From assembly GCA_029964075.1 (NCBI GenBank), contig CM057146.1, forward strand, positions 10,373,501-10,437,500: a stretch of DNA of 64,000 nucleotides, in the 5' to 3' direction. The notes under the pieces are model-generated. The model did no database searches, was not told the origin of the DNA, and saw only the letters and a list, made by a program, of their open reading frames with translations. Position 1 is the first letter of the stretch, and each line of letters opens with the position of its first letter. This document shows, one piece after another, positions 1 to 64,000 of the stretch. Made by a program: the position numbers and the translations under genes. The stretch is from Patiria pectinifera (lineage: Eukaryota > Echinodermata > Asteroidea > Valvatida > Asterinidae).

Positions 1-165
1 GGGTTCACTTCTTCTGAGAAACAAAAAGACATTGGCAAACTGGAAGACCGACAATTCACTAGCGGCTTCTAACTGTGTAAACAGTTGGCATAGCGTCGAT
101 CGGTACCGGTACGATGTTCTGGAGGCCGCGGGCTCTAATCCCGTTCCACTCAATGTCCTGCCCAA

Positions 166-400
166 CTAGTCAGCTTGGCGTTGGGCGCTCTTTCCTTGCC
201 TTCCACCGCTGTGACCCGGGTTCGATTCCTGCCTGGGTCCATGTGGACTGGTTTTCATTCCGTGGGTTTTCCTCAACATTCTTCTGTGGTTTCCCCCACA
301 CCCAAAACTGTAATTTCATCACATTGTCATCTCTTTACTGTGCCCTATGGGAGGCCAGTGGATTCCACTGAATGGACTACCCAGTTAAAATAATAATTTG
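166..400 (+). mobile_element. tRNA-derived SINE, copy A
   Basis: A B-box-like motif GGTTCGATTCC lies at 219-229, preceded by a tRNA-like stretch (CCACCGCTGTGACCCGG) and followed by a body (CCGTGGGTTTTCCTCAACATT and on) that matches the SINE at 26269-26551 over most of its length. The 3' end is A/T-rich with no long tail. It belongs to the same family as that copy but is diverged. The exact 5' end is unclear. Confidence 0.7.
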
Positions 401-2992
401 AACACAAAAAATGTAGTATTCATTCAGTGAATTTCTCGTTTTGGAGCAGCTACATGGAACCGAGCAACTAGACAATTTCAGCAACTGCAACCAGTTAATG
501 TAAAAAAAAACTTGGATGTGTCTCACTGTCTCCTGAAGACAGGCAAGCAACAAGCCAAATTACAGAGGCAAAGACCGTATAGACCTAGTAAAACTAGTCT
601 CAAGATAACCTCTTGAGCCATCTTACAATCCCACGCCCATCTTATCTAATTCGGTGCATGTGAACGATGCGCCGGTAATGCAACAACATCTTCGTTAAAA
701 ATAAAAGTGTGCGCAAATAAACTCTTCCGGAAATGGGGAGTCTCGCCATTTTAAATTCGTGACACTCACGCCAACATAACGCCCTCAGCATTTTAATAGA
801 GTATAAAGTTTAACAAATACAAACCGGAATATACGTGTTAGTATATAGCATGGAAAACTTCATCCAGCCCCCACCAAAAAAAAGTGCATCGCCCAGTTTG
901 TTACTTCCACACCCTCCATTCGACAAATCGAATTATGACCAAACCACAGAGCCCCAACATTTTAGTAGTGCGGCTGAGTCAAACGTGAAACTGAACAACT
1001 TTTGGAATCTGATTTTCGATGGGGTTTAAATATCTCAAGATATCGATGAAGTTATAACGAAATTTCGGTATTGAACGGATCCGTGAAGGTAAAAGGCAAC
1101 TTTGTCAAACTTATACTCTGTTTTTTCCCTCTGTCCATGTCACAGTCTTTTGGTCGTGAACGTTTATCCCTTATAAAATAAGTCGTGCGAAAGCGTTTTG
1201 CTTCACCTTATACCTAAATGTTGTTGCAACTTGTTAAATTGTTCCTTCAGTATTTAGATCTGTTTTACTTTTCGAAATACACATTTATTGAATCTTTAAC
1301 ATCTTATTGCGTACATTGTAAAGAATGGCAACAAATAAATGTTCAAATTTTAATTGAATACACTTCAATTTTATAAACCTCAAAGTTGATGTATACGTGC
1401 TTTTTGGGTGTGGCACCTTGAATTATATATATTTTCAAATCGCATTGATAATTTTCTAGCATTACATTATGAGCTTTCCAATGAGACATCGCACGAAAAA
1501 AATCGGCCCACGACAAGTAATCAATGAATTAATTTTGAATTTTGAATTAGGAGCGGGACGGAACAGTGTATGTGCACAATTTCTGAACTGAAGCGCGCCA
1601 TTTAAAACCACTCTTTAAATGTGTGTAAAGGCCCGCAAAAAAAATTGTTACTGGACATTACATTCCTTTAAATTTCGTTCGGAAAAGAAAATCAACATTT
1701 TGAAAAAGCATGTAAATTCCTATACCAACAAATATTTTTTACAAATAATTTTATGAACCTTAACCCGTCTCTCCCTTGCCTTCAGATGGCAAATTCGTCT
1801 AATAAAACAGGCCATGGGCTTGTATTCAGCAAAATCACGTCGTTCACCCTCGGGCAAAAATAGGTAACATGCTAACAGCGCTACGCCGCTATTAGTATTA
1901 GAATCTCACACTAGACGTCTACGTCAAATAACTTACCACTAATCCAGCAATCTATACTTGTTCAGCCTCAGGGTATTAAACGCTGTACGGGAAGATCGTT
2001 CTACCATGCGTGCAAGCAAAAAATAATTTGCCCTCTATTTCAGTATTTGCCATTAGGTTTCATTTCCATTTTAGGGAAATGCGACATTTGCTCTACATCC
2101 GCTGACTAAATTCTTTACATTATTAATTAAGATAAAGTAAAAAAAAAATTAAATAAAACAAAACCCTTCAATTTTTAAAGCTGTTGTTTGTTAATGATTT
2201 TAAGATATCAGAACTGCAGCAGACCAACTTTCACAAAATATAGGTTTTCCCGGCCAATTTCCTGAAATGTTCATTCACTTCTAAAAATTGGTCATTCGTT
2301 TTCGTCTGAATATGACTGCACGTCTTTAATCCATTTCAATTCAACGAAAGTCAAAAAGTGCGGGGATATATAACCCCATCCTCCCCCAGGGAATCAAGCC
2401 CCTGCTTTCACCGATTTTCAGTCTAAACTCGAGTTTCAGTATTAATTTCAGTTAACTTCACTGATTTTCACTTTCAGCTAGCTGACCCGCAATGTCTGGT
2501 CATGGTTGACTGTTTCCTATGTTAGTCAAATCTGACTTCATTTTAAGGTAAAGTTGACCAAAAAAATATCAATATTAATTTCACGCGTTGGTTTATAGTA
2601 CACGGTATATAATGTCTGGTAAAATAAAATAAAATAGTTCAAATGAAATTTGTCTGGAATTTCGAGTCAAACTACGGCGATCTAATTGCAACCGCTTGAA
2701 ACTTCCTGTACGGCCCCTTATAGAAACTGGACTTCCGCGATCCGGCAAGAAGACTTTCAGTGTATCAGCCCTCTAGGGTTTCTTGTATCTACAGGAACCA
2801 GGAAGGCAGACAAGATCAAGGACAAGGACTGGGAATTTGATTAAGGGAATAAGGGGAGCAAGTGCAATAGTACACCTCCCCCTCCCCCAGGAAAAAAAAC
2901 CCTTTCAAAGTATGGGTCAACAGCTGTGAGGTGGTCAACCACTGTGGTCAACCACATTTTACTACACCTGTGAAATTTGACATTTTGCTGCA
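401..2992. other. Intergenic DNA, no gene recognised
   Basis: AT-rich sequence with frequent stops in all frames and only short open frames. I see no conserved protein, no clear splice-flanked coding segment and no well-bounded mobile element here. Short A/T runs occur (2140-2160). It may contain old, decayed repeats. Confidence 0.6.
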
Positions 2993-3514
2993 TAAAGGGA
3001 TTATTACGGCCTGGAATGCGCCCAATTGGGCTACAAAACGCGTTTTTATAACGAAATGGTGTTACACAGGAAAAACATTTAAAAGTAGAATATAAACTTG
3101 CACGTAACCATCCTTTCAAACATGGGCGATTTGTGTTATTCTCGCGAGAACCATGCAAGAACGAATTTCGGGGTCACATATTTTTTTCCCCGAAAAATCC
3201 AGCTGTTGAGTGTTAGTTGTGATTCCAGCAGCACAGTGATTTGCATTCTGCGGACGTGTAAGAAACATAATAAGTGTGTTACTAATGTGTGTATTATGTC
3301 CCACGCACAACGTGTACGCTGCATTGAATAGACACGACTTGAAATACGTATGGGTATGTCACAAAATGTCCGTCGCGTCCTGAACAACCGTTTTTTTCCC
3401 CCGTCTTTTTTTTTCGGGAACGGCAAGACATTAGGTTTGTTTCCTTTCAATTCAGACCTTAAACAATCTAAAACATGAAATGTTCGGGGAGATAAGGCCG
3501 TAATGCGCCTTTAA
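2993..3514. mobile_element. MITE-like element with AAAGGG / GGCCGTAAT ends
   Basis: The left end reads TAAAGGGATTATTACGGCC and the right end GGCCGTAATGCGCCTTTAA, which are imperfect inverted copies. The interior (the ATTGGGCTACA block, then TTATTCTCGCGAGAA, then GGGAACG plus AAGACATTAGGTT) is clearly homologous to 59324-59700, inside a TOM1-gene intron. No transposase frame is visible, so it is non-autonomous. Confidence 0.65.
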
Positions 3515-6338
3515 GTCCCTGCCAATCGTTCATCAAAAGTTTCGGTCCGTTCTTCCTTCCATATAAAACGCCTACTTTAATAATCCATCTAGTTAAGTTT
3601 CAGTTAAATCGTAAGGTAGAAAAGCATTGTCAACTTTGTTTGGAAGGTGCATTGCTTGTCCTTAAAAAGGGAATTTTCGTGCTTGCTTTTGACAGCTAAC
3701 TGTTTCAGCCTTGACTTAAATGATTAAAATGATTTGAATTTTTGTGTTTAATCTGTATTAATTCTCACTCAGCTCTCTCTGAGTGCTTCTAGTTTCTCAA
3801 TTCCAATGACAGCTATAAAGAAATGGGTTCTTTCGAGTAAAACATGCAACTTCTGAAGGCATGGACCAACATCAGTAATTCTTTATTTTTTTTAAGATTA
3901 TATGGGTGGAAGAACATGCTTTTAAAGACATGCTTCAATGGTGTATCAAATTTGATTGCATTTTAAGACATACAAATCATTACTCCGGGTCACTTTCGTT
4001 TTGACTCGCCCCGTATAGTTCATGCAAAATCTAAGTTATCATATCATGATTTGTTTGATTGCATACTTCAATCCATCATCAGCAAGGAAATTCAGACAAA
4101 ATCTCGCAGGAAGTGTCTGCTTACTGAGTAATATTGGTGTTGGTGAGAGAGTTTATTTCACAACCTATTTGATTTTGATGCGTGCATACAACACGCCCAC
4201 ACGGAATTTAGTACTGTCTTAAATATGAGATTCTCAAACTCAAAAAGACACGAATCTTGTATTGTTTTATGAACACTGAAGTACAAAATATAGCGTTACA
4301 TTTCGGTTGTAATCACGTTAACGGACGAACAAAACCTTACTCACTGTATAAAATTAAAAATTTACTGCTATAACAAACAATTTGCGCTATTCAACCGCAA
4401 CTAGAAAACTAGAGGTGATTGTTGTAACTAAACAACCACAGAGCTGTTCCCAAACTATTTTTTTAAATTTTCTGTCGGATGGTACAAAAAGATTTGATGA
4501 TTAAAAAAACCCAAAAAAACACTGTCACTTGTAAAATTAATATTTTATTCTGTAATAGTTGCACTTCCGGTAACATCGGAAGTAAGGGTCACATGACCTT
4601 GTCACTCCAGGAGGTGCATTTTGAGGCCCAAATGAGGAAATGTGCAAAGAACTGAAATCATAACTAATCGTATTGTTGAGATATGGTGGCCGCAAAATTC
4701 AACTGCAACTAGAAAATAAACCGCACTAATACCCTCATACCTCACCGGTAAACCCTTCCACATACAATTTCAAGACGTAAAGCACATCGTGATCCACTCT
4801 GGCAAGATTTCAAGAGGTCCGGTGTATAAATTTAGAATGATGTATATGCCTCCAAACATCCAAATGCCATTCATAATTGCGGGTCATTACCACAGACCTA
4901 TAAACCATCCATAACTGACGCAGAAGTGCAATATCGCACGATACCTCTAACCCAGACAGACCTGCATGTGGCAAATGATAATTACAAACAGATGATTTTG
5001 ATGGAGCGGGGGAGGGGGGTTGAAACATTCATGACAAAAATGTCACCACAAGGCAACGCCACATTCCAGTATATATATACGAAGAGCACATGTATGGATC
5101 ACTGCAAATTAAGCCTTCATATGTCACTGTATATAGATGCGATCACTATATTATTAACTATAGGCGTTGCGTTAAATTATTAACGTATGACACATGATCT
5201 GATTCGGCATTAGGAGCACACAAGATACAATTTCATAAAATTTCTAATGAGCATGCAGAATAAAGGTACTAATCGTCAAAGGATTTTATGCGTTATGCAA
5301 ACGATTTTTAAAGCAGCTCAAGCCATACATTAAAATATATCGTCATCGTCACTCATATTATCACCAGCATTTTCAATAATTCCCCATCACCTCTTTATAC
5401 CGTTGTTGTCCCGTCAATAATACACAGTACACGGTCAATGATCAGGACCTATTAATCACAAGTTCAATGACCGTCGAGTTTGGGTATGACAATGACACAA
5501 ACTATCAACAATAAAAAAAAGTATTTTCATCATAAATCAGTGAATCATCAACCGCACCGTTATCGACGTGCTCTTTATTCTAAGCGTTTCGGTAAGAGTT
5601 ATCACCACGACTTTCTGAATCGTGAGGAAGATGATGATGATATTTTATGATGATAATGATCCTCACAAAAGAGATAATAAATAATAATAATAGTGAACAT
5701 TAATATACCGCGCCATATCTGTCAATATGACACTCCTGGCGCAAATTATAAGACGTGTTGACAATATCATACATATAATAGTGGCGCATAATTACTCAAT
5801 ATTCATTCATGCAGTAGCAAACAGGTAAGTTTTCAATTGAGTCTTAAATTGGGAATACATCATCTGCTGCGGGTTGACAATGAACATTTATCATCTCAAT
5901 AATGTTTTATCATCACCATCAGACCATCGCCCGGTCATCATCTTCACAATCACATTAGTTTTCTGTTAGTTGCAAAGTTACATGATGTGTGTGAACATCT
6001 CTGATATACTGTTGCACAGATTATCGCCGCGTGCAACGACTCCCTGTACTGTGTATGTACGATTGCAACAACTAATGTGCTTACGTTACATTGTCGTTAT
6101 CTTAAAGAGTATTATCTAAACTCGACTGTCTACCATTTCAATTAGCATTCAATTAGTTACTCATTGAGAAGTTCAGTGCATTCTGACAATAGGATACATG
6201 TATTTTATTCAACATGTTCGAAGTGCTCACAGACGAACAATGCCGGTATTTTACAAGAGTACTCGATGTATCTGAACGTTTGCCGTTTGTTTTGTACAGG
6301 ATACATCGCGGCAAAATGGGAAATAATGAATAACTTAC
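3515..6338. other. Intergenic or intron DNA with ATG/TCATC-rich tract
   Basis: No gene is recognised. A trinucleotide-rich tract runs about 5330-5960, with many TCATC/ATGATG words and GATGATGATGATATT near 5630. If the - strand exon at 6339-6405 is real, this stretch would be its first intron, but I found no convincing downstream exon here. A short - strand open frame at 4810-5028 has no recognisable family. Confidence 0.5.
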
Positions 6339-6405
6339 TCTGACAATCTGTAATCCTTGCCACTCCTACGAGGAAAATCAGCGGATGCAGCACTCTCAGC
6401 TCCAT
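6339..6405 (-). CDS. Candidate first coding exon of a secreted or membrane protein
   Basis: On the - strand an ATG at 6405-6403 sits in a good Kozak context (GCCGTCATGG). It opens 22 codons ending at a consensus splice donor (CAGA|GTAAGT, GT at 6338-6337), phase 1. The peptide has a charged start (MELR), a hydrophobic core VLHPLIFLVGVA and a polar end (RITDCQ), the layout of a cleavable signal peptide. A TATA box and initiator lie 250 nt upstream. I do not recognise the family, and downstream exons were not found; they would lie at lower coordinates or off the left edge. A chance signal-like frame next to a chance donor is the main alternative. Confidence 0.4.
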
Positions 6406-6624
6406 GACGGCAACAACAAAACGCTGGGAACTTGAGTTCAACGTCGAACTAGTCCAGATCCAACGCGGTGTAGACCGTGGGAGTAGGTAGACCTTCAGGT
6501 GGCACACACTCGTCGCCCGTCAATGGTATTTCGCTGCAGGTACCACACACTTACTGCATGCACTGTCCTCAACCCGGGTGCGAGTTCACCTCTGCAGAAG
6601 CAATTTACATCAACAGCTGCTTTA

Positions 6625-6661
6625 CAAATGCATGACTGGCACCAGGCAGTTGATATTTATA
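6625..6661 (-). promoter_or_regulatory. Putative TATA/initiator core promoter (- strand)
   Basis: Read on the - strand, TATAAATA occupies 6661-6654, and a TCATG initiator-like motif places its A at about 6633, 28 nt downstream, which is normal TATA-to-start spacing. Transcription would run left through a 5' leader of roughly 228 nt to the ATG at 6405. The leader contains a possible donor (CA|GTAAGTG), so leader splicing is possible. Confidence 0.4.
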
Positions 6662-9600
6662 AAACGTAGCAAATTGTTGCCAACATGTCCCACATGACAA
6701 GTGCAGTTTTCTATTAGCCAACTCGCGGTCATGGTCAGAGCAATCTACACTCATTCAACCGTGACAAAAAAAATCATACAGTTTATTCTTATAGGCCAAG
6801 TATGCCTTCCACTCCAGTTTGCATGCATTCCTTATGACGCAGCAACGCTAAATAGGATGGGCACGTCTCTAGGAAGCGCGCGCCCACACGGCTGAACCTC
6901 TTTCCAGCCAGCTCTGCACGGCAAATGCACCGTTTTAAATTTCCAAGGCTGGTAATGACCGAAGTCCCACGAGGGGCCCTTTCTGAACTAGATTTATGAA
7001 TGCCTGCAAGTTGCCGGTGCCGACCGGTCGTCACATACTAGCACAGAGCAAATGCTGCAACGCTCATTTGCCATACGCTGATTTTTTTTTATTCAGGGGC
7101 AGTGACTGCATGTGTCATCATTATCAACACAGGCCGTGCATGCATGTACGTACGTCTGCGATGCCTCTTGTGCTCCGCCAGCTCCACGGCGCTAGGGTTC
7201 GACGGTTAATGTTTAAAAGGATACCTGGAATTCTCCAGGCATATTCGCGCAAGGCTTTGACAGCTAACTGATTTATGTCCTTTCGTAATTCGCAGGATGT
7301 ATTACGCATTATACATCAGGGCTTTTCCCAGCTCGTAGAAAACAAAATTCAATGCGGGCCTTATTTACCAATCTTTGCCTGCGATTTTTCAATTAACTTT
7401 TTTTTGGCGTTTGATACATAGCTTGCAAGTATGGGCAGCCAAAGGGGACAACATTAAAATAATCTGTATTATATACATTAAGAAGCCTACAAAGGACAAA
7501 AAACAACAGCGAAAGAAAAGCAAACATAAACAAAATACAAAACACCAACAATTAGAGAACGAAATGATCAATGGAAAGACAAATAAAAATGGCAAGAGGA
7601 CAAATTTATAGAATGACAAAGTCAAAATCAAACAAAGGACAAGGCGACAAAGGGACAACAAACTTATATTATAGAAAGACAACTCAAAATCAAATAAAGG
7701 ACGAAACGGCAAGAAGACAAAGTTACAAAAAGACAAAGTTTGAATCAAACGAGGACATCAGATTGATTGCCAACTCGTGGAATTGCAATACACACAATCA
7801 TTTGAAAATATTATTATGGACCAGATAAAACTAATTCAATTGTGCTTATCATATCAACTAAAATGACTTTCTATCAGACACTGTTCATTGCCGATTATAT
7901 TATGCATCGAGGGGCCCTGGAAGGAAAGACAAATCACGACAGTAGGCTATTTCTCTTTTTTAAGGTTTGTATTGAATCCCAATCATAACAAACCCTCGGA
8001 ATGTGTTTTCGTTATTCCAATGAGTTGTTTGTTTTTGGTGGGGGCAGGTCCACGGGCACGGCATCGCATCCTTGATGAATGTGTTAGGTTGGCCTGTGAT
8101 TGGCGAAGGTCATCACCGGCAAACTGACAGATCACACCCCCGACTCTCTGACCAAGTGTGGAGTCAGAGAAGCGTGTTGACTTGGGACCGATCTACGGAA
8201 CCTGAGATCTCTCTTACGCGTACGGGAGCATGTCGACGGCAATGCGCCCTTTTGGATTCTAAAACGCATTTCTAAGGACATGTGGAAAGATTATTCAAAA
8301 GTAGGATATACACGTTCAGGACTTCACGTAAACTACATTTTCAAATCTTAGAGTTTGCGTGTTCATGTGATAGATCTTAATGAAGGAATCCTATAGGTAT
8401 ACAACATTTTGGTCCTCAAAAAAAATGATGGTTGGAGCGCTGAAGCAGTTATTCCAGTCACACATAGTGTTTCATTTTCCAAAACGCTACTCAGAAAGCG
8501 CTGAGGTCTCCATAGAAAAAAATGGTGAGGTCCTCAACAAACCTCAATGACATTTCATCAAACGTATCAGCTTTTGTCTGTCTTCGGAAGAGAGTTTATG
8601 AGCGGCGTATTGTTCGATGGCTTCAATTTATTCATTACTTGAAACACGTGTACTGTGCTATAAGCAAAGGAAAATAAGCTTCGTCACGTTAGATGTAAAG
8701 AAACCATTTTCAACCATTCCTTAGTAAATGTGAGATATTATGTTGATTTGAATTGATCCACAAACTTGAACAGTGGCCCTGCCTATCCATGGCCTATCGG
8801 AACACTCATTTTTTTGGCAATCTGTGGACGACAGCCCACACCTGACGGGGAGTAGTGCAGCCGGGGCACGGCACACGGTAGGCCGTGTGGGAATATGCAC
8901 ACATCAGGAAACTTCCAAAAATTTTACGCGCGCTTAGCGTTGAGTGAGTGTGACGCTGATGAGCGGCGACAGTTGCCGGTCATCTTGCATAACGTCTTCC
9001 TGGTATTTAACTCAACAGTGTGGACGACAAGGTGTTGACAGAGTTGTCTTAGGTTGGCATTATGAACGAAGACGTTGAAGCAGTAAACAAGGTGTTTCAA
9101 AATCAATAAGCCTGGTGCAATTAAACCGCTTGCAAGTACGGAGTCATATTGGAGTGCCGCGACTAAATGACTGCATAATACGCGATTTTTGAGTTTCAAA
9201 CGGAAAAAATCAATTTGGTAATTTTCAGAGGGGTCAAAATATATCAAATATATGTAAACAAGTGCGAGTGCACAATAAACTCTGGCGAAAAATGCGACGC
9301 CGATAGCACGTACATATGGAACACCATACTTTTCGTCAATTTTCATTTCCTCCTTCTGGATACCGTCAACCGATACAGAAAATACCACGTGACTATAACA
9401 ATACTGCACATAGCTTGCCTCCGTTTACAAAATTGTCATAGACAACTTTACTGCATTAATACGCGATTTTTGCAAACAATTTTTAGAGTGCTTTTACGGA
9501 CGACGGCATGGCATTTGCTCAAGTTTTGTAAAATATTTTGGTCAATTTTTCGGCGAACTACCGATCGACCTACACCAAAGTGACATAGAAGCTCCTGCCA

Positions 9601-10614
9601 GAGCTTAAAATATGCTGGGTAGGTAAAAACCATGGTAAAACACTGTTGGGCAGTTATAACTGCTCAACATCAGCATTAATACCTGGTTTATTGTGGTAAA
9701 AATGGACACAATTTGGGGGAAATTTCTTCACCAAGAGTGTATGCAGTTGGTATTTATTACCAACTTATTTCCCAAGCATGGAGAGAGTGCATACACAGTT
9801 TTTGGACTCATGTTTCGAACCGAAAATTTACTTGAATTTGGTAATTTTGGATGGGGCGAAAAGTTCCGATGTACAAAGTTAAAGTGGAAGATAAAGCCAC
9901 AGAATCATAACTTCATTGTACAAAACACACACGTGCAGTTATGCGAATCATAAATTATAAATTCCGACTAAAGAGAAACTTTCAAACCTTGACGTGACAC
10001 ATGAAAAAGGCATTTGTGTCACCTTGTGCATTGTTTCATTTCCACGAATTGTTTATCATGAAACTCATATTCCCCAGCCACTAGAAGTTTAATGATTTAT
10101 CCTACCTAAGGGTGAAGTCGTTATAACATCGAGTTGGTGACATGTGACCTCGTTAAGTAACATAAATATAATCACGTGCGCATGACTGAACCACACTATT
10201 GGTTACCATGGCTTTTTGACCTCCATAAAAAGGCCGACCTGATTGACTCATTGGCTCTGTGCTCCCCTAGCACACGTTATGAATTAGGCGTTTTCATACG
10301 TCTCATGCAGGCTCCAATATTTCAATGTTGTTGCCGGCGATTACCGGTTAAATTAGCTGTAAATTGCGTTCGCTAGTTATTAAATTTCCACTTTTGATTC
10401 ATACTTCAAGTTCACGGCTTAGGCCTAGTAAATGTATCATGTTATAAATTGTGTTTATGTGGTTAAAGTTGAGTTCCCCGAACTTCCCCTAAGGCCTTCC
10501 CCGTGCTACGCTCTTCCACAAATTAGTTTTTTTTCTATTAATCAATTTTCAACCTGTATATTTTATTCCAAAAAGAAAACCTAAAGCTCCTTTTCCTTTT
10601 TTTAACGTCTACAA
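6662..10614. other. Intergenic DNA, low-complexity AC/AAAG tract
   Basis: No recognised gene. About 7480-7750 is purine/A-rich, with repeated words such as GACAAAG and CAAACAAAGGAC. Around 8230-8360 a short segment resembles part of the element at 2993-3514. Two nearby segments share TAATACGCGATTTTTG (about 9176 and 9456), pointing to a decayed repeat. The longest open frame (161 codons, - strand, 8924-9409) has no family features I recognise. Confidence 0.5.
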
Positions 10615-10910
10615 CACTCTGAAACAGATTTTGGTTTTGGCACAGACTGGCTCCCGATCCGTACATTATTGATACTGATTGTGGGGCGGTAACCAGCCTA
10701 TCCCGCGAGAACAGGAATTATTGCCTGGCAGCCAATAATTCGAAATTGTAAAGTAATAATTCAATAACTCCAGATTGGGCCGATTTTTTTCCGGTCGATG
10801 TCTCATTCAAAAGTGAATAACTGTTTTATTGCTATAGAAAATAGAAATTTAGAACAGAAATCTATTTTCGGGATGAAACTCGAAAATAGATGGGGCCGGC
10901 GCATCTTAAA
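10615..10910. repeat. Dispersed repeat (GGCTGCCAGACAATAATT family)
   Basis: This segment contains GACTGGCTCCCGATCC, a TTATTGCCTGGCAGCCAATAATT block, and CGATGTC(T)CATTCAAAAGTGAA followed by TCGAAAATAGA. A second copy with the same order lies at about 11480-11720, and an inverted copy of the TGGCTCCC/TGGCAGCCAATAA part lies at about 41360-41520. No coding capacity is seen. Boundaries are approximate. Confidence 0.55.
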
Positions 10911-12730
10911 GAGCAATTTTCGAGGAAGTTATTTCTGAGGTATACATTATCACTACTTACAATGGAACTCAAATTGCTCTAGTTCCATTTTAATCAATTT
11001 CTTTTAAAAATCGCGGCACGGTGGCTCAGTCCCACCATGGAGCTAACATGGCTCCTTGGTCCCACCAAAATGTGCTTCGGCTACCATCAACATGTTAATC
11101 ACCTCCACATCATCAGTTCTGTGAATGCATTCGTTAAAGGCGGAATGGCTTCGGGAGCAAAACATTCGCGCGATTAGTCAGTCCGTATTCACAACAATAG
11201 CCGTTTACATGTACATACAAAGGTCCGATGATAAGCTTCTCTATTAGAACTTGCTTCCAACTTGAATTTACGCATAGAACAAGAATCTGGCCTGATTCAA
11301 GTTGACCAACAAGTTGTTCGACCCAAATCAACTTTTTGCCAAGACGTAAAGGGCTTCCTCAAACTAATTAGCTGCGTCATAAAGAAGTAGCTCGAATCGA
11401 CATTAAAGATGTGTTCCCTGCACTCTTAAAAAAATGTTTTATTTTAACGAGAAACAAACTACTTTATTCCTATATTTTGGGCGTCTGAAACCCTCTGAAA
11501 AGGACGTTCATTTTGTGCACATCAAGTGAACCCGCCCTGCAAGAGCCGAATTATTGTCTGGAAGCCAATAATTTGATTTTTGTGAAGAAACGATTCAATA
11601 GTAATCTTGGTGAATTGTTTTGCTCGATGTCGCATTCAAAAGTGAAAAACTGTTATATTGTAAGGGAAATATTGAAAATTAAATCGATTTTTTGATGTGA
11701 AAATCGAAAATAGCGCAGGGGACACAATCTTCAACTATTCACCATTTGCAAGGAATTTGCTCCACACAATGTGCAACAAGTTGTTTTGATAAATCGGGAA
11801 AACTAATTTGTACTTTTATGTAAAATAAAAACCACAACAGCAACACGTGGGGGAAAGATAGATCTATATAGACATTTTTTATAACAAGATTCGAATCAGC
11901 TATCACGCGCCACGCATAAACGAGAACTTACCAAAGATATTCGGGAGCGGCCATTCGGTGCTGCACATCGCGTGTCAACATCCAAATGAAGTCCGTTTGC
12001 ATTCCCATGTTGCTTTTCAATTGTACATACAAGGCTCGTTGCTTCCGATACGCATGACAAGGTTGCATTCGGTAATGGTATTTCCTTCCACTCTTTGATG
12101 CGTTTTAAGGATGTGACTGGAAATCGGGAGGATCTCGCCCGTTAAAAGGAAAACCTTTTAAAACGAACTAGGACGGGTGAACGTGTTAAGCATTGGCAGG
12201 ATAAAGTGGATGTTTTTCTTTAGCACAAATTTTTTTTAACAAGCCCATACAAATATTTTGTTCATAATATCTGATGTGCAATGATTCTTTGAATGTACCT
12301 TATTCATATAAGAACACGGAAAATTTGTATACTGGCCTGATGCCTTAAATGTATATACATGTAATATGCCAAAGCGGAAACATTTGTCATCATGTACATT
12401 CGGTATAGCCTACGTTCATCGCCCATTTGAGATGTTTATGTCAAATTCGATTACAGAAAAAACATGTAGCCTATATCAAACTACGGCGGGTTAAAGTTTC
12501 AAGAAAAGGGACGGTGAACTGAAAGGATTTTTGTCCATATTTCGGATGTACACGCTTGCATGCAATCGTCTATTCGCGCAGATTCGGCGCTTAATTATGC
12601 AGAGCGACTGCGCGTTACAACCAGATTCTGACAGTCGGGCACCTTCTATCGGGTCTTGTGTAACCCGTTGTTGTCTTACAAGCAACCAAGACACTCGGCC
12701 AAATTGGCCAATCAACAGCTATTAGTCCAC
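10911..12730. other. Intergenic DNA with second copy of the 10.6-kb repeat
   Basis: Contains the second copy of the dispersed repeat (about 11480-11720). A small stem-rich patch at 11015-11080 (GGTGGCTCAGTCCCACC) looks tRNA-A-box-like, but no B box follows. No protein family is recognised. Confidence 0.45.
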
Positions 12731-12748
12731 GGTCATTTATGTTCGAAA

Positions 12749-12840
12749 TGACGTCACAGTTTCTAAAATCGACTCCGATTGGCTGGCGCGCGCGGTCGTA
12801 TAAAATGTGCATGCTATTATCAGACGTTCGTTTCAGATTG
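12749..12840 (+). promoter_or_regulatory. CRE + CCAAT + TATA promoter-like cluster
   Basis: A perfect CRE palindrome TGACGTCA (12749-12756) is followed by an inverted CCAAT box ATTGGCT (12778-12784), a GCGCGC run, TATAAAA (12799-12805) and a TTTCAGATT initiator-like site (A at 12835, somewhat far from the TATA). The order and spacing fit an animal core promoter firing to the right. I found no convincing exon after it; a 72-codon open frame at 12975-13193 is a weak candidate. Confidence 0.4.
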
Positions 12841-13764
12841 TGGCTTAACACGACTCCGATTCTCAGACTATGTGAACTACTGACCTAATGGTATGCGAAA
12901 CATTCGTCATTATTGAAATTCGGCGCGTTCAATCGCGCTCATCTCCCAAATTGTGAACTTTTCACCGAACACTGATGAAGCCGAAATACGAAGAAAGAAA
13001 AAAGGAGGAAAACACGGAGATGCAGACCCCGCGAAATGTTTTCCATGTGACGAATGGACGAGCGATGAATGACATGCTGACGTGTGAGGGATTATGTTTT
13101 CATACCAGGAAATCCATTTCATATCGCGCACTCGCTCGCCGCAGTGACCTGGGCCGGTCGCGGCGAGGCGGGGGCGGCCTCGTCGTAAAGTGACGGGATG
13201 CTGACGGGTATTAACGGTCTGGCTTGAGGCGAAGGAGGCCTCCGAAGGGTGCGCGAAGTCGAGTCCATCACAAGTCAACTCCAGTCCCAATTCAAATCAC
13301 AAGCTATTCAAAAGAGCTTTGATAAAGGCATTCCTTTGTTAATGCTTACCCGTTGTTTCTGGAATTGTGACTGGACTCGTATAATGGACTTGTGACGGAC
13401 TTGACTGGGGATTGTGCCTGAAATTACAACACAGTTTTGCTCATGAATATGGACATTTGCATCAGCATAAAAACCACAAACTCACCCAAATACCCTTGAA
13501 AATGGCACAACGAAAAAAATGGAGGTTAAATAGGACACAAGGTGCATTTTTCAAGAACTGTATTAAAAAACAATCCATTGCATGGGTCCTTTAAAGAGCA
13601 ATACAACGATTGCATTTATTGTTCATTCCCAAATCACAAAAATGAATTACAATATGGAAATTTAAACTGCAAGTCTAAAGGACGATAAACCTCAGATATA
13701 TACATTGTTGTAGTTCTACAGGAAGCAAAAACTCTAAGCAGTCATTTCAAGATAAATGCTTAAG
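12841..13764. other. GC-rich patch and flanking DNA, no gene recognised
   Basis: About 13120-13210 is markedly G/C- and CpG-rich (GGTCGCGGCGAGGCGGGGGCGG) compared with its surroundings. It lies about 300 nt beyond the promoter-like cluster, so it could be transcribed leader sequence. Open frames on both strands here are short and unrecognised. Confidence 0.4.
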
Positions 13765-13766
13765 CA

Positions 13767-14126
13767 TAGGCCCGAGTGGTCTTGGTCCAAGTCTAAAATT
13801 GCTTTTACAGCCAGTCCGTGATAAGCGAGGTGGCTATCAATGAGATAAATCAAAATTGTTCTTGGAAATATTGGCAGCGCTATCAAGGAAATTTCTGAGA
13901 GTTACTCACGCACGCTTTATTCAGCTAATGCATGCGCGTGGGGTGGGACCTATGTTCAGAATTTCCTGGGCAGCGCTGCCAATATTGCCAAGGCTGGATT
14001 TGATTCATTTTTCTGATTGAGACCTCCACCGCCGCAGCAACTTCACCGCATTTGTCACGGGACTGGCTGCAAAATAGGGGAATAAAAATTAAAATCCAGT
14101 CTTGAACCAAGGCTAAGGCCTGAGGG
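13767..14126. mobile_element. Imperfect palindromic MITE, about 360 bp
   Basis: Left and right halves are imperfect reverse complements: GGTCTTGGTCCAAG against CTTGAACCAAGGCTAAGGCC, CAGCCAGTCC(G)TGA against TCACGGGACTGGCTG, and TTGGCAGCGCTATCAAGGAAA against TTTCCTGGGCAGCGCTGCCAA. There is no coding capacity. Target duplication was not resolved. Confidence 0.6.
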
Positions 14127-14802
14127 ACATTTGTGTTAGTTCACGGTTAACAAGGAACTGATGACTGAATCGAAATAATTGGTTTCATGGCAAAGTAATT
14201 TATTCATGTACATCATTTTTTATTAAATTTAGATTTTTTGAGTTACATTTTGCTATAATATTCAGTGAAAGATATTCTTTATAATGAAAAATGCGGATGT
14301 TTTAATTATATTTGAAACAAAAATCTTATTTAGTTTCTTTTGTTTATGTAAAAACATGTGTCATTGTGTAATATGTGTTTAAAAATGCGTAATTGCCACA
14401 TTTTAGCATTATGCATCTTAAACAGATTCCTTCCCCAAACGGGCCTCATTTTAAGCTGTCCCTTTTTAGGATATATTACCAGCTTCAGCCAAACATGCAT
14501 GGAAATTACTGTACACAAGTCTGAGCTGCATGCAGCCTGTCTGGAAGTAACATGAGTCGTCTATAACTCATCTGTCTAGAAGCGCCCGATCGAGACAGTC
14601 TGGGGCCTTGTGTTTCAAGAGAAGATGCAGTGATTTCAGCCGATGTGTTCTGTACATCATCGGCATTTCCTATAAGTGTTATTATATCAACAAAATGAAG
14701 GAGCTCATTTTTATTTTTTTAATCTGTGTTAATATTACACAAGACATGTTGCTAATGAAAATCACACTGTTGCCTGCTGGCATCCATTATTGGGCCTATA
14801 TA

Positions 14803-15082
14803 CATGGGCGTCGCGAGGGTGGGGGGCAAGGGGGGTGCTTGCCCCGAAAAGGAAAATAAATAAAATAAAAAAATAAAATAAAGGAAAAAAGAAAAGAGAA
14901 AAAAAAGAAAAGAAAAAGAGGCGCGAAGTCATAGTGGTGTAAATTTAAGGAGTTGGGGGGGGGGGGGAATGTCCCTGCCCCCGTCTAAAACTGAGAAATC
15001 GAGAATTTGTTCAGAAATACAAGAATTTTTGGGGAAAAATATGTTTTGCCCCCCTCTAGAAAAAATCCCGGCGACGCCCATG
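14803..15082. mobile_element. hAT-like MITE with CATGGGCGTCGC termini
   Basis: Terminal inverted repeat CATGGGCGTCGC on the left and GCGACGCCCATG on the right, flanked by an exact 8-bp direct repeat CCTATATA at 14795-14802 and 15083-15090. An 8-bp duplication and CA...TG ends fit hAT-superfamily elements. The interior is G-rich, then A-rich, with no transposase. Confidence 0.8.
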
Positions 15083-15765
15083 CCTATATACCCCTATTCA
15101 AATTTCGTTCGGTATATTTGCGAACTGATGGAGGAGCATTACAGATCTACCGGGGGGGAGGGGGTCTCAATCCCTCCTTTTTGGACCGGGAAAAAAAGAA
15201 AACCTTGCAGAAAAACGTAGCACATGCCTGCTAACCCCAACCCCATCCCGACAGCCTCCCCCACCCCTTGAGTCGAGGCCGGATCCCCCCCTGGGCAGTA
15301 CACTTACATTAAATCTCATTCATTTTCAAGCTAATCAATTTTATTGGCGATTTTCTTGTAAATTATACTTTGATTTCTTTTGTTATCCATCAGTTCATTT
15401 AGTAGGCCACACCTTGATACTTTAGTGTGAGGGCGCCCTCTGCCCAGCGGGTTGATCAATATGTCATGTCGGTTCAGTTTGAGTGTAACTATTATGTTAA
15501 AACTGTTTTAATATGGTAGAATACACTGTCTTGAAAATATAATTATCAAGAAAACCCTACAGAACTTGATATTGCCAAGCTTATTTGAGTCAGTGATACG
15601 TTACCTTGCCAACGTACGACGAGGAAATTAAATTCCCTAAAACTAATTAATTTAAGACTCCTCTTGTGTGCTTGGTACGTCATAAAACACGTAGGCCCAT
15701 CTCTAAAATCCTTTACATTTGTCATACTGGGATCATCATTACAAATCTCGACGAATGATACGTGT

Positions 15766-15857
15766 TCATAGAGCTACAGCTATGTTGAATTATTTAATAA
15801 TTTAACAGTACTCATAGAGCTACAGCTATGTTGAATTATTTAATAATTTAACAGTAC
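15766..15857. repeat. 46-bp unit duplicated in tandem
   Basis: Two adjacent identical units, 15766-15811 and 15812-15857, each starting TCATAGAGCTACAGCTATG and ending AATTTAACAGTAC. Identity suggests a recent duplication, or an assembly artefact. Confidence 0.9.
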
Positions 15858-16235
15858 TCTCATACGCGCCGCGCGCGACGTGACCAGAATGAAAACATTG
15901 AGGGCGTTCTGTAAAGTTAACAGGCCCGATATTTCCCCTAGGCCTGCTGCTATTATATTAATACTTGATCGTCGAACTGTACGCCGCGCCACATAATTAT
16001 TTACCGAAACACTCAATGCTCAAAATCAAACAAAATTCTACAGTCTACAAAATGCTAGAGCTTAATTATAATAAGCGCATTTTTCATTTGGCTGGGGTGG
16101 GGAAGTGACGTTTTGGCGTGTACATAATTACTTGGTAAAGAATACTAAGTCAAGGAATAATTTTTTTTTAAATAACAAGATTGGGTCAAGTCATTCAAAC
16201 CTTAAAATATAAACAGATACTTTAGCAAACCAACA

Positions 16236-16292
16236 AGCAACAATTTCTTATATCAGCAACAATGTCTTATATCAGCAACAATTTCTTATATC
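16236..16292. repeat. Three 19-bp tandem units
   Basis: AGCAACAATTTCTTATATC occurs three times in a row, the middle copy with one change (ATGTC for TTTC). Confidence 0.9.
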
Positions 16293-16513
16293 AGCCTTTC
16301 CGACAGGACAAGAAACGTATTTCAATTTTAAATCTCATGTTTTTTAAAAACTGAAGCTCGACCAAAATACGACAAGCCGTCGAAAATGTAACAAATTAGC
16401 CTCTTATATGCATGGTTGCTGTGGGCCGCGCCTGCAGCCTGGCACACTTATAGTATTCAAGCCAATGGACGTAATTTCAAGTATTATGCTAGCGCAACAT
16501 CGTCGCAACACGA

Positions 16514-16750
16514 ATGAGTTATTGTTTTGCGAACACGGATTCGCTCTATGTCACGATAGCTGCCATTATAGCTGGCATGGTTGGGCCTACTATTTTTTGG
16601 GGGTCTTACGTCGCCATTTACCCTTTTCGTGTGTTTAAGACAACTTCAAAAACTCAAGCACAACTTACGTTCGAAGTTCCACACTCTCCATCCAAACTTA
16701 ACTCCGAATCCATCTGCACAAGACACTCATTGCCTCATTGTCTAGCATAA
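16514..16750 (+). CDS. Possible small membrane-protein frame, unrecognised
   Basis: A 78-codon frame beginning ATGAGTTATTGT encodes one strongly hydrophobic stretch (VTIAAIIAGMVGPTIFWG) followed by a polar tail. No family is recognised. It lies between unmatched flanks 790 bp upstream of DRG2 on the same strand. It could be an exon of an unidentified gene, but chance is equally likely because there is no supporting splice pattern or second exon. Confidence 0.15.
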   Translation: MSYCFANTDSLYVTIAAIIAGMVGPTIFWGSYVAIYPFRVFKTTSKTQAQLTFEVPHSPSKLNSESICTRHSLPHCLA

Positions 16751-17538
16751 CTTGCTGCTGCTGTGATTAAGTTTTCCTTTCCCGTGTGCAGGCCGCCGTA
16801 CATCTCTGACAAAATAATAGCTTTGCGAGTTTGCGTTGCGTCGCGGAACGGTTTATGCAGCAAATCGCCCAGCAGACGATCTCCACGCGAGCTCCCATTG
16901 GCTAAGAAAGTTTCTGCAAGGTAGGGCTCTTTCATATGCTAATAATGAGCTGACTGCCGGGGTTAAGAAACTTTATAGCCTTTTTTCGAAACTGCGGCTT
17001 CAACTCGATTCAATCATGTTTTAGGAGATTTTTTGGCCCCGACGTCCGACCTGGGGTTCAAGTCTGACTCAACATATGTCCATATATATTCTGCATCTTC
17101 AATATCATAATAGCAGATTAAATCTTCGATTGTTTTCATTTAGTTTGCATATTATTGAAGCTTTGAAATTATTCTAAAGCCAAAAATGAACTCGGACAGC
17201 AATAAAGCCACTGTTTCGGAAACCCGCGAAGTTGCAATGGTCAGGTTGAGGGCGCTATATAAGGTTAATGGACCTCTTTATTTTTTAATAAACTTGTACA
17301 AGTCAAGTACTTTTTCAATGAGCCAGTCTCAAGTGCACAACGAACGACGAACACGCGTGGAAGTGTGGCCTGCTGACAAGCAGACCAGATTTACTAAGAA
17401 CCACACGTCCGGTCAAGTCTATTTGTGAACCACATTGCACTGACGACTTCGTGAGATTGGAACTCGAGTGAGAACTCTATCGCTGACTGTTGTTTTTCAT
17501 TTTTGGGGCCTGGCGGCCATCAAAAGTTACCTTTAATT
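16751..17538 (+). promoter_or_regulatory. Upstream and 5' leader region of DRG2
   Basis: Contains a TATA-like TATATAAG at 17256-17263 and several GAAC/CGACG-rich words. The leader just before the DRG2 start reads GGCCTGGCGGCCATCAAAAG. The true transcription start cannot be fixed from sequence alone, and no upstream untranslated exon was identified. Confidence 0.3.
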
Positions 17539-20500
17539 ATGGGGATTTTAGAGAAGATAGCAGAAGTCGAGAGAGAGATTGGAAGGACTCAGAAGAATAA
17601 GGGTAGGTGTATTTTTTATCCAGTGCCTGATTGTTCTAGACTTTACACTGCACCAATTTCGTGAAAAGAAAATAGAATATGCTTACACTACAGTTTTTTG
17701 AAGCTAAGCTATATGTGTTGACAAAAGTTTGGCAAGTTTATGCTACAACTGCAAAAAAGCTTTGGACTTACAAGTTTTTTACATTTGATGCCATGCAAAT
17801 CAATGTGGTTCCGCGCATTTGCGGTGCGTCACGGCATGCCATGGTCACGGTGATCGTCATCTTTATTTTCATGTTGAGTTTTGTCATCTTTGTCGTCATT
17901 TTTATCCCAAAATTTCCCTAAAAAAATAAAAACTGTGCCCCCTATCGACATGGTCTGGCGATAGGGCCCAAGTTTGAATGTCAGACATGGCTTTTCAAAT
18001 AATCAAAAAGGCATATTTAGTAATATATATTATATTTAGTAGTCTGATGTTTTTGTTGGAAAATGGTTGGGTCGTTAATTATTTGAAACGCCATGTCAAT
18101 GACATTCAACTTGGGCCCAGACTCTGTCCAAATGTTGAAAAGGTGTTAAGTTGGGTCCAAGGTACTTGGGCTACTTTGAGGTGATATTTTTCGGGATTGA
18201 TGTTGATTTTATTTCATATTTACTTTCCTTGACTTCAGCCACTGAGTACCATCTGGGCCTACTGAAGGCAAAACTTGCCAGGTATCGAGCACAGCTGATT
18301 GAACCCACGACCAAAAGCGGACCCAAGGTATTTATCTTACTTGCATGGGTGACAATCCCTCATTCCACCCCATTGAAGCATGAATAAACACTCTAGAATT
18401 GCCGGAAAGATTTCCATACACGAAGTTCACTCAACACCCTGTGGACAAACCCTATGAGATTGGACTGAAAAATTCTAAGTGTTTTCTAAGAAAATGCTTG
18501 TATTTTCTCACTGCTCAAATTGAGTTTGATGACATGAAATTGCTATCTGGGGGCTTGTTAGTCAATTAGTGAACTTTTTATATGGAAATCTTTCCGAATT
18601 GTCTTACCGCTGCTCGATCTGAATATGTCTTCACCGTTTTCTTTGTCTACCCTTCTTCCGGCTTCTGAGCCTTGGGCTTGAACCTTTTTGAGAAACCTTT
18701 CATTCACTACCTAAAACTAACATAAAATAAAGCACATTTTAGTGTTTAATGTAAAATTTAAACTGTTATCGTCCAATAGGGGGAAGGCTTTGATGTGATG
18801 AAATCTGGAGATGCCAGAGTGGCTCTGATTGGTTTCCCATCTGTTGGCAAGGTAATTGCTCTGTTTGTTAACCCTCTGAAATCCTTTAAAATTCACCGGA
18901 TTTTAATTTTTTTTTTAGCATTTTGCAGGATTTAGGAGGTATAGCCCAGCCTTTTACATTACATTGGAAATGAAAGTACATTAAATGTGCCGCTGAGTTC
19001 ATGTACAGTGCGATGAAAACAAAGTGGGGAACTTCTATCGGTAACGTTTAAGGTTCAGAGTTAATAAGGCATTGCACGCAAAGCATTACTTTAAACTTTC
19101 AAATTCCCCTAAAAAGAACATTGCTTTGGCCAAAAAAAAGAAAAACGTGTTTAGCGTCCCTTCCTGCTTCCTTTTTGGCCGCCTCTTTTTTTCTCTTTTT
19201 TTAAAAATTTAGTTAAAAAAAAAAAACCCGGAAAAAAATGATAAATTTTTTTAAACAGTGACATCATTTTGGCCTCTTTGTCTGTTGCATCTAGCCCATA
19301 TAAAGCTGGTATGTCATTTCCTGAGTCCAAGTGGCGGCCATTTAAAAAAAAAGCTGGCTGCCATCTTAAAAAATAGCCTGGCCGGTCATTTTGGAAAATG
19401 GGTTGGGCGGCCATTTTGGAAAGAAAAAAAAAGAAAGAAAAGGGCCTCCTTTCTTTTTTTTTTAAAAGGCAGGACACTAAACATGTTTTTTTTTACTTGG
19501 CCTTACATATGTGTTGCCAATTCGGGCGATTCACAATGCAGTGCGCCACCAAGAGTTTGCCATGGAGAGTTCATTTTTCCCAGTGCATTGTGGGAGATGG
19601 TCGACAAATTCGCAGTGCGGGACATTTGAAATTGTAAGTTTTTCGGTCAGTGGTTTCGAAAGCATATGATTCGAGGATCTGTTTGCCCTTTTTCTTTTCT
19701 TGTTATCAATAGGTGTTTTTGTAAGGCAGCAGAACGCTATGCCCCAATCTATGACATATTAGCTCAAGTTGTCTACCGACACTCTTTCAAATGGGCCATG
19801 TTTTGTCGACCGTAAACTTGAAAAAATGGACTCTCCGTGGTAAACTCTTGGTGGCGCACTGCATTGTGAATCGCCCGAATTGTATTCCTTGTACACATGT
19901 ACACGTGTTTGTCATTTATATACTATATTCAACTTGAAATTGAAGGTTTTGTTCACCTTAAAGGGAAAATACAACATTTGCAAACATCAAAAAATAAATC
20001 TACCAAATTATTAGGAAATATCTTGCTGGACTGTTAGTGAATGACAGTGTAAAGCATCCTGTAAAATCATGGCACCTGGTGTACTGTCATTTTCAAGAAA
20101 AGTGGTATTTTGTATCAATCTCCAACACTGGTCGGCCGACCAGCGTTGGAAAATCCTGGCTTTTTTCAAATACTTGCCCCAGTTGACCATATTTAGTTCT
20201 AAGTCTGCATTTGTTTGCAATCGATTACACACCTGTGAATGGGTACAAGCCAGCTAGACTGGTTCCCTGACCTTATAATTCCCCAACGTCTATATATATT
20301 GCTCAGTTTCATCTTAAATGGAGTCAGGGAACCAGACTACAGGAAAATGATTGTTTTTATTGGTTTTTATAGCATCTACGAACCCAAAACGTCAAAAAAG
20401 TCAGTGTAACAATATTTGCTATAAAATACTAACCTCCCAAATCCATCCATTTCTGAAAATTACAACAAAAGCAAATGATGTATATTCCCTTTAAAAAAGT

Positions 20501-23500
20501 AGCTTTTGTTGGTAGCCCTTTAGAGATTAGTTCTTAAGCCATATAACATTTGTGATTGTTACCTTCATGTATTAGTCCACTCTTCTGAACACACTCACCA
20601 AGACGCACAGCGAGTCTGCATCCTATGCCTTCACCACCTTGACCTGTATTCCGGGGGTCATTGAGGTGAGTTGAGGTCATTGTTTCCCCTCAAGTTTATT
20701 GCTACTTTAACCCTAACTCCCTAGCATAATTTACTGGAAGCCACACCCATCCTGGCAAATTCCAACACCATATGGGAAACTGCACACTCATATTTCTGAC
20801 TTTGATTCTGGAGGTGTGCCAACCCAATGGAAAAGACTGTCAGTTTAGGGGTACTGTACCCATCCTGACAGATTCCAACAAAACATGCCGTTGGGGTTTG
20901 ACAGGCCGTTTTCTGGCTTGTTGTCTCTATCGAATGCCATTTTGAGCAGGTGTATTCGACTCGCCACAAAGATATATCACAGATTGTCAGTGAATGTTGA
21001 TATGTAGTGCTTGAGTTGGCAATCTGCTGTATTTTTTTTTCCCATCGCTTTGTTGCTTTTTTTCCCTCTTAGTACAACGGGGCCAACATCCAGCTGCTGG
21101 ATCTTCCAGGAATCATTGAAGGGGCTTCTCAAGGTGACTTAAAAAAGAGTTTATTTGCCGAGTAGAAATTGCTTGATAAAACATTGAAATGAGTAGCTGT
21201 AAATGCACTTAGTCTTAGAGACATCATAGGCCAAGTTCGGGCAAGGACCATTAGTCGACTAGTGGTTGATTTGTGACGTACCTTACGCCTGCGCACTGAT
21301 AGCAACGTGCGAACGTCTCTAGTCAAACGCTGGTCAAAATGTCATCGCAAAACTTCTGGATCCTGGCTCTCTGCTAGCGTTATGAATGCGCACGGCTATT
21401 GGTTACCAGCGAAGCAACCAACCCCAGTAGGCTGGTTCCAAATAGTCGACTAGCGTAGTCAACCACCGTTGACTAGACAGAGTTAGGGCAACCATTGGTC
21501 AACTATAGTCCTTGCGCGAACTTGGCCCTAGTTGTCGTCACGTCCTATCAAAGTCATCACAAGTCCTCTAATGGCCCTCCCTCTCTGGCTGGCAATTTCA
21601 ACAAGGCCAGCCCAGCAGTCAAAAATAAATCAAGTGACTGTTCTTAAAAAGTTGAGAGTGCTCCCTGCCTTCATAAAGCAGGATTGACCGGCTGTGATTG
21701 TTATGAAACCTGATATAACTATGCTTTGGCTGTAGGAGATTGATAAGCCAGCTGTGCCTACCAGTCACCCACTTTTGTCTGGTGATGGAATTTGACTTTC
21801 ACAGTGCTTGCGAGAAATATGGTCTGACTGTTGGAGTGCTTTCGAGCGTGTTACTGTTGCTACTCCCAAGTGCAAGAAAAGGTTGCGTGCACATTACTCT
21901 CGGTGCATGAGTATTCTCCTGGCCCGAGTAGCTTACTTAACTCAGCACTGAAATTGAATAAGGCAAGGAACTTGGTCACAGTGTCCAAAAATGTTGTTGT
22001 GATCAATTGACAATTGTGTAGTGATGCGTGACTGAAATTAAATGAAACTCACAGGGGTTGAGGCTTAGGAGTATCTGCACAACTTTTCAAAAATTGACCT
22101 CATGGTGTTGTAGTTATTTCGAAAATAGTCAGACGAACACTTACTTTAGAAACCATTCAGCCAGCAGCTTTTTATCCTCATTTGTTACTTGAAAAGGCAA
22201 GGGTAGAGGTCGTCAGGTCATCGCCGTGGCGAGGACGGCTGACGTGGTCATCATGATGCTGGATGCAAACAAAGGAGATGTACAAAGGTTGGTTTCAAGC
22301 TTTGTTTGATTTTGTTTTGGATTTTGCTGTGTTTTAAAAGCACGCAGGAACATTGGTAATTATCCTGACTTACCTGCCATAGTAATGAGACGAACCTTGC
22401 TCAAAATGAACTGCGTAATACCCTGTGAAATTATTCCGCAAGAAATTATTCCAATTTGAAAAAAAAAAATCAATCCTGGAAGGTGGTTTTAAAAAAGTGT
22501 GCCTGTGGTCTCGTTAAGGAGACCCAAAATATTGTGCAAATGTTTTTTTATATATTTTCTTCAAAACGTATAGTATACAAATATTGACATTGTTTTCCCC
22601 AGGAAACTACTGACACAGGAGCTGGAGACCGTCGGCCTGAGACTGAACAAAGCCAAGCCAAACATATACTTCAAGGTGAGATTGCTCATAGCTTTTCTAT
22701 CTCTGTGTTTGGGGAGCATTTCAGACTGAAGCGTGGTCAGGTGCTGCAGCGAGACTAGCCCCATAAATGTGGCCATTTTACTGGACTACCTCCGTAAACA
22801 TAGGCCACACTTCCACATGTACAAAAATGTGTCGCACTTTGCCGAATTTTGATTTTCACATTTAGACTTAGTTTGTAGGGTTTTTTTTGCTTAAGAAGCA
22901 TACTCACCCTCTTTATAGGCTAATCAGAAAGTGCTGCCTTTTTCAGATGTCTATTTTTCGTGAAATTTCCAGATTCATTTGCACACGTTTGGGTATAGCC
23001 CCATAAATGTGGCCAGTTTACTGGACTGCCTCCGTAAACATAGGCCACACACCGACCGTATGGAAAACGTACTCGGCGAAATGTTGAACATGTTGAAAAA
23101 ATGTTGAAAGTGATTTCCACCATTTGTCCACATTGCGACTTCAGACCCAGTTTATTTAAGCTTTAAAAGTACACTTACCCTCTTAATAACAAAATGAGAA
23201 CCTTCGGCCAGTGTCAGTTGTCCAGCTGCTGCCTAATTTACGTCCTTTTCTGGAGCCTTTTTGGCAACTTGGATTCATTCTACCTCCTTCATTGTCCGTG
23301 GTCCAACTGAACAATGGCGTCGCGCAATATCAAAGGGCGGCGCAGGCCCGGTGGCTGTTACCTGCCTTCTGTCAATCCTTCATGTAAAGCGCGCCCTCAT
23401 GCGTATACACCCTCGGCCAGCTGGCGTCACGCACGTGCGTATGGACTACCGTACTGGCGTGTCCATACGCACGTCGTCGAGGGCCAGCTGGCGAGGGGTA

Positions 23501-26500
23501 TACGCATGAGCGCGCTTACATGAAGGATTGACAGAAGGCAGGTAACAGCGCCTGCGCCGCCCCTTTGATATTGCGCGACGCCATTGTTCAGTTGGACCAC
23601 GGACAATGAAGGAGGTAGAATGAATCCAAGTTGCCAAAAAGGCTCCAGAAAAGGACGTAAATTAGGCAGCAGCTGGACAACTGACACTGGCCGAAGGTTC
23701 TCATTTTGTTATTAAGAGGGTAAGTGTACTTTTAAAGCTTAAATAATCTGGGTCTGAAGTCGCAATGTGGACAAATGGTGGAAATCACTTTCAATATTTT
23801 TTCAACATGTTCAACATTTCGCCGAGTACGTTTTCCATACGGTCGGTGTGTGGCCTATGTTTACGGAGGCAGTCCAGTAAACTGGCCACATTTATGGGGC
23901 TAGTTTGGGTATCAAAATTTCAATATAAAATTTCACAAAAATTAGACATCTGAAAAAGGCAGCACTTTCTGATTAGCCTATAAAGAGGGTGAGTATGCTT
24001 CTAAAGCAAAAAAACCTACAAACTAAGCCTAAATGGGAAAATCAAAATTTGGCAAAGTGCGTCACGTTTTTGTACATGTGGATGTGTGGCCTATGTTTAC
24101 GGAGGTAGTCCAGTCAACAGGCCACATTTATGGGGCTACAGCGAGACAAACAAATAACTTGGTAGAGAGAGAAGATGTTTAGACTTCAAGTAAATTAATT
24201 TATTTAGAAAGATCAGATCTTATTTCTACTACTTGTTACTAATTACTTCTAATTTAAGGGGCAACTGAGATTTAAGTTCTTTAATGAAAGTACTGAATAA
24301 AGGAATTTGCTGTAGAAATAAATGCAAGGAAAACAATTAATTATGAGATGGGCGGGGCTCGGTGATGGTCACAGTCAGTGGGGTAGCTTATGGTAAAAGC
24401 ACCATAGCTCTACTCCCAACCCAGGGGGGATTTAACCAGTGTTGTAGTCAAGTCCTCCTCATCCGAGTCCGAGTCCGAGTCCGAGTCCTTGAGCAAAGGA
24501 CTCGAGTCCGAGTCCGAGTCCTTGTCAATTTTTGATGTCCGAGTCCGAGTCCGAGTCCTTGAAAAAAAGTCCTTATGTATCAAATTCAAGTCGCGGTTCA
24601 CCAATACTATATTAACGTTTTCAAAATGTCACTATCAAATGTCAGGTGATAGAGAAGGGGTAATGGTTTTGGCTGTATGCACTATGCAATGCATTCATTA
24701 TGTTTATAATGTACATTAAAAAAAAACTTGCATTATGAATCAATTGATCATTGATCAATCGGCAAGTTATTTTTGCGAGCGGCAGAACTGCGGAATTCGG
24801 TTCCACAGCAAAACCAAATCAAGGTGAAAGACATAAAATAATTGAAATAAAACACCTAAAAAAGACCCGATTTTGCCGGACTCGAGCCGGACTCGAAGCC
24901 AAGTCCTCGAGTCCTTGGGGTCCGAGTCCGAGTCCGAGTCCGAGTCCGAGAGCAAAGGACTCGAGTCCAAGTCCGAGTCCTTGAAAAAAGGACTCGAGTC
25001 CGGACTCGAGTCCGAGTCCCGAGTCCGAGTCCTACAACACTGGATTTAACTAAGTTGTCATGCACTACAACTTACTTGGTCATTACATCAAAGTTTTTCC
25101 CTTGCCACGCCCAGGCAAAACCTGCACAGCCCTCCACAGACAACCTATCCCTAGCACAGCACCCAGCAGACTGAAGAGCACATGGCTAGTTCAAATTCCA
25201 TGCCATTGGGGCCAACAATAGAATTATGCAAATAAGATGCTGCATGCCTGGCTGGACTGATACACACTCGGCTCAGGGGGTGTGATGGATGAGAGGGGCA
25301 GGCTAAACCAAAAATAGGTGGGGAGGAAGGTAAAGATGAAGGGCTATTTTCATTACAATATATAACTTTTCAAATGAAAAAGGACTGAGTACCAATAGTA
25401 GAGATATCATAAAATATGTCCCCAAAAAAGTGTCCGGCTGACAATCTTTGAAATAACTACAAAACCATGAAGTCAACTTTGGTATTTCTCACAATGTGCT
25501 CAGCTTTAGTGACGGTCCAGAGCTTTACAAAACATGTGTGCGCCGGGCACTGAGGCACTGAAGCGACCCAGTCATTGCGATCAAATCTGTCACCGTAATT
25601 TCAAATTCATATTGTTGATAACCATCTTTCAAATGCTTCCAAAGTACCTCATGAATAAGCCATTTGCGAGTTAAATTTGAATAAAATCTGGAACGCTGAC
25701 TTAATCCAATGCTTTGCACGTTTTAACTTTGCATTCTCCCGACCAAAGAGACTGTTACTATATCACATGATTCGGGGCAAGCCTTATGCTAGCAACCCCC
25801 AGCTCCGGCATGGTCCGGTGTCTTTGTGCCATTCTCACCCATTGTGAACAATGTATTGGTGCTGAGCGTCTCTTACGTAACTATGCAAGAGCTTGCCCCG
25901 AATCATGTGATTAGCAAGAGTGCCTTTGGTCTGGCGAATTCAAAGTTAAAATGTGACAAGCATTTTGAGCATGTCGGCGTACCAGATGTTTTTTAAATGT
26001 AAATCCCAAAGGGTATAGGTTACTGGCAAATGGTTTATTGTGAAGGATCTTGCAGAGTTCAGTTTTTCATTGATTTATATATTTATTTATGCAGATAAAG
26101 AAAGCCGGGGGTTTATCCTTCAACTCCACGCTGACGCTCACCAAGTGCAACGAGAAGCTCATCCAGTTAATCCTACACGAGTACAGTATCCTTTACTGGC
26201 ATTGCCAAGATACATTTGATTTATCGCCACCTCACGGCGCAGGGTTCTCTCCAACCAAACCTAGGGGAGTCAGGTTGGCGTAGCGATACTTTCCTCGCCT
26301 TCCACCGCTGTGACCCGGGTTCGAATCCCACCTGGGCCAACATGTGGATTGGGTTTTTAGTCCCTACCTGATTCCGTGGGTTTTGCACAGAATATTCTTC
26401 TGGGCTTTTCCTCCCACCTCTAAAACTATAACTTCTTCTCATTGTCTTCTCACCACAGGTTTCTTCAGGCTTGCAAGCTACAGTGCCTAGGGCGCTTTTG

Positions 26501-29500
26501 GGGAATCCTTGGTTTCATTACCAGAATAATTAATAAATAAATAAATAAATAAAAATGTACAACCTAAAGTCAGCGTCTCTTTTGTAGTAGGCAAAGATCG
26601 TATAGCGCTGCGCACAGTGGGTAGTAGGCAAGCCTTCAGAGCTGTGATGGATGGCAAAAAATAGCTGGGAGAAAAATGCGAAGCCAACACCGTGCTGGGT
26701 CGGCATGATTATGACAACCATATTATTGAATGGTGGCTGATTACAGGGAAACTGGATGGTCATGTGCTACTTTGACGTCATACGATTGGAACCTGTAAAG
26801 TTGAGCAATTTTGTTATTTTATTTGTTTCAGGCTTTGTAACTGTTCGAAAAATTAAGCTGTCAAAGCATTTTAACGTGCAAATCATGTACATCGATCACG
26901 ATTTTTCAAATGTAGCTTTTCCTTAGCGTTTTCCTCAGAAATTTTCAATGCCGAGGTTCTATTCAGGGATGACTGCACAGCGGATGAGTTCATAGACGTG
27001 GTGGTCGGCAACAGAATATACCTGCCTTGTATATATGTAAGTACAGGAGATAATATCTTCATTTTTCATAATCAACCCAATTACTCTAGCCAGCAACGGA
27101 GCTTGGTAGGATTGAGAGTCAGAGATCAGCCAGTGTGTCTTTGGCATACTGACCCATCGCATTGGCGTCAGCTTAATTTAACCACTTCACGCTGGCATTA
27201 TGTTTGGCTGAAGATTTTGGCACAATAGGCCATGCACAACGGCCAATTCACGATCAACACTAATTCGCAGTGCCTTTTATGTGGGCTTAGGGTGCATGGT
27301 GCACGACAGCAGCCACAATCAATTGTCTGTTGGATTTCTTTCTTTTCACCATTGAGGAAGTACCAGTGCACCAAGTGTATAGCATGAATAATTTCTGCAG
27401 TGTCTTCGGTAGTGTTTCCTTAATCAGCTCTTATGTATCTTAATAAGCCATTTGCGAGTAACCTATACCCTTTGGGATTTACATTTGAAAAACGTCTGGT
27501 ACAATGACTTGCTCAGAATGCTTGGCACATTTTAACCTTGAATTCTCCAGGCCAAAGACACTGTTGCTAATCACAAGATTCGGGGCAAGCTCTTGCATAG
27601 TTACGTAAGAGACGCTCAGCACCAATACATCGTTCACAATGGGTGAGAATGGTACAAAGACACCAGACCATGCCGGAGCTGGGGGTTGCTAGCATAAGGC
27701 TTGCCCCGAATCACGTGATATAGTAACAGTCTGTTTGGTCGGGAGAATGCTAGGTTAAAACGTGCAAAGCATTGTATTAAGTCGGCGTTCCAGATTTTAT
27801 TCAAATGTAACTCGCAAATGGCTTATTGTGACCTCTTTCCTTGAGTATTTGTAGCTTGATTGTACTTCCAATATTTTCAAAAGGTGTATAACAAGATAGA
27901 TCAGACGTCCATAGAGGAGGTGGATCGCATTGCCCACGAGCCCAACAGCGTGGTCATCAGCTGTGAGATGAAGCTGAATCTAGACTACCTCCTGGAGACG
28001 ACATGGGAGTATCTCAGCCTTATATGCATCTACACCAAGAGGAGAGGAGGTAAGGTACCAGACCTTGTAAAGGGCCTTGGCCATAGTGTAGTGAAGAATC
28101 AGCCAGATTTTAAAAATGGAAAAACAGAAACTTGGAATCGGAAGTTTTGAGAAGTAAACAGTGTTGCTACATGTATTTTGTGGATGTGAAATTTGAAATC
28201 TATGGATTTTAAAATTGGTAACGGAAATTTGAATCTCAAGTTTTGGGACTGAATTTTCAGATTTGGTATGAGCATGTACTGAACATGTTCAGTTAGCAAG
28301 AAAACAAATATGTATGTGTATCGGGGTTTGACTTTTTTTTCACAGCCGGGCCACTGAAACAGACTCTTAACAAGCCCGCAGGCATTTTCACTGGCCGCAG
28401 GTTTTTCTTTTATAGGGTCTCATAAACAATGTACACACATGTCAATCGTGTATCCTGAGGCAATCTTGTCAGTGTTTTTAATAAACAGATCTGATAATTT
28501 AACCCTAAATAGTTAGTACAATTAAACACAAATTGATACAGGTTTGCTCTCTGAATTTCATGATTCATTTTTTCCTGTCCTTTCATCTTTGCCGTAGCGC
28601 AATAATTTTGGACTCGCCAGCTGGGCTACTCAAGGAATAGTTTGACTAGCCTGCCGCTGTTTTGCCTAGCATATGGCTAGCAGGCTACCGCTAAGGTCAA
28701 ACCCTGCGTAAACTCTGTGTGCTTTGGGTCAACCAGCAGCTCTGTACTTAATATCTAATTTGTTGTTTTCTTTCCCCTTTTTCAGAGAAGCCCGATTTTG
28801 AAGGAGGAATTATCATGAGGAAAGGCTGCACAGTGGAACACGTCGTAAGTACACTCTTGTGAAAATTTAGAGTTGGAGTTCTGCACTACTGCTTTGAGAA
28901 ATGTTCAAAAACTGCACGACTTTTTGAAATCTGCTGATGTAAATTTATTGGTTTTCTTCTTCTTCTGCAGTGCCACGCTATACACAGAACTCTCGTCAGC
29001 AACTTCAAGTTTGCTCTTGTATGGGTAAGTCGTTCTCAAGAACTCCGAGCAGACTTTTACTCACATGTTAAGAAGTGAAGTTTACAAAATACGAGACATA
29101 AATATGTGCAAAAAAAAAATTTGTGTTGTATTTTCTCCAGGGAAGGGGTGTATCTTTGGTCAGGTATTCAGACATGGGGGGAAAAAGAAGTTGCGGGGAT
29201 TTCGGGACGCGCTGTTGTGTGTTCTTGATGTTGCAGGGCCCAATTTCATAGCACTGCTTAACAGTAAGCAGAAAAGTTGTGCTTACTATAGCAGAAAATC
29301 ATGCTGCTGCTTAAGCACTATTTCATGCCGTGAATGTGCTTACAGTTGCGCGCGCATGGAGATTTCTATTGTTACGTCACTGATTTAAGCAAAGTTTTCT
29401 TCTGGGGTTAAGCGTGCTTTTGCTGTGCTTACTGCTTAACGGTCCCTATGAAACAGATGGAGGCTCGGTAAGCACAAAGTCGGCTGTTAAGCAGCACTAT

Positions 29501-29678
29501 GAAATTGGGCCCAGGTTTAAAATCACTCCCTGGAATTTTTTTTCAACCTTGTATTTGTATATTTTAATATTGTATTTGTTTATCTTTGTAGGGTTGCAGC
29601 GTTAAGTACAGTCCTCAGCGCGTCGGCCTTCAGCATGTCATGAGCCACGAAGACGTCATACAGGTCATGAAGAAATAA
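17539..29678 (+). CDS. DRG2: DRG2, developmentally regulated GTP-binding protein 2
   Basis: Complete 13-exon coding region: 17539-17602, 18239-18327, 18780-18851, 20576-20665, 21073-21133, 22197-22287, 22603-22675, 26095-26185, 26939-27036, 27884-28049, 28786-28844, 28971-29024, 29592-29678. Every junction is GT-AG and phases fit; the sum is 1095 nt (364 residues plus TAA), the length I recall for human DRG2. It starts [11 protein letters not shown] with the family motif [20 protein letters not shown]. GTPase motifs are the P-loop GFPSVGKS (69-76, split by intron 3), DLPG (115-118), NKID (246-249) and the SCEMK region (269-273). The TGS domain fills about 289-364, ending [12 protein letters not shown]2 is a cytosolic translation-associated OBG-type GTPase; its known partner is RWDD1/DFRP2. 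DRG1 is excluded because the N-terminus and the segment before the P-loop are DRG2-type. Confidence 0.97.
18404..18595. mobile_element. MITE with GGAAAGATTTCCATA termini (DRG2 intron 2)
   Basis: Inverted ends GGAAAGATTTCCATA and TATGGAAATCTTTCC, flanked by an 8-bp direct repeat with one mismatch (GAATTGCC at 18396-18403, GAATTGTC at 18596-18603). The interior shares AAACCCTATGAGATTGG and CTAAGTGTTTT with the element at 34930-35142 in reverse orientation. Non-autonomous, hAT-like by duplication length. Confidence 0.75.
19125..19506. mobile_element. MITE with GGCC + A-run ends (DRG2 intron 3)
   Basis: The left end reads TTGGCCAAAAAAAAGAAAA then ACGTGTTTAGCGTCC; the right end reads GGACACTAAACATG then T-run then ACTTGGCC. 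These are imperfect inverted repeats. The interior has four GGCCATTTT-like words. It resembles the GGCC/A-run elements in the TOM1-gene introns. Confidence 0.55.
19517..19882. mobile_element. MITE with AATTCGGGCGATTCACAATG termini (DRG2 intron 3)
   Basis: Inverted termini begin AATTCGGGCGATTCACAATG and continue through GCGCCACCAAGAGTTTGCCA, present in reverse complement at the right end. A second, inverted and more diverged copy is at 54416-54775. There is no transposase frame. Confidence 0.75.
19958..20494. mobile_element. TTAA-flanked [14 protein letters not shown] family (DRG2 intron 3)
   Basis: Starts TTAAAGGGAAAATACAACAT and ends TATTCCCTTTAA, so it is bounded by TTAA (19958-19961 and 20491-20494). 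It carries a central hairpin CTGGTCGGCCGACCAG and the blocks CACCTGGTG and CTAGACTGGTTCCCTGA. It is inverted relative to copies at 36614-37148 and 50926-51432. TTAA target use resembles piggyBac elements, but the terminal bases are not classic. Confidence 0.75.
20707..20990. mobile_element. TTAACCCTAAC-family element, one end (DRG2 intron 4)
   Basis: Begins TTAACCCTAACTCCCTAG (TTAA at 20707-20710), the terminus shared by the elements at 33017, 49527, 50159 and 56088. The interior repeats CATCCTG(G/A)CA(A/G)ATTCCAACA. The opposite terminus is not evident, so the right edge is approximate. Confidence 0.55.
21229..21528. mobile_element. MITE with GGCCAAGTTCGGGCAAGGAC termini (DRG2 intron 5)
   Basis: Left GGCCAAGTTCGGGCAAGGAC, right TCCTTGCGCGAACTTGGCC, an inverted pair followed inward by GTCGACTAGTGG against GGTCAACTATAG. 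Flanks are TA/CTA, compatible with a Harbinger- or Tc1-type short duplication. No coding capacity. Confidence 0.65.
22756..24138. mobile_element. Outer foldback element with 9-bp target duplication (DRG2 intron 7)
   Basis: Termini TAGCCCCATAAATGTGGCC (left) and its reverse complement (right), flanked by the exact 9-bp repeat CAGCGAGAC at 22747-22755 and 24139-24147. The arms stay complementary for over 200 bp (for example GCACTTTGCC and GCAGCACTTTCTGATTAGCC on the right), so the original element was a palindrome of about 475 bp. It is interrupted near its centre by a second element. A 9-bp duplication with long terminal repeats suggests a Mutator-like or foldback origin; no transposase is present. 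Confidence 0.85.
22996..23902. mobile_element. Inner foldback element nested in the outer one
   Basis: Same 19-bp terminus TAGCCCCATAAATGTGGCC at both ends in inverted orientation, flanked by its own 9-bp duplication GTTTGGGTA (22987-22995 and 23903-23911). The two arms of about 440 bp are near-perfect reverse complements around a short centre near 23445. The internal arm sequence differs from the outer element after the first 55 or so bases, so it is another subfamily. Open frames inside are mirror images of each other, not genes. Confidence 0.9.
24437..25042. mobile_element. hAT-like element built from GAGTCC arrays, copy 1 (DRG2 intron 7)
   Basis: Termini CAGTGTTGTAG and CTACAACACTG, flanked by the exact 8-bp duplication GATTTAAC (24429-24436, 25043-25050). 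Subterminal regions are tandem GAGTCC/GAGTCCGAGTCC arrays on both sides of a unique centre (about 24580-24880). CAGTG ends and 8 bp match hAT elements. A second, independently inserted member is at 45624-46181. Confidence 0.9.
25654..26039 (+). mobile_element. 386-bp MITE, left arm of inverted pair around DRG2 exons 8-9
   Basis: Begins AATAAGCCATTTGCGAGT and ends with its imperfect complement (GGCAAATGGTTTATT). Interior landmarks are GATTCGGGGCAAGCCTTATG, CCCCCAGCTCCGGCATGGTC and TCTCTTACGTAACTATGCAA. It is the same length as, and nearly the reverse complement of, 27442-27827. It ends 55 nt before exon 8 of DRG2. Confidence 0.85.
26269..26551 (+). mobile_element. tRNA-derived SINE, copy B (DRG2 intron 8)
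   Basis: B box GGTTCGAATCC at 26318-26328 after GCCTTCCACCGCTGTGACCC, then a body with CCGTGGGTTTTGCACAG and CTAAAACTATAACTTCTTCT, and a short (AAAT)n tail ending at 26551. Same family as the copy at 166-400 but better preserved. Confidence 0.85.
27442..27827 (-). mobile_element. 386-bp MITE, right arm of inverted pair around DRG2 exons 8-9
   Basis: Reverse-complement copy of 25654-26039 with only scattered differences. Termini AATAAGCCATTTGCGAGT and ACTCGCAAATGGCTTATT. It lies 405 nt after exon 9 and 56 nt before exon 10, in intron 9. Confidence 0.85.
29237..29511. mobile_element. Harbinger-like MITE, GGCCCAATTTCATAG termini (DRG2 intron 12)
   Basis: Ends GGCCCAATTTCATAGCACTG and its imperfect complement (CACTATGAAATTGGGCC), flanked by the 3-bp repeat CAG. 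The interior repeats GCTTA(A/C) words in both orientations. A related copy is at 38703-38947. The 3-bp duplication suggests PIF/Harbinger-type mobilisation. Confidence 0.75.
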
Positions 29679-29902
29679 AAGATGCAGGTCCTCGGATTAG
29701 AATTTAACACAACGTGGGGTGTCAATTATTTAGTTTAACAATACACTTTCTTCGCTCGACTTGTCTTTTTTTTTCTCCTCAAACTTCCTGCTTTTTGCTC
29801 TAAGCTTGCTTTTACAATTTATCACAGCCCAAAAGTAGACACAAATGGAAGAATTAGATTTACATTTTTTGGGTAGAATTCCTTCTTTGTATGGCCCAAA
29901 TG

Positions 29903-29912
29903 AATAAATAAA
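29903..29912 (+). terminator. Candidate DRG2 polyadenylation signals
   Basis: Two overlapping AATAAA hexamers (29903-29908 and 29907-29912) lie 225 nt after the DRG2 stop codon, the first clear signals downstream. A GT-rich segment follows within 100 nt. Confidence 0.6.
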
Positions 29913-30830
29913 ATTTTAAAAAAGGAGAGAAGCTAATTTACAGAAAGTTGAAGCACTTTTTTTTATGGCTACTAAGGTTTTGTGTACATTTGAGCAATAC
30001 TTTATCAGATAAGATTTTTTTTTTGGGGGGGGTCTCCTTCAAATCCTGGTGTTTTTTTTTAGGGGGGGGTGGCATTTTTACCAGTCTTGACTTGATGACT
30101 TAATCATTTTCTCAAATTCAGTATAACAGGAGATATGCTCTAATTATTTAGTTTTTCTCCTGGGGGAGGGGGGGGGGGAGCACAATATGAGGTGCATTTA
30201 AAAGCTCACAGAGTGTGTAAGTATACATGTAAGTACATATCAAGTACATGTACTGGGATTTGGGGTAGTTTTTCTCAAAAGTCTCTATGATAAATTATCA
30301 CAGTTACCATATAAATCTTGAACTTTAAAATGACAAGAAGTATGGATGCAAAGGTTTACGAAATAAAAAAAGACAGAAACTTTAGTTTTTCAGTGTTATT
30401 CTGTTCTTAATTTGTTCATCCAATTTGTTCATCCAACACGCTTAAATACAATTTACATTAATGCCTAATATGGCAGTGTTTCTAATACATTCAACATGGC
30501 TGGAACAGTTTTCAACGAGTTCCAAGTAGTGGACTCGCAGACATTTTCTCGTGGACTATACACACTTTTGTTCAGAAAGAATTCATGTGCGACTGAAATT
30601 ATTAACCAATGAGATTTTCAATGCAAAAGCACCGCTGAAAAAAATTGCCTTGCAACTTGACTGACAAAATACCCGAAATATTATAGCATTCTCAAGAAAT
30701 TATATATGTACAGACTGACAAAGTCCAAACAAAGTTATTTTGGGCAGACAATAAATTTATAAGTAAGGAAATAAAAGATATTTGTATTATCAAGCCCCTT
30801 TGGTACTTTTACAAGGAAACATTCTGTTAA
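29913..30830. other. Intergenic DNA after DRG2
   Basis: No gene recognised. Several homopolymer runs occur (T-runs near 30010-30060, a G-run near 30165-30180) and a GTACATGT-rich patch at 30215-30255. Confidence 0.6.
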
Positions 30831-30834
30831 AAAG

Positions 30835-31460
30835 AATACACGAGAAAGTGTGGATTCGTAATTTAAGAAAAGAATCCACACTTGCGAGTGTATTCTTCGA
30901 CTTAAACCATTGCGTCAAAAGAAGTATTGGCATTAACAGTGAGTGGAGATGAAAGGACTTGAGAAAAATGTTGCAACCTGACGCCACTTCGCGATTGTGT
31001 ACAAAGTCTATGGAGAGTCAAGAATTTTTTTAAAGTATTTCCTAACAAAATTGGAAATATTTTTCAGTCCCAGATTCATGTCTTATCATCATTTTTGCAA
31101 TGAATGACCTTCATTGAGATGATATATGAAGAAAAAAGTGGCGTCAGGTTGCAACATTTTTCCCGGCTCCTTCCGTCGACATATGGATAGTTCAGACGAT
31201 GATTTCTTTCCAACTCGAAGTAGGTTTGCATATAACGGCGGAGAATCTGACAATGAAGATGCATTGGTAATTTCGGAAGGAAGTTTTCAAGCATACGGTC
31301 CTATTAGTTCTCATTATGGAGAACAATTGTCCGACGTGTTCAAAGTGTGGATTCGTAATTCCGAATTCACACTTTACTAAAGATTCTTCGTTCCGAATCC
31401 ACACTTTGTGACCAGCGTAACAGATTCGTAGTTCCTAATCCACACTTTTAACAATAGTGT
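30835..31460. repeat. Symmetric inverted-repeat element with GTGTGGATTCGTAATT and GGCGTCAGGTTGCAAC motifs
   Basis: On each side of a centre near 31060 lie inverted copies of AGTGGCGTCAGGTTGCAACA (30963-30990 reversed, 31136-31160 forward) and, further out, GTGTGGATTCGTAATT. The central block (GTGTACAAAGTCTATGGAGAG) recurs inverted at about 35345-35460. The right arm includes an acidic open frame, listed separately. Confidence 0.55.
31183..31380 (+). CDS. Acidic open frame, possible coding remnant
   Basis: From an internal ATG the frame encodes MDSSDDDFFPTRSRFAYNGG and continues with acidic and polar residues (ESDNEDALVISEG) before running into the repeat motif GTGTGGATTCG. Codon use and composition look more protein-like than the surrounding frames, and acidic starts of this kind occur in some transposase-associated proteins. 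No domain is recognised and no second exon was found. It may be a captured or decayed fragment. Confidence 0.2.
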   Translation: MDSSDDDFFPTRSRFAYNGGESDNEDALVISEGSFQAYGPISSHYGEQLSDVFKVWIRNSEFTLY

Positions 31461-33016
31461 GACGTCATAGCAATGGTTTAATCATCATCCAATGTGCTAA
31501 CTCTCAAGGGTATATATCTAAATCAAGCTCAAAACTGTTTTTAGTTGTGAAAAGTCCTCCGAAAATCTTATTGGATTTTGAAGGATTTTGGAGGGTTTAA
31601 CCCTTGACAGAACACTTGTTTCTTCTGACAAGAAACACAATTTCCTGGACTTTACTGGACGGGAGTGTACATTTATGTGTTCGGCATAAAATTGAACAAA
31701 CTCAATGAAAGCAGGCTGCAATAGTTTGTACAGCATGCAACTTTTCCTCAGATCCGCTGATTTCCTTGTTTTTTTTGGTTCTCGTGTATGCCATCACAAA
31801 TTGAAAAACACTGTACAATGTCTTGTGTGGTTTGGAATTTCCTCGTTTTTCCCCCTAATTCCCAGTTGCATGCCTGTTTGCAGCAGGCGAAGAAAAAACT
31901 ACATCAAATTGAAAAGCAAGAAAGCCATTACATGTGGTACTACTACATGGCCTTCCAAATAAACCTAAAATAGGAGCCTTTTAAAAATGTCATGCAATCC
32001 AAACGTGTCCGAGTTTCTGTTGTTGCTAACTTCTCATTCAGTCTTGACTGCAAAATTATTGTATGGACTCGGTGCACGAACAGTGTATGGTGCTTTTTTG
32101 TGACACTTTCAAAAGCTTCAGTGGGGGGGCATGGAGGGGGGTGGGGAAGGGGGTGAGGGAGGTTAGGGCACACTTTGTTCTCGCACGTATGGTGCGAAGT
32201 ACGTACGACTAAGTTTAATCCGAGTCTGCACAAATCCGTAACGTCTTCATATGAGCGTCGGACACTGACAGTAGTGCATTCAAAGGCCACCCTACGTGGT
32301 CTCGTCTCCCCATAACTCTCTGTTTGCAACCGCTGATAGGGCACTTTTGCACGGAGCACACACTATCACTCAAAGAACTTTAGTGGTTAATCATAATATG
32401 TAAGTTGATCAAGAGGTGTCTGCTAGAAAGTTATCAACATTTACCACCAATTCGTTCCCTCCCTCCCCAAATCCTCCAAAATCCTCTTCGCAAAATGGAG
32501 GATTTTGCAGGATTGAGTCTACATGTATACATGTATGGCAAAAATGTGTGGCTGATTTTGCAGGATGCACCGTGTCAAGGTCTTGGGCCGGACCTTGTGT
32601 TGCTTACGCTCAGCCGTGCATAAATGTAGGCCTAGATCATACTTGAAATCCTCCGCACTGCTCCAGGAGGTCTCTGGCTCTGCCTCAACATATTGACAGT
32701 GACTGCTGGAGGATGTTCCAGGATTGAGGCAGTGCTCACCCCTCCAAGGACCACATTCAAGAAACGACGGAGGATTTTGCAGGATTGAGGCTGTACAAAC
32801 ATTGTATGCAATTTTTACATGGAGACAGTTGGAGGATATTGCAGGATTAAGGTTGCATCCTAGCCAAATGCCGAGGGAGTCGAGGGTGAAGCATCTGGAA
32901 TCTGGTCCTAGAGTACTGACATCGGCTAATACGGAAAGTTAATGCCTTGAAGAAAAAAATGGACGCAACGTTCTAATTAATTCCTGCTTGGAGTAGTCCA
33001 AGCAAAATTAAATATC
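31461..33016. repeat. Intergenic DNA with GGAGGATTTTGCAGGATTGAGG minisatellite
   Basis: 31461-32440 holds no recognised gene. From about 32455 to 32870, variants of GGAGGATTTTGCAGGATTGA recur at least five times between unique spacers, ending at GCATCCTAGCCAAATGCCGAGG. This is the same interior as the TTAACCCTAAC-type elements, in opposite orientation to the next one. Clean TTAA ends were not found here. Confidence 0.55.
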
Positions 33017-33488
33017 TTAACCCTAACTCCCTAGGCCTTTTTGCTAGGATGCAGCCTCAATCCTGCAAAATCCTCCAATTGGCTGCATGGAAAAATAGCA
33101 TATACATGTAGCCTCAATCCTGCAAATTCCTCCATTATTTCTTGAATATGGTCCGTGGAGGGGTTACCCCTGCCTCAATCCTGCAAATTCCTCCATATTT
33201 CTTGAATAAGGTCAAATCCTGCCTGAATCCTGCAAAATCCTGCGGCAGTGACTGTCAATATGTTGAGGCTTGGCCAGTGACATCCTGGAGCAGTACGGAG
33301 GATTTCAAGCATAATCCAGGCCTATATTAATGCATGGCTGAGCAAAAAACAACACAAGGTTCGACCCAAGACCTTGACAAAGTGCATCCTACAAAATCAG
33401 TAACGTAGGTTGCCATGTAACCTCAATCCTCCAAATTCCTCCACTTTGGCACAGAGAATTTTGAAGGATTCGGGGCGGTTAGGGTTAA
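33017..33488. mobile_element. TTAACCCTAAC-family element, complete copy
   Basis: Bounded by TTAA at 33017-33020 and 33485-33488, with termini TTAACCCTAACTCCCTAGG and GGTTAGGGTTAA. The interior is a minisatellite of CCTCAATCCTGCAAAATCCT-type units. TTAA duplication with CCC... ends resembles non-autonomous piggyBac elements. No transposase. Confidence 0.75.
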
Positions 33489-33765
33489 ACCAAATGAGTG
33501 TAGAATTACCAACAGCCATCATTTCTCTGTTGGCTTCCTGATGTACATGTACGTACATTGTACTGTACACGCACTGCAGATACAGTGCACGTGTCGCAGC
33601 TACACATACATAATGAACTTTCTTTCTGTACCACAACCTTTTTTGTAATCACGAAAACAGCAATCAAGCATACACGCAGTTTTAGACCGAAAACATTGGT
33701 CAACCTTAAAATGCCAATACCCCTAGCACAATAAAAACTGTAACACAACCTTTAACATTGCCTTA

Positions 33766-33935
33766 ACGCCGGTTCAAACTTCATGCGAATGTGATGTGAA
33801 TTTGATGTCACGAAGCATTCGCTGCGAAATTTGCCGGAGTTGAAATGTGTTCAACATTTGCGAATTCGCAGTGCGAAAACTTGCCCCGACGTCACAAATC
33901 CGCATTCGTTTTCACGCTGAGTATGAACCAGCCCT
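33766..33935. mobile_element. Short MITE with GCCGGTTCAAACTT termini
   Basis: Left GCCGGTTCAAACTTCATGCG, right CGCATTCGTTTTCACGCTGAGTATGAACC followed by AGC, imperfect inverted repeats. Interior repeats of GCGAAT/ATTCGC. No coding capacity. Confidence 0.55.
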
Positions 33936-34206
33936 CACAATGCTTGAACTGTTTTGTAGTCGAGTCAACGCACAAGTCTAGGCACAAGTAACAGGGCGAT
34001 GCGCAATACCAAAAGCAATACCTTTTGACACAGTTTATGTGGATAGCGACTTGAATGCAGACTTAGAATACTTGTGCTTGACTTGCGATGGATTCGACTA
34101 CAACACTGTGCACAAGAAACGCATTTAAAAAATGATTGAACATTGTTCCAAACAGCTCCGACGCATAGCTGGCTCATACAAAGTCCTACGGCTGGTTGAC
34201 GCAGCA

Positions 34207-34720
34207 TCATTGAGCGCACCAGTGATAGAATTTGTAGGTGAGATAGATGGCCGCCAGTCCGGCGATGACGTTGTGTAGCGTCTTACGATACTTGTCCTCC
34301 CGTCGGACTAGGACCACAGGGGTAGCCGTGGTGAGGGTGTGCAGGGGCAAGCGGGCCAGGCTCCTGGTGTCGTACTCCACTTGGTACTTGCAGCAGGGGT
34401 CAAACTGCCAGGAGATGCCGTAGAGCGTGGCGCACGCCACGCTGGCCGTGCCGAAGGGAATGCTGACAAAGTTCGTGGCTTTGGCGGGGAGCATCCAGGG
34501 GGAGACCAGGCACGCCATGCCGGCCAGGACCGCCGTCTTGTGCAGGCAGTTGCCCACGGTGATCCAGCGTGCCGTCTCGTCGCCGAGCCGCGACGGCTCG
34601 ATGATGATGATGCTGCGGCCGGCCTCCAGGGCCTGCTCCAGTTCGTACTCAAATTGTTCCTGGGCGTCGCCATTGTCGTAGATCTCGTGGATGATGGCGC
34701 AGTCAGTGGGCAACATTTCT
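34207..34720 (-). CDS. TMEM11: TMEM11, mitochondrial membrane protein (main exon, 5' part missing)
   Basis: The last exon starts after a CTTGCAG acceptor (AG at 34722-34721) and runs 514 nt to TGA at 34209-34207, giving about 170 residues. It matches TMEM11 throughout: ATD/PTDC start region, FEYELEQALEA, GDETARWITVGNCLHKTAVL, TLYGISWQFDPCCKYQVEYD, RLPLHTLTTATPVVLVR. Hydrophobic segments lie around residues 58-80, 88-110 and at the C-terminus (NVIAGLAAIYLTYKF). TMEM11 (fly PMI) shapes mitochondrial cristae and associates with MICOS. The human protein is 192 residues, so a short first exon of about 20 codons should lie upstream at higher coordinates; I could not identify it. The ATG at 34716 is in frame but probably internal. 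Confidence 0.95.
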
Positions 34721-34929
34721 CTGCAAGGGGAGAAGCAAGGAAACTGAACAGGTCAAATATTACTGAATTGACTGGAGCACCTGACACGGTGGACACTCAC
34801 GAAGCTGTAAATGCAGTCAATCACAATTCAACAATGACAAAGAAATTATATATGCCTTTATCATACTTCTTTAAAACTACAGGTATTCATAAAATTGAAA
34901 AAAAAAAATGTCTAGTTTAAGTACAGCAG

Positions 34930-35142
34930 GGAAAGATTCCCATATCTGGCCATCACTAATTGTTCCATTGAGTGACCTATCAGCCATCAGAAAGTGATAA
35001 TATACATGTGTGTACACGTCCTAAAAAAGTCAAATTTAGCAGGGCAAATATTGAACTGAAAAAACACTTAGAAATTTTCAGACCAGTCTCATACGGTTTG
35101 TGCACAGGGTGACAAGTGATGGCCAGATATGGGAATCTTTCC
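34930..35142. mobile_element. MITE with GGAAAGATTCCCATA termini
   Basis: Inverted ends GGAAAGATTCCCATATCTGG (then CCATCACT) and AGTGATGGCCAGATATGGGA (then ATCTTTCC). Shares AAAACACTTAGAA and CACAGGG blocks with the intron-2 element of DRG2 (18404-18595) in reverse. It lies upstream of TMEM11 exon 2, inside its presumed intron. Confidence 0.7.
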
Positions 35143-35344
35143 TAAAGGACTATGGAGTTTCGCTCTATATGCTGTTTTTGATATGGTTTCTCAGTCTCAA
35201 ATTCAATTCAGGGTACTAATGCATTTCCTACCCTAATAACAGCTTAAACATCAAGCAATTATTAAATCACGTCATCAGGATTAGCCTAGGGCCCCCCCCC
35301 CCCCCTATAAATTAAAATTTAATGATCGTGACGAAAATTAATTT

Positions 35345-35460
35345 GTAGGAAAGTCGTTGCAAAATGTTGAAAAGACATGAATCTGGGACTGAGAAACATT
35401 CCCAATTTTGTTTAAAAAATACTTTGAAATTCTTCTTGACTCTCCTTAGACTTTGTACAC
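35345..35460 (-). repeat. Inverted copy of the 31.0-kb central block
   Basis: Reverse complement reads GTGTACAAAGTCTAAGGAGA, then GTCAAGAA, then CCCAGATTCATGTCTT, matching 30995-31095 in the same order with small gaps. Confidence 0.7.
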
Positions 35461-35515
35461 AACCAATTTAATTCTTTCCAAACTGTATTGCCACGACTGC
35501 ACTGTGCAAGACGTA

Positions 35516-35569
35516 CTCATAGAACTACGAGGCTCCACGTACGTGGAGCCTCATAGTTCTAGGAGTATG
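35516..35569. repeat. Solo hairpin, TACTCNTAGAACTAYGAGGC type
   Basis: A near-perfect palindrome of about 52 bp centred on CCACGTACGTGG, with arms TAGAACTACGAGGCTCCACG and CGTGGAGCCTCATAGTTCTA. It matches the hairpin found at both ends of the 749-bp palindrome at 44645-45393. Confidence 0.85.
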
Positions 35570-36613
35570 CAAGATCAAGACGAGCGTAAAAATGTACGCA
35601 GGCAAAATGCGATTGCACAATTTCACCGGTTTCAAATTCATGAAAACAAATCACGTGCAGACTAGGTATGCAGTGTACTTCATGCCACCTTTATGGCTAG
35701 ATGTACCTGTGGTAATCTCTGGGCATAAGATATTAATGAACGAAAAAAAAAATGCATTTACCGTTCTGTTTCTGCCATCTTTGTGCACAACCATTATCAA
35801 AACACTCGACAATAGAGGGCGCTAGTCATGATCAACAGTGGACAACTAACTTAACTGGACATAAATCTGTTTTTGTTTTATAGATCGCTCGGATTTTCTG
35901 TGCCATTTTTACCCCCCCCCCCCCCGAAAGTTATAAACTATTGATTGTGTCATCGAACAAAAAAAAATTATAGGTTTGCAGTCGTCCATAATTGAAAAAA
36001 AAGGTCTTTGTTTTTTGCAACTGTTGAACAAAACAAACCTAGACCCGTGAAAGTAGACCCACTTAAAACTGGGGCGCCTTTACTGACAAAATGTCAGAAA
36101 AGGAGTTCTAGCGCCCCAGTTAGCGGGTCTAGGTGCACAGTAACATGGAGGAAAACCTAACTAACTTTGTTCATGGAGGAAAAAAGGTCATCCTCGATGT
36201 TTTTGTTTTTAGGGGGGCGAGTGAATTAAAATGCATAACTGATACTGGCCAAAGACAATTATTTTTGTTTTTAGAGCATGGACATAACTATAGGGATATA
36301 GTTCATTAATAAATACGCGCACAAATTCAGAACCCCAACTCGACTTTATAACTCTTCATGCAGCTATAGCCATTGGCGATACATTAAAACCGGATATATG
36401 GGTGAAATTCCCACCCCCCCCCCACTCCACAAACTAACAACACATGGCATTCAAAAAGAAACTACAATATATTGGTAAAGTCTTTGTGCTTTACTTGCAT
36501 TTTATATCTTGTTTATTTGCATTGCTGTGATACAAGTAATTGTAATAGGCTAATGCGTCCATGACTTAATTCGCACCTCGGTATTTAGCCCCTTTAAGTA
36601 AATTGGTGTAGTA
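35570..36613. other. Non-coding DNA with small palindrome near 36038-36134
   Basis: No gene recognised. CCTAGACCCGTGAAAG and ACTGGGGCGCC on the left pair with GCGCCCCAGTTAGCGGGTCTAGG on the right, giving a palindrome of about 97 bp. C-runs near 35290 and 35915. If TMEM11 has an upstream exon, this stretch may be its intron. Confidence 0.5.
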
Positions 36614-37148
36614 TTAAAGGGAATGTACATCATTGGCTTTTGCTCTAATTTTCTGAAATGAACTATTTTAGGGGTTAGTATAATAGATCAAATACTGTTA
36701 CACTGACATGTTTGAAGTTTTGTGTTCGAAAATGCTGGAAAAACCAAGAAAAACAAAAATTTTCAAGTAGTCTGGTTCCTTGACTCCACTAAAATAAAAT
36801 GGATCAATTCATAGATGCCGGAAAATTGTAAGGTAAGGGAACCAGTCTAGCTGGCCTGCCCCTGTTCATCATGAACATGTTACCAATAGCCAACAAAATT
36901 TGGACTGAAAAAAAATGTGTAAAGTTGGAGCAGAAGATGAAAAATAGTTAGGTTTTTCCAACGGTGGTCGGCCGACCACCGTTGGAAATGTATACAAAAA
37001 TACCATTTTCTTGAAAATGACTTCACACCAGGTGCCATTATTTTACAGGATGCTTTAGACTGTCATTTACCAACATCCTAGTAAGGTATTTCGTAAAAAC
37101 TTGGTAGTTTTATGTTTTGATGTTTGCAAATGTTGTATATTCCCTTTA
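36614..37148. mobile_element. TTAA-flanked [14 protein letters not shown] family, copy 2
   Basis: TTAA at 36614-36617 and 37145-37148; termini TTAAAGGGAATGTACATC and GTTGTATATTCCCTTTAA. The central hairpin GGTGGTCGGCCGACCACC and the CACACCAGGTGCCAT block match the copies at 19958 (inverted) and 50926. Confidence 0.8.
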
Positions 37149-38702
37149 ATAAAACCAGTCTTATGATCGTAAATGAAGAAAGTCTGAATTAAAAGGTAAA
37201 TCAGAATAAAACAATATCTGTGTTTCAAAATCTCATTTTACTTACAGCATAGCAATTTCTCCTATTTTTTTCTTGGCAAAATCTTAACTTGAGACGGTGC
37301 CTCTTTTCCAATAAAATTAAAAAACAAAAACCACTACAGGAACGTGTTAAACTAATTAAACTATGGATGCTTGTATGCTGAAGATGATGTAAATTACACC
37401 GGGGCACAAAAAAAATATAGTAATTTAGGTGAAAACAAAGAAGTTTAATGTGACAATGATAGTTCTTTAACAGCATAGATGTTTAGTAGATACTGCATAC
37501 AATTGATTATACACAGCGTCACCGCTTTAGTTATAATTTCTAGACACACAAGTGTACATGCACTGCTTGTTTGTACATTAAGTATTCACGGCCACTTTTG
37601 TGTGCAATGCCAAAGTTCGGGAAAGAAAAAAAGAATCGAATAACTGACTCCCAGTGCTAAAAAAACCAACAACCGGCAACCCACAGACAGACGAGCTGAA
37701 AGACCAACCAAGAGACCGAAACATTGACCAAATAAACAATAAAATTGACTGTCCGTTGAAAGAAATATTAGGTGCCTTACTTTTAGTTCAATGTCTGCCT
37801 TACTTTAGTTCAATGTCTGCTCCATATATAACAGCTTGTGTTGATTGTAGATTTTTCCATTTTCACTAAATTTCAAAATTTCCTTCAAACACACTTTTCT
37901 TGCTTTTGGTACTCCTTGAATAAAAAAAATGGTTATCTACTCAAGATAAACCATAGGCCTACCTTCTTAAAAACTCTTCTTAAAAAAAAATATTAACAAA
38001 AAAATTTACTAGTTCGTAAAGTTATACATCATTAAACAGAAAAACAAATCAACATCTCTAGAACCTACATATATTTTTACTTTAAATTTTGATCGGAATA
38101 ATTCCGCGTTTGTTTATTTCCTTTTTTATATACAAGCGGAGAAGGGAACTATAAGGAGAGTTGCAGTAAAACACCTGTTGTTTTTTTATCTCAATATATT
38201 TGAAGAATCATACAAAAATAATATTCATAATTTATAAAGACACAATAAATGTTGCGTGTTTATATCTGGTTTTGAAATGGATAGCCCAGATACGAACACT
38301 TGTGATATGACTAAGAATAGCTTCATGCAATTTACTAACATTTTAATTTGAATTCTACACTTAAAATTTGCAATATTTTTAAGCGCGAGATTATCAGTTC
38401 TCTGGAACACTGTTTGGACTACTTTGATCCACCTATAGGGGGCGCTATTCAGGGGTCCTTAGGTTTCGTAAATGCCACCAGTTTCATAAATTTATGCACA
38501 ACAAACTTCCAGTAAAAGTGTACTTTAGGACCCCTCAATTTTTTATTAAGTTCCGACACGGTTTTAGCATTTCGAATGACTGCAAAAACCTAAAGAAATC
38601 TTTTAAATCTAGAGTCATAATAGTTTTTGTAATTTTGAAAAGCATTTCTGGTAGAGAAAATGTGATATTCTTAACCCAGTTTTTGTTCTTTTATTAGAAC
38701 AG
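37149..38702. other. Non-coding DNA, no gene recognised
   Basis: AT-rich with A- and T-runs and short open frames only. A consensus donor on the - strand (GTAAGT at about 37245-37240) exists, but the adjoining frame does not resemble the expected TMEM11 N-terminus. Confidence 0.5.
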
Positions 38703-38947
38703 GGGGCCAATTTCATAGAGCTGCTTAAGCACAAAATTTGCTTAAGCACAAAAACGTCTTGCTTAATAATAAAATCAGGTTACCGGCCAAAACTCCATGC
38801 GATTGTTATGCTAAGTAAACAACAGCTAAATACCAGTCACAAGCAATGTACATTACATAGAGTTTTGGCCGGTAACCTAAGTTTACTAAGCAATGTTTTT
38901 TCGTGCTTAAGCAAATTTTCGGCTTAAGCAACTCCATGAAATTGGGC
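38703..38947. mobile_element. Harbinger-like MITE, GGCCAATTTCATAGAG termini
   Basis: Starts GGGGCCAATTTCATAGAGCT and ends CTCCATGAAATTGGGC with CAG on both sides. The interior is rich in GCTTAAGCA palindromes and has inverted GGTTACCGGCCAAAACTC blocks. Related to 29237-29511. Confidence 0.7.
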
Positions 38948-39378
38948 CAGGGTCTTAAAGTAAACTTTTACCAAAGCTGCTACCCCAAAAACACATTTCA
39001 ATGAAATATATACACAAGTCAAGAAAACATAATCACTTATCCATTTTTGGACAAATTAAAGAAATAACTCAACTTAAAACTTGCGCTATTCTATAAAATA
39101 AAATGGATACATGTACATCACATGTGTATATCACCAGTGCATGCGTCAAATATATTTTCATTACTATTAAACACATTTGATGCTTTTGTTTTATTTTATA
39201 TTTTTTTCAAAATCCAAACAAAGATATCGTGCAGGAACAGACATTTTTGGCCTGAAACACCCTTTGAATTGCTAAAATGTTTCTGGATTAGCTGAATATA
39301 GAAGAAATGAAATTAATGCAGAATATAACGATATTTCTTAATTTGGTTCGTATCTTATAATACACTGCTGGATACAAT

Positions 39379-39384
39379 TTTATT
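39379..39384 (-). terminator. Candidate polyadenylation signal for the TOM1-family gene
   Basis: TTTATT on the + strand (AATAAA on the - strand), about 295 nt beyond the stop codon at 39681-39679. Other A/T-rich hexamers occur nearby, so this is one of several possibilities. Confidence 0.3.
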
Positions 39385-39678
39385 TTTTACCCATTCATGC
39401 AGGACAGATATTGTAACAAAATTTCACAACTGCATGATGGCGTGAAGAGAAAATTACTACATTTTTTTGTATGTACACATTTTCTTGTTTAAAGTTTTAC
39501 ATCAATGCACATGCTCATTATGTACATCGAAATTTAGTGTTTCATTTTTTTTTTCTTTTCACTACGGTGAAAAAAAAATATCAAAAAAAAAAATTCAGCT
39601 GACCACCACAAAGCTGACCACCCTTCATTCCCTTTTTCTCGGAATGGTTGGATCCGTCTGGTCTGAGAGCGACATCTT

Positions 39679-42600
39679 CTATAAGGCAAACATGGTGTTC
39701 TCGGCATCTTCCATTTTATTCTGGTGGGACTGAGTCGTCTGGCCGGCCGGGAGATTGTCAGCTGCCTTTGCCCTTGCCTCAAGAAACTGGTCAAATTCTG
39801 TTGGAAAAAAATACCCCAAAGTCTTTCATGAATTAGTATTGAACAATGAAATGTTTGCATTAAAAACGTACCGTCCATGCTGTTTTTAAGCTTAACCCCC
39901 AAAATATACGGTTTCAAATAAAAAAAAAAAAAAAAACTTAACCCCTCTTTTTCACAGCTTAAAAAAAAAAATACCTCGAAAATATCGAAAAAAAAAGGTA
40001 TCCGGTTTCTGGTATGGAGCTTGCCCAAAAAGCGGTGCGGCGACGCGGCTTTTTTTTTTTTTACCTGTTTTTTTCTTCTTCAAATGTTGGCTGATGACTG
40101 CAAATGGTGCCTGACTAAACTTAGTGCATGGGAGCCCAGAGAGGCCACATAAAGCTTATTCTCAATCATAACCCCATCCAAAAACACGTTAAAATTGTGC
40201 AGCAGCAGGATTCCAGTCAAACCAGTGAGTTTGGCGGTTTTGAGACATCGTCTTTCATTAAAAAAAAAAAACTTTTTCATTTTGCCGACGCGCATGGCTA
40301 CGGCGACGCGCGCGCACACCAGAAACCGGAGACTTTTTTTTTTGGCCTTAGCTTTTCAGCAACGAAAAAATCTTTCCAATCGGGTAAATATTTATAGAGT
40401 TTATGGCCAATTCAAAATAAGTGCTGATTTTTCAATCAGTCCACGTCTCAATTGTCACGTGGTAGCAATGTTATGGATTTGGGTGAGGGTAGTTTTGCTT
40501 TTCTGAATATTTTTCTCCCTTTATTTGTTTCTTTTGCCTTTTTGCAACAATTGTTATTTATCCTTGGAAGTAATGGTAGTCCTCAAATGGACTGTTTGGT
40601 TAACTTCTTGGATGGTTTACTGTGCTGCTCTGCCTCTGCCCTCTACCTTTCCTTTTTCACAAATGCAAGCTTCGTCCCGTGTTGTTATTGCGACAGTCAA
40701 AATATCAGTTGCCATAGACTTGAAAAAGTGATATTGTATTCAATTGACTATAAGGCCAAAAAAAAAAAATAAGTCGGTCTCTGGTCAGCGCGCGCACATC
40801 GATTTTAATCATGCGCGTCAATCTTTTTTTTTCCAAAATGTTCCGCGGTAGCTCCAACAGCGCCCTCTATTGCCGCACCTCCGCAATTTTTTTTTTACCA
40901 AAGAGCAGCAAGGAATGGGAAATTGCACCACGGCAAATGATCGAGAGCACCAAAGCAAATTATGAAGGACACCAATGTACATGAGGACACCAAAAAAGTA
41001 AAATAGTACCCCACCTTGTCTGTACAATCCAAGCTTGAAGAAGAAAAAAAAAAAGCTGCGTCGCCGCGTCAATTCCGGAACTTTTGTCTGACCAGAGACC
41101 GAATATTTTTTGTGTGTGGCCTAACTCAATAAATATTTACCCGATTGGAAAGATTTTTTCGATGTTAAAAAGCTAATGAAATAGTCTCTCTACATGTAAA
41201 ACCGATATTTGTGATGTATTTTTTTAAAGTTGTGAAAAGAGGGATCATCGAGGGATCATTTTTTTTTTAGACACCCTGTACAATTCAAAAGTAATTTTAA
41301 CGAGACATCAAATGAATCAATTCAGCCCCATTTATTGAATTTTTAAATTTACAATATCACATTATTGGCTGCCAGACAGTAATTGCCATTATCACAGGAT
41401 AGGCTGGTTCCCGACCCACAAATCAGTACCAATAATGTACCGACTGGGAGCCAGTCTACTCCCAAAGCGGACCTGTTTGTGCTCGAAACAATGTTTTTCA
41501 GAGGTTTGCAAACGTCCAAAAAAGCAGAAAACCGAGAAGATTTTTGGTTGGAATAAAACATACAAGTTGAACTTTTAAAAAGGGAATAAATGTGTGCTCT
41601 GGAGGTTTTTATCACTCTGTTTAAGACCACTTAGAGTCTGGGTGCTGATAATTACCCTCGCCTCTGCTGATAATTACCCGAGCCGGAGGCGAGGGTAATT
41701 ATCAGCAACCAGACTCTAAGTGGTCTTAAACAGAGTGATAAATACCGACTGAGCACATATTTATTCCCATTCATAAATACCTTTTCGGTAAAAAATATCA
41801 AATAATTCGTTCAAAAAAATACAGATTTGTTCAACAAGTTCACTTCATTCTTTTTTAAACATCCCTCTAGCAAAATAATGGAGTGTTCAGTTGGCGAGTA
41901 AGATGTAAACAACCCTTTTATGGAGATTGACGCGCGCGTAGCATGTTCTGCGCGATGTCGCGCAGAACGCACCTGGCGCGTTGCGTTTTGAATTTAGAAC
42001 TATAAAATTCTGACTCACTGGTAGTGTTGCGCATGCCTACGTGAGGATTTTGAACGTTCAACCAATGAAACGGTAAGAGGCACTGGATTTTTAGGGGTCT
42101 ATATTTCATTGTGACACTGGAAAAGTGTTTAAGACCAGCTAGCCATGTCTTTATCATCCGTTTAAGACCGGCCACGTGACGGGCTGTCGACCAATAGGAA
42201 TGGCTAAACTGTCTGAGGTATTTATGAATAGTAGAAAAGTTTGTGTTTGTTGAAGAGCATATCGCATACAACTTAAGGACACTTATCTATGAGGTGTACC
42301 GACCAGAACTCATACCTGAACTTGTGATTCCATTATCTGTCTGATTGTTGGTGTTCTGAGCTGCGAGTCCATCGTTTTCCTTCTCCTGTCAAAGAATCAA
42401 GCAAATTCCAATGTCATTAGACACAGCGCATCCTCCAAAATCAACATGCACACAATTACAGAATACAGCCTCAATCCTTCAAAACCTTCCAAAACTGTTT
42501 GGTTTAGTGAGTAGGGTTAGGGTTAATGAGATCGCGCAAGGAGAGTTTGAAAATCAATTTCAAAATGCTCCTATTTTAATCAGAATTAATTTCCTGGGCT

Positions 42601-45600
42601 GAAATTCGGACTAGGCCAAAAAAAAAAGTCTCCGGTTTCTGGTATGGAGCTTGCCCAAAAAGTGGTGTGGCGACGCGTTTTTTTTTGTTTTTTTTTACCT
42701 GACTTTTTTGCTTCAAAGTGTCGGCTCATGACTCCAAATGGTGCCCGACTAAACTTAGTGCAAATATATGGGAGTCCAGAGAGGCCACATAAAGCTTATT
42801 CTCGACCATAACCCAATCTAAAAACACGTTAAAATTGTGCAGCAGCAGGATTCCAGTCAAACCAGTGAGTTTGGCGGTTTTGAGACATCATCTTTCATTG
42901 AAAAAAAAAAACTTTTTCATTTTGCCGACGCGCATGGCTACGGCGACGCGCGCGCATACCAGAAACCGGAGACTTTTTTTTTTGGCCTTACATAAAACAC
43001 TTCATTTTGCGATGGATCAACACAGCTTGGAAATTCCTAGTTTTTGAGTAAAATCCATGTCTATTTCATGATAATCTTTTGGAGAACGTAGTCAACTATA
43101 GCAATTGCTCTGTGGAGACGTATACAATCTTTTGTTCCCTATTATGCACATGTCTCCATAGGGTTGTGAATTACAAATCACGCACACTGATTCAATGTCC
43201 CAGTGTGCATGTGAGGCAAAACTGCACCAAATATACTGTGCCACTTACCAGATCTGTTGCATGTAGCCACTGTTCCATTTCGTCGACATCAACATTGGGT
43301 GGAAGGCCCTTAAATAACAGAAATAAAAACAAATTAAAATATAATAACAAAATCAGTTTGATGATCACTCTCACTGATAATTTTTTTTCATCTGAAATTG
43401 TTTAATATTTCTTTTGCTCACTGTTTTGAGTTCACTTTTTGCTGAAAACATTGAGATTATTGACACCATCTCTGAGTAAAATATTCTCCCCACTTAGCAG
43501 CCACGAAAAGATCGCACAGATTCCTACTCAGAGAAAAACACTGTTGGAATATTATTCCGTCATCTTCCAGCTTGTGAATTCCATCTGCTTTGTGTGATTC
43601 ACAACGCAAAGTAAATACATGTACTGGTACAACTACTATACAAATATTGAATGCTTCGAGTGGTGTAGTAAAACTAGCCTCCCGAGGTGATCCATGGACC
43701 ATTCTATTTTCCCGAGGCAAAGCCGAGGGAAAATAGAATGGTCCATGGATCACCGAGGGAGGCTAGTTTTACTTCACCACGAGATAAAGCATTCAATATT
43801 TGTTTTATAACACTTCACCCACAGATTCTGCTTGATTTTAATATTTTAAATTATCTAAATCTGAACACAGTTGAAATAAACTTCAATTTCAATACAAAAT
43901 TGGTGGAAAATGTATTTCTCTCTTCCAAACTACCCCTTCACGAAATGTTTGAACCCAAGTCTGCGGCGCGCTCTCTTTGGAACAATACGCGCTACGCGCA
44001 CACCAGCATCCATTTGCACACAAATACCGCGCCGTGGAAATAGTACTTTGGTTGCTAATGGTATAGTACTTTGGTTGCTACGGGTATAGTACTTTTGGCC
44101 GTGCACAGAAAGATAGCAAAATTAGAAAGTAACATGTGACTCGCTCTCGGCCAATCAAGACACAGAATCTGTGGGTGAGGTGTTATAAATGTAGTTATAG
44201 TTGTAGGGATATGCAGAATATACCGAATAGTTGATCGACCACTGAGCATCCAAACAACATTTTACCAAATAAAATATTCCGAAAATTGAGACGTTTCGTG
44301 AAGATGATGAAAAACGCGCACGCTGTAATGTTATCTGTGTACATGTAAGTAGCGAGATTTTGTTTGTTTATAATATTTAAGAGCCTATGAATGCTATAAA
44401 TATTGAAAAAGAAAATAAATGAAATCTTGGTCACGGGCGAACGTGTGACTGCTTTTCACCCCATCCAAAGTGGCACATGAAATAGTACTCATGATATGCT
44501 GCAGCTGTGACAAAATTTTGTTTACTTTTTTTTTTTGGCATTGCAAAATCACTATTTTTCCTGATATAGGCCTATAGCAACTCTGAAGGAAAGATGTGTA
44601 GCTACACATGATGACCGCGCTGCGCTGTGCCAACGTTAACTTTGTTTACTCCTAGAACTATGAGGCTCCACGTAGTGGAGCCTCATAGAGTTAGAACCCC
44701 GCAAAATTGTTGTCAGCACAAAACACTAATTAAGTACAAAAACGTCCATCCCAACCAAGCTTTTTCCCACAGAACCGCTGCACAGTTTGCCCCTAAACTC
44801 TGTACAATACCTCATGACATACTCACGTTATGTGCACCAAACAAACATCGGTGGATTCTGTCAGTTTTTCGGCAAAAATGATGAAAAATATGCCCTTTCC
44901 GCACTGAGCCAACCTGACACTTGAAACGTGCACGCGCGCAGAATGATCGCAGTCATTTTCGGGTTCGATCGCTCGGAGCGCGCCGTGGGGGGTACGTACT
45001 TGCACTTGTACGCATGCGCATACTATCGTTCCACTCCTACACCATACCCCCCGCGGCGCGCTCTGAGCGATCGATCCGAAAATGACTGCAATCATTCTGC
45101 GCGCGTGCGAGTTTCAAGTGTCAGGTTGGCTCAGTGCGGAAAGGGCATATTTTTCATCATTTTTGCCGAAAAACCGACAGAATCCACCGATGTTTGTTTG
45201 GTGCACATAACGTGAGTATGTCATGAGGTATTGTACAGAGTTTAGGGGCAAACTGTGCAGCGGTTCTGTGGGAAAAAGCTTGGTTGGGATAGACGTTTTT
45301 GTACTTAATTAGTGTTTTGTGCTGACAACAATTTTGCGGGGTTCTAACTCTATGAGGCTCCACTACGTGGAGCCTCATAGTTCTAGGAGTAAACTTTGTT
45401 AACTTCACATATAAAAAGCTACAACTACCACACTACATAACTGAAAAAACTCAGCCGACTAAGAAGTGGATGTGCAAAGTGTACCCTAACAGTCAATGCT
45501 TTCCTGTGAATATATTCTCTGTCACTCAGATTTGTGTACAGCAGCTACATTTTGTACAGCTACATTTAAGTGTATCAGACCTGTATGAAATCAGGTAGGC

Positions 45601-48600
45601 ACGTATTGAATGGAAGTGAAAATCAGACTTGTATTCGAGTCACGAAACATCGAGTCCAAGTCCGAGTCTGAGTCACATTTCTCGAGCCCAAGTCCGAGTC
45701 CTCCAGGTCGAGTCCGAGTCACGAGTCACAAAGGTCGAGTCCAAGTCCGAGTCACGAGTCACCTCGTGTTATCGCGATGCGACAGCAATACACGTGTGAA
45801 CGACAGGACGTCTGACAAGGAAAGTCTGGTACCTTACCCTATCAATCTTGCACCAATGCAGTGTTACGTGCGGACGGCGGGGTACAAGTTTCGGTACATT
45901 GATTTCTTTAATCAATATATCGGTAACCGGCCACGGTCACACGCACGCACCGCATCGAGCGCGCTGTACATGTATTGCACAGTAAAGGAAACGATCGACA
46001 TACGTATGTGCACGTGTGCAGTGCGGTAATTTCCGTCGAGTCACAAGTCAGTTCGAGTCCAAGTCCGAGTCCGTAGCCCCGAGTCCGAGTCCAAGTCGTA
46101 AGTCAAAGTAACTCGAGTCCGAGTCATTAAAAATGTGACTCGAGTCGGACTCGAGTCCGAGTCACGAGTCATACAAGTCTGGTGAAAATATACCCAGAAT
46201 ATAACCAAATTGGAGCTAAATCCTTATCCCTAACCCCCTAGTAGTTCCCCAGGACTACCCTGCTAACAGAGTCTGACGGTAAACTCCTATGAGTTTCCTG
46301 CTCAATCCAACACAGTCCCACACAACCCAACGTGCCAAGTTGTTGGGTACCTGAACATATGAAATGACTGGCATGCTCAATCCAACAGAATCCAACTGTG
46401 CCTTATTTTTCTGACTGCTGCTGGATCCAACAGAGTCCAACTTGGCGTTATTTACCAGTACCAAACAGAATCCGACTCTGAATGTTTTCAGTAGCCTGCT
46501 GAATCCAACTGATTTCAACAGGAATAGATACAAGGGGTTTACTGCTCAATCCAACAGGACCCAGCGGGTTCGTAAAATAGTTGGATCCTGTTGGATTGAG
46601 CAGGGTCAAGATTAATACAGCCGGTCTACAAAAAAATGGTACAATCGAAAACGATTTTTTTTTTAATATTAAATCTCAACATAAGTAAGTCGTTTTGAGC
46701 ATCACATTAAACATGTTAAAGAAAAAAGACCAGGCTCTCCAATACTTTTTGTTTCATCTCATTTGCTTTTGTCAATCCAGAGATAACTCCAGTTTACAGC
46801 GGAACACAAAAATCGAGTTTGTTTCTTTTGCCAAGTTGCAATCTTTTGTGAGCTTCAAGACGCGCGCGCTCTGTTCCTCGTGTGTGACGCATGTACACCA
46901 GGGGAGTTCTACTATGTACAGGCAGTGGTCGCGCTTGTAGCAAAATATCAGGCAAGATGGCATCGTTCAGCCACCCCAACTGTACTTTCTTTGCCGGTGA
47001 GGGGGTACTTGTGAACGGAGCAGATAGAAATGCCATATGGGAATTCCACAGGAAAAATTCCCCTTGGTGATTCTTTATGAGTGGAATGTGCTTACCTCCT
47101 CCGTTAGCTCAGGTTCTATGTCCTGATGTGAGCATGACAGGCAAATGGAACAAGGTGGATGGAAACGGAAAAATGGTGACCAAATTATAACGGAAAATTA
47201 AAAGTAAACACAGAGAGAGAAAGATTGATGCATTAACCGGTACTTGCATTGTAAACCATCGATTTCTAAGAAACTTTTTGCCGATTTTCACAAGTTTGCT
47301 GAGTTTCAATTTGGAATAAATGAAATTAGGAAAAAAGCCTACGAAAGTGGCCTGAAAAGTCAGTATTTTAACTCAAATTTTAAAGGAAAAATTGCATATG
47401 AACATGAACGCTTCATTGACTAATGACCCCAAAAAATATTTCATAATTTGATAGTAATGCGCAATTTTTGATATCACTTTTTGAATATGTGAGGTGTTCT
47501 AACAAAAATGGGACAGAACTGGGCAGAGGTCAAAATGAGGGTTTGTGGGTATTAGGAATGAGAATGAAATTCTCCTCACAATACTGTTTGTGGCACTTCA
47601 ATGGGACATTACGTTGACAAGTTATGGCTGTTTAAAGTTTGCATTTATCAACATGTCGAAAAAGTAAAACACCTAGAAAAGGGCCTTTTACGATCCAAGT
47701 TTTGTAAAATAAAATATCTTTAATAACGGTTGTTATAATTTTAACAGTTGTTACAATTATCAAGTTTTGTATTCGTGAAAATGAAAGATGCCAATTATTT
47801 TCCTTAAAAACACTTTTACTCCACGACTTTAAAAAAAAATATCTGTAGTAGACATATCAAAGATGACAAATATCAATAAATCTGAAAATCGACAAAAAAA
47901 ATCACCCCATTTACTTTTTTTATTTTTGCATTTTTCTCCACTATGGCCTGTGCCAAGTTCCGTCTCATTTTGCCAGAACAAATCACATTATATGGAGTTT
48001 GAAGCTGACTGCAACTTTTGCAGGTATGAAGATTTGGTTAAAATCCCTTGCGTTACAGAAAAAAAGCCGATTTGGCAAGAGAGGTTTAATGGTTAACAAT
48101 ACAAAGTCATCATGTGAATGGCAACGAAACCACAACATAAAAGTAAACAGCATCCAACGCAAACCAACACACTAACAAAAACAAAATGCCTTTAAGAGTT
48201 TGAGTCAAGTTACATATTTGAAACGGTTGTTACAATTGTTAAAAATATTTTAGAAGTACAATCTCAGAGAATTGAAGTACGATTGATAAAAAGCAAATAT
48301 GAGACGACATGAAATTGCTTGACATCTTAAGACTGTTCCTGGTACTTCAGGAGAACTAAAATGTTTTGAAAGAGTTTCGGATGGCCAGGTATTCACAAGG
48401 AAAACTAATTTGATTCCCAAAATTTTGTTTTTTTAATTTTTTGTCTTTATATTTCCTCTGAACATGCCACTGCTTAGTTTTGTCTTTTCCAGTCTGTTTA
48501 TCATCGGATGTGAGGAATGGATGACAAAAATAGAACAATACTATAAAAATGTGTTGGTTAACATTAAAAACTTAAAATATGGTTAACAGCTTTAACTATA

Positions 48601-51600
48601 AATAAAACAAGAGTATTGGTGCAAATGAAAAAGAAAGCCTCAAAATAAACTGTTAATAGATTCAATGAAAACAGAACAAAACAAGTGAATAACTGTGTAC
48701 ACGTGCTCCAAATTAAAAATATCCACGTACCATGCCAAACGGTGCAAAGTTAGTTGATTAAAAAAAAATCATGTCCTTATGTAGCTAAAATATCTCTGAT
48801 AACTTTTTTCATGATCAACTTTAAATAGGTGCTTATCAATACTCATGGAACCTTTTTGATTTTTTGATTTTTTTTGGGGGGGGGGTTCCAAAAAGTCAGG
48901 CTTGTCTAGAATTTAAGTATTTATCGTCGCGTCATTGCAACAAGCCAAGAAGATTGCAACTTCATTCTGCAACAAAATCGTATCTCGTGCGAATACGCTC
49001 CATGCAACAAGGTCGTTTCACGACGTTCATTGACTCTGTGAGCACATATGGGTTAATTTTAAGTGAGATACGACCTTTTGACATTCTGAAACTCGCGTTT
49101 CACATACGGCCAGTTTTAGGACAAACGACCTTGTTGCACAGACACGACGATATATGTTGAAGTTGAGTGATCTGAGTTGCGTAAACATAGCCGAAGAGCA
49201 ATTTCATGAAACATCATTCTCATGAATATGCCGGATAGTGTAGTGATATATTTGACCTTCTTCCTATTGATAGAAACATTTTTTTCAATCTTACCTGGGC
49301 GGGTTCTGCCACTGGCGCAGCCGAGAACGGGTTGGCTCTGGCGTTGACAAGGTTGCCCATCGTCACGCCCGATTGGTCCAAATTCAGGATGTCTTGGTAC
49401 GTGCTGCCACTGTTGGGGAAAGAGATCAGTCGAGATAGTCTGAAAGAGTTTTGCCGGCAACTGAGTGCGCAAATTCACATTAAACGATCCTTCTGTCAGT
49501 AATTTAATTACATTTTTTGGGCTTTGTTAACCCTAACTCCCTACTGTCTTTTACTAAGTACTGGACCAAGTCCACCAAAATCCATCAATCACTCTGCTTC
49601 CAATGCATGCTTTGCTTTAGGCCTCCAGGACCAAGTCCATCATATTCCATCAATATTTAGTCACACCAGGCCTGCAGGACAAAGTCCCCCAAAATCCATC
49701 AAAATGGGAGGATGAATGTTGATGGAGTTGGGGAGGTTAGGATTTAACCGTATCTTTCCCAAATCCTCCAAAATCCTCTTGGCTTAACAGAGGATTTTGC
49801 AGGATTGAGGCTGTATGCTATTTTTAAATGGAGGCAGTTGGAGAATTTTGCAGGATTCAGGTTGCATCCTAGCAAAAATGCCTAGGGTGTCGGGTTAATC
49901 AAAAACCACACAGTGAAATGAAGGCTTCGTCTAGAAAGTGTTTGAGCACACACTCAAAACCCTTTTCGGCCAAAATCTTTATATGGAGTGGGACACAAAC
50001 ACATAGATGGATAGGACTTTGCGAAAATAACGTCAAGATATTGTGAGTGGGTGATTGGTTATTGAGGTTTCGGCAATTCATACTTGAAACAATGGATCTA
50101 TTGCGGACAAGCTTGTCTGTAACTTAGGCCAGATATATATTGAGATGTCTCCGACTCCTTAACCCTAACCCCCTAGGCCCTCTGGCTCGGATGCAACCTC
50201 AATCCTGCAAAATCATCCCTTATTTCGTGAATATAGTCTGTGGAGGGTAACCACTGCCTCAACCCCCTCCTGAATCTCCAAAATCCTGAAATTGGTGGCA
50301 AGATTGAGGCTACATGGCAAAAGTGCGTTGCGGATTTCTACTGATTTGGTTGTGTGTGCTGTGTGGACCACCTGGACCCGTTTAAGTGTTGCCATGCATA
50401 ACCAGCCATGCATATATTTTTTTTGACATCCTCTGACTGCCTCCAGGATGTCACTGCCTCTGCCCTCAGCCTATTGACAGTCATAATGGAGAGGATTTTT
50501 GCAGGATTCAGGCAGTGGTCACCCCTCCATGGACCATATTCAAGAAATAGCGGAGGAATTTGCAGGATTGAGGTTATATGCTATTTTTCCATGAGGCCAA
50601 GTGGAGGATTTTGCAGGATTGAGGCTACTTCCTAGCAAAAAGGCCTAGGGAGTTAGGGTTAATCCTCCAAAATTCCTCTGCCAATTACTGCTATGGTCTG
50701 AGGCAGTGCGAATGGCGTTTAGAAGCAGTGCGGATGAAATACAAGAAAAACACAGGGCTGATTTATGCATGGCTGAACATAACCAATGCAGGATATGGCC
50801 TACTGGCTTGACGTAATGCATCCTCCACACAAAAAAAAAGCGATACATCTTTGCCATTCATCCTCAATCCTCTAAAATCATCCAAAACCGGCAGGAGGAT
50901 TTTGGAGGATTGAGGAGGGTTAGGGTTAAAGGGAATATACATCATTGGCTTTTGCTGTAATTTTCAGAAATGAACTATTTGAGGGGTTAGTATATAATAA
51001 ATCAAATATTGTTACACTGACATGTTTGAAGTTTTGTGTTCGAAAATGCTGGAAAAACCAAGAAAAACAAAACTGTTCAAGTAGTCTGGTTCCCTGACTC
51101 CACTAAATATAAAATGGATCAATTTACAGATGCCGAAAAATTGTAAGGTAAGGGTACCAGTCTAGCTGGCCTGCACCCGTTCATGAACATGTAACCAATA
51201 GCAAACAAAATTTGGACTGAATTAATGGTGAATTTGGAGCAGTAGTTGAAAAATAGTTAGGTTTTTCCAACGGTGGTCGGCTGACCAGCGTTGGAAATTT
51301 TTACAAAAATACCATTTTCTTGAAAATGACTTCACACCAGGTGCCATAAATTTACAGGATGCTTTAGACTGTTATTTACCAACATCCTATTAAGGTATTT
51401 CATAAATATAAAATGTTGTATATTCCCTTTAAGCATACAGACAGCATGCAGACTTCTCACCTTTTCCTACTGTCCGTGTAGCTGGTCTGCCTACTCTGCG
51501 CAAACATGTCAAACTCGTCTGTCGGCGCAGCGGGGGCGGCATTTGTCCCTCCCGATATGTCTGAAAATGATAAATTGCACCAAAACATTAATCTACTTCA

Positions 51601-54600
51601 ATGATTATTTGATCTCTTCATCCTTTCAGTGCCAAACCAAAATGTTATACCGCATTATGTCCATAGAGCTATATTAAATTACTAGAGCGCTAACTTCGTG
51701 TACAAAATAATGCCTGCTGGGCGCAACCATGTTTGTGCACAAACCTATGGAGACCTAGAAATTTTGTACGGCTTTTGTACGCCTATTTGCATATCTGCGT
51801 TTGTATTCCATACTGGTGCGTTATCGAAGCCAATACGCCCAAAACCGAAACGCACAATCAGCAAATGAGCGTGTCATTTTGCTCTATGCAAACGGCGCAA
51901 CGCGTGTGCGTATTCGCTGCAGATGCTTTTTGCCGTAACGTTTTTTTGAACCGTCAATGACGCGTTGTTTGCGTATGTTCTACTTGAGCATTGCATGTAG
52001 AGTACACTTTCAAAATTCAATCCATCTAATTTAATTATGTTCTACAAACACGCATCTGAATTCAAAATGTCTGCGCCCAGGACAGCTTCAAAGTGTCTCC
52101 ACATGCAGAATGTGGAGTTAGTGCTCCAGTAATTTAATATAGCTCTAAGTTTATGTCAGAACTTTAAAAACTCGTGCCACAGCTACCCTGGGCAATGGGA
52201 ATATGTGCGCAAAAAAGTGTATGATCTGAATACAAACTACAGTCGAACATCTTTATAACAAGGTCCTTGGGACTTTACAAATTAGCGTGTTATAACAGGT
52301 ACCTTGTATTAACAGTAATGGAAAACAAAGGAAAACAAAGACTTGGGACCTAATATTTTGCTTGTCAGGCCAAAAAAAAAAAAAAAAATAGTCGGTCTCT
52401 GGTCAGACCGAAATTCCGGAATTGAATTTTTTTTTTTCCAAGCTTGAATTGTACAGACAAGGTGGGTCCTATTTTGCTTTTTTGTGTCCTCATTATATAT
52501 TGGTGTTCTCCATAAATTGCCTTGGTGCCCTTTATCATTTGCCTTGGTGTAATTTCCCCATTCCTTGGTGCTCCTTGGTACAAAAATTTGAGGAGGTGCG
52601 GCAATAGAGGGCGCTGTTGTAGCTTCTGTGTTAATTTGAAAAAAAAAAAAGTTGACGCGCATGATTAAAATCGACGCGCGCGCTAACCAGAGACAGAGTA
52701 TTTTTTTTTTTGGCCTTATAAGCAGGATGTCGCATAAACAGTGCCTTCTTATCAAGGTTCAACTGTAAAATACTTTTTTCCATTCCAAAACAACTATACA
52801 GGAACCAAATTTCACATTCTCTATACTTCATATGTCTAACCACGTGCAAAATAAAAGTGTCTGGGTTGGACCTTCATTATTCTTGTAAATTCTCCAAAAA
52901 CCACCTATCTCTCAGATTATGAAGCATTTTGGAGGCTGTAACGAAAAACAACCTAACTACCAAACTCTATTCTACTTGTTCCAATGTATGGGATGAAAGC
53001 GGGCTCTGGCAATTTTTTTTTGGCAGGACATTTGAGGAAATGTATAACACAGGTGAGATGTCAAAAAGCCTGAAACTTAAACATTTTGGCAGGATTACAT
53101 CTCTGCAAACTTGTGTCGTCTCTGATGTAAAAAATCCTTGGATGCAGAAACAGTGGATGAGTGATAACAAAGGAACGGCTTTGTCAAAGTTCACCTGGAC
53201 AGCTTGGGATTTGAATTGGGACATCAGGGAATTGTAATGGACTTGTGATGACCTTGACTTCAAACCTGGAAGATAACATGCAATGCAAAGGAATAATTCT
53301 TAAATAGGACCAAAAGATGTACCCAGAGATGTACCCAAAGCAAAACTGAATTGAGGGGCAGGGGAGGGAGAACAGAGACAGAGAAAGCCCCTCACCAAGA
53401 CCAGCCATCTGTTGGCTCATGTCCCCTGAGCCCGCGACGGGGGCGGGCGAAGCAAAGGTGTTAGGGGCGGAGGCGGGATCTTCCGCCCCAAAGTCGATCA
53501 GGGTGGCCGTGTTGGCGGCGGCTGGAGGTGGGGCGGCGGGGGAAGAGGATGCAGGGTAGGGCGGAGGAGCGCTGTTCATTTCATTCTGTGGATGAGGTAA
53601 GAAGAAGCAACATTCGGTTTGGACTCCGTGCACAAGTAACCCTGCAGCAGGTTCCAAAGATGAAGTTTGGGGAGACCACTAGGAGGGACTGCACATCCCC
53701 CGTCGCGCCAAATTCTCACGCAAAGATGCCACGGTTTTAAGAACAGGGCGAGTCAGAATGATCCGGACCCAGGTTTACCATCTTTTTTTGTGGCAAACAG
53801 AGTACATTGAGAAAAAAAAACCGAGTGCTTCAATGGTTATTACCTTGTCTTCCACAGGAATTTTGAATTTTTCAAATTAGTGGCTGTGGTGAGGAGTAGT
53901 GCCTTTTTCATTGAAGTGGCTCATTTTCCAGTCTGCACACGGAATTGGTTTTGCCTTTTTTTTTAAAAAATGTGTCAATAACTTCAAGTGAGTCAGTCAC
54001 CATGACTAGGTTTTCATTTGTTATAACACTGCTTCACATCAATACGCGATTTTGGTTGAACCATGGAACCGTGGTCAGAGTGTTTATTGGCGTGTGTTCT
54101 TTGCTGGCGCTTTTCTTCAAAATGGTACAATGGATATACATGAAACTTTCACCAAATGTTCCCAAAACACGTTATCTCATTTGCACTTCTTGATAATTGC
54201 TATATATTTTTAATATTTTCTTTAATTTGGGTCAAGATCATTCTGACTCGCCCTGTACATTCGGAATAAAACTAGTCTTGCATATTTCCGCAGTGTATGC
54301 TCATTAACAATGTGCCAACGCGATGCGTCTCCCACCAGTCCAACTGGAGCTCTCACGAGTGGTGGCGAAGTACCATCCAATGTCTTCATGCACAGAGTCC
54401 AATAACTAACTCAGCAAATTCGGGTGATGCAGTGCGCCACAAAGAGTTTGCCATGGAGAGTCTATTTTTCAAGTTTACAGTCGACAAAACATGAACAATT
54501 TGAATGAGTGTCAGTAGACAACTTGAGCTAATTTGTTATAGATTTAGGCATAGCGTTCTGCCGCCTTACAAAAAAACACCATATTGATAAAAAGAAAACA

Positions 54601-57600
54601 AAAGGGCAAACAGATACTCGAATCATACGCTTTCGAAACTACTGACCGGAAAAACTGGCAATTTCAAATGTCCCGTGCTACGAATTTGTCGACCATCTCC
54701 CACAATGCACTGGGAAAAATGAACTCTCCGTGGCAAACTCTTGGTGGCGCACTGCATTGTGAATCGCCTGAACTGCAAATGGTCGCACTGGGCTTTAAGT
54801 TAGATACTTCACAACATCTTTGAATGTTCATACATTCGTACCTTTTACCTCGTACGGCGCAGTAGGTATCAAAGCAGACTTGCAAAACAAACACATTCAA
54901 GTTTAAACCTCCTGATTGATCACATACAGGGTGGTCTCCCCCCCCCCCCAAAACCCAAAAAACAAAATGGCATATTTCCACCACCTAGAGACTCAAACCA
55001 TATACCAATGCATGGAGAATCTTTTTAGAAGAAAAATAAAACTAAGACCACTCAATTCGGTCCATAGTTTCTAGAGCCTATTTTGTGAAGCAAGGTGGGG
55101 GTCATTTTTGCCCCGAAGAATTACTAAACCGCGCCCGGGAATTTGACTTGCATTGTAATTGATAGAGGGATTGTTATGTAATAATACCCACATGAAAGAA
55201 GTGTGCTTCACAAAATAGGCTCTGCAGCAAAAACTACTGGACCGAATCGGCATATTTTGGAATCATAATTCTTCTTAAAGGATTCTCCATCCATTGGTAC
55301 AGGGGGTTTGAGTCTCAAGGTAGTGGAAGTATGCCGTTCCGTTGGTTATTTTTTACAACTCTGTATATATACATTAAAGGGTCCATAAAATGAATTTTAC
55401 ACTGGAGCATATATGTAGTGAGTATCCATTCCTCTGAAATGCATAAAAACTACGAGACATCCCTTTTTGGTAAAAATAAAAGTGCACTTTTGTAAACATT
55501 TTGTTACGTTTCATGCTTTGCCTGACAAACTGAGGGCGCTGTTGCTGTGATGTCACCTCAGGAACTCACTCTTCGGGTTAGAGTTTTTGTCTTTTAAATT
55601 GTAAAACATTCTGGTTATTGAAAACATTTGTGAGTTTTCTGATTGTCTGCCATATACTGAAACAACAATAAACCACTGAATACGGACATTTGTATTAGCA
55701 TGAAAATAAATAACATAAAGATTACAAACAAAGTTAAATGTAACACGAGGGTTTATTTAAAAGATTGAACCTTTCACCGGAGCCACCACTTTGATCTACA
55801 CACATCTGACCTACAATCCCGGCCAAAATGGTTGGGACACTTGGAAATAACCTTAGCCTTTCACGGTCACCCACTCCCCGCTCAATGTTGTTCTCTCCAG
55901 CTGATGGAGCACACACTGCGCAATGAGAGACAACATTGACAGGGGGCCGGGGGAGTTGGGGGCCCAGCGACATTTGGCCAGGATTGTAGGCTGGGATTGT
56001 ATTCCCACTACCGTGTAATTTGAGCAAACCTATTTTCAAACTGAAACTAACCACAGTCCGTTGTATCATTCAGACCCCAAACAGCCATTAACCCTAACCC
56101 CCTAGGTCCTTGTTGCTTACAACCATCCTCAATCCTCCAAAATCCTCCAAAATTTTGCAACTCCGCCTAAATTTTTCAAAATTGTCAGACAGTCCTGCCT
56201 CAAAATGCATTCATCCTCAATCCTCCAAAATTTTCAAAATCATCAGACAGTCCTGCCTCAAAATGCATTCATCCTCAATCCTCCAAAATCCTCTTGTGCT
56301 TCATTCACCATTCATCCTCAATCCTCCAAAATCCTCATGTGCTTCAATCACCATTCATCCTCAATCCTCCAGAATCCTCATTTGATTCAATCACCATTCA
56401 TCCTCAATCCTCTAGAATCCTCCAAAACAAACCACAGAATTGCCTTGTGAAGATCAAGACTCTTTCATTTTGTCAGCAGGGGCGATCCATGGCAATCCAC
56501 AATGAACAGGGGCAATTGTATACAAGCCTATGTAAATGTGCACAAGCCCAGTAGGTTTCCGGCCAATTGCAAGCAAGCCACTAGGGCCTGGCAAGTGACA
56601 CCCCCTCTGGTGGATGTACCATGGCCCAAACTAGGATCTAGTGATAGGCATGCCTATCATGTGGCTGGGACAATATAAAACATTCAAATGTGAGAAGTCT
56701 TTATTCCCTGGTGACACCAGCAAAGGTTTTTTAAATGGGCTCTTTAAATTCAGGAGAGGGAAGTGTGGCCTAGTGGTTTGGGTTCGTGACTCATGATCAG
56801 ATGGTCAGGGGTTCGAATCCAGCTGCTGGCCATACGTTGTGTCCTTGGGCAAGGCACTTTATCCCCACTTGCCTCTCTCCACCCAGGAGTATAAATGGGT
56901 ACCAGCATTAGCTGGGGAGTAACCTGTGATGGACTGGCATCCTGTCCAGGGGGAACACAAATATTCTCAGTTGTTTCATGCCACTGAAACCGGAGATAAA
57001 CGCCGGCCTGATGGGCCATATAGGCTCGGGACAGACTTTACTTTACTTTTTAAATTCAGGAAGCCGACACAAAAAGATTTGATATTTTGAATAGAACGAG
57101 ATGCATCTTACAGTCTGTGCCGGAGGTGGTGCCTGGGGCATTGACGTGATGCCTATCTGTGGTGCCGGCTGCTGGGACGTCTGGCTCTGTCTGTAGCGCT
57201 CAAAGCGATCATAGCGGACGAATACGTTATTCAGGTCATCGTTCACCCTCAGTAGTTCTCCTACAGACATTAAAAAAAAAAAAATTTAGTAAAACATCAA
57301 GGCTGAACACAAACTTTACTGTTGCACAGTACGTAAGCTTAAATGTAGTCTAGGCGATAGACGTTATGGTTTTGATACGTGATTATCCACCGTAGCGATA
57401 ACCAGCCGCCGCGAGAGGGCGCCATCATGACCAACCAATAATCACCCACGAACTTGTCAGTATCAAAATCTAATAATAATAATAGAGTCTTATATAGCGC
57501 ACGTATCTACCAACAATTAGGTACTCAAGGCGCTGGAAATTATGTCAATTATTAAAGAAAGGTAAACAACGTTATGAGAAACATGAGACCCATTATGTAG

Positions 57601-60364
57601 CACCTTATAATGGTTTACAAGGTGCTGCGGCGCACATTGCAGCCACTGCCAGAAACACCGGGGCAAACCCCTTCTCTTAGCGATAAGTGTTACTGGGTTC
57701 TTTAACGTGCATTACACAACACACGGGACCTACGGCTTTACGTCCCATCCGAAGGACGAAGCAATAATGGTAAAATGCCTTGCTCAAGAGCACAAGCACC
57801 ATGTTCGCACGGTCAGGATTCGAACCCACGCACCACGGCACACAAGTCGAACACCGTAACCATTGGACCACAGCGCCCCAACATCTAGGCCAACATCTCC
57901 CCCCTGAAAAATGGGGGAGACTAGTGCGTATGCGCGACTTCTGCAGGCGATTACGGTCCATTTTCAGTCCCACACATACTACACATAACAAAAGAGCTGA
58001 CCAGTGAAAATGCACAAAAGTCTTGCTGCATTTCTTAAGGTACTGGAAGAAATTTGAGAGTTTGCTTCGGAACTACTATGAATTTTTTGAATTGCGCGCT
58101 GCACATCTTAGGCCAAACAGGTGCGCGCGCATTACACAACCAATAGGAAGTGGCCTTAACGTTGTTCCGACGGGTTCGTGGGTGATATGGTTGGTCGTGA
58201 TAGCGCCCTTTCGTGGGGGCGGGTTATCGCGGCGGCGGGTTATCGTGTATCAAACCATAACAACGTCTAGCCCCTAGACTAGCTTAAAGGCAGTGAAGGA
58301 ATCTTTTATAGGAGTTGGGGATGGTTCATAGTTGGCACAAAAATGAATGTGAATGTGTCATGTTTGTTTTTGAGCCGCGAATATGCAAAAGTTGTACATC
58401 TGCGATGTTGACTTTGCATCAGATTCGCAAGAATTCCCAGAAATTCATCAGTCTTTATTATGGAGTACATGTATGTAGAAAACATACGATGCCAAAAGAA
58501 TGATCATACATTTATGATACAGTTTATCGTGAGTTCGGATCTACTAACTTGCAGTGTGGAAATTGTTGTGATTCCATTTTGTAAACCACTTTTGTGTATA
58601 TCCACTTTAAGGGCCCTGTCACACTTCTGCGTATCCTAATTCCTTATGAGTTGCGCATTGACATTTTTTTCATACGCAGTCGTACGCACAATACGCACCT
58701 CATATGCATCTCTATAATTTTGTGTAGGTTTTATGTACCCAGATATATGCATAATACGGCCCAGTACGCATGATAGTTTTGGGCATGCACAAAACTACGC
58801 TGCGTACGCTGTTGCGCAGGTCATAAGTTATAAATACGCAGCGCATCGGTCCCGGGTGCGCTATGTGTTCGTGACGCACCCCGTCAGCATATGAGCCGCC
58901 TGTATTGGACGTATACATAGCGTACTTGCAGCGCAGATGCAATGCACGCTGAACGGCAAGCGGCGGAAATGCGGCGGGAATACGCTCAGAAGTGCGTCAA
59001 GCATGCGGTCGGCATAAGTCGGGTGCGTCCCTGCATACTGACCTATTCGCAGCCCGAAAAATAATGTTGTGCACTGCATACGCAACTCATACGCATCTCA
59101 TACGCAATGGATGCGCTGAATTCGTTACTTGTACGCTAGATGTGCGTTGCACATAAGTCAAAGTGATCAAAACATTTCGACGTTAATTGAGAGTATGGCT
59201 GCGTATTGAAAATTTTTGATAAGGAACTCATAAGGAATTAGGATACGCAAAGGTGTGAAAGGGGCTTAAACGAGTTCAATGGCATATACCTGTACATGTA
59301 CATGTATCTAAAAGGCTTCCAACTTAAAGGGACATTACGTCTTGGAATGTGCCAAATTGGGCTACAGAACACATTATAAAACGAATTGATGTTAAAAATA
59401 GCATATAAATATGTACATAATCATCCTTTAAAAACTGGGCGTCTTTGTGTTATTCTTGCGAGAATGAATTGGGGGGGGGTTCAAAATTTTGGCTCTCCAA
59501 AAGCGAGCTGTTGGGTGCTGGTCGTGAATCCTGCTGCATGTGTTACACCAGTGCATGGCATTCTGCGTATGTGCGAGAAACATTATTTAGGTATCGGTGC
59601 TGTGTGACAGAAGTAAACAACCAGGCTTTTTTTTTTCTCGGGAACGTTAAGACATTAGGTTGGTTTCCTTTCAACCAGACCTTTGAAATAGGACAAGTAA
59701 ACAATCCAAAGCACAACACTTTTCGGAGGTTTCAGGCCGTAATTGAGTACTTTATAGACGTCCAAGAATTGTAAGGTCAGGGAACCAGTCTAGCTGGCTT
59801 GCACTCGTTCATGGGTGTGTAATCAAATGCAAACAAAATGCGGACTATAAACTCAATATGGTAAATTTTTATTACTCAAAATGGGGGCAGTATTGAAAAA
59901 AAAAGCCAGTTTTTTCCAACGCTGGTCGGCTGACCAGCGTTGGAAATCTATTACAAAAATACCATTTTTTTTGACAATGTCAGTACACCAGGTGCCATGA
60001 TTTCACAGGATGCTTGAGACTATTATTCAATAACAGTCCAGTTAGATATTTCCAAACAATTTGGTAGTTTTGTTTTTTGATGTTTGCAAATGTTGTATAT
60101 TCCCTTTAATTTTGTCACTTTTTGCTTTAAAAATTCCAGCTGTGATCATATGATTAATATTCACCCAGCAACAATGTAGAAATACACACAACACCTGAAC
60201 ACTATCATGTCCTTTGGAATGCAATATTACACATATTACCCCGGGTACCAGTAAATATTTTCTGAGAATTGATCTATTTCCCTACCTGTAACTTCCTCAT
60301 TGTTGACGGAGCTTATCAGCTCCACCACACGCTGCTGCATTGCACGGCAGGTTTTGTTCAGATC
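39679..60364 (-). CDS. TOM1: TOM1/TOM1L2-family endosomal adaptor, C-terminal 302 residues
   Basis: Nine coding exons on the - strand, in transcript order: 60364-60286, 57260-57112, 53585-53396, 51560-51461, 49409-49295, 47122-47096, 43308-43249, 42385-42316, 39797-39679 (TAG at 39681-39679). All junctions are GT-AG; phases sum to 909 nt. The first exon here is inside the GAT domain ([17 protein letters not shown]), continued by [21 protein letters not shown] Pro/Ala-rich linker with TLIDFGAED follows, then [30 protein letters not shown], an acidic Trp motif [26 protein letters not shown] and the family end ENTMFAL. TOM1 proteins bind ubiquitin, Tollip and clathrin in endosomal sorting. The N-terminal VHS domain and first GAT helix are missing and probably lie beyond the right edge. 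TOM1 and TOM1L2 are vertebrate duplicates, so this is likely their single ancestor-type gene. Confidence 0.95.
39987..40350. mobile_element. GGCC/A-run MITE, GGTTTCTGGT subtype, copy 1 (TOM1 intron)
   Basis: The right end reads ACCAGAAACCGGAGAC then T-run then GGCCTTA; the left end is its complement, with TCCGGTTTCTGGTATGG after an A-run. The interior (GGCCACATAAAGCTTATTCT, CAGCAGCAGGATTCCAGTCA) is more than 90% identical by eye to 42612-42990. Confidence 0.8.
40751..41123 (+). mobile_element. GGCC/A-run MITE, GGTCTCTGGTCAG subtype, copy 1 (TOM1 intron)
   Basis: Begins TAAGGCC plus A-run plus GTCGGTCTCTGGTCAG and ends CTGACCAGAGACCGAATA then TGGCCTA. The interior has GATTTTAATCATGCGCGTCA and AGCGCCCTCTATTGCCGCAC. 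An inverted copy lies at 52367-52718. Confidence 0.8.
41330..41520 (-). repeat. Inverted copy of the 10.6-kb dispersed repeat
   Basis: Contains ATTGGCTGCCAGACAGTAATT and ACTGGGAGCCAGTC, the reverse complement of the order seen at 10660-10740. Confidence 0.5.
41582..41768. repeat. 187-bp palindrome (TOM1 intron)
   Basis: GGGAATAAATGTGTGCTC at the left pairs with GAGCACATATTTATTCCC at the right. Inward, TTTATCACTCTGTTTAAGAC pairs with GTCTTAAACAGAGTGATAAA, and GCTGATAATTACCCTCGCC with GGCGAGGGTAATTATCAGC. Likely a foldback MITE. Confidence 0.85.
42425..42526 (-). mobile_element. Truncated TTAACCCTAAC-family end (TOM1 intron)
   Basis: Ends GTAGGGTTAGGGTTAA (TTAA at 42523-42526) preceded by CCTCAATCCTTCAAAACC units. 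The other terminus is not seen. It begins about 40 nt from the exon at 42316-42385. Confidence 0.5.
42612..42990. mobile_element. GGCC/A-run MITE, GGTTTCTGGT subtype, copy 2 (TOM1 intron)
   Basis: TAGGCC plus A-run plus GTCTCCGGTTTCTGGTATGG at left; ACCAGAAACCGGAGAC plus T-run plus GGCCTTA at right. Direct-orientation partner of 39987-40350. Confidence 0.85.
43641..43802. repeat. 162-bp palindrome (TOM1 intron)
   Basis: CAAATATTGAATGCTT pairs with AAGCATTCAATATTTG (with a GATA insertion), and AAAACTAGCCTCCC...GGTGATCCATGGACCATTCT pairs with its complement around a centre at about 43715. Reads as a foldback MITE. Confidence 0.85.
43805..44188. mobile_element. MITE with TTATAACACTTCACCCACAG termini (TOM1 intron)
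   Basis: Left TTATAACACTTCACCCACAG then ATTCTG; right CAGAATCTGTGGGTGAGGTG then TTATAA. It abuts the preceding palindrome directly. The interior includes a threefold GTACTTTGGTTGCTA/GTACTTTTGG repeat near 44045-44100. Confidence 0.75.
44645..45393. mobile_element. 749-bp near-perfect palindromic element with hairpin ends
   Basis: Termini TTTACTCCTAGAAC and GTTCTAGGAGTAAA, flanked by the 5-bp repeat CTTTG (44640-44644, 45394-45398). The arms of about 340 bp are almost exact reverse complements; open frames at 44627-44881 (+) and 45157-45408 (-) are mirror images of one another. Each end itself folds (TATGAGGCTCCACG / CGTGGAGCCTCATA). The short centre near 45020 is unique. No transposase. Confidence 0.9.
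45624..46181. mobile_element. hAT-like element built from GAGTCC arrays, copy 2 (TOM1 intron)
   Basis: Termini CAGACTTGTAT and ATACAAGTCTG with an exact 8-bp duplication GTGAAAAT (45616-45623, 46182-46189). GAGTCCGAGTC/GAGTCACGAGTC arrays (about 45640-45765 and 46030-46175) flank a unique centre. Confidence 0.9.
46226..46610. repeat. Minisatellite of TGCTCAATCCAACAGAATCC units
   Basis: Starts TTATCCCTAACCCCCTAG, resembling the TTAACCCTAAC terminus with one change, followed by at least five variants of CTGCTCAATCCAACAGAATC in both orientations and ending near GTTGGATTGAGCAGGG. Probably a degenerate member of the same element class. Confidence 0.55.
46611..48920. other. TOM1-gene intron DNA around the 27-nt exon
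   Basis: Apart from the micro-exon at 47096-47122, nothing coding is recognised. The sequence is A/T-rich with T-runs. No bounded mobile element was resolved between 47150 and 48900. Confidence 0.5.
48922..49152. mobile_element. Short MITE with TATCGTCG termini (TOM1 intron)
   Basis: Left TATCGTCGCGTCATTGCAAC, right GTTGCACAGACACGACGATA; inward pairs include ATCGTATCTCGTG with GTGAGATACGA and CATGCAACAAGGTCGTTTC with a second CGACCTTGTTGCA. Lies about 140 nt from the donor side of exon 49295-49409. Confidence 0.6.
49527..49747. mobile_element. TTAACCCTAAC-family element (TOM1 intron)
   Basis: TTAA at 49527-49530 and 49744-49747; termini TTAACCCTAACTCCCTA and GGTTAGGATTTAA. The interior has three units of GGACCAAGTCCACCAAAATC type. 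Confidence 0.65.
49744..49898. mobile_element. Adjacent short TTAA element sharing a junction TTAA
   Basis: Starts at the TTAA ending the previous element and ends GTCGGGTTAA (TTAA 49895-49898). The interior is CAAATCCTCCAAAATCCTC and GGATTTTGCAGGATTGAGG units. Confidence 0.5.
50159..50662. mobile_element. TTAACCCTAAC-family element, first of a chain
   Basis: TTAA at 50159-50162 and 50659-50662; ends TTAACCCTAACCCCCTAGGC and GCCTAGGGAGTTAGGGTTAA, good inverted repeats. The interior is a minisatellite of AATCCTGCAAAATC-type and inverted units. Confidence 0.75.
50659..50929. mobile_element. TTAA element, second of the chain
   Basis: Begins TTAATCCTCCAAAATTCCTC at the shared TTAA and ends GGATTGAGGAGGGTTAGGGTTAA-type sequence, with TTAA at 50926-50929. 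The left terminus is less canonical than the right. Confidence 0.5.
50926..51432. mobile_element. TTAA-flanked [14 protein letters not shown] family, third of the chain
   Basis: TTAA at 50926-50929 and 51429-51432; TTAAAGGGAATATACATC and GTTGTATATTCCCTTTAA. Central hairpin GGTGGTCGGCTGACCAGCG. It ends 29 nt from the donor side of TOM1 exon 51461-51560. Confidence 0.8.
51664..52147. mobile_element. MITE with TAGAGCTATATTAAATTACT termini (TOM1 intron)
   Basis: TAGAGCTATATTAAATTACT at left and AGTAATTTAATATAGCTCTA at right are exact 20-bp inverted repeats, extended by AGAGCGCTAACT / AGTTAGTGCTCC. The interior is rich in TTTGCGTATG/CATACG-type words. No coding frame. Confidence 0.85.
52367..52718 (-). 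mobile_element. GGCC/A-run MITE, GGTCTCTGGTCAG subtype, copy 2 (TOM1 intron)
   Basis: AGGCC plus A-run plus GTCGGTCTCTGGTCAGACCG at left; ACCAGAGACAGAGTA plus T-run plus GGCCTTA at right. The interior is the reverse complement of 40751-41123. Confidence 0.8.
53743..54256. mobile_element. Element with ACAGGGCGAGTCAGAATGAT termini (TOM1 intron)
   Basis: ACAGGGCGAGTCAGAATGAT at left and ATCATTCTGACTCGCCCTGT at right are exact 20-bp inverted repeats. The end sequence resembles mariner-type termini, but clean TA flanks are not seen. A similar end (TTTTGACTCGCCCCGTA) stands alone near 4000-4017. The internal frame (53945-54193) is not a recognisable transposase. Confidence 0.7.
54416..54775. mobile_element. 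Diverged copy of the AATTCGGGCGATTC element (TOM1 intron)
   Basis: Left AAATTCGGGTGATGCAGTGC then GCCACAAAGAGTTTGCCATG; right CGCACTGCATTGTGAATCGC then CTGAA. The interior is the reverse complement of the copy at 19517-19882. Confidence 0.75.
56088..56425. repeat. TTAACCCTAAC terminus followed by minisatellite (TOM1 intron)
   Basis: Starts TTAACCCTAACCCCCTAGGT (TTAA 56088-56091). About 56180-56425 is a tandem array of units of about 43 bp built on CATCCTCAATCCTCCAAAAT plus CTCATGTGCTTCAATCAC or CAGACAGTCCTGCC. No opposite terminus found. Confidence 0.7.
56764..57048 (+). mobile_element. tRNA-derived SINE, second family (TOM1 intron)
   Basis: A box TGGCCTAGTGG (56766-56776) and B box GGTTCGAATCC (56810-56820), then the common marine-animal SINE body GTCCTTGGGCAAGGCACTTT, GGTACCAGCATTAGCTGGGG and a TTTACTTTACTTTT tail. 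It ends about 64 nt from the donor side of TOM1 exon 57112-57260. Confidence 0.85.
57473..57882 (-). mobile_element. tRNA-derived SINE, third family, reverse orientation (TOM1 intron)
   Basis: On the - strand: A-box region GGGGCGCTGTGGTCCAATGG, B box GGTTCGAATCC (57827-57817), body TTCGGATGGGACGTAAAGCC and TGCACGTTAAAGAACCCAGT, and an (ATT/AAT)n end at 57473-57486. The GGATGGGACGTAAA motif is one I recognise from many deuterostome SINEs. Confidence 0.85.
58611..59265. mobile_element. Harbinger-like MITE with GGGCCCTGTCACACTT termini (TOM1 intron)
   Basis: GGGCCCTGTCACACTTCTGC then GTATCCTAATTCCTTATGAG at left; the complement CTCATAAGGAATTAGGATAC then GCAAAGGTGTGAAAGGGGC at right, flanked by TTAA (58607-58610, 59266-59269; a 3-bp TTA/TAA duplication also fits). 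The interior is dense in TACGCA/TGCGTA words. Confidence 0.8.
59324..60109. mobile_element. Composite TTAA element joining two MITE families (TOM1 intron)
   Basis: Bounded by TTAA at 59324-59327 and 60106-60109. The left half (AAAGGGACATTACGTC, CAAATTGGGCTACAG, TTATTCTTGCGAGAA) matches 2993-3470; the right half (GGAACCAGTCTAGCTGGC, the ACGCTGGTCGGCTGACCAGC hairpin, GTTGTATATTCCCTTTAA) matches the TTAAAGGGAA family. It ends about 176 nt from TOM1 exon 60286-60364. Confidence 0.65.
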
Positions 60365-61548
60365 CTGGGCGGAGAAAAAAAATACTGACGGCTAAAACGA
60401 GGTCGCTGTTTACGAATGGTATGAAACTGAAAGGAAACAGTACGTGTTCCACAACTGTGTAATAAAAACAAAATGGCTGTGTCGACTGTACTAGGAATTT
60501 CATGGCAAACAGAGAAAAAAAATGACAATATATGACAAAATAGCAATATTTCAAAAATCATGGTTTTGACTCGTGCGAGTGCCTTTGGAGGCAAGTCCAA
60601 CTTATTCAAGTGAGTGAAATTTGCTTAGACAATTTGCCAAGTTGAAAGTGACTAGGACAAGATAATACAAGAGATGATATCTTTCTTATTTGAGAAAATA
60701 TCAGGTTGTTTTCTGTGTTAAACGCACGTAACATGGACAGACACACTGCAAGGAAAAGGGTGCTTAGGACAAATTCAATTTCTAATAGGCACTTCGAGTG
60801 ACATTATTAAGCCATTTTACATTGTTATCAAACCAAAATATAACAGTTTTCACACTGGCTTCAAATTTATGATGTGATTAGGGTTACGTACGAACAGGAA
60901 CAGACATTTTGTTACAAATGTCCAGTCTGTTTGTAATCCTGATTATATAATATCAAAGAATTCTTCACATCGACTCCGAGTTTTCTAGGTTTTAACTGAT
61001 AGCATTCCTCCAGGGTACATGTACATCTTCTTAAATCAGACAACATTAGGCATGTTAGGGAATCTTTAAATGTTATGCTTACTTCCTGACTTTATCTAAA
61101 ATGTCTGTCCTTCGTTACATACTTAACACTTTTAAAAACAATATCCACCGTATTTTCTAAAATACAAAACCAGTTATATCCTTTGCAGGTGAGCATATTT
61201 GTTTAAAGCTTGCAATGTTTACAGCAAAAATTGAGAGACCAAAATCCTAGTTTTATTATCAAAACTCAAAAGGTCTTCTCAAATGTCACACTTTTGGGCT
61301 CATTAATGTGGAATTGCCCAACTATGAGCTGGGCAATTCAGTAAATTTGGATGTTCATGTCAGACACTTCAATGATCTGCTGTTGGAAAAGTGAATGTGA
61401 TACATCACTATGAAACAATGTGAAATCTAATGAGTAGAAAACAATTACAGACCAAACTAAGGTACCACCACAATTAACGACCTTGTTCATACGTTGAATT
61501 TTACGGAAGTTGCCAAACTGCCAATTTAAAGGTAGAGTAGATCATTTG
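60365..61548. other. Presumed upstream intron of the TOM1-family gene
   Basis: Starts at the intron side of the acceptor CCGCCCAG for exon 60286-60364. I searched the - strand by eye for the expected first GAT helix and VHS segments and did not find them. Otherwise AT-rich non-coding DNA. Confidence 0.5.
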
Positions 61549-61973
61549 TGACCTGTTCTGTCAAAAGCAGACGCTTCTGGGCAGAGGTTGAAATTAAGAT
61601 AGGGCCAAAAAATGCTGTGGGGGCGATTTTTTTGGATTTTCTAATTTTTGAATATTTGTAATCTTGAACATGTCTAAAATAAACAATAAAAGTTTGAAAC
61701 CCTAATTTGAACTCTAAATGTAGTATTTTTGATGATTTGTTAAGGTACATCAGTTACAGAAATGTCACTTGAAACAGGTCTTAAAATAGAACCCAAACTT
61801 TAAGTGCCATTTTCTTCGTTTTCTACTTCAAAATAGCATAACTTTGCCTTGGAATGACCGGTTTCAAAAATTAAACCACCTATTAAAAGGAAAATGTACA
61901 TATTTTAACAATTAGCAAAAATGCCATTTTTAACCTTATGCCCAGAAAAGTCTGATTTTGACAGAACAGGTCA
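61549..61973. mobile_element. MITE with TGACCTGTTCTGTCAAAA termini
   Basis: TGACCTGTTCTGTCAAAAGC (then AGACGCTTCTGGGC) at left and GCCCAGAAAAGTCTGATTTT (then GACAGAACAGGTCA) at right; 6-bp direct repeat CATTTG at 61543-61548 and 61974-61979. No coding capacity. Confidence 0.75.
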
Positions 61974-61979
61974 CATTTG

Positions 61980-63097
61980 TCATGTTAATGTCAAAAATGT
62001 TTGTCAGCGGGCGTTGTAGCGCAGCGCTGCGCTTACAAAATAATCGTTCGAATTCATATTAATTTGTTCATTGATTTTACATGTTCGTAAAATACACATC
62101 GTTAATTCTAGAAGTGTGCTACAAATGCCAACAAAGTCGTAAGTAAATTAAAATACTCTTTATTGATTCGTTCATTTTCAAACTGCATATTAATGACCAA
62201 AATATGATGTATATTGTAGCTTAATAATTGGAACCTATCGTAATGTTTGTATTGATTTTTACATATTTGTTGCAGATTAAACGAAGTTATCACCAGTTGT
62301 GTGATGTCGGTGACCAAATTATTGTAGCGCAGCCGCCGCCGTCGGTAATCTTCTACAGTTTAATGACTTTGAACCAATGCCAGTGTGGATGCCGTCCTGT
62401 ATTCCACACTTGCTGTCCAAGATTGGTTTGAAGTCCAGTTGCCCGACAGTTGATTGAAGTGTCGACGCCAGAAGTTGGCCCACTACCTGACTACTTGGCC
62501 CGAAGTTAATTGCTGTCTACTTGAGCACTACCAGTGAGCAGTTGAAGTGCCCCCCCCCCCAGCTCCAGTTATCCAGTGCTTGGAGCAGTGCAGAGAGAGT
62601 CTTTCTTCCTTGACCCGTGTACACTGAGGAGCAGTTTGGAGAGCTGTCAGGGACGTGTTCCGACCGGCCGTTGGAGCAGAGACAAGTGATTTCCAGCCCA
62701 TTCGACCCTACATGCGTGTTCCGTAGTGACCTCAAGTTCAAGGTACCGGTATCCTTTCAAGAAGAACAGCCGTACCGCCTGATCAACTGTGAACAGTGAA
62801 CTGAATGAACTCTAGGTGACCATTGACCACTGAACTGGTTTATTGTGAATTTCTTTCGGTCACAAAATATATTAAAATATTGTTTCTAAGTTTAACCGTT
62901 CTTTGCTCCGTTTTGCATTGCTATTTCGGTTTATTCTTAATTGCCATATCATTTTGCTGTGTCATAACTACATTTTCTATTATTGCGCTGTCTTGTGTAT
63001 TTGCCATATTGCTAGTAGTAGTACCTGTAGGCCTATGTGTGTATTAAAATATTTGGCTTTCTGAAAATTAAGTTGTTGCACAAAAGTACAGAGCAAA
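61980..63097 (+). mobile_element. Probable 5' LTR and leader of a BEL/Pao-type retrotransposon
   Basis: The reading frame starting at 63098 is a BEL/Pao gag, so its LTR and primer-binding site should lie just upstream. The stretch has no other gene and includes a GTTGTAGCGCAGCGCTGCGC patch at 62014-62033 and a related GTAGCGCAGCCGCCGCC at 62325-62341. I could not fix the LTR ends or a primer-binding site because the 3' LTR is outside the window. Confidence 0.4.
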
Positions 63098-64000
63098 ATG
63101 TCGCAGACTACTAGGTCAGGTTGCAGGAGTGAGTCCGGCACACATGCAAGCGTTACTAGCAGTGCCAGGGTCAAAACCGCCACAGCGAAAGCCAGGTTAA
63201 TGGCAGAAGCGAAGCGCTTGGAAGAAAAAAAGTTAATAGAACAGGAGGAGTTGAAGATGCAACAGAGAAGGAGGGAGTTTGATCTACAAGTGGAGCTGGA
63301 CAAGGTCACAGCGGAGGAAAACGTTCTGGATGAGCTTGAAGGTAAACCTCTGCCCATCGAAGCCGCTCTTAACTCAGGAGAAAAGGTCAAGCGTTGGCTT
63401 GGAGACGAACATCAGTCATCAGAGGCAAGTCCGCCCGTACTGAGTCTCGTCGGAAGTCTACATGAGGCTAACCCACTTGTACACAGCCCTACTCTTCCAG
63501 TTCTTCCCTCACCCGACTGCCCTGCATCAAACCTGCAGCGCCAGATGATTGACACGATGCTTCTGCCTAAATGTGAGCTCGTCAAGTTTAATGGTGATCC
63601 GCTGGATTACTGGGTTTTCATCCAGAGCTTCGATGGAGCCGTCGGAAACACTAGTGTTGGCGCTAACGCTAAGCTCAATCGACTCTTCCAGTACTGCGAA
63701 GGAGAAGCGTTGGCAGTCATCCGTTGTTGCGCCATGATGCAGCCGGATGAAGGTTACGCCAAGGCCAGAGAACTGCTTCGCGAGCGTTTCGGAAATGATT
63801 ATAGAGTTTCCGAGACCTGGGTAAGAAGACTTACAGAAGGTCAACGGATCATGCCAGGAGACTGCAGAGCCGTTCAGAAAATGGCGGATGAATTGAGAAG
63901 CTGTACACTTGCACTAAAGGCTATGGACAAGTTGGACGAGATCGATACCAAGAGGAGTCTAGCTTTAATTGTGAAGAGACTCCCACAGTACCTCCAGTCG
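63098..64000 (+). CDS. BEL/Pao-type LTR retrotransposon gag, N-terminal 301 codons
   Basis: ATG at 63098 opens a frame with no stop to the window end. Residues about 30-85 are a charged, Ala/Glu/Lys-rich helical stretch (ARLMAEAKRLEEKK), likely coiled coil. From about residue 160 the sequence has the pattern of the DUF1759 gag domain: PK...VKFNGDPLDYWVFIQSF, then NAKLNRLFQYCEGEALAVI, then YAKARELLRERFG and later DTKRSLALIVKRLP. The polyprotein (protease, RT, RNase H, integrase) would continue to the right. The uninterrupted frame suggests a fairly young insertion. It may explain why the TOM1 VHS exons are not in the window: the element sits in that intron or upstream. Confidence 0.85.
   Translation, partial: MSQTTRSGCRSESGTHASVTSSARVKTATAKARLMAEAKRLEEKKLIEQEELKMQQRRREFDLQVELDKVTAEENVLDELEGKPLPIEAALNSGEKVKRWLGDEHQSSEASPPVLSLVGSLHEANPLVHSPTLPVLPSPDCPASNLQRQMIDTMLLPKCELVKFNGDPLDYWVFIQSFDGAVGNTSVGANAKLNRLFQYCEGEALAVIRCCAMMQPDEGYAKARELLRERFGNDYRVSETWVRRLTEGQRIMPGDCRAVQKMADELRSCTLALKAMDKLDEIDTKRSLALIVKRLPQYLQS

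Follow-up and report, generated by a model that had tools for sequence, protein, structure and literature searches.

Nested palindromic foldback-type MITEs and 9-bp-spaced tail-to-head pairs in Patiria pectinifera

Nested MITEs, double insertions, and foldback-like families that make 9-bp duplications are each of a kind already known. MULEs make target-site duplications of 8 to 11 bp, as given in the relevant section of PMC6446971, and the root-knot nematode element Tm1 is treated as a Phantom-like member of Mutator/Foldback in the portion of PMC3169594 that introduces it. Double insertions, or TE tandem dimers (McGurk and Barbash 2018), enter here as they are described in passages of PMC12628747 and PMC7214746, where re-use of a locally favored target is the published "double insertion" explanation. 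In this study, we examined a nest of two palindromic elements in a 64,000-nucleotide stretch of Patiria pectinifera DNA (the window), together with copies of the same family across the genome. The nest is probably the product of two palindromic foldback-type MITEs with the same ends, inserted sequentially in trans with a 9-bp stagger, the second reaching the center of the first by chance. We consider the exact 9-bp spacing of tail-to-head pairs a more interesting lead, if a modest one, than targeting of the palindrome's loop.

The 19-bp terminus TAGCCCCATAAATGTGGCC occurs four times in the window (22756 +, 22996 +, 23902 -, 24138 -), every time exactly, in a search allowing up to 3 mismatches; 100 shuffles of the window gave a mean of 0.00 occurrences. 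A sequence-only reading had described the region as a foldback element inside a member of its own TIR family with both 9-bp duplications intact, and this description holds. The outer duplication CAGCGAGAC is exact, exactly 9 bp, and found beside both outer ends, and the inner duplication GTTTGGGTA is equally exact, exactly 9 bp, and found beside both inner ends (Table 1). The two elements have the same 19-bp ends.

Table 1. Features of the nest, in window coordinates
Feature	Position	Strand	Basis
Outer target-site duplication, left copy CAGCGAGAC	22747..22755		Flank reading
Outer palindromic element (A type), part left of the insertion point; contains the 9 bp later duplicated around the inner element	22756..22995	+	Best listed matches 95-97% over this half; arms; empty siblings
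Inner target-site duplication, left copy GTTTGGGTA	22987..22995		Flank reading; empty siblings
Inner palindromic element (B type) of 907 bp; its ends match those of the outer element over ~55 bp	22996..23902	+	Arms; length; comparison with the outer element
Inner target-site duplication, right copy GTTTGGGTA	23903..23911		Flank reading; empty siblings
Outer palindromic element, right part	23903..24138	+	Arms; length
Outer target-site duplication, right copy CAGCGAGAC	24139..24147		Flank reading

The outer element spans 22756 to 24138 and, with the insert and one duplication copy subtracted, has an empty length of 467 bp; the inner element is 907 bp long. Each is itself a palindrome, as had been proposed, with arms that span nearly the whole element. 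The inverted arms of the inner element extend over 342 nt at 99%, with more paired stretches inside, and those of the outer element comprise 131 nt at 92% and 87 nt at 97%; between the outer arms is a loop of 43 nt, within which the insertion point lies. Both elements have the very long inverted repeats and short middle of foldback elements, and their long terminal inverted repeats, which fill almost the whole element, are also those of MULEs. They are MITE-like in being short (467 and 907 bp), noncoding, and high in copy number, with inverted ends and a fixed duplication length. At default score, no tandem array of short motifs of the FB/Phantom/Tm1 type was found in the inverted repeats between 22756 and 24138; direct repeats within this span come from the ends common to both elements, from the outer duplication, and from one 12-mer. 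Comparison of the inner with the outer element showed ~55 bp at the ends to be alike (96%), with no other match reported, and we therefore treat the two as subfamilies with common ends.

The target of the inner insertion corresponds to positions 231 to 239 of a 467-bp empty sibling; the center of this target is at 235, and the symmetry axis is at ~234 to 235. In all seven of the intact empty siblings compared, the target is single copy, reads GTTTGCGTA, and lies in an unbroken loop. Both target copies in the window read GTTTGGGTA, which differs by one base from the GTTTGCGTA of the seven siblings; because the window copy's own variant base was duplicated, the nest is a real insertion. The order of insertion (outer element first, inner element later), the duplications, and the size of the family are evident.

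Across the genome (613.5 Mb, 1,020 contigs), we found 2,047 exact TAGCCCCATAAATGTGGCC termini (1,020 forward and 1,027 reverse), and a reversed-pattern control over the whole genome found 0. The viral contigs scanned gave 0 matches. For the duplication survey, we used 46 copies, consisting of neighboring + and - ends (4 or fewer mismatches) 250 to 1500 bp apart in the loci that were read, plus the outer element of the window. This sample is nonrandom: L030 to L058 were chosen by likeness to the outer half, L009 to L028 by their place on contig 1, and the rest are long copies, nests, or tandem pairs, while L001 to L008, L029, and the MULE loci, being duplicates or of no relevance, do not figure in it. 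In 21 copies the longest exact duplication measured 9 bp, in one 8 bp, and in one 10 bp, and exact duplications of 3 to 7 bp occurred in 0 of the 46. No exact duplication (run of 3 to 13) was present in the other 23, six of which are one amplified composite (L012, L014, L015, L020, L021, and L025) and seven others of which retain 7 or 8 of the 9 bases; L032, also counted here, had been paired with the wrong end, and when the true ends are paired an exact duplication of 9 bp is present. Five of the 21 exact 9-bp copies have one common target in a repeat (L042, L043, L054, L055, and L068). When control flanks were paired between different elements, 8 or 9 of 9 bases matched in 17 of 2,070 pairs, composites included. 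The 9-bp duplication is thus found in other copies as well. When 19 duplications were pooled in both orientations, 20 of the 38 had G at the first position and 20 had C at the ninth, a weak symmetric preference without a strong motif. A foldback family with these ends may be undescribed.

To look for further nests, we used the geometry of a 467-bp outer element, in which an insertion leaves two like-oriented ends at a distance s to one side and, to the other, 476 - s. The search used exact 14-mers at both ends in bins from 78 to 260 bp, which cover most positions, miss nests with damaged ends, and leave insertions within ~78 bp of the outer end outside the range. The central bin (200 to 260 bp) contained 2 matches, both of them the window nest's two ends, and the equal-width off-center bins contained 6 (139 to 199 bp) and 10 (78 to 138 bp). 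These 18 matches represent 14 places, and the window is the only central one. Four of the 14 agree in spacing, as copies of a single nest would (two of the four, L052 and L073, were read and do share it), and some of the remaining places are not simple nests. Five simple nests were readable, of which one, that of the window, is central (235 of 467); the distance to the outer end in the others is ~106 bp in L052/L073, ~112 bp in L018/L019, ~119 bp in L072, and 160 bp in L069, where the right side is lost. Three candidates were rejected as simple nests: L032, at an apparent position of 287, is a double insertion on full reading, and L070 and L071 have other palindromes or an inverted 9-mer at the junction. 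At a spacing of 421 to 481 bp, corresponding to central nests in 907-bp elements, there were 10 matches, 4 of which coincide with tail-to-head pairs. We also scored target palindromy in 19 insertions, 17 with controls (L074 and L075 were scored without one). None of the 17 exceeded its own control maximum, on a score that allows small loops and would miss a 43-nt loop; the highest score, 10.5, was that of L075, the short left flank of which ends in another element.

These results bear on two other accounts of the nest. The insertion does lie near the exact center of the outer palindrome, as first noted, and from this the loop or cruciform tip had been put forward as a preferred target, so that nests would gather at palindrome centers. 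The chance of landing ~1 bp off the axis is, by arithmetic, ~0.7% for a single uniform insertion and ~3% over five, and the central position is at most suggestive of a center bias, which no other result favors. Preferred targeting of the hairpin tip draws on a nest ~1 bp from the axis and inside the 43-nt loop of the outer arms, but it is quite unlikely given that the window holds the only nest in the central bin genome-wide, against 6 plus 10 off-center matches (not all simple nests), that the four other simple nests lie ~106 to 160 bp from the outer end, and that the 17 controlled target sites are not unusually palindromic where small loops are concerned. With 1 of 14 places and 1 of 5 simple nests central, this part of the earlier reading is not upheld; with five simple nests read, chance is the most likely, though not a compelling, reason for the central position. 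Palindromes are difficult to assemble, but we regard an assembly artifact as extremely improbable here: the two duplications are perfect copies that nest in register, the outer copy's variant base is present in both duplication copies, and comparable nests with exact duplications exist elsewhere in the genome (L019, L052, and L072). From the sequence, such a nest would be hard to produce by mis-joining reads from different copies.

An exact search for tail-to-head junctions with a spacer of 0 to 30 bp found 8 places. Four spacers are 9 bp long (four different 9-mers), one is 14 bp, two are the same 20-bp sequence, and one is 29 bp; at spacers of 31 to 91 bp, 0 junctions were found with a pattern that requires a non-G middle base and may lose a few. 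With exactly 9 bp between the ends and up to 3 mismatches, the number of junctions was 18 (control, 0, which is not an equal-mismatch comparison with 8- or 10-bp spacers). The sequence of five of the 18 was inspected, and most are known from the pattern alone. A single array on contig 21 contains two of the junctions, and another two, on contig 20, have an identical spacer and may be one event copied. Exact ends number about two thousand in 613 Mb, and by arithmetic far fewer than one junction of any single given spacing would be expected by chance.

The loci that were read reveal how such pairs are built. In L032, GATTGTGAA stands three times: before a 764-bp compound element, between it and a 74-bp element whose ends are of the sister type, and after the latter. 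This is the complete double-insertion pattern of duplication, element, duplication, element, duplication. L074 reads CCCAGGATG-E1-CCCAGGATG-E2, and L075 has a sister-type end followed by CGAATAACC, E1, CGAATAACC, and E2, with the spacer in both loci also present at the other end of the first element; the pairs in L074 to L076 were read without the far right flank. In L027, a 1,344-bp sister element with the end TAGCCCCACTAGTGTGGCC is flanked by the 10-bp duplication GGGCATGATG, which adjoins the next element, and the right flank of this second element does not match. The missing far flanks and this mismatch weigh against reading these loci as double insertions. Neighbors are ~80% identical in L074 and 78 to 82% identical in L076, a divergence that excludes recent tandem duplication in these two loci, and in L027, L032, and L075 one neighbor carries a different terminus of the kind CACTAGTGTGGCC. 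In L032, L074, and L075 the spacer matches the duplication both in size and base for base, and the divergence indicates neighbors of independent origin. We read the tail-to-head 9-bp pairs as double insertions into a single site, an event of a type already known, and the 9 bp beside a resident element end have been used repeatedly.

MULE domains were detected at 30 places in the genome (E <= 0.001), and at eleven of these the domain lies in an open frame 537 to 644 codons long. Near the MULE genes at the 6 of 34 MULE places read (+/-1.5 kb), the terminus was absent at up to 5 mismatches. By eye, the four long copies on contig 1 (L065 to L068) include no coding copy, their extra length being other palindromes and repeats, and the open frames of at least 160 codons in the fetched loci (43 rows) look like repeats, masked N, or host genes. 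A Pfam scan of two locus frames and four window frames found no DDE transposase family. Of two proteins scanned from the MULE group, one, in L062, had a PHD-finger match, below the curated cutoff. L062 and L063 were rejected as the source; their 21-bp inverted ends are unlike TAGCCCCATAAATGTGGCC, and no 8- to 11-mer was shared at the ends tried.

These data also bear on the origin of the pairs and on the enzyme that moved the family. The pairs are tandem and have one 9-mer in common, and the two contig 20 junctions have the same spacer, as tandem duplications or preformed pairs that moved together would have; but such an origin is very unlikely in view of the divergence of neighbors in L074 and L076, the different terminus in L027, L032, and L075, and an outer flank that equals the spacer in L074, L075, and L032, which a moved pair would not show. 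For the independent double insertions that we prefer, it is possible, though we hold it only tentatively, that the transposase targets the outer edge of resident own or sister elements, cutting exactly at their boundary and again 9 bp beyond it, instead of simply returning to a favored 9-mer. The diversity of the targets speaks for recognition of an element's edge, and re-use of a locally favored 9-mer is the published explanation. As for the enzyme, the Mutator-like mobilization proposed earlier is plausible as far as the duplications go, with the 21 of 46 at 9 bp, one at 8 bp, and one at 10 bp falling within the 8 to 11 bp of MULEs, but the 6 of 34 MULE places and the four long copies yielded no autonomous copy that has these ends and encodes a transposase. 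Duplications near 9 bp can also come from Merlin, P-type, and hAT elements. To our knowledge, no known terminus resembles the ends, TAGCCCC..., and this and the lack of a coding copy speak for one of those superfamilies. Judged by duplication length alone, that assignment is nevertheless unlikely, since exact lengths of 8, 9, and 10 bp with a strong mode at 9 fit MULEs as these are described in sections of PMC6446971 and PMC5225508. A MULE-type transposase acting in trans is the likely mobilizing enzyme because of the duplication length and the resident MULE genes.

We propose that nonautonomous, near-fully palindromic elements would be moved by a transposase supplied in trans and cutting with a stagger of 9 bp. 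First to land was the outer copy of 467 bp, duplicating CAGCGAGAC, and a 907-bp copy of a sister subfamily later landed in its central loop, duplicating GTTTGGGTA. Insertions near relatives would favor the 9 bp directly flanking a resident end, giving tail-to-head pairs with one common duplication. A measurable pattern, the exact 9-bp tail-to-head spacing, replaces the attractive but unsupported targeting of hairpin tips. If end-targeting is true, high-copy foldback MITEs would carry within them a means of forming tandem arrays and composite repeats, the arrays would grow end to end in a eukaryotic parallel to the way IS30 targets its terminal repeats, and spacing this exact would offer a simple assay across the genome.

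Among described systems, Tm1 resembles this family in its foldback-type inverted ends, mostly 9-bp duplications, many noncoding copies, and nested insertions, as far as the relevant part of PMC3169594 describes them. According to the same source, however, Tm1 ends are built from a variable number of 13- to 15-bp motifs and a coding copy is known, whereas the Patiria family has arms without tandem motifs and no coding copy was found. Muta1, an Aedes aegypti MULE of "type2 Foldback," likewise has duplications of 8 or 9 bp with no apparent sequence preference and hundreds of nonautonomous derivatives, but it has 12-bp subterminal repeats and its enzyme is known (sections of PMC5225508). Clusters of nonautonomous MULEs that are end to end and not nested are described for gSaTar (in part of PMC5907723) and Ac-mMITE (in part of PMC8449440); the spacers there are microsatellites, whereas those seen here are 9-mers equal to the duplication length. 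IS30 also inserts directly beside a resident terminal repeat, but, in the account given in a portion of PMC9333248, it is bacterial, uses a circle or dimer intermediate, and makes a 2-bp duplication at other targets. In the double insertions outlined in PMC12628747 and PMC7214746, a second element enters the duplicated target of the first to give element-duplication-element, as in the pairs described here; those are Drosophila elements such as hobo, whereas the Patiria pairs join diverged subfamilies or sister families of palindromic elements with 9-bp duplications.

A further palindromic element in the window is flanked by an exact 9-bp duplication, AACTTTGTT, and a 54-bp palindrome at window 35514-35567 has similar ends and flanks in which 7 of 9 bases are alike. 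Short palindromes were also found at comparison loci elsewhere in the same genome. The one at L070 has GTCGGTGTG on either side, forming a 9-bp duplication, and a gap of 10 bp separates it from the point where a 907-type element (one of two palindromic subfamilies with common ends, the other being the 467-type) ends. This palindrome is possibly a mobile foldback of very small size. The one at L032, with ends of the sister family (related elements with a different terminus), is bordered at both sides by the 9-bp duplication GATTGTGAA.

Features in the window and at two comparison loci
Feature	Location	Strand	Detail
Palindromic element	window about 44647-45391		ends TACTCCTAGAACT; site with flanks 44635-45403
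Palindrome, roughly 54 bp	within L070:848-973		TACTCCTAG...CTAGGAGTA
Palindrome, 74 bp	L032:2273-2346		sister-family ends (CACTAGTGTGGCC type)
Two 386-bp repeats	window 25654-26039 and 27442-27827		partly palindromic
Frame, C-terminal MMR_HSR1 extension domain	window 26875-27225		PF16897, Pfam scan
Frame, Mito_morph_reg match	window 34210-34752	-	PF14972, E 1.1e-73, Pfam scan

The two 386-bp repeats are 93% alike, and the MMR_HSR1-extension frame sits between them. The Mito_morph_reg frame is probably a host gene.

Tail-to-head element pairs are separated by exactly one 9-bp duplication at L032:1491-2355, L074, L075, L076, and 18 junctions from a genome-wide search, and by a 10-bp duplication at L027; a stricter exact search for pairs with a 31- to 91-bp spacer returned none. 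At L071:281-889, the 9-mer GTTGAAAGG occurs at both outer sides and once, inverted, between two element ends inside, so that the duplication is in inverted rather than direct arrangement.

One composite, a larger repeat that contains a 63-bp piece as well as a 467-type element, recurs in 6 of the 20 places sampled on contig 1 (L012, L014, L015, L020, L021, and L025). Thus, blocks holding these elements have themselves been amplified.
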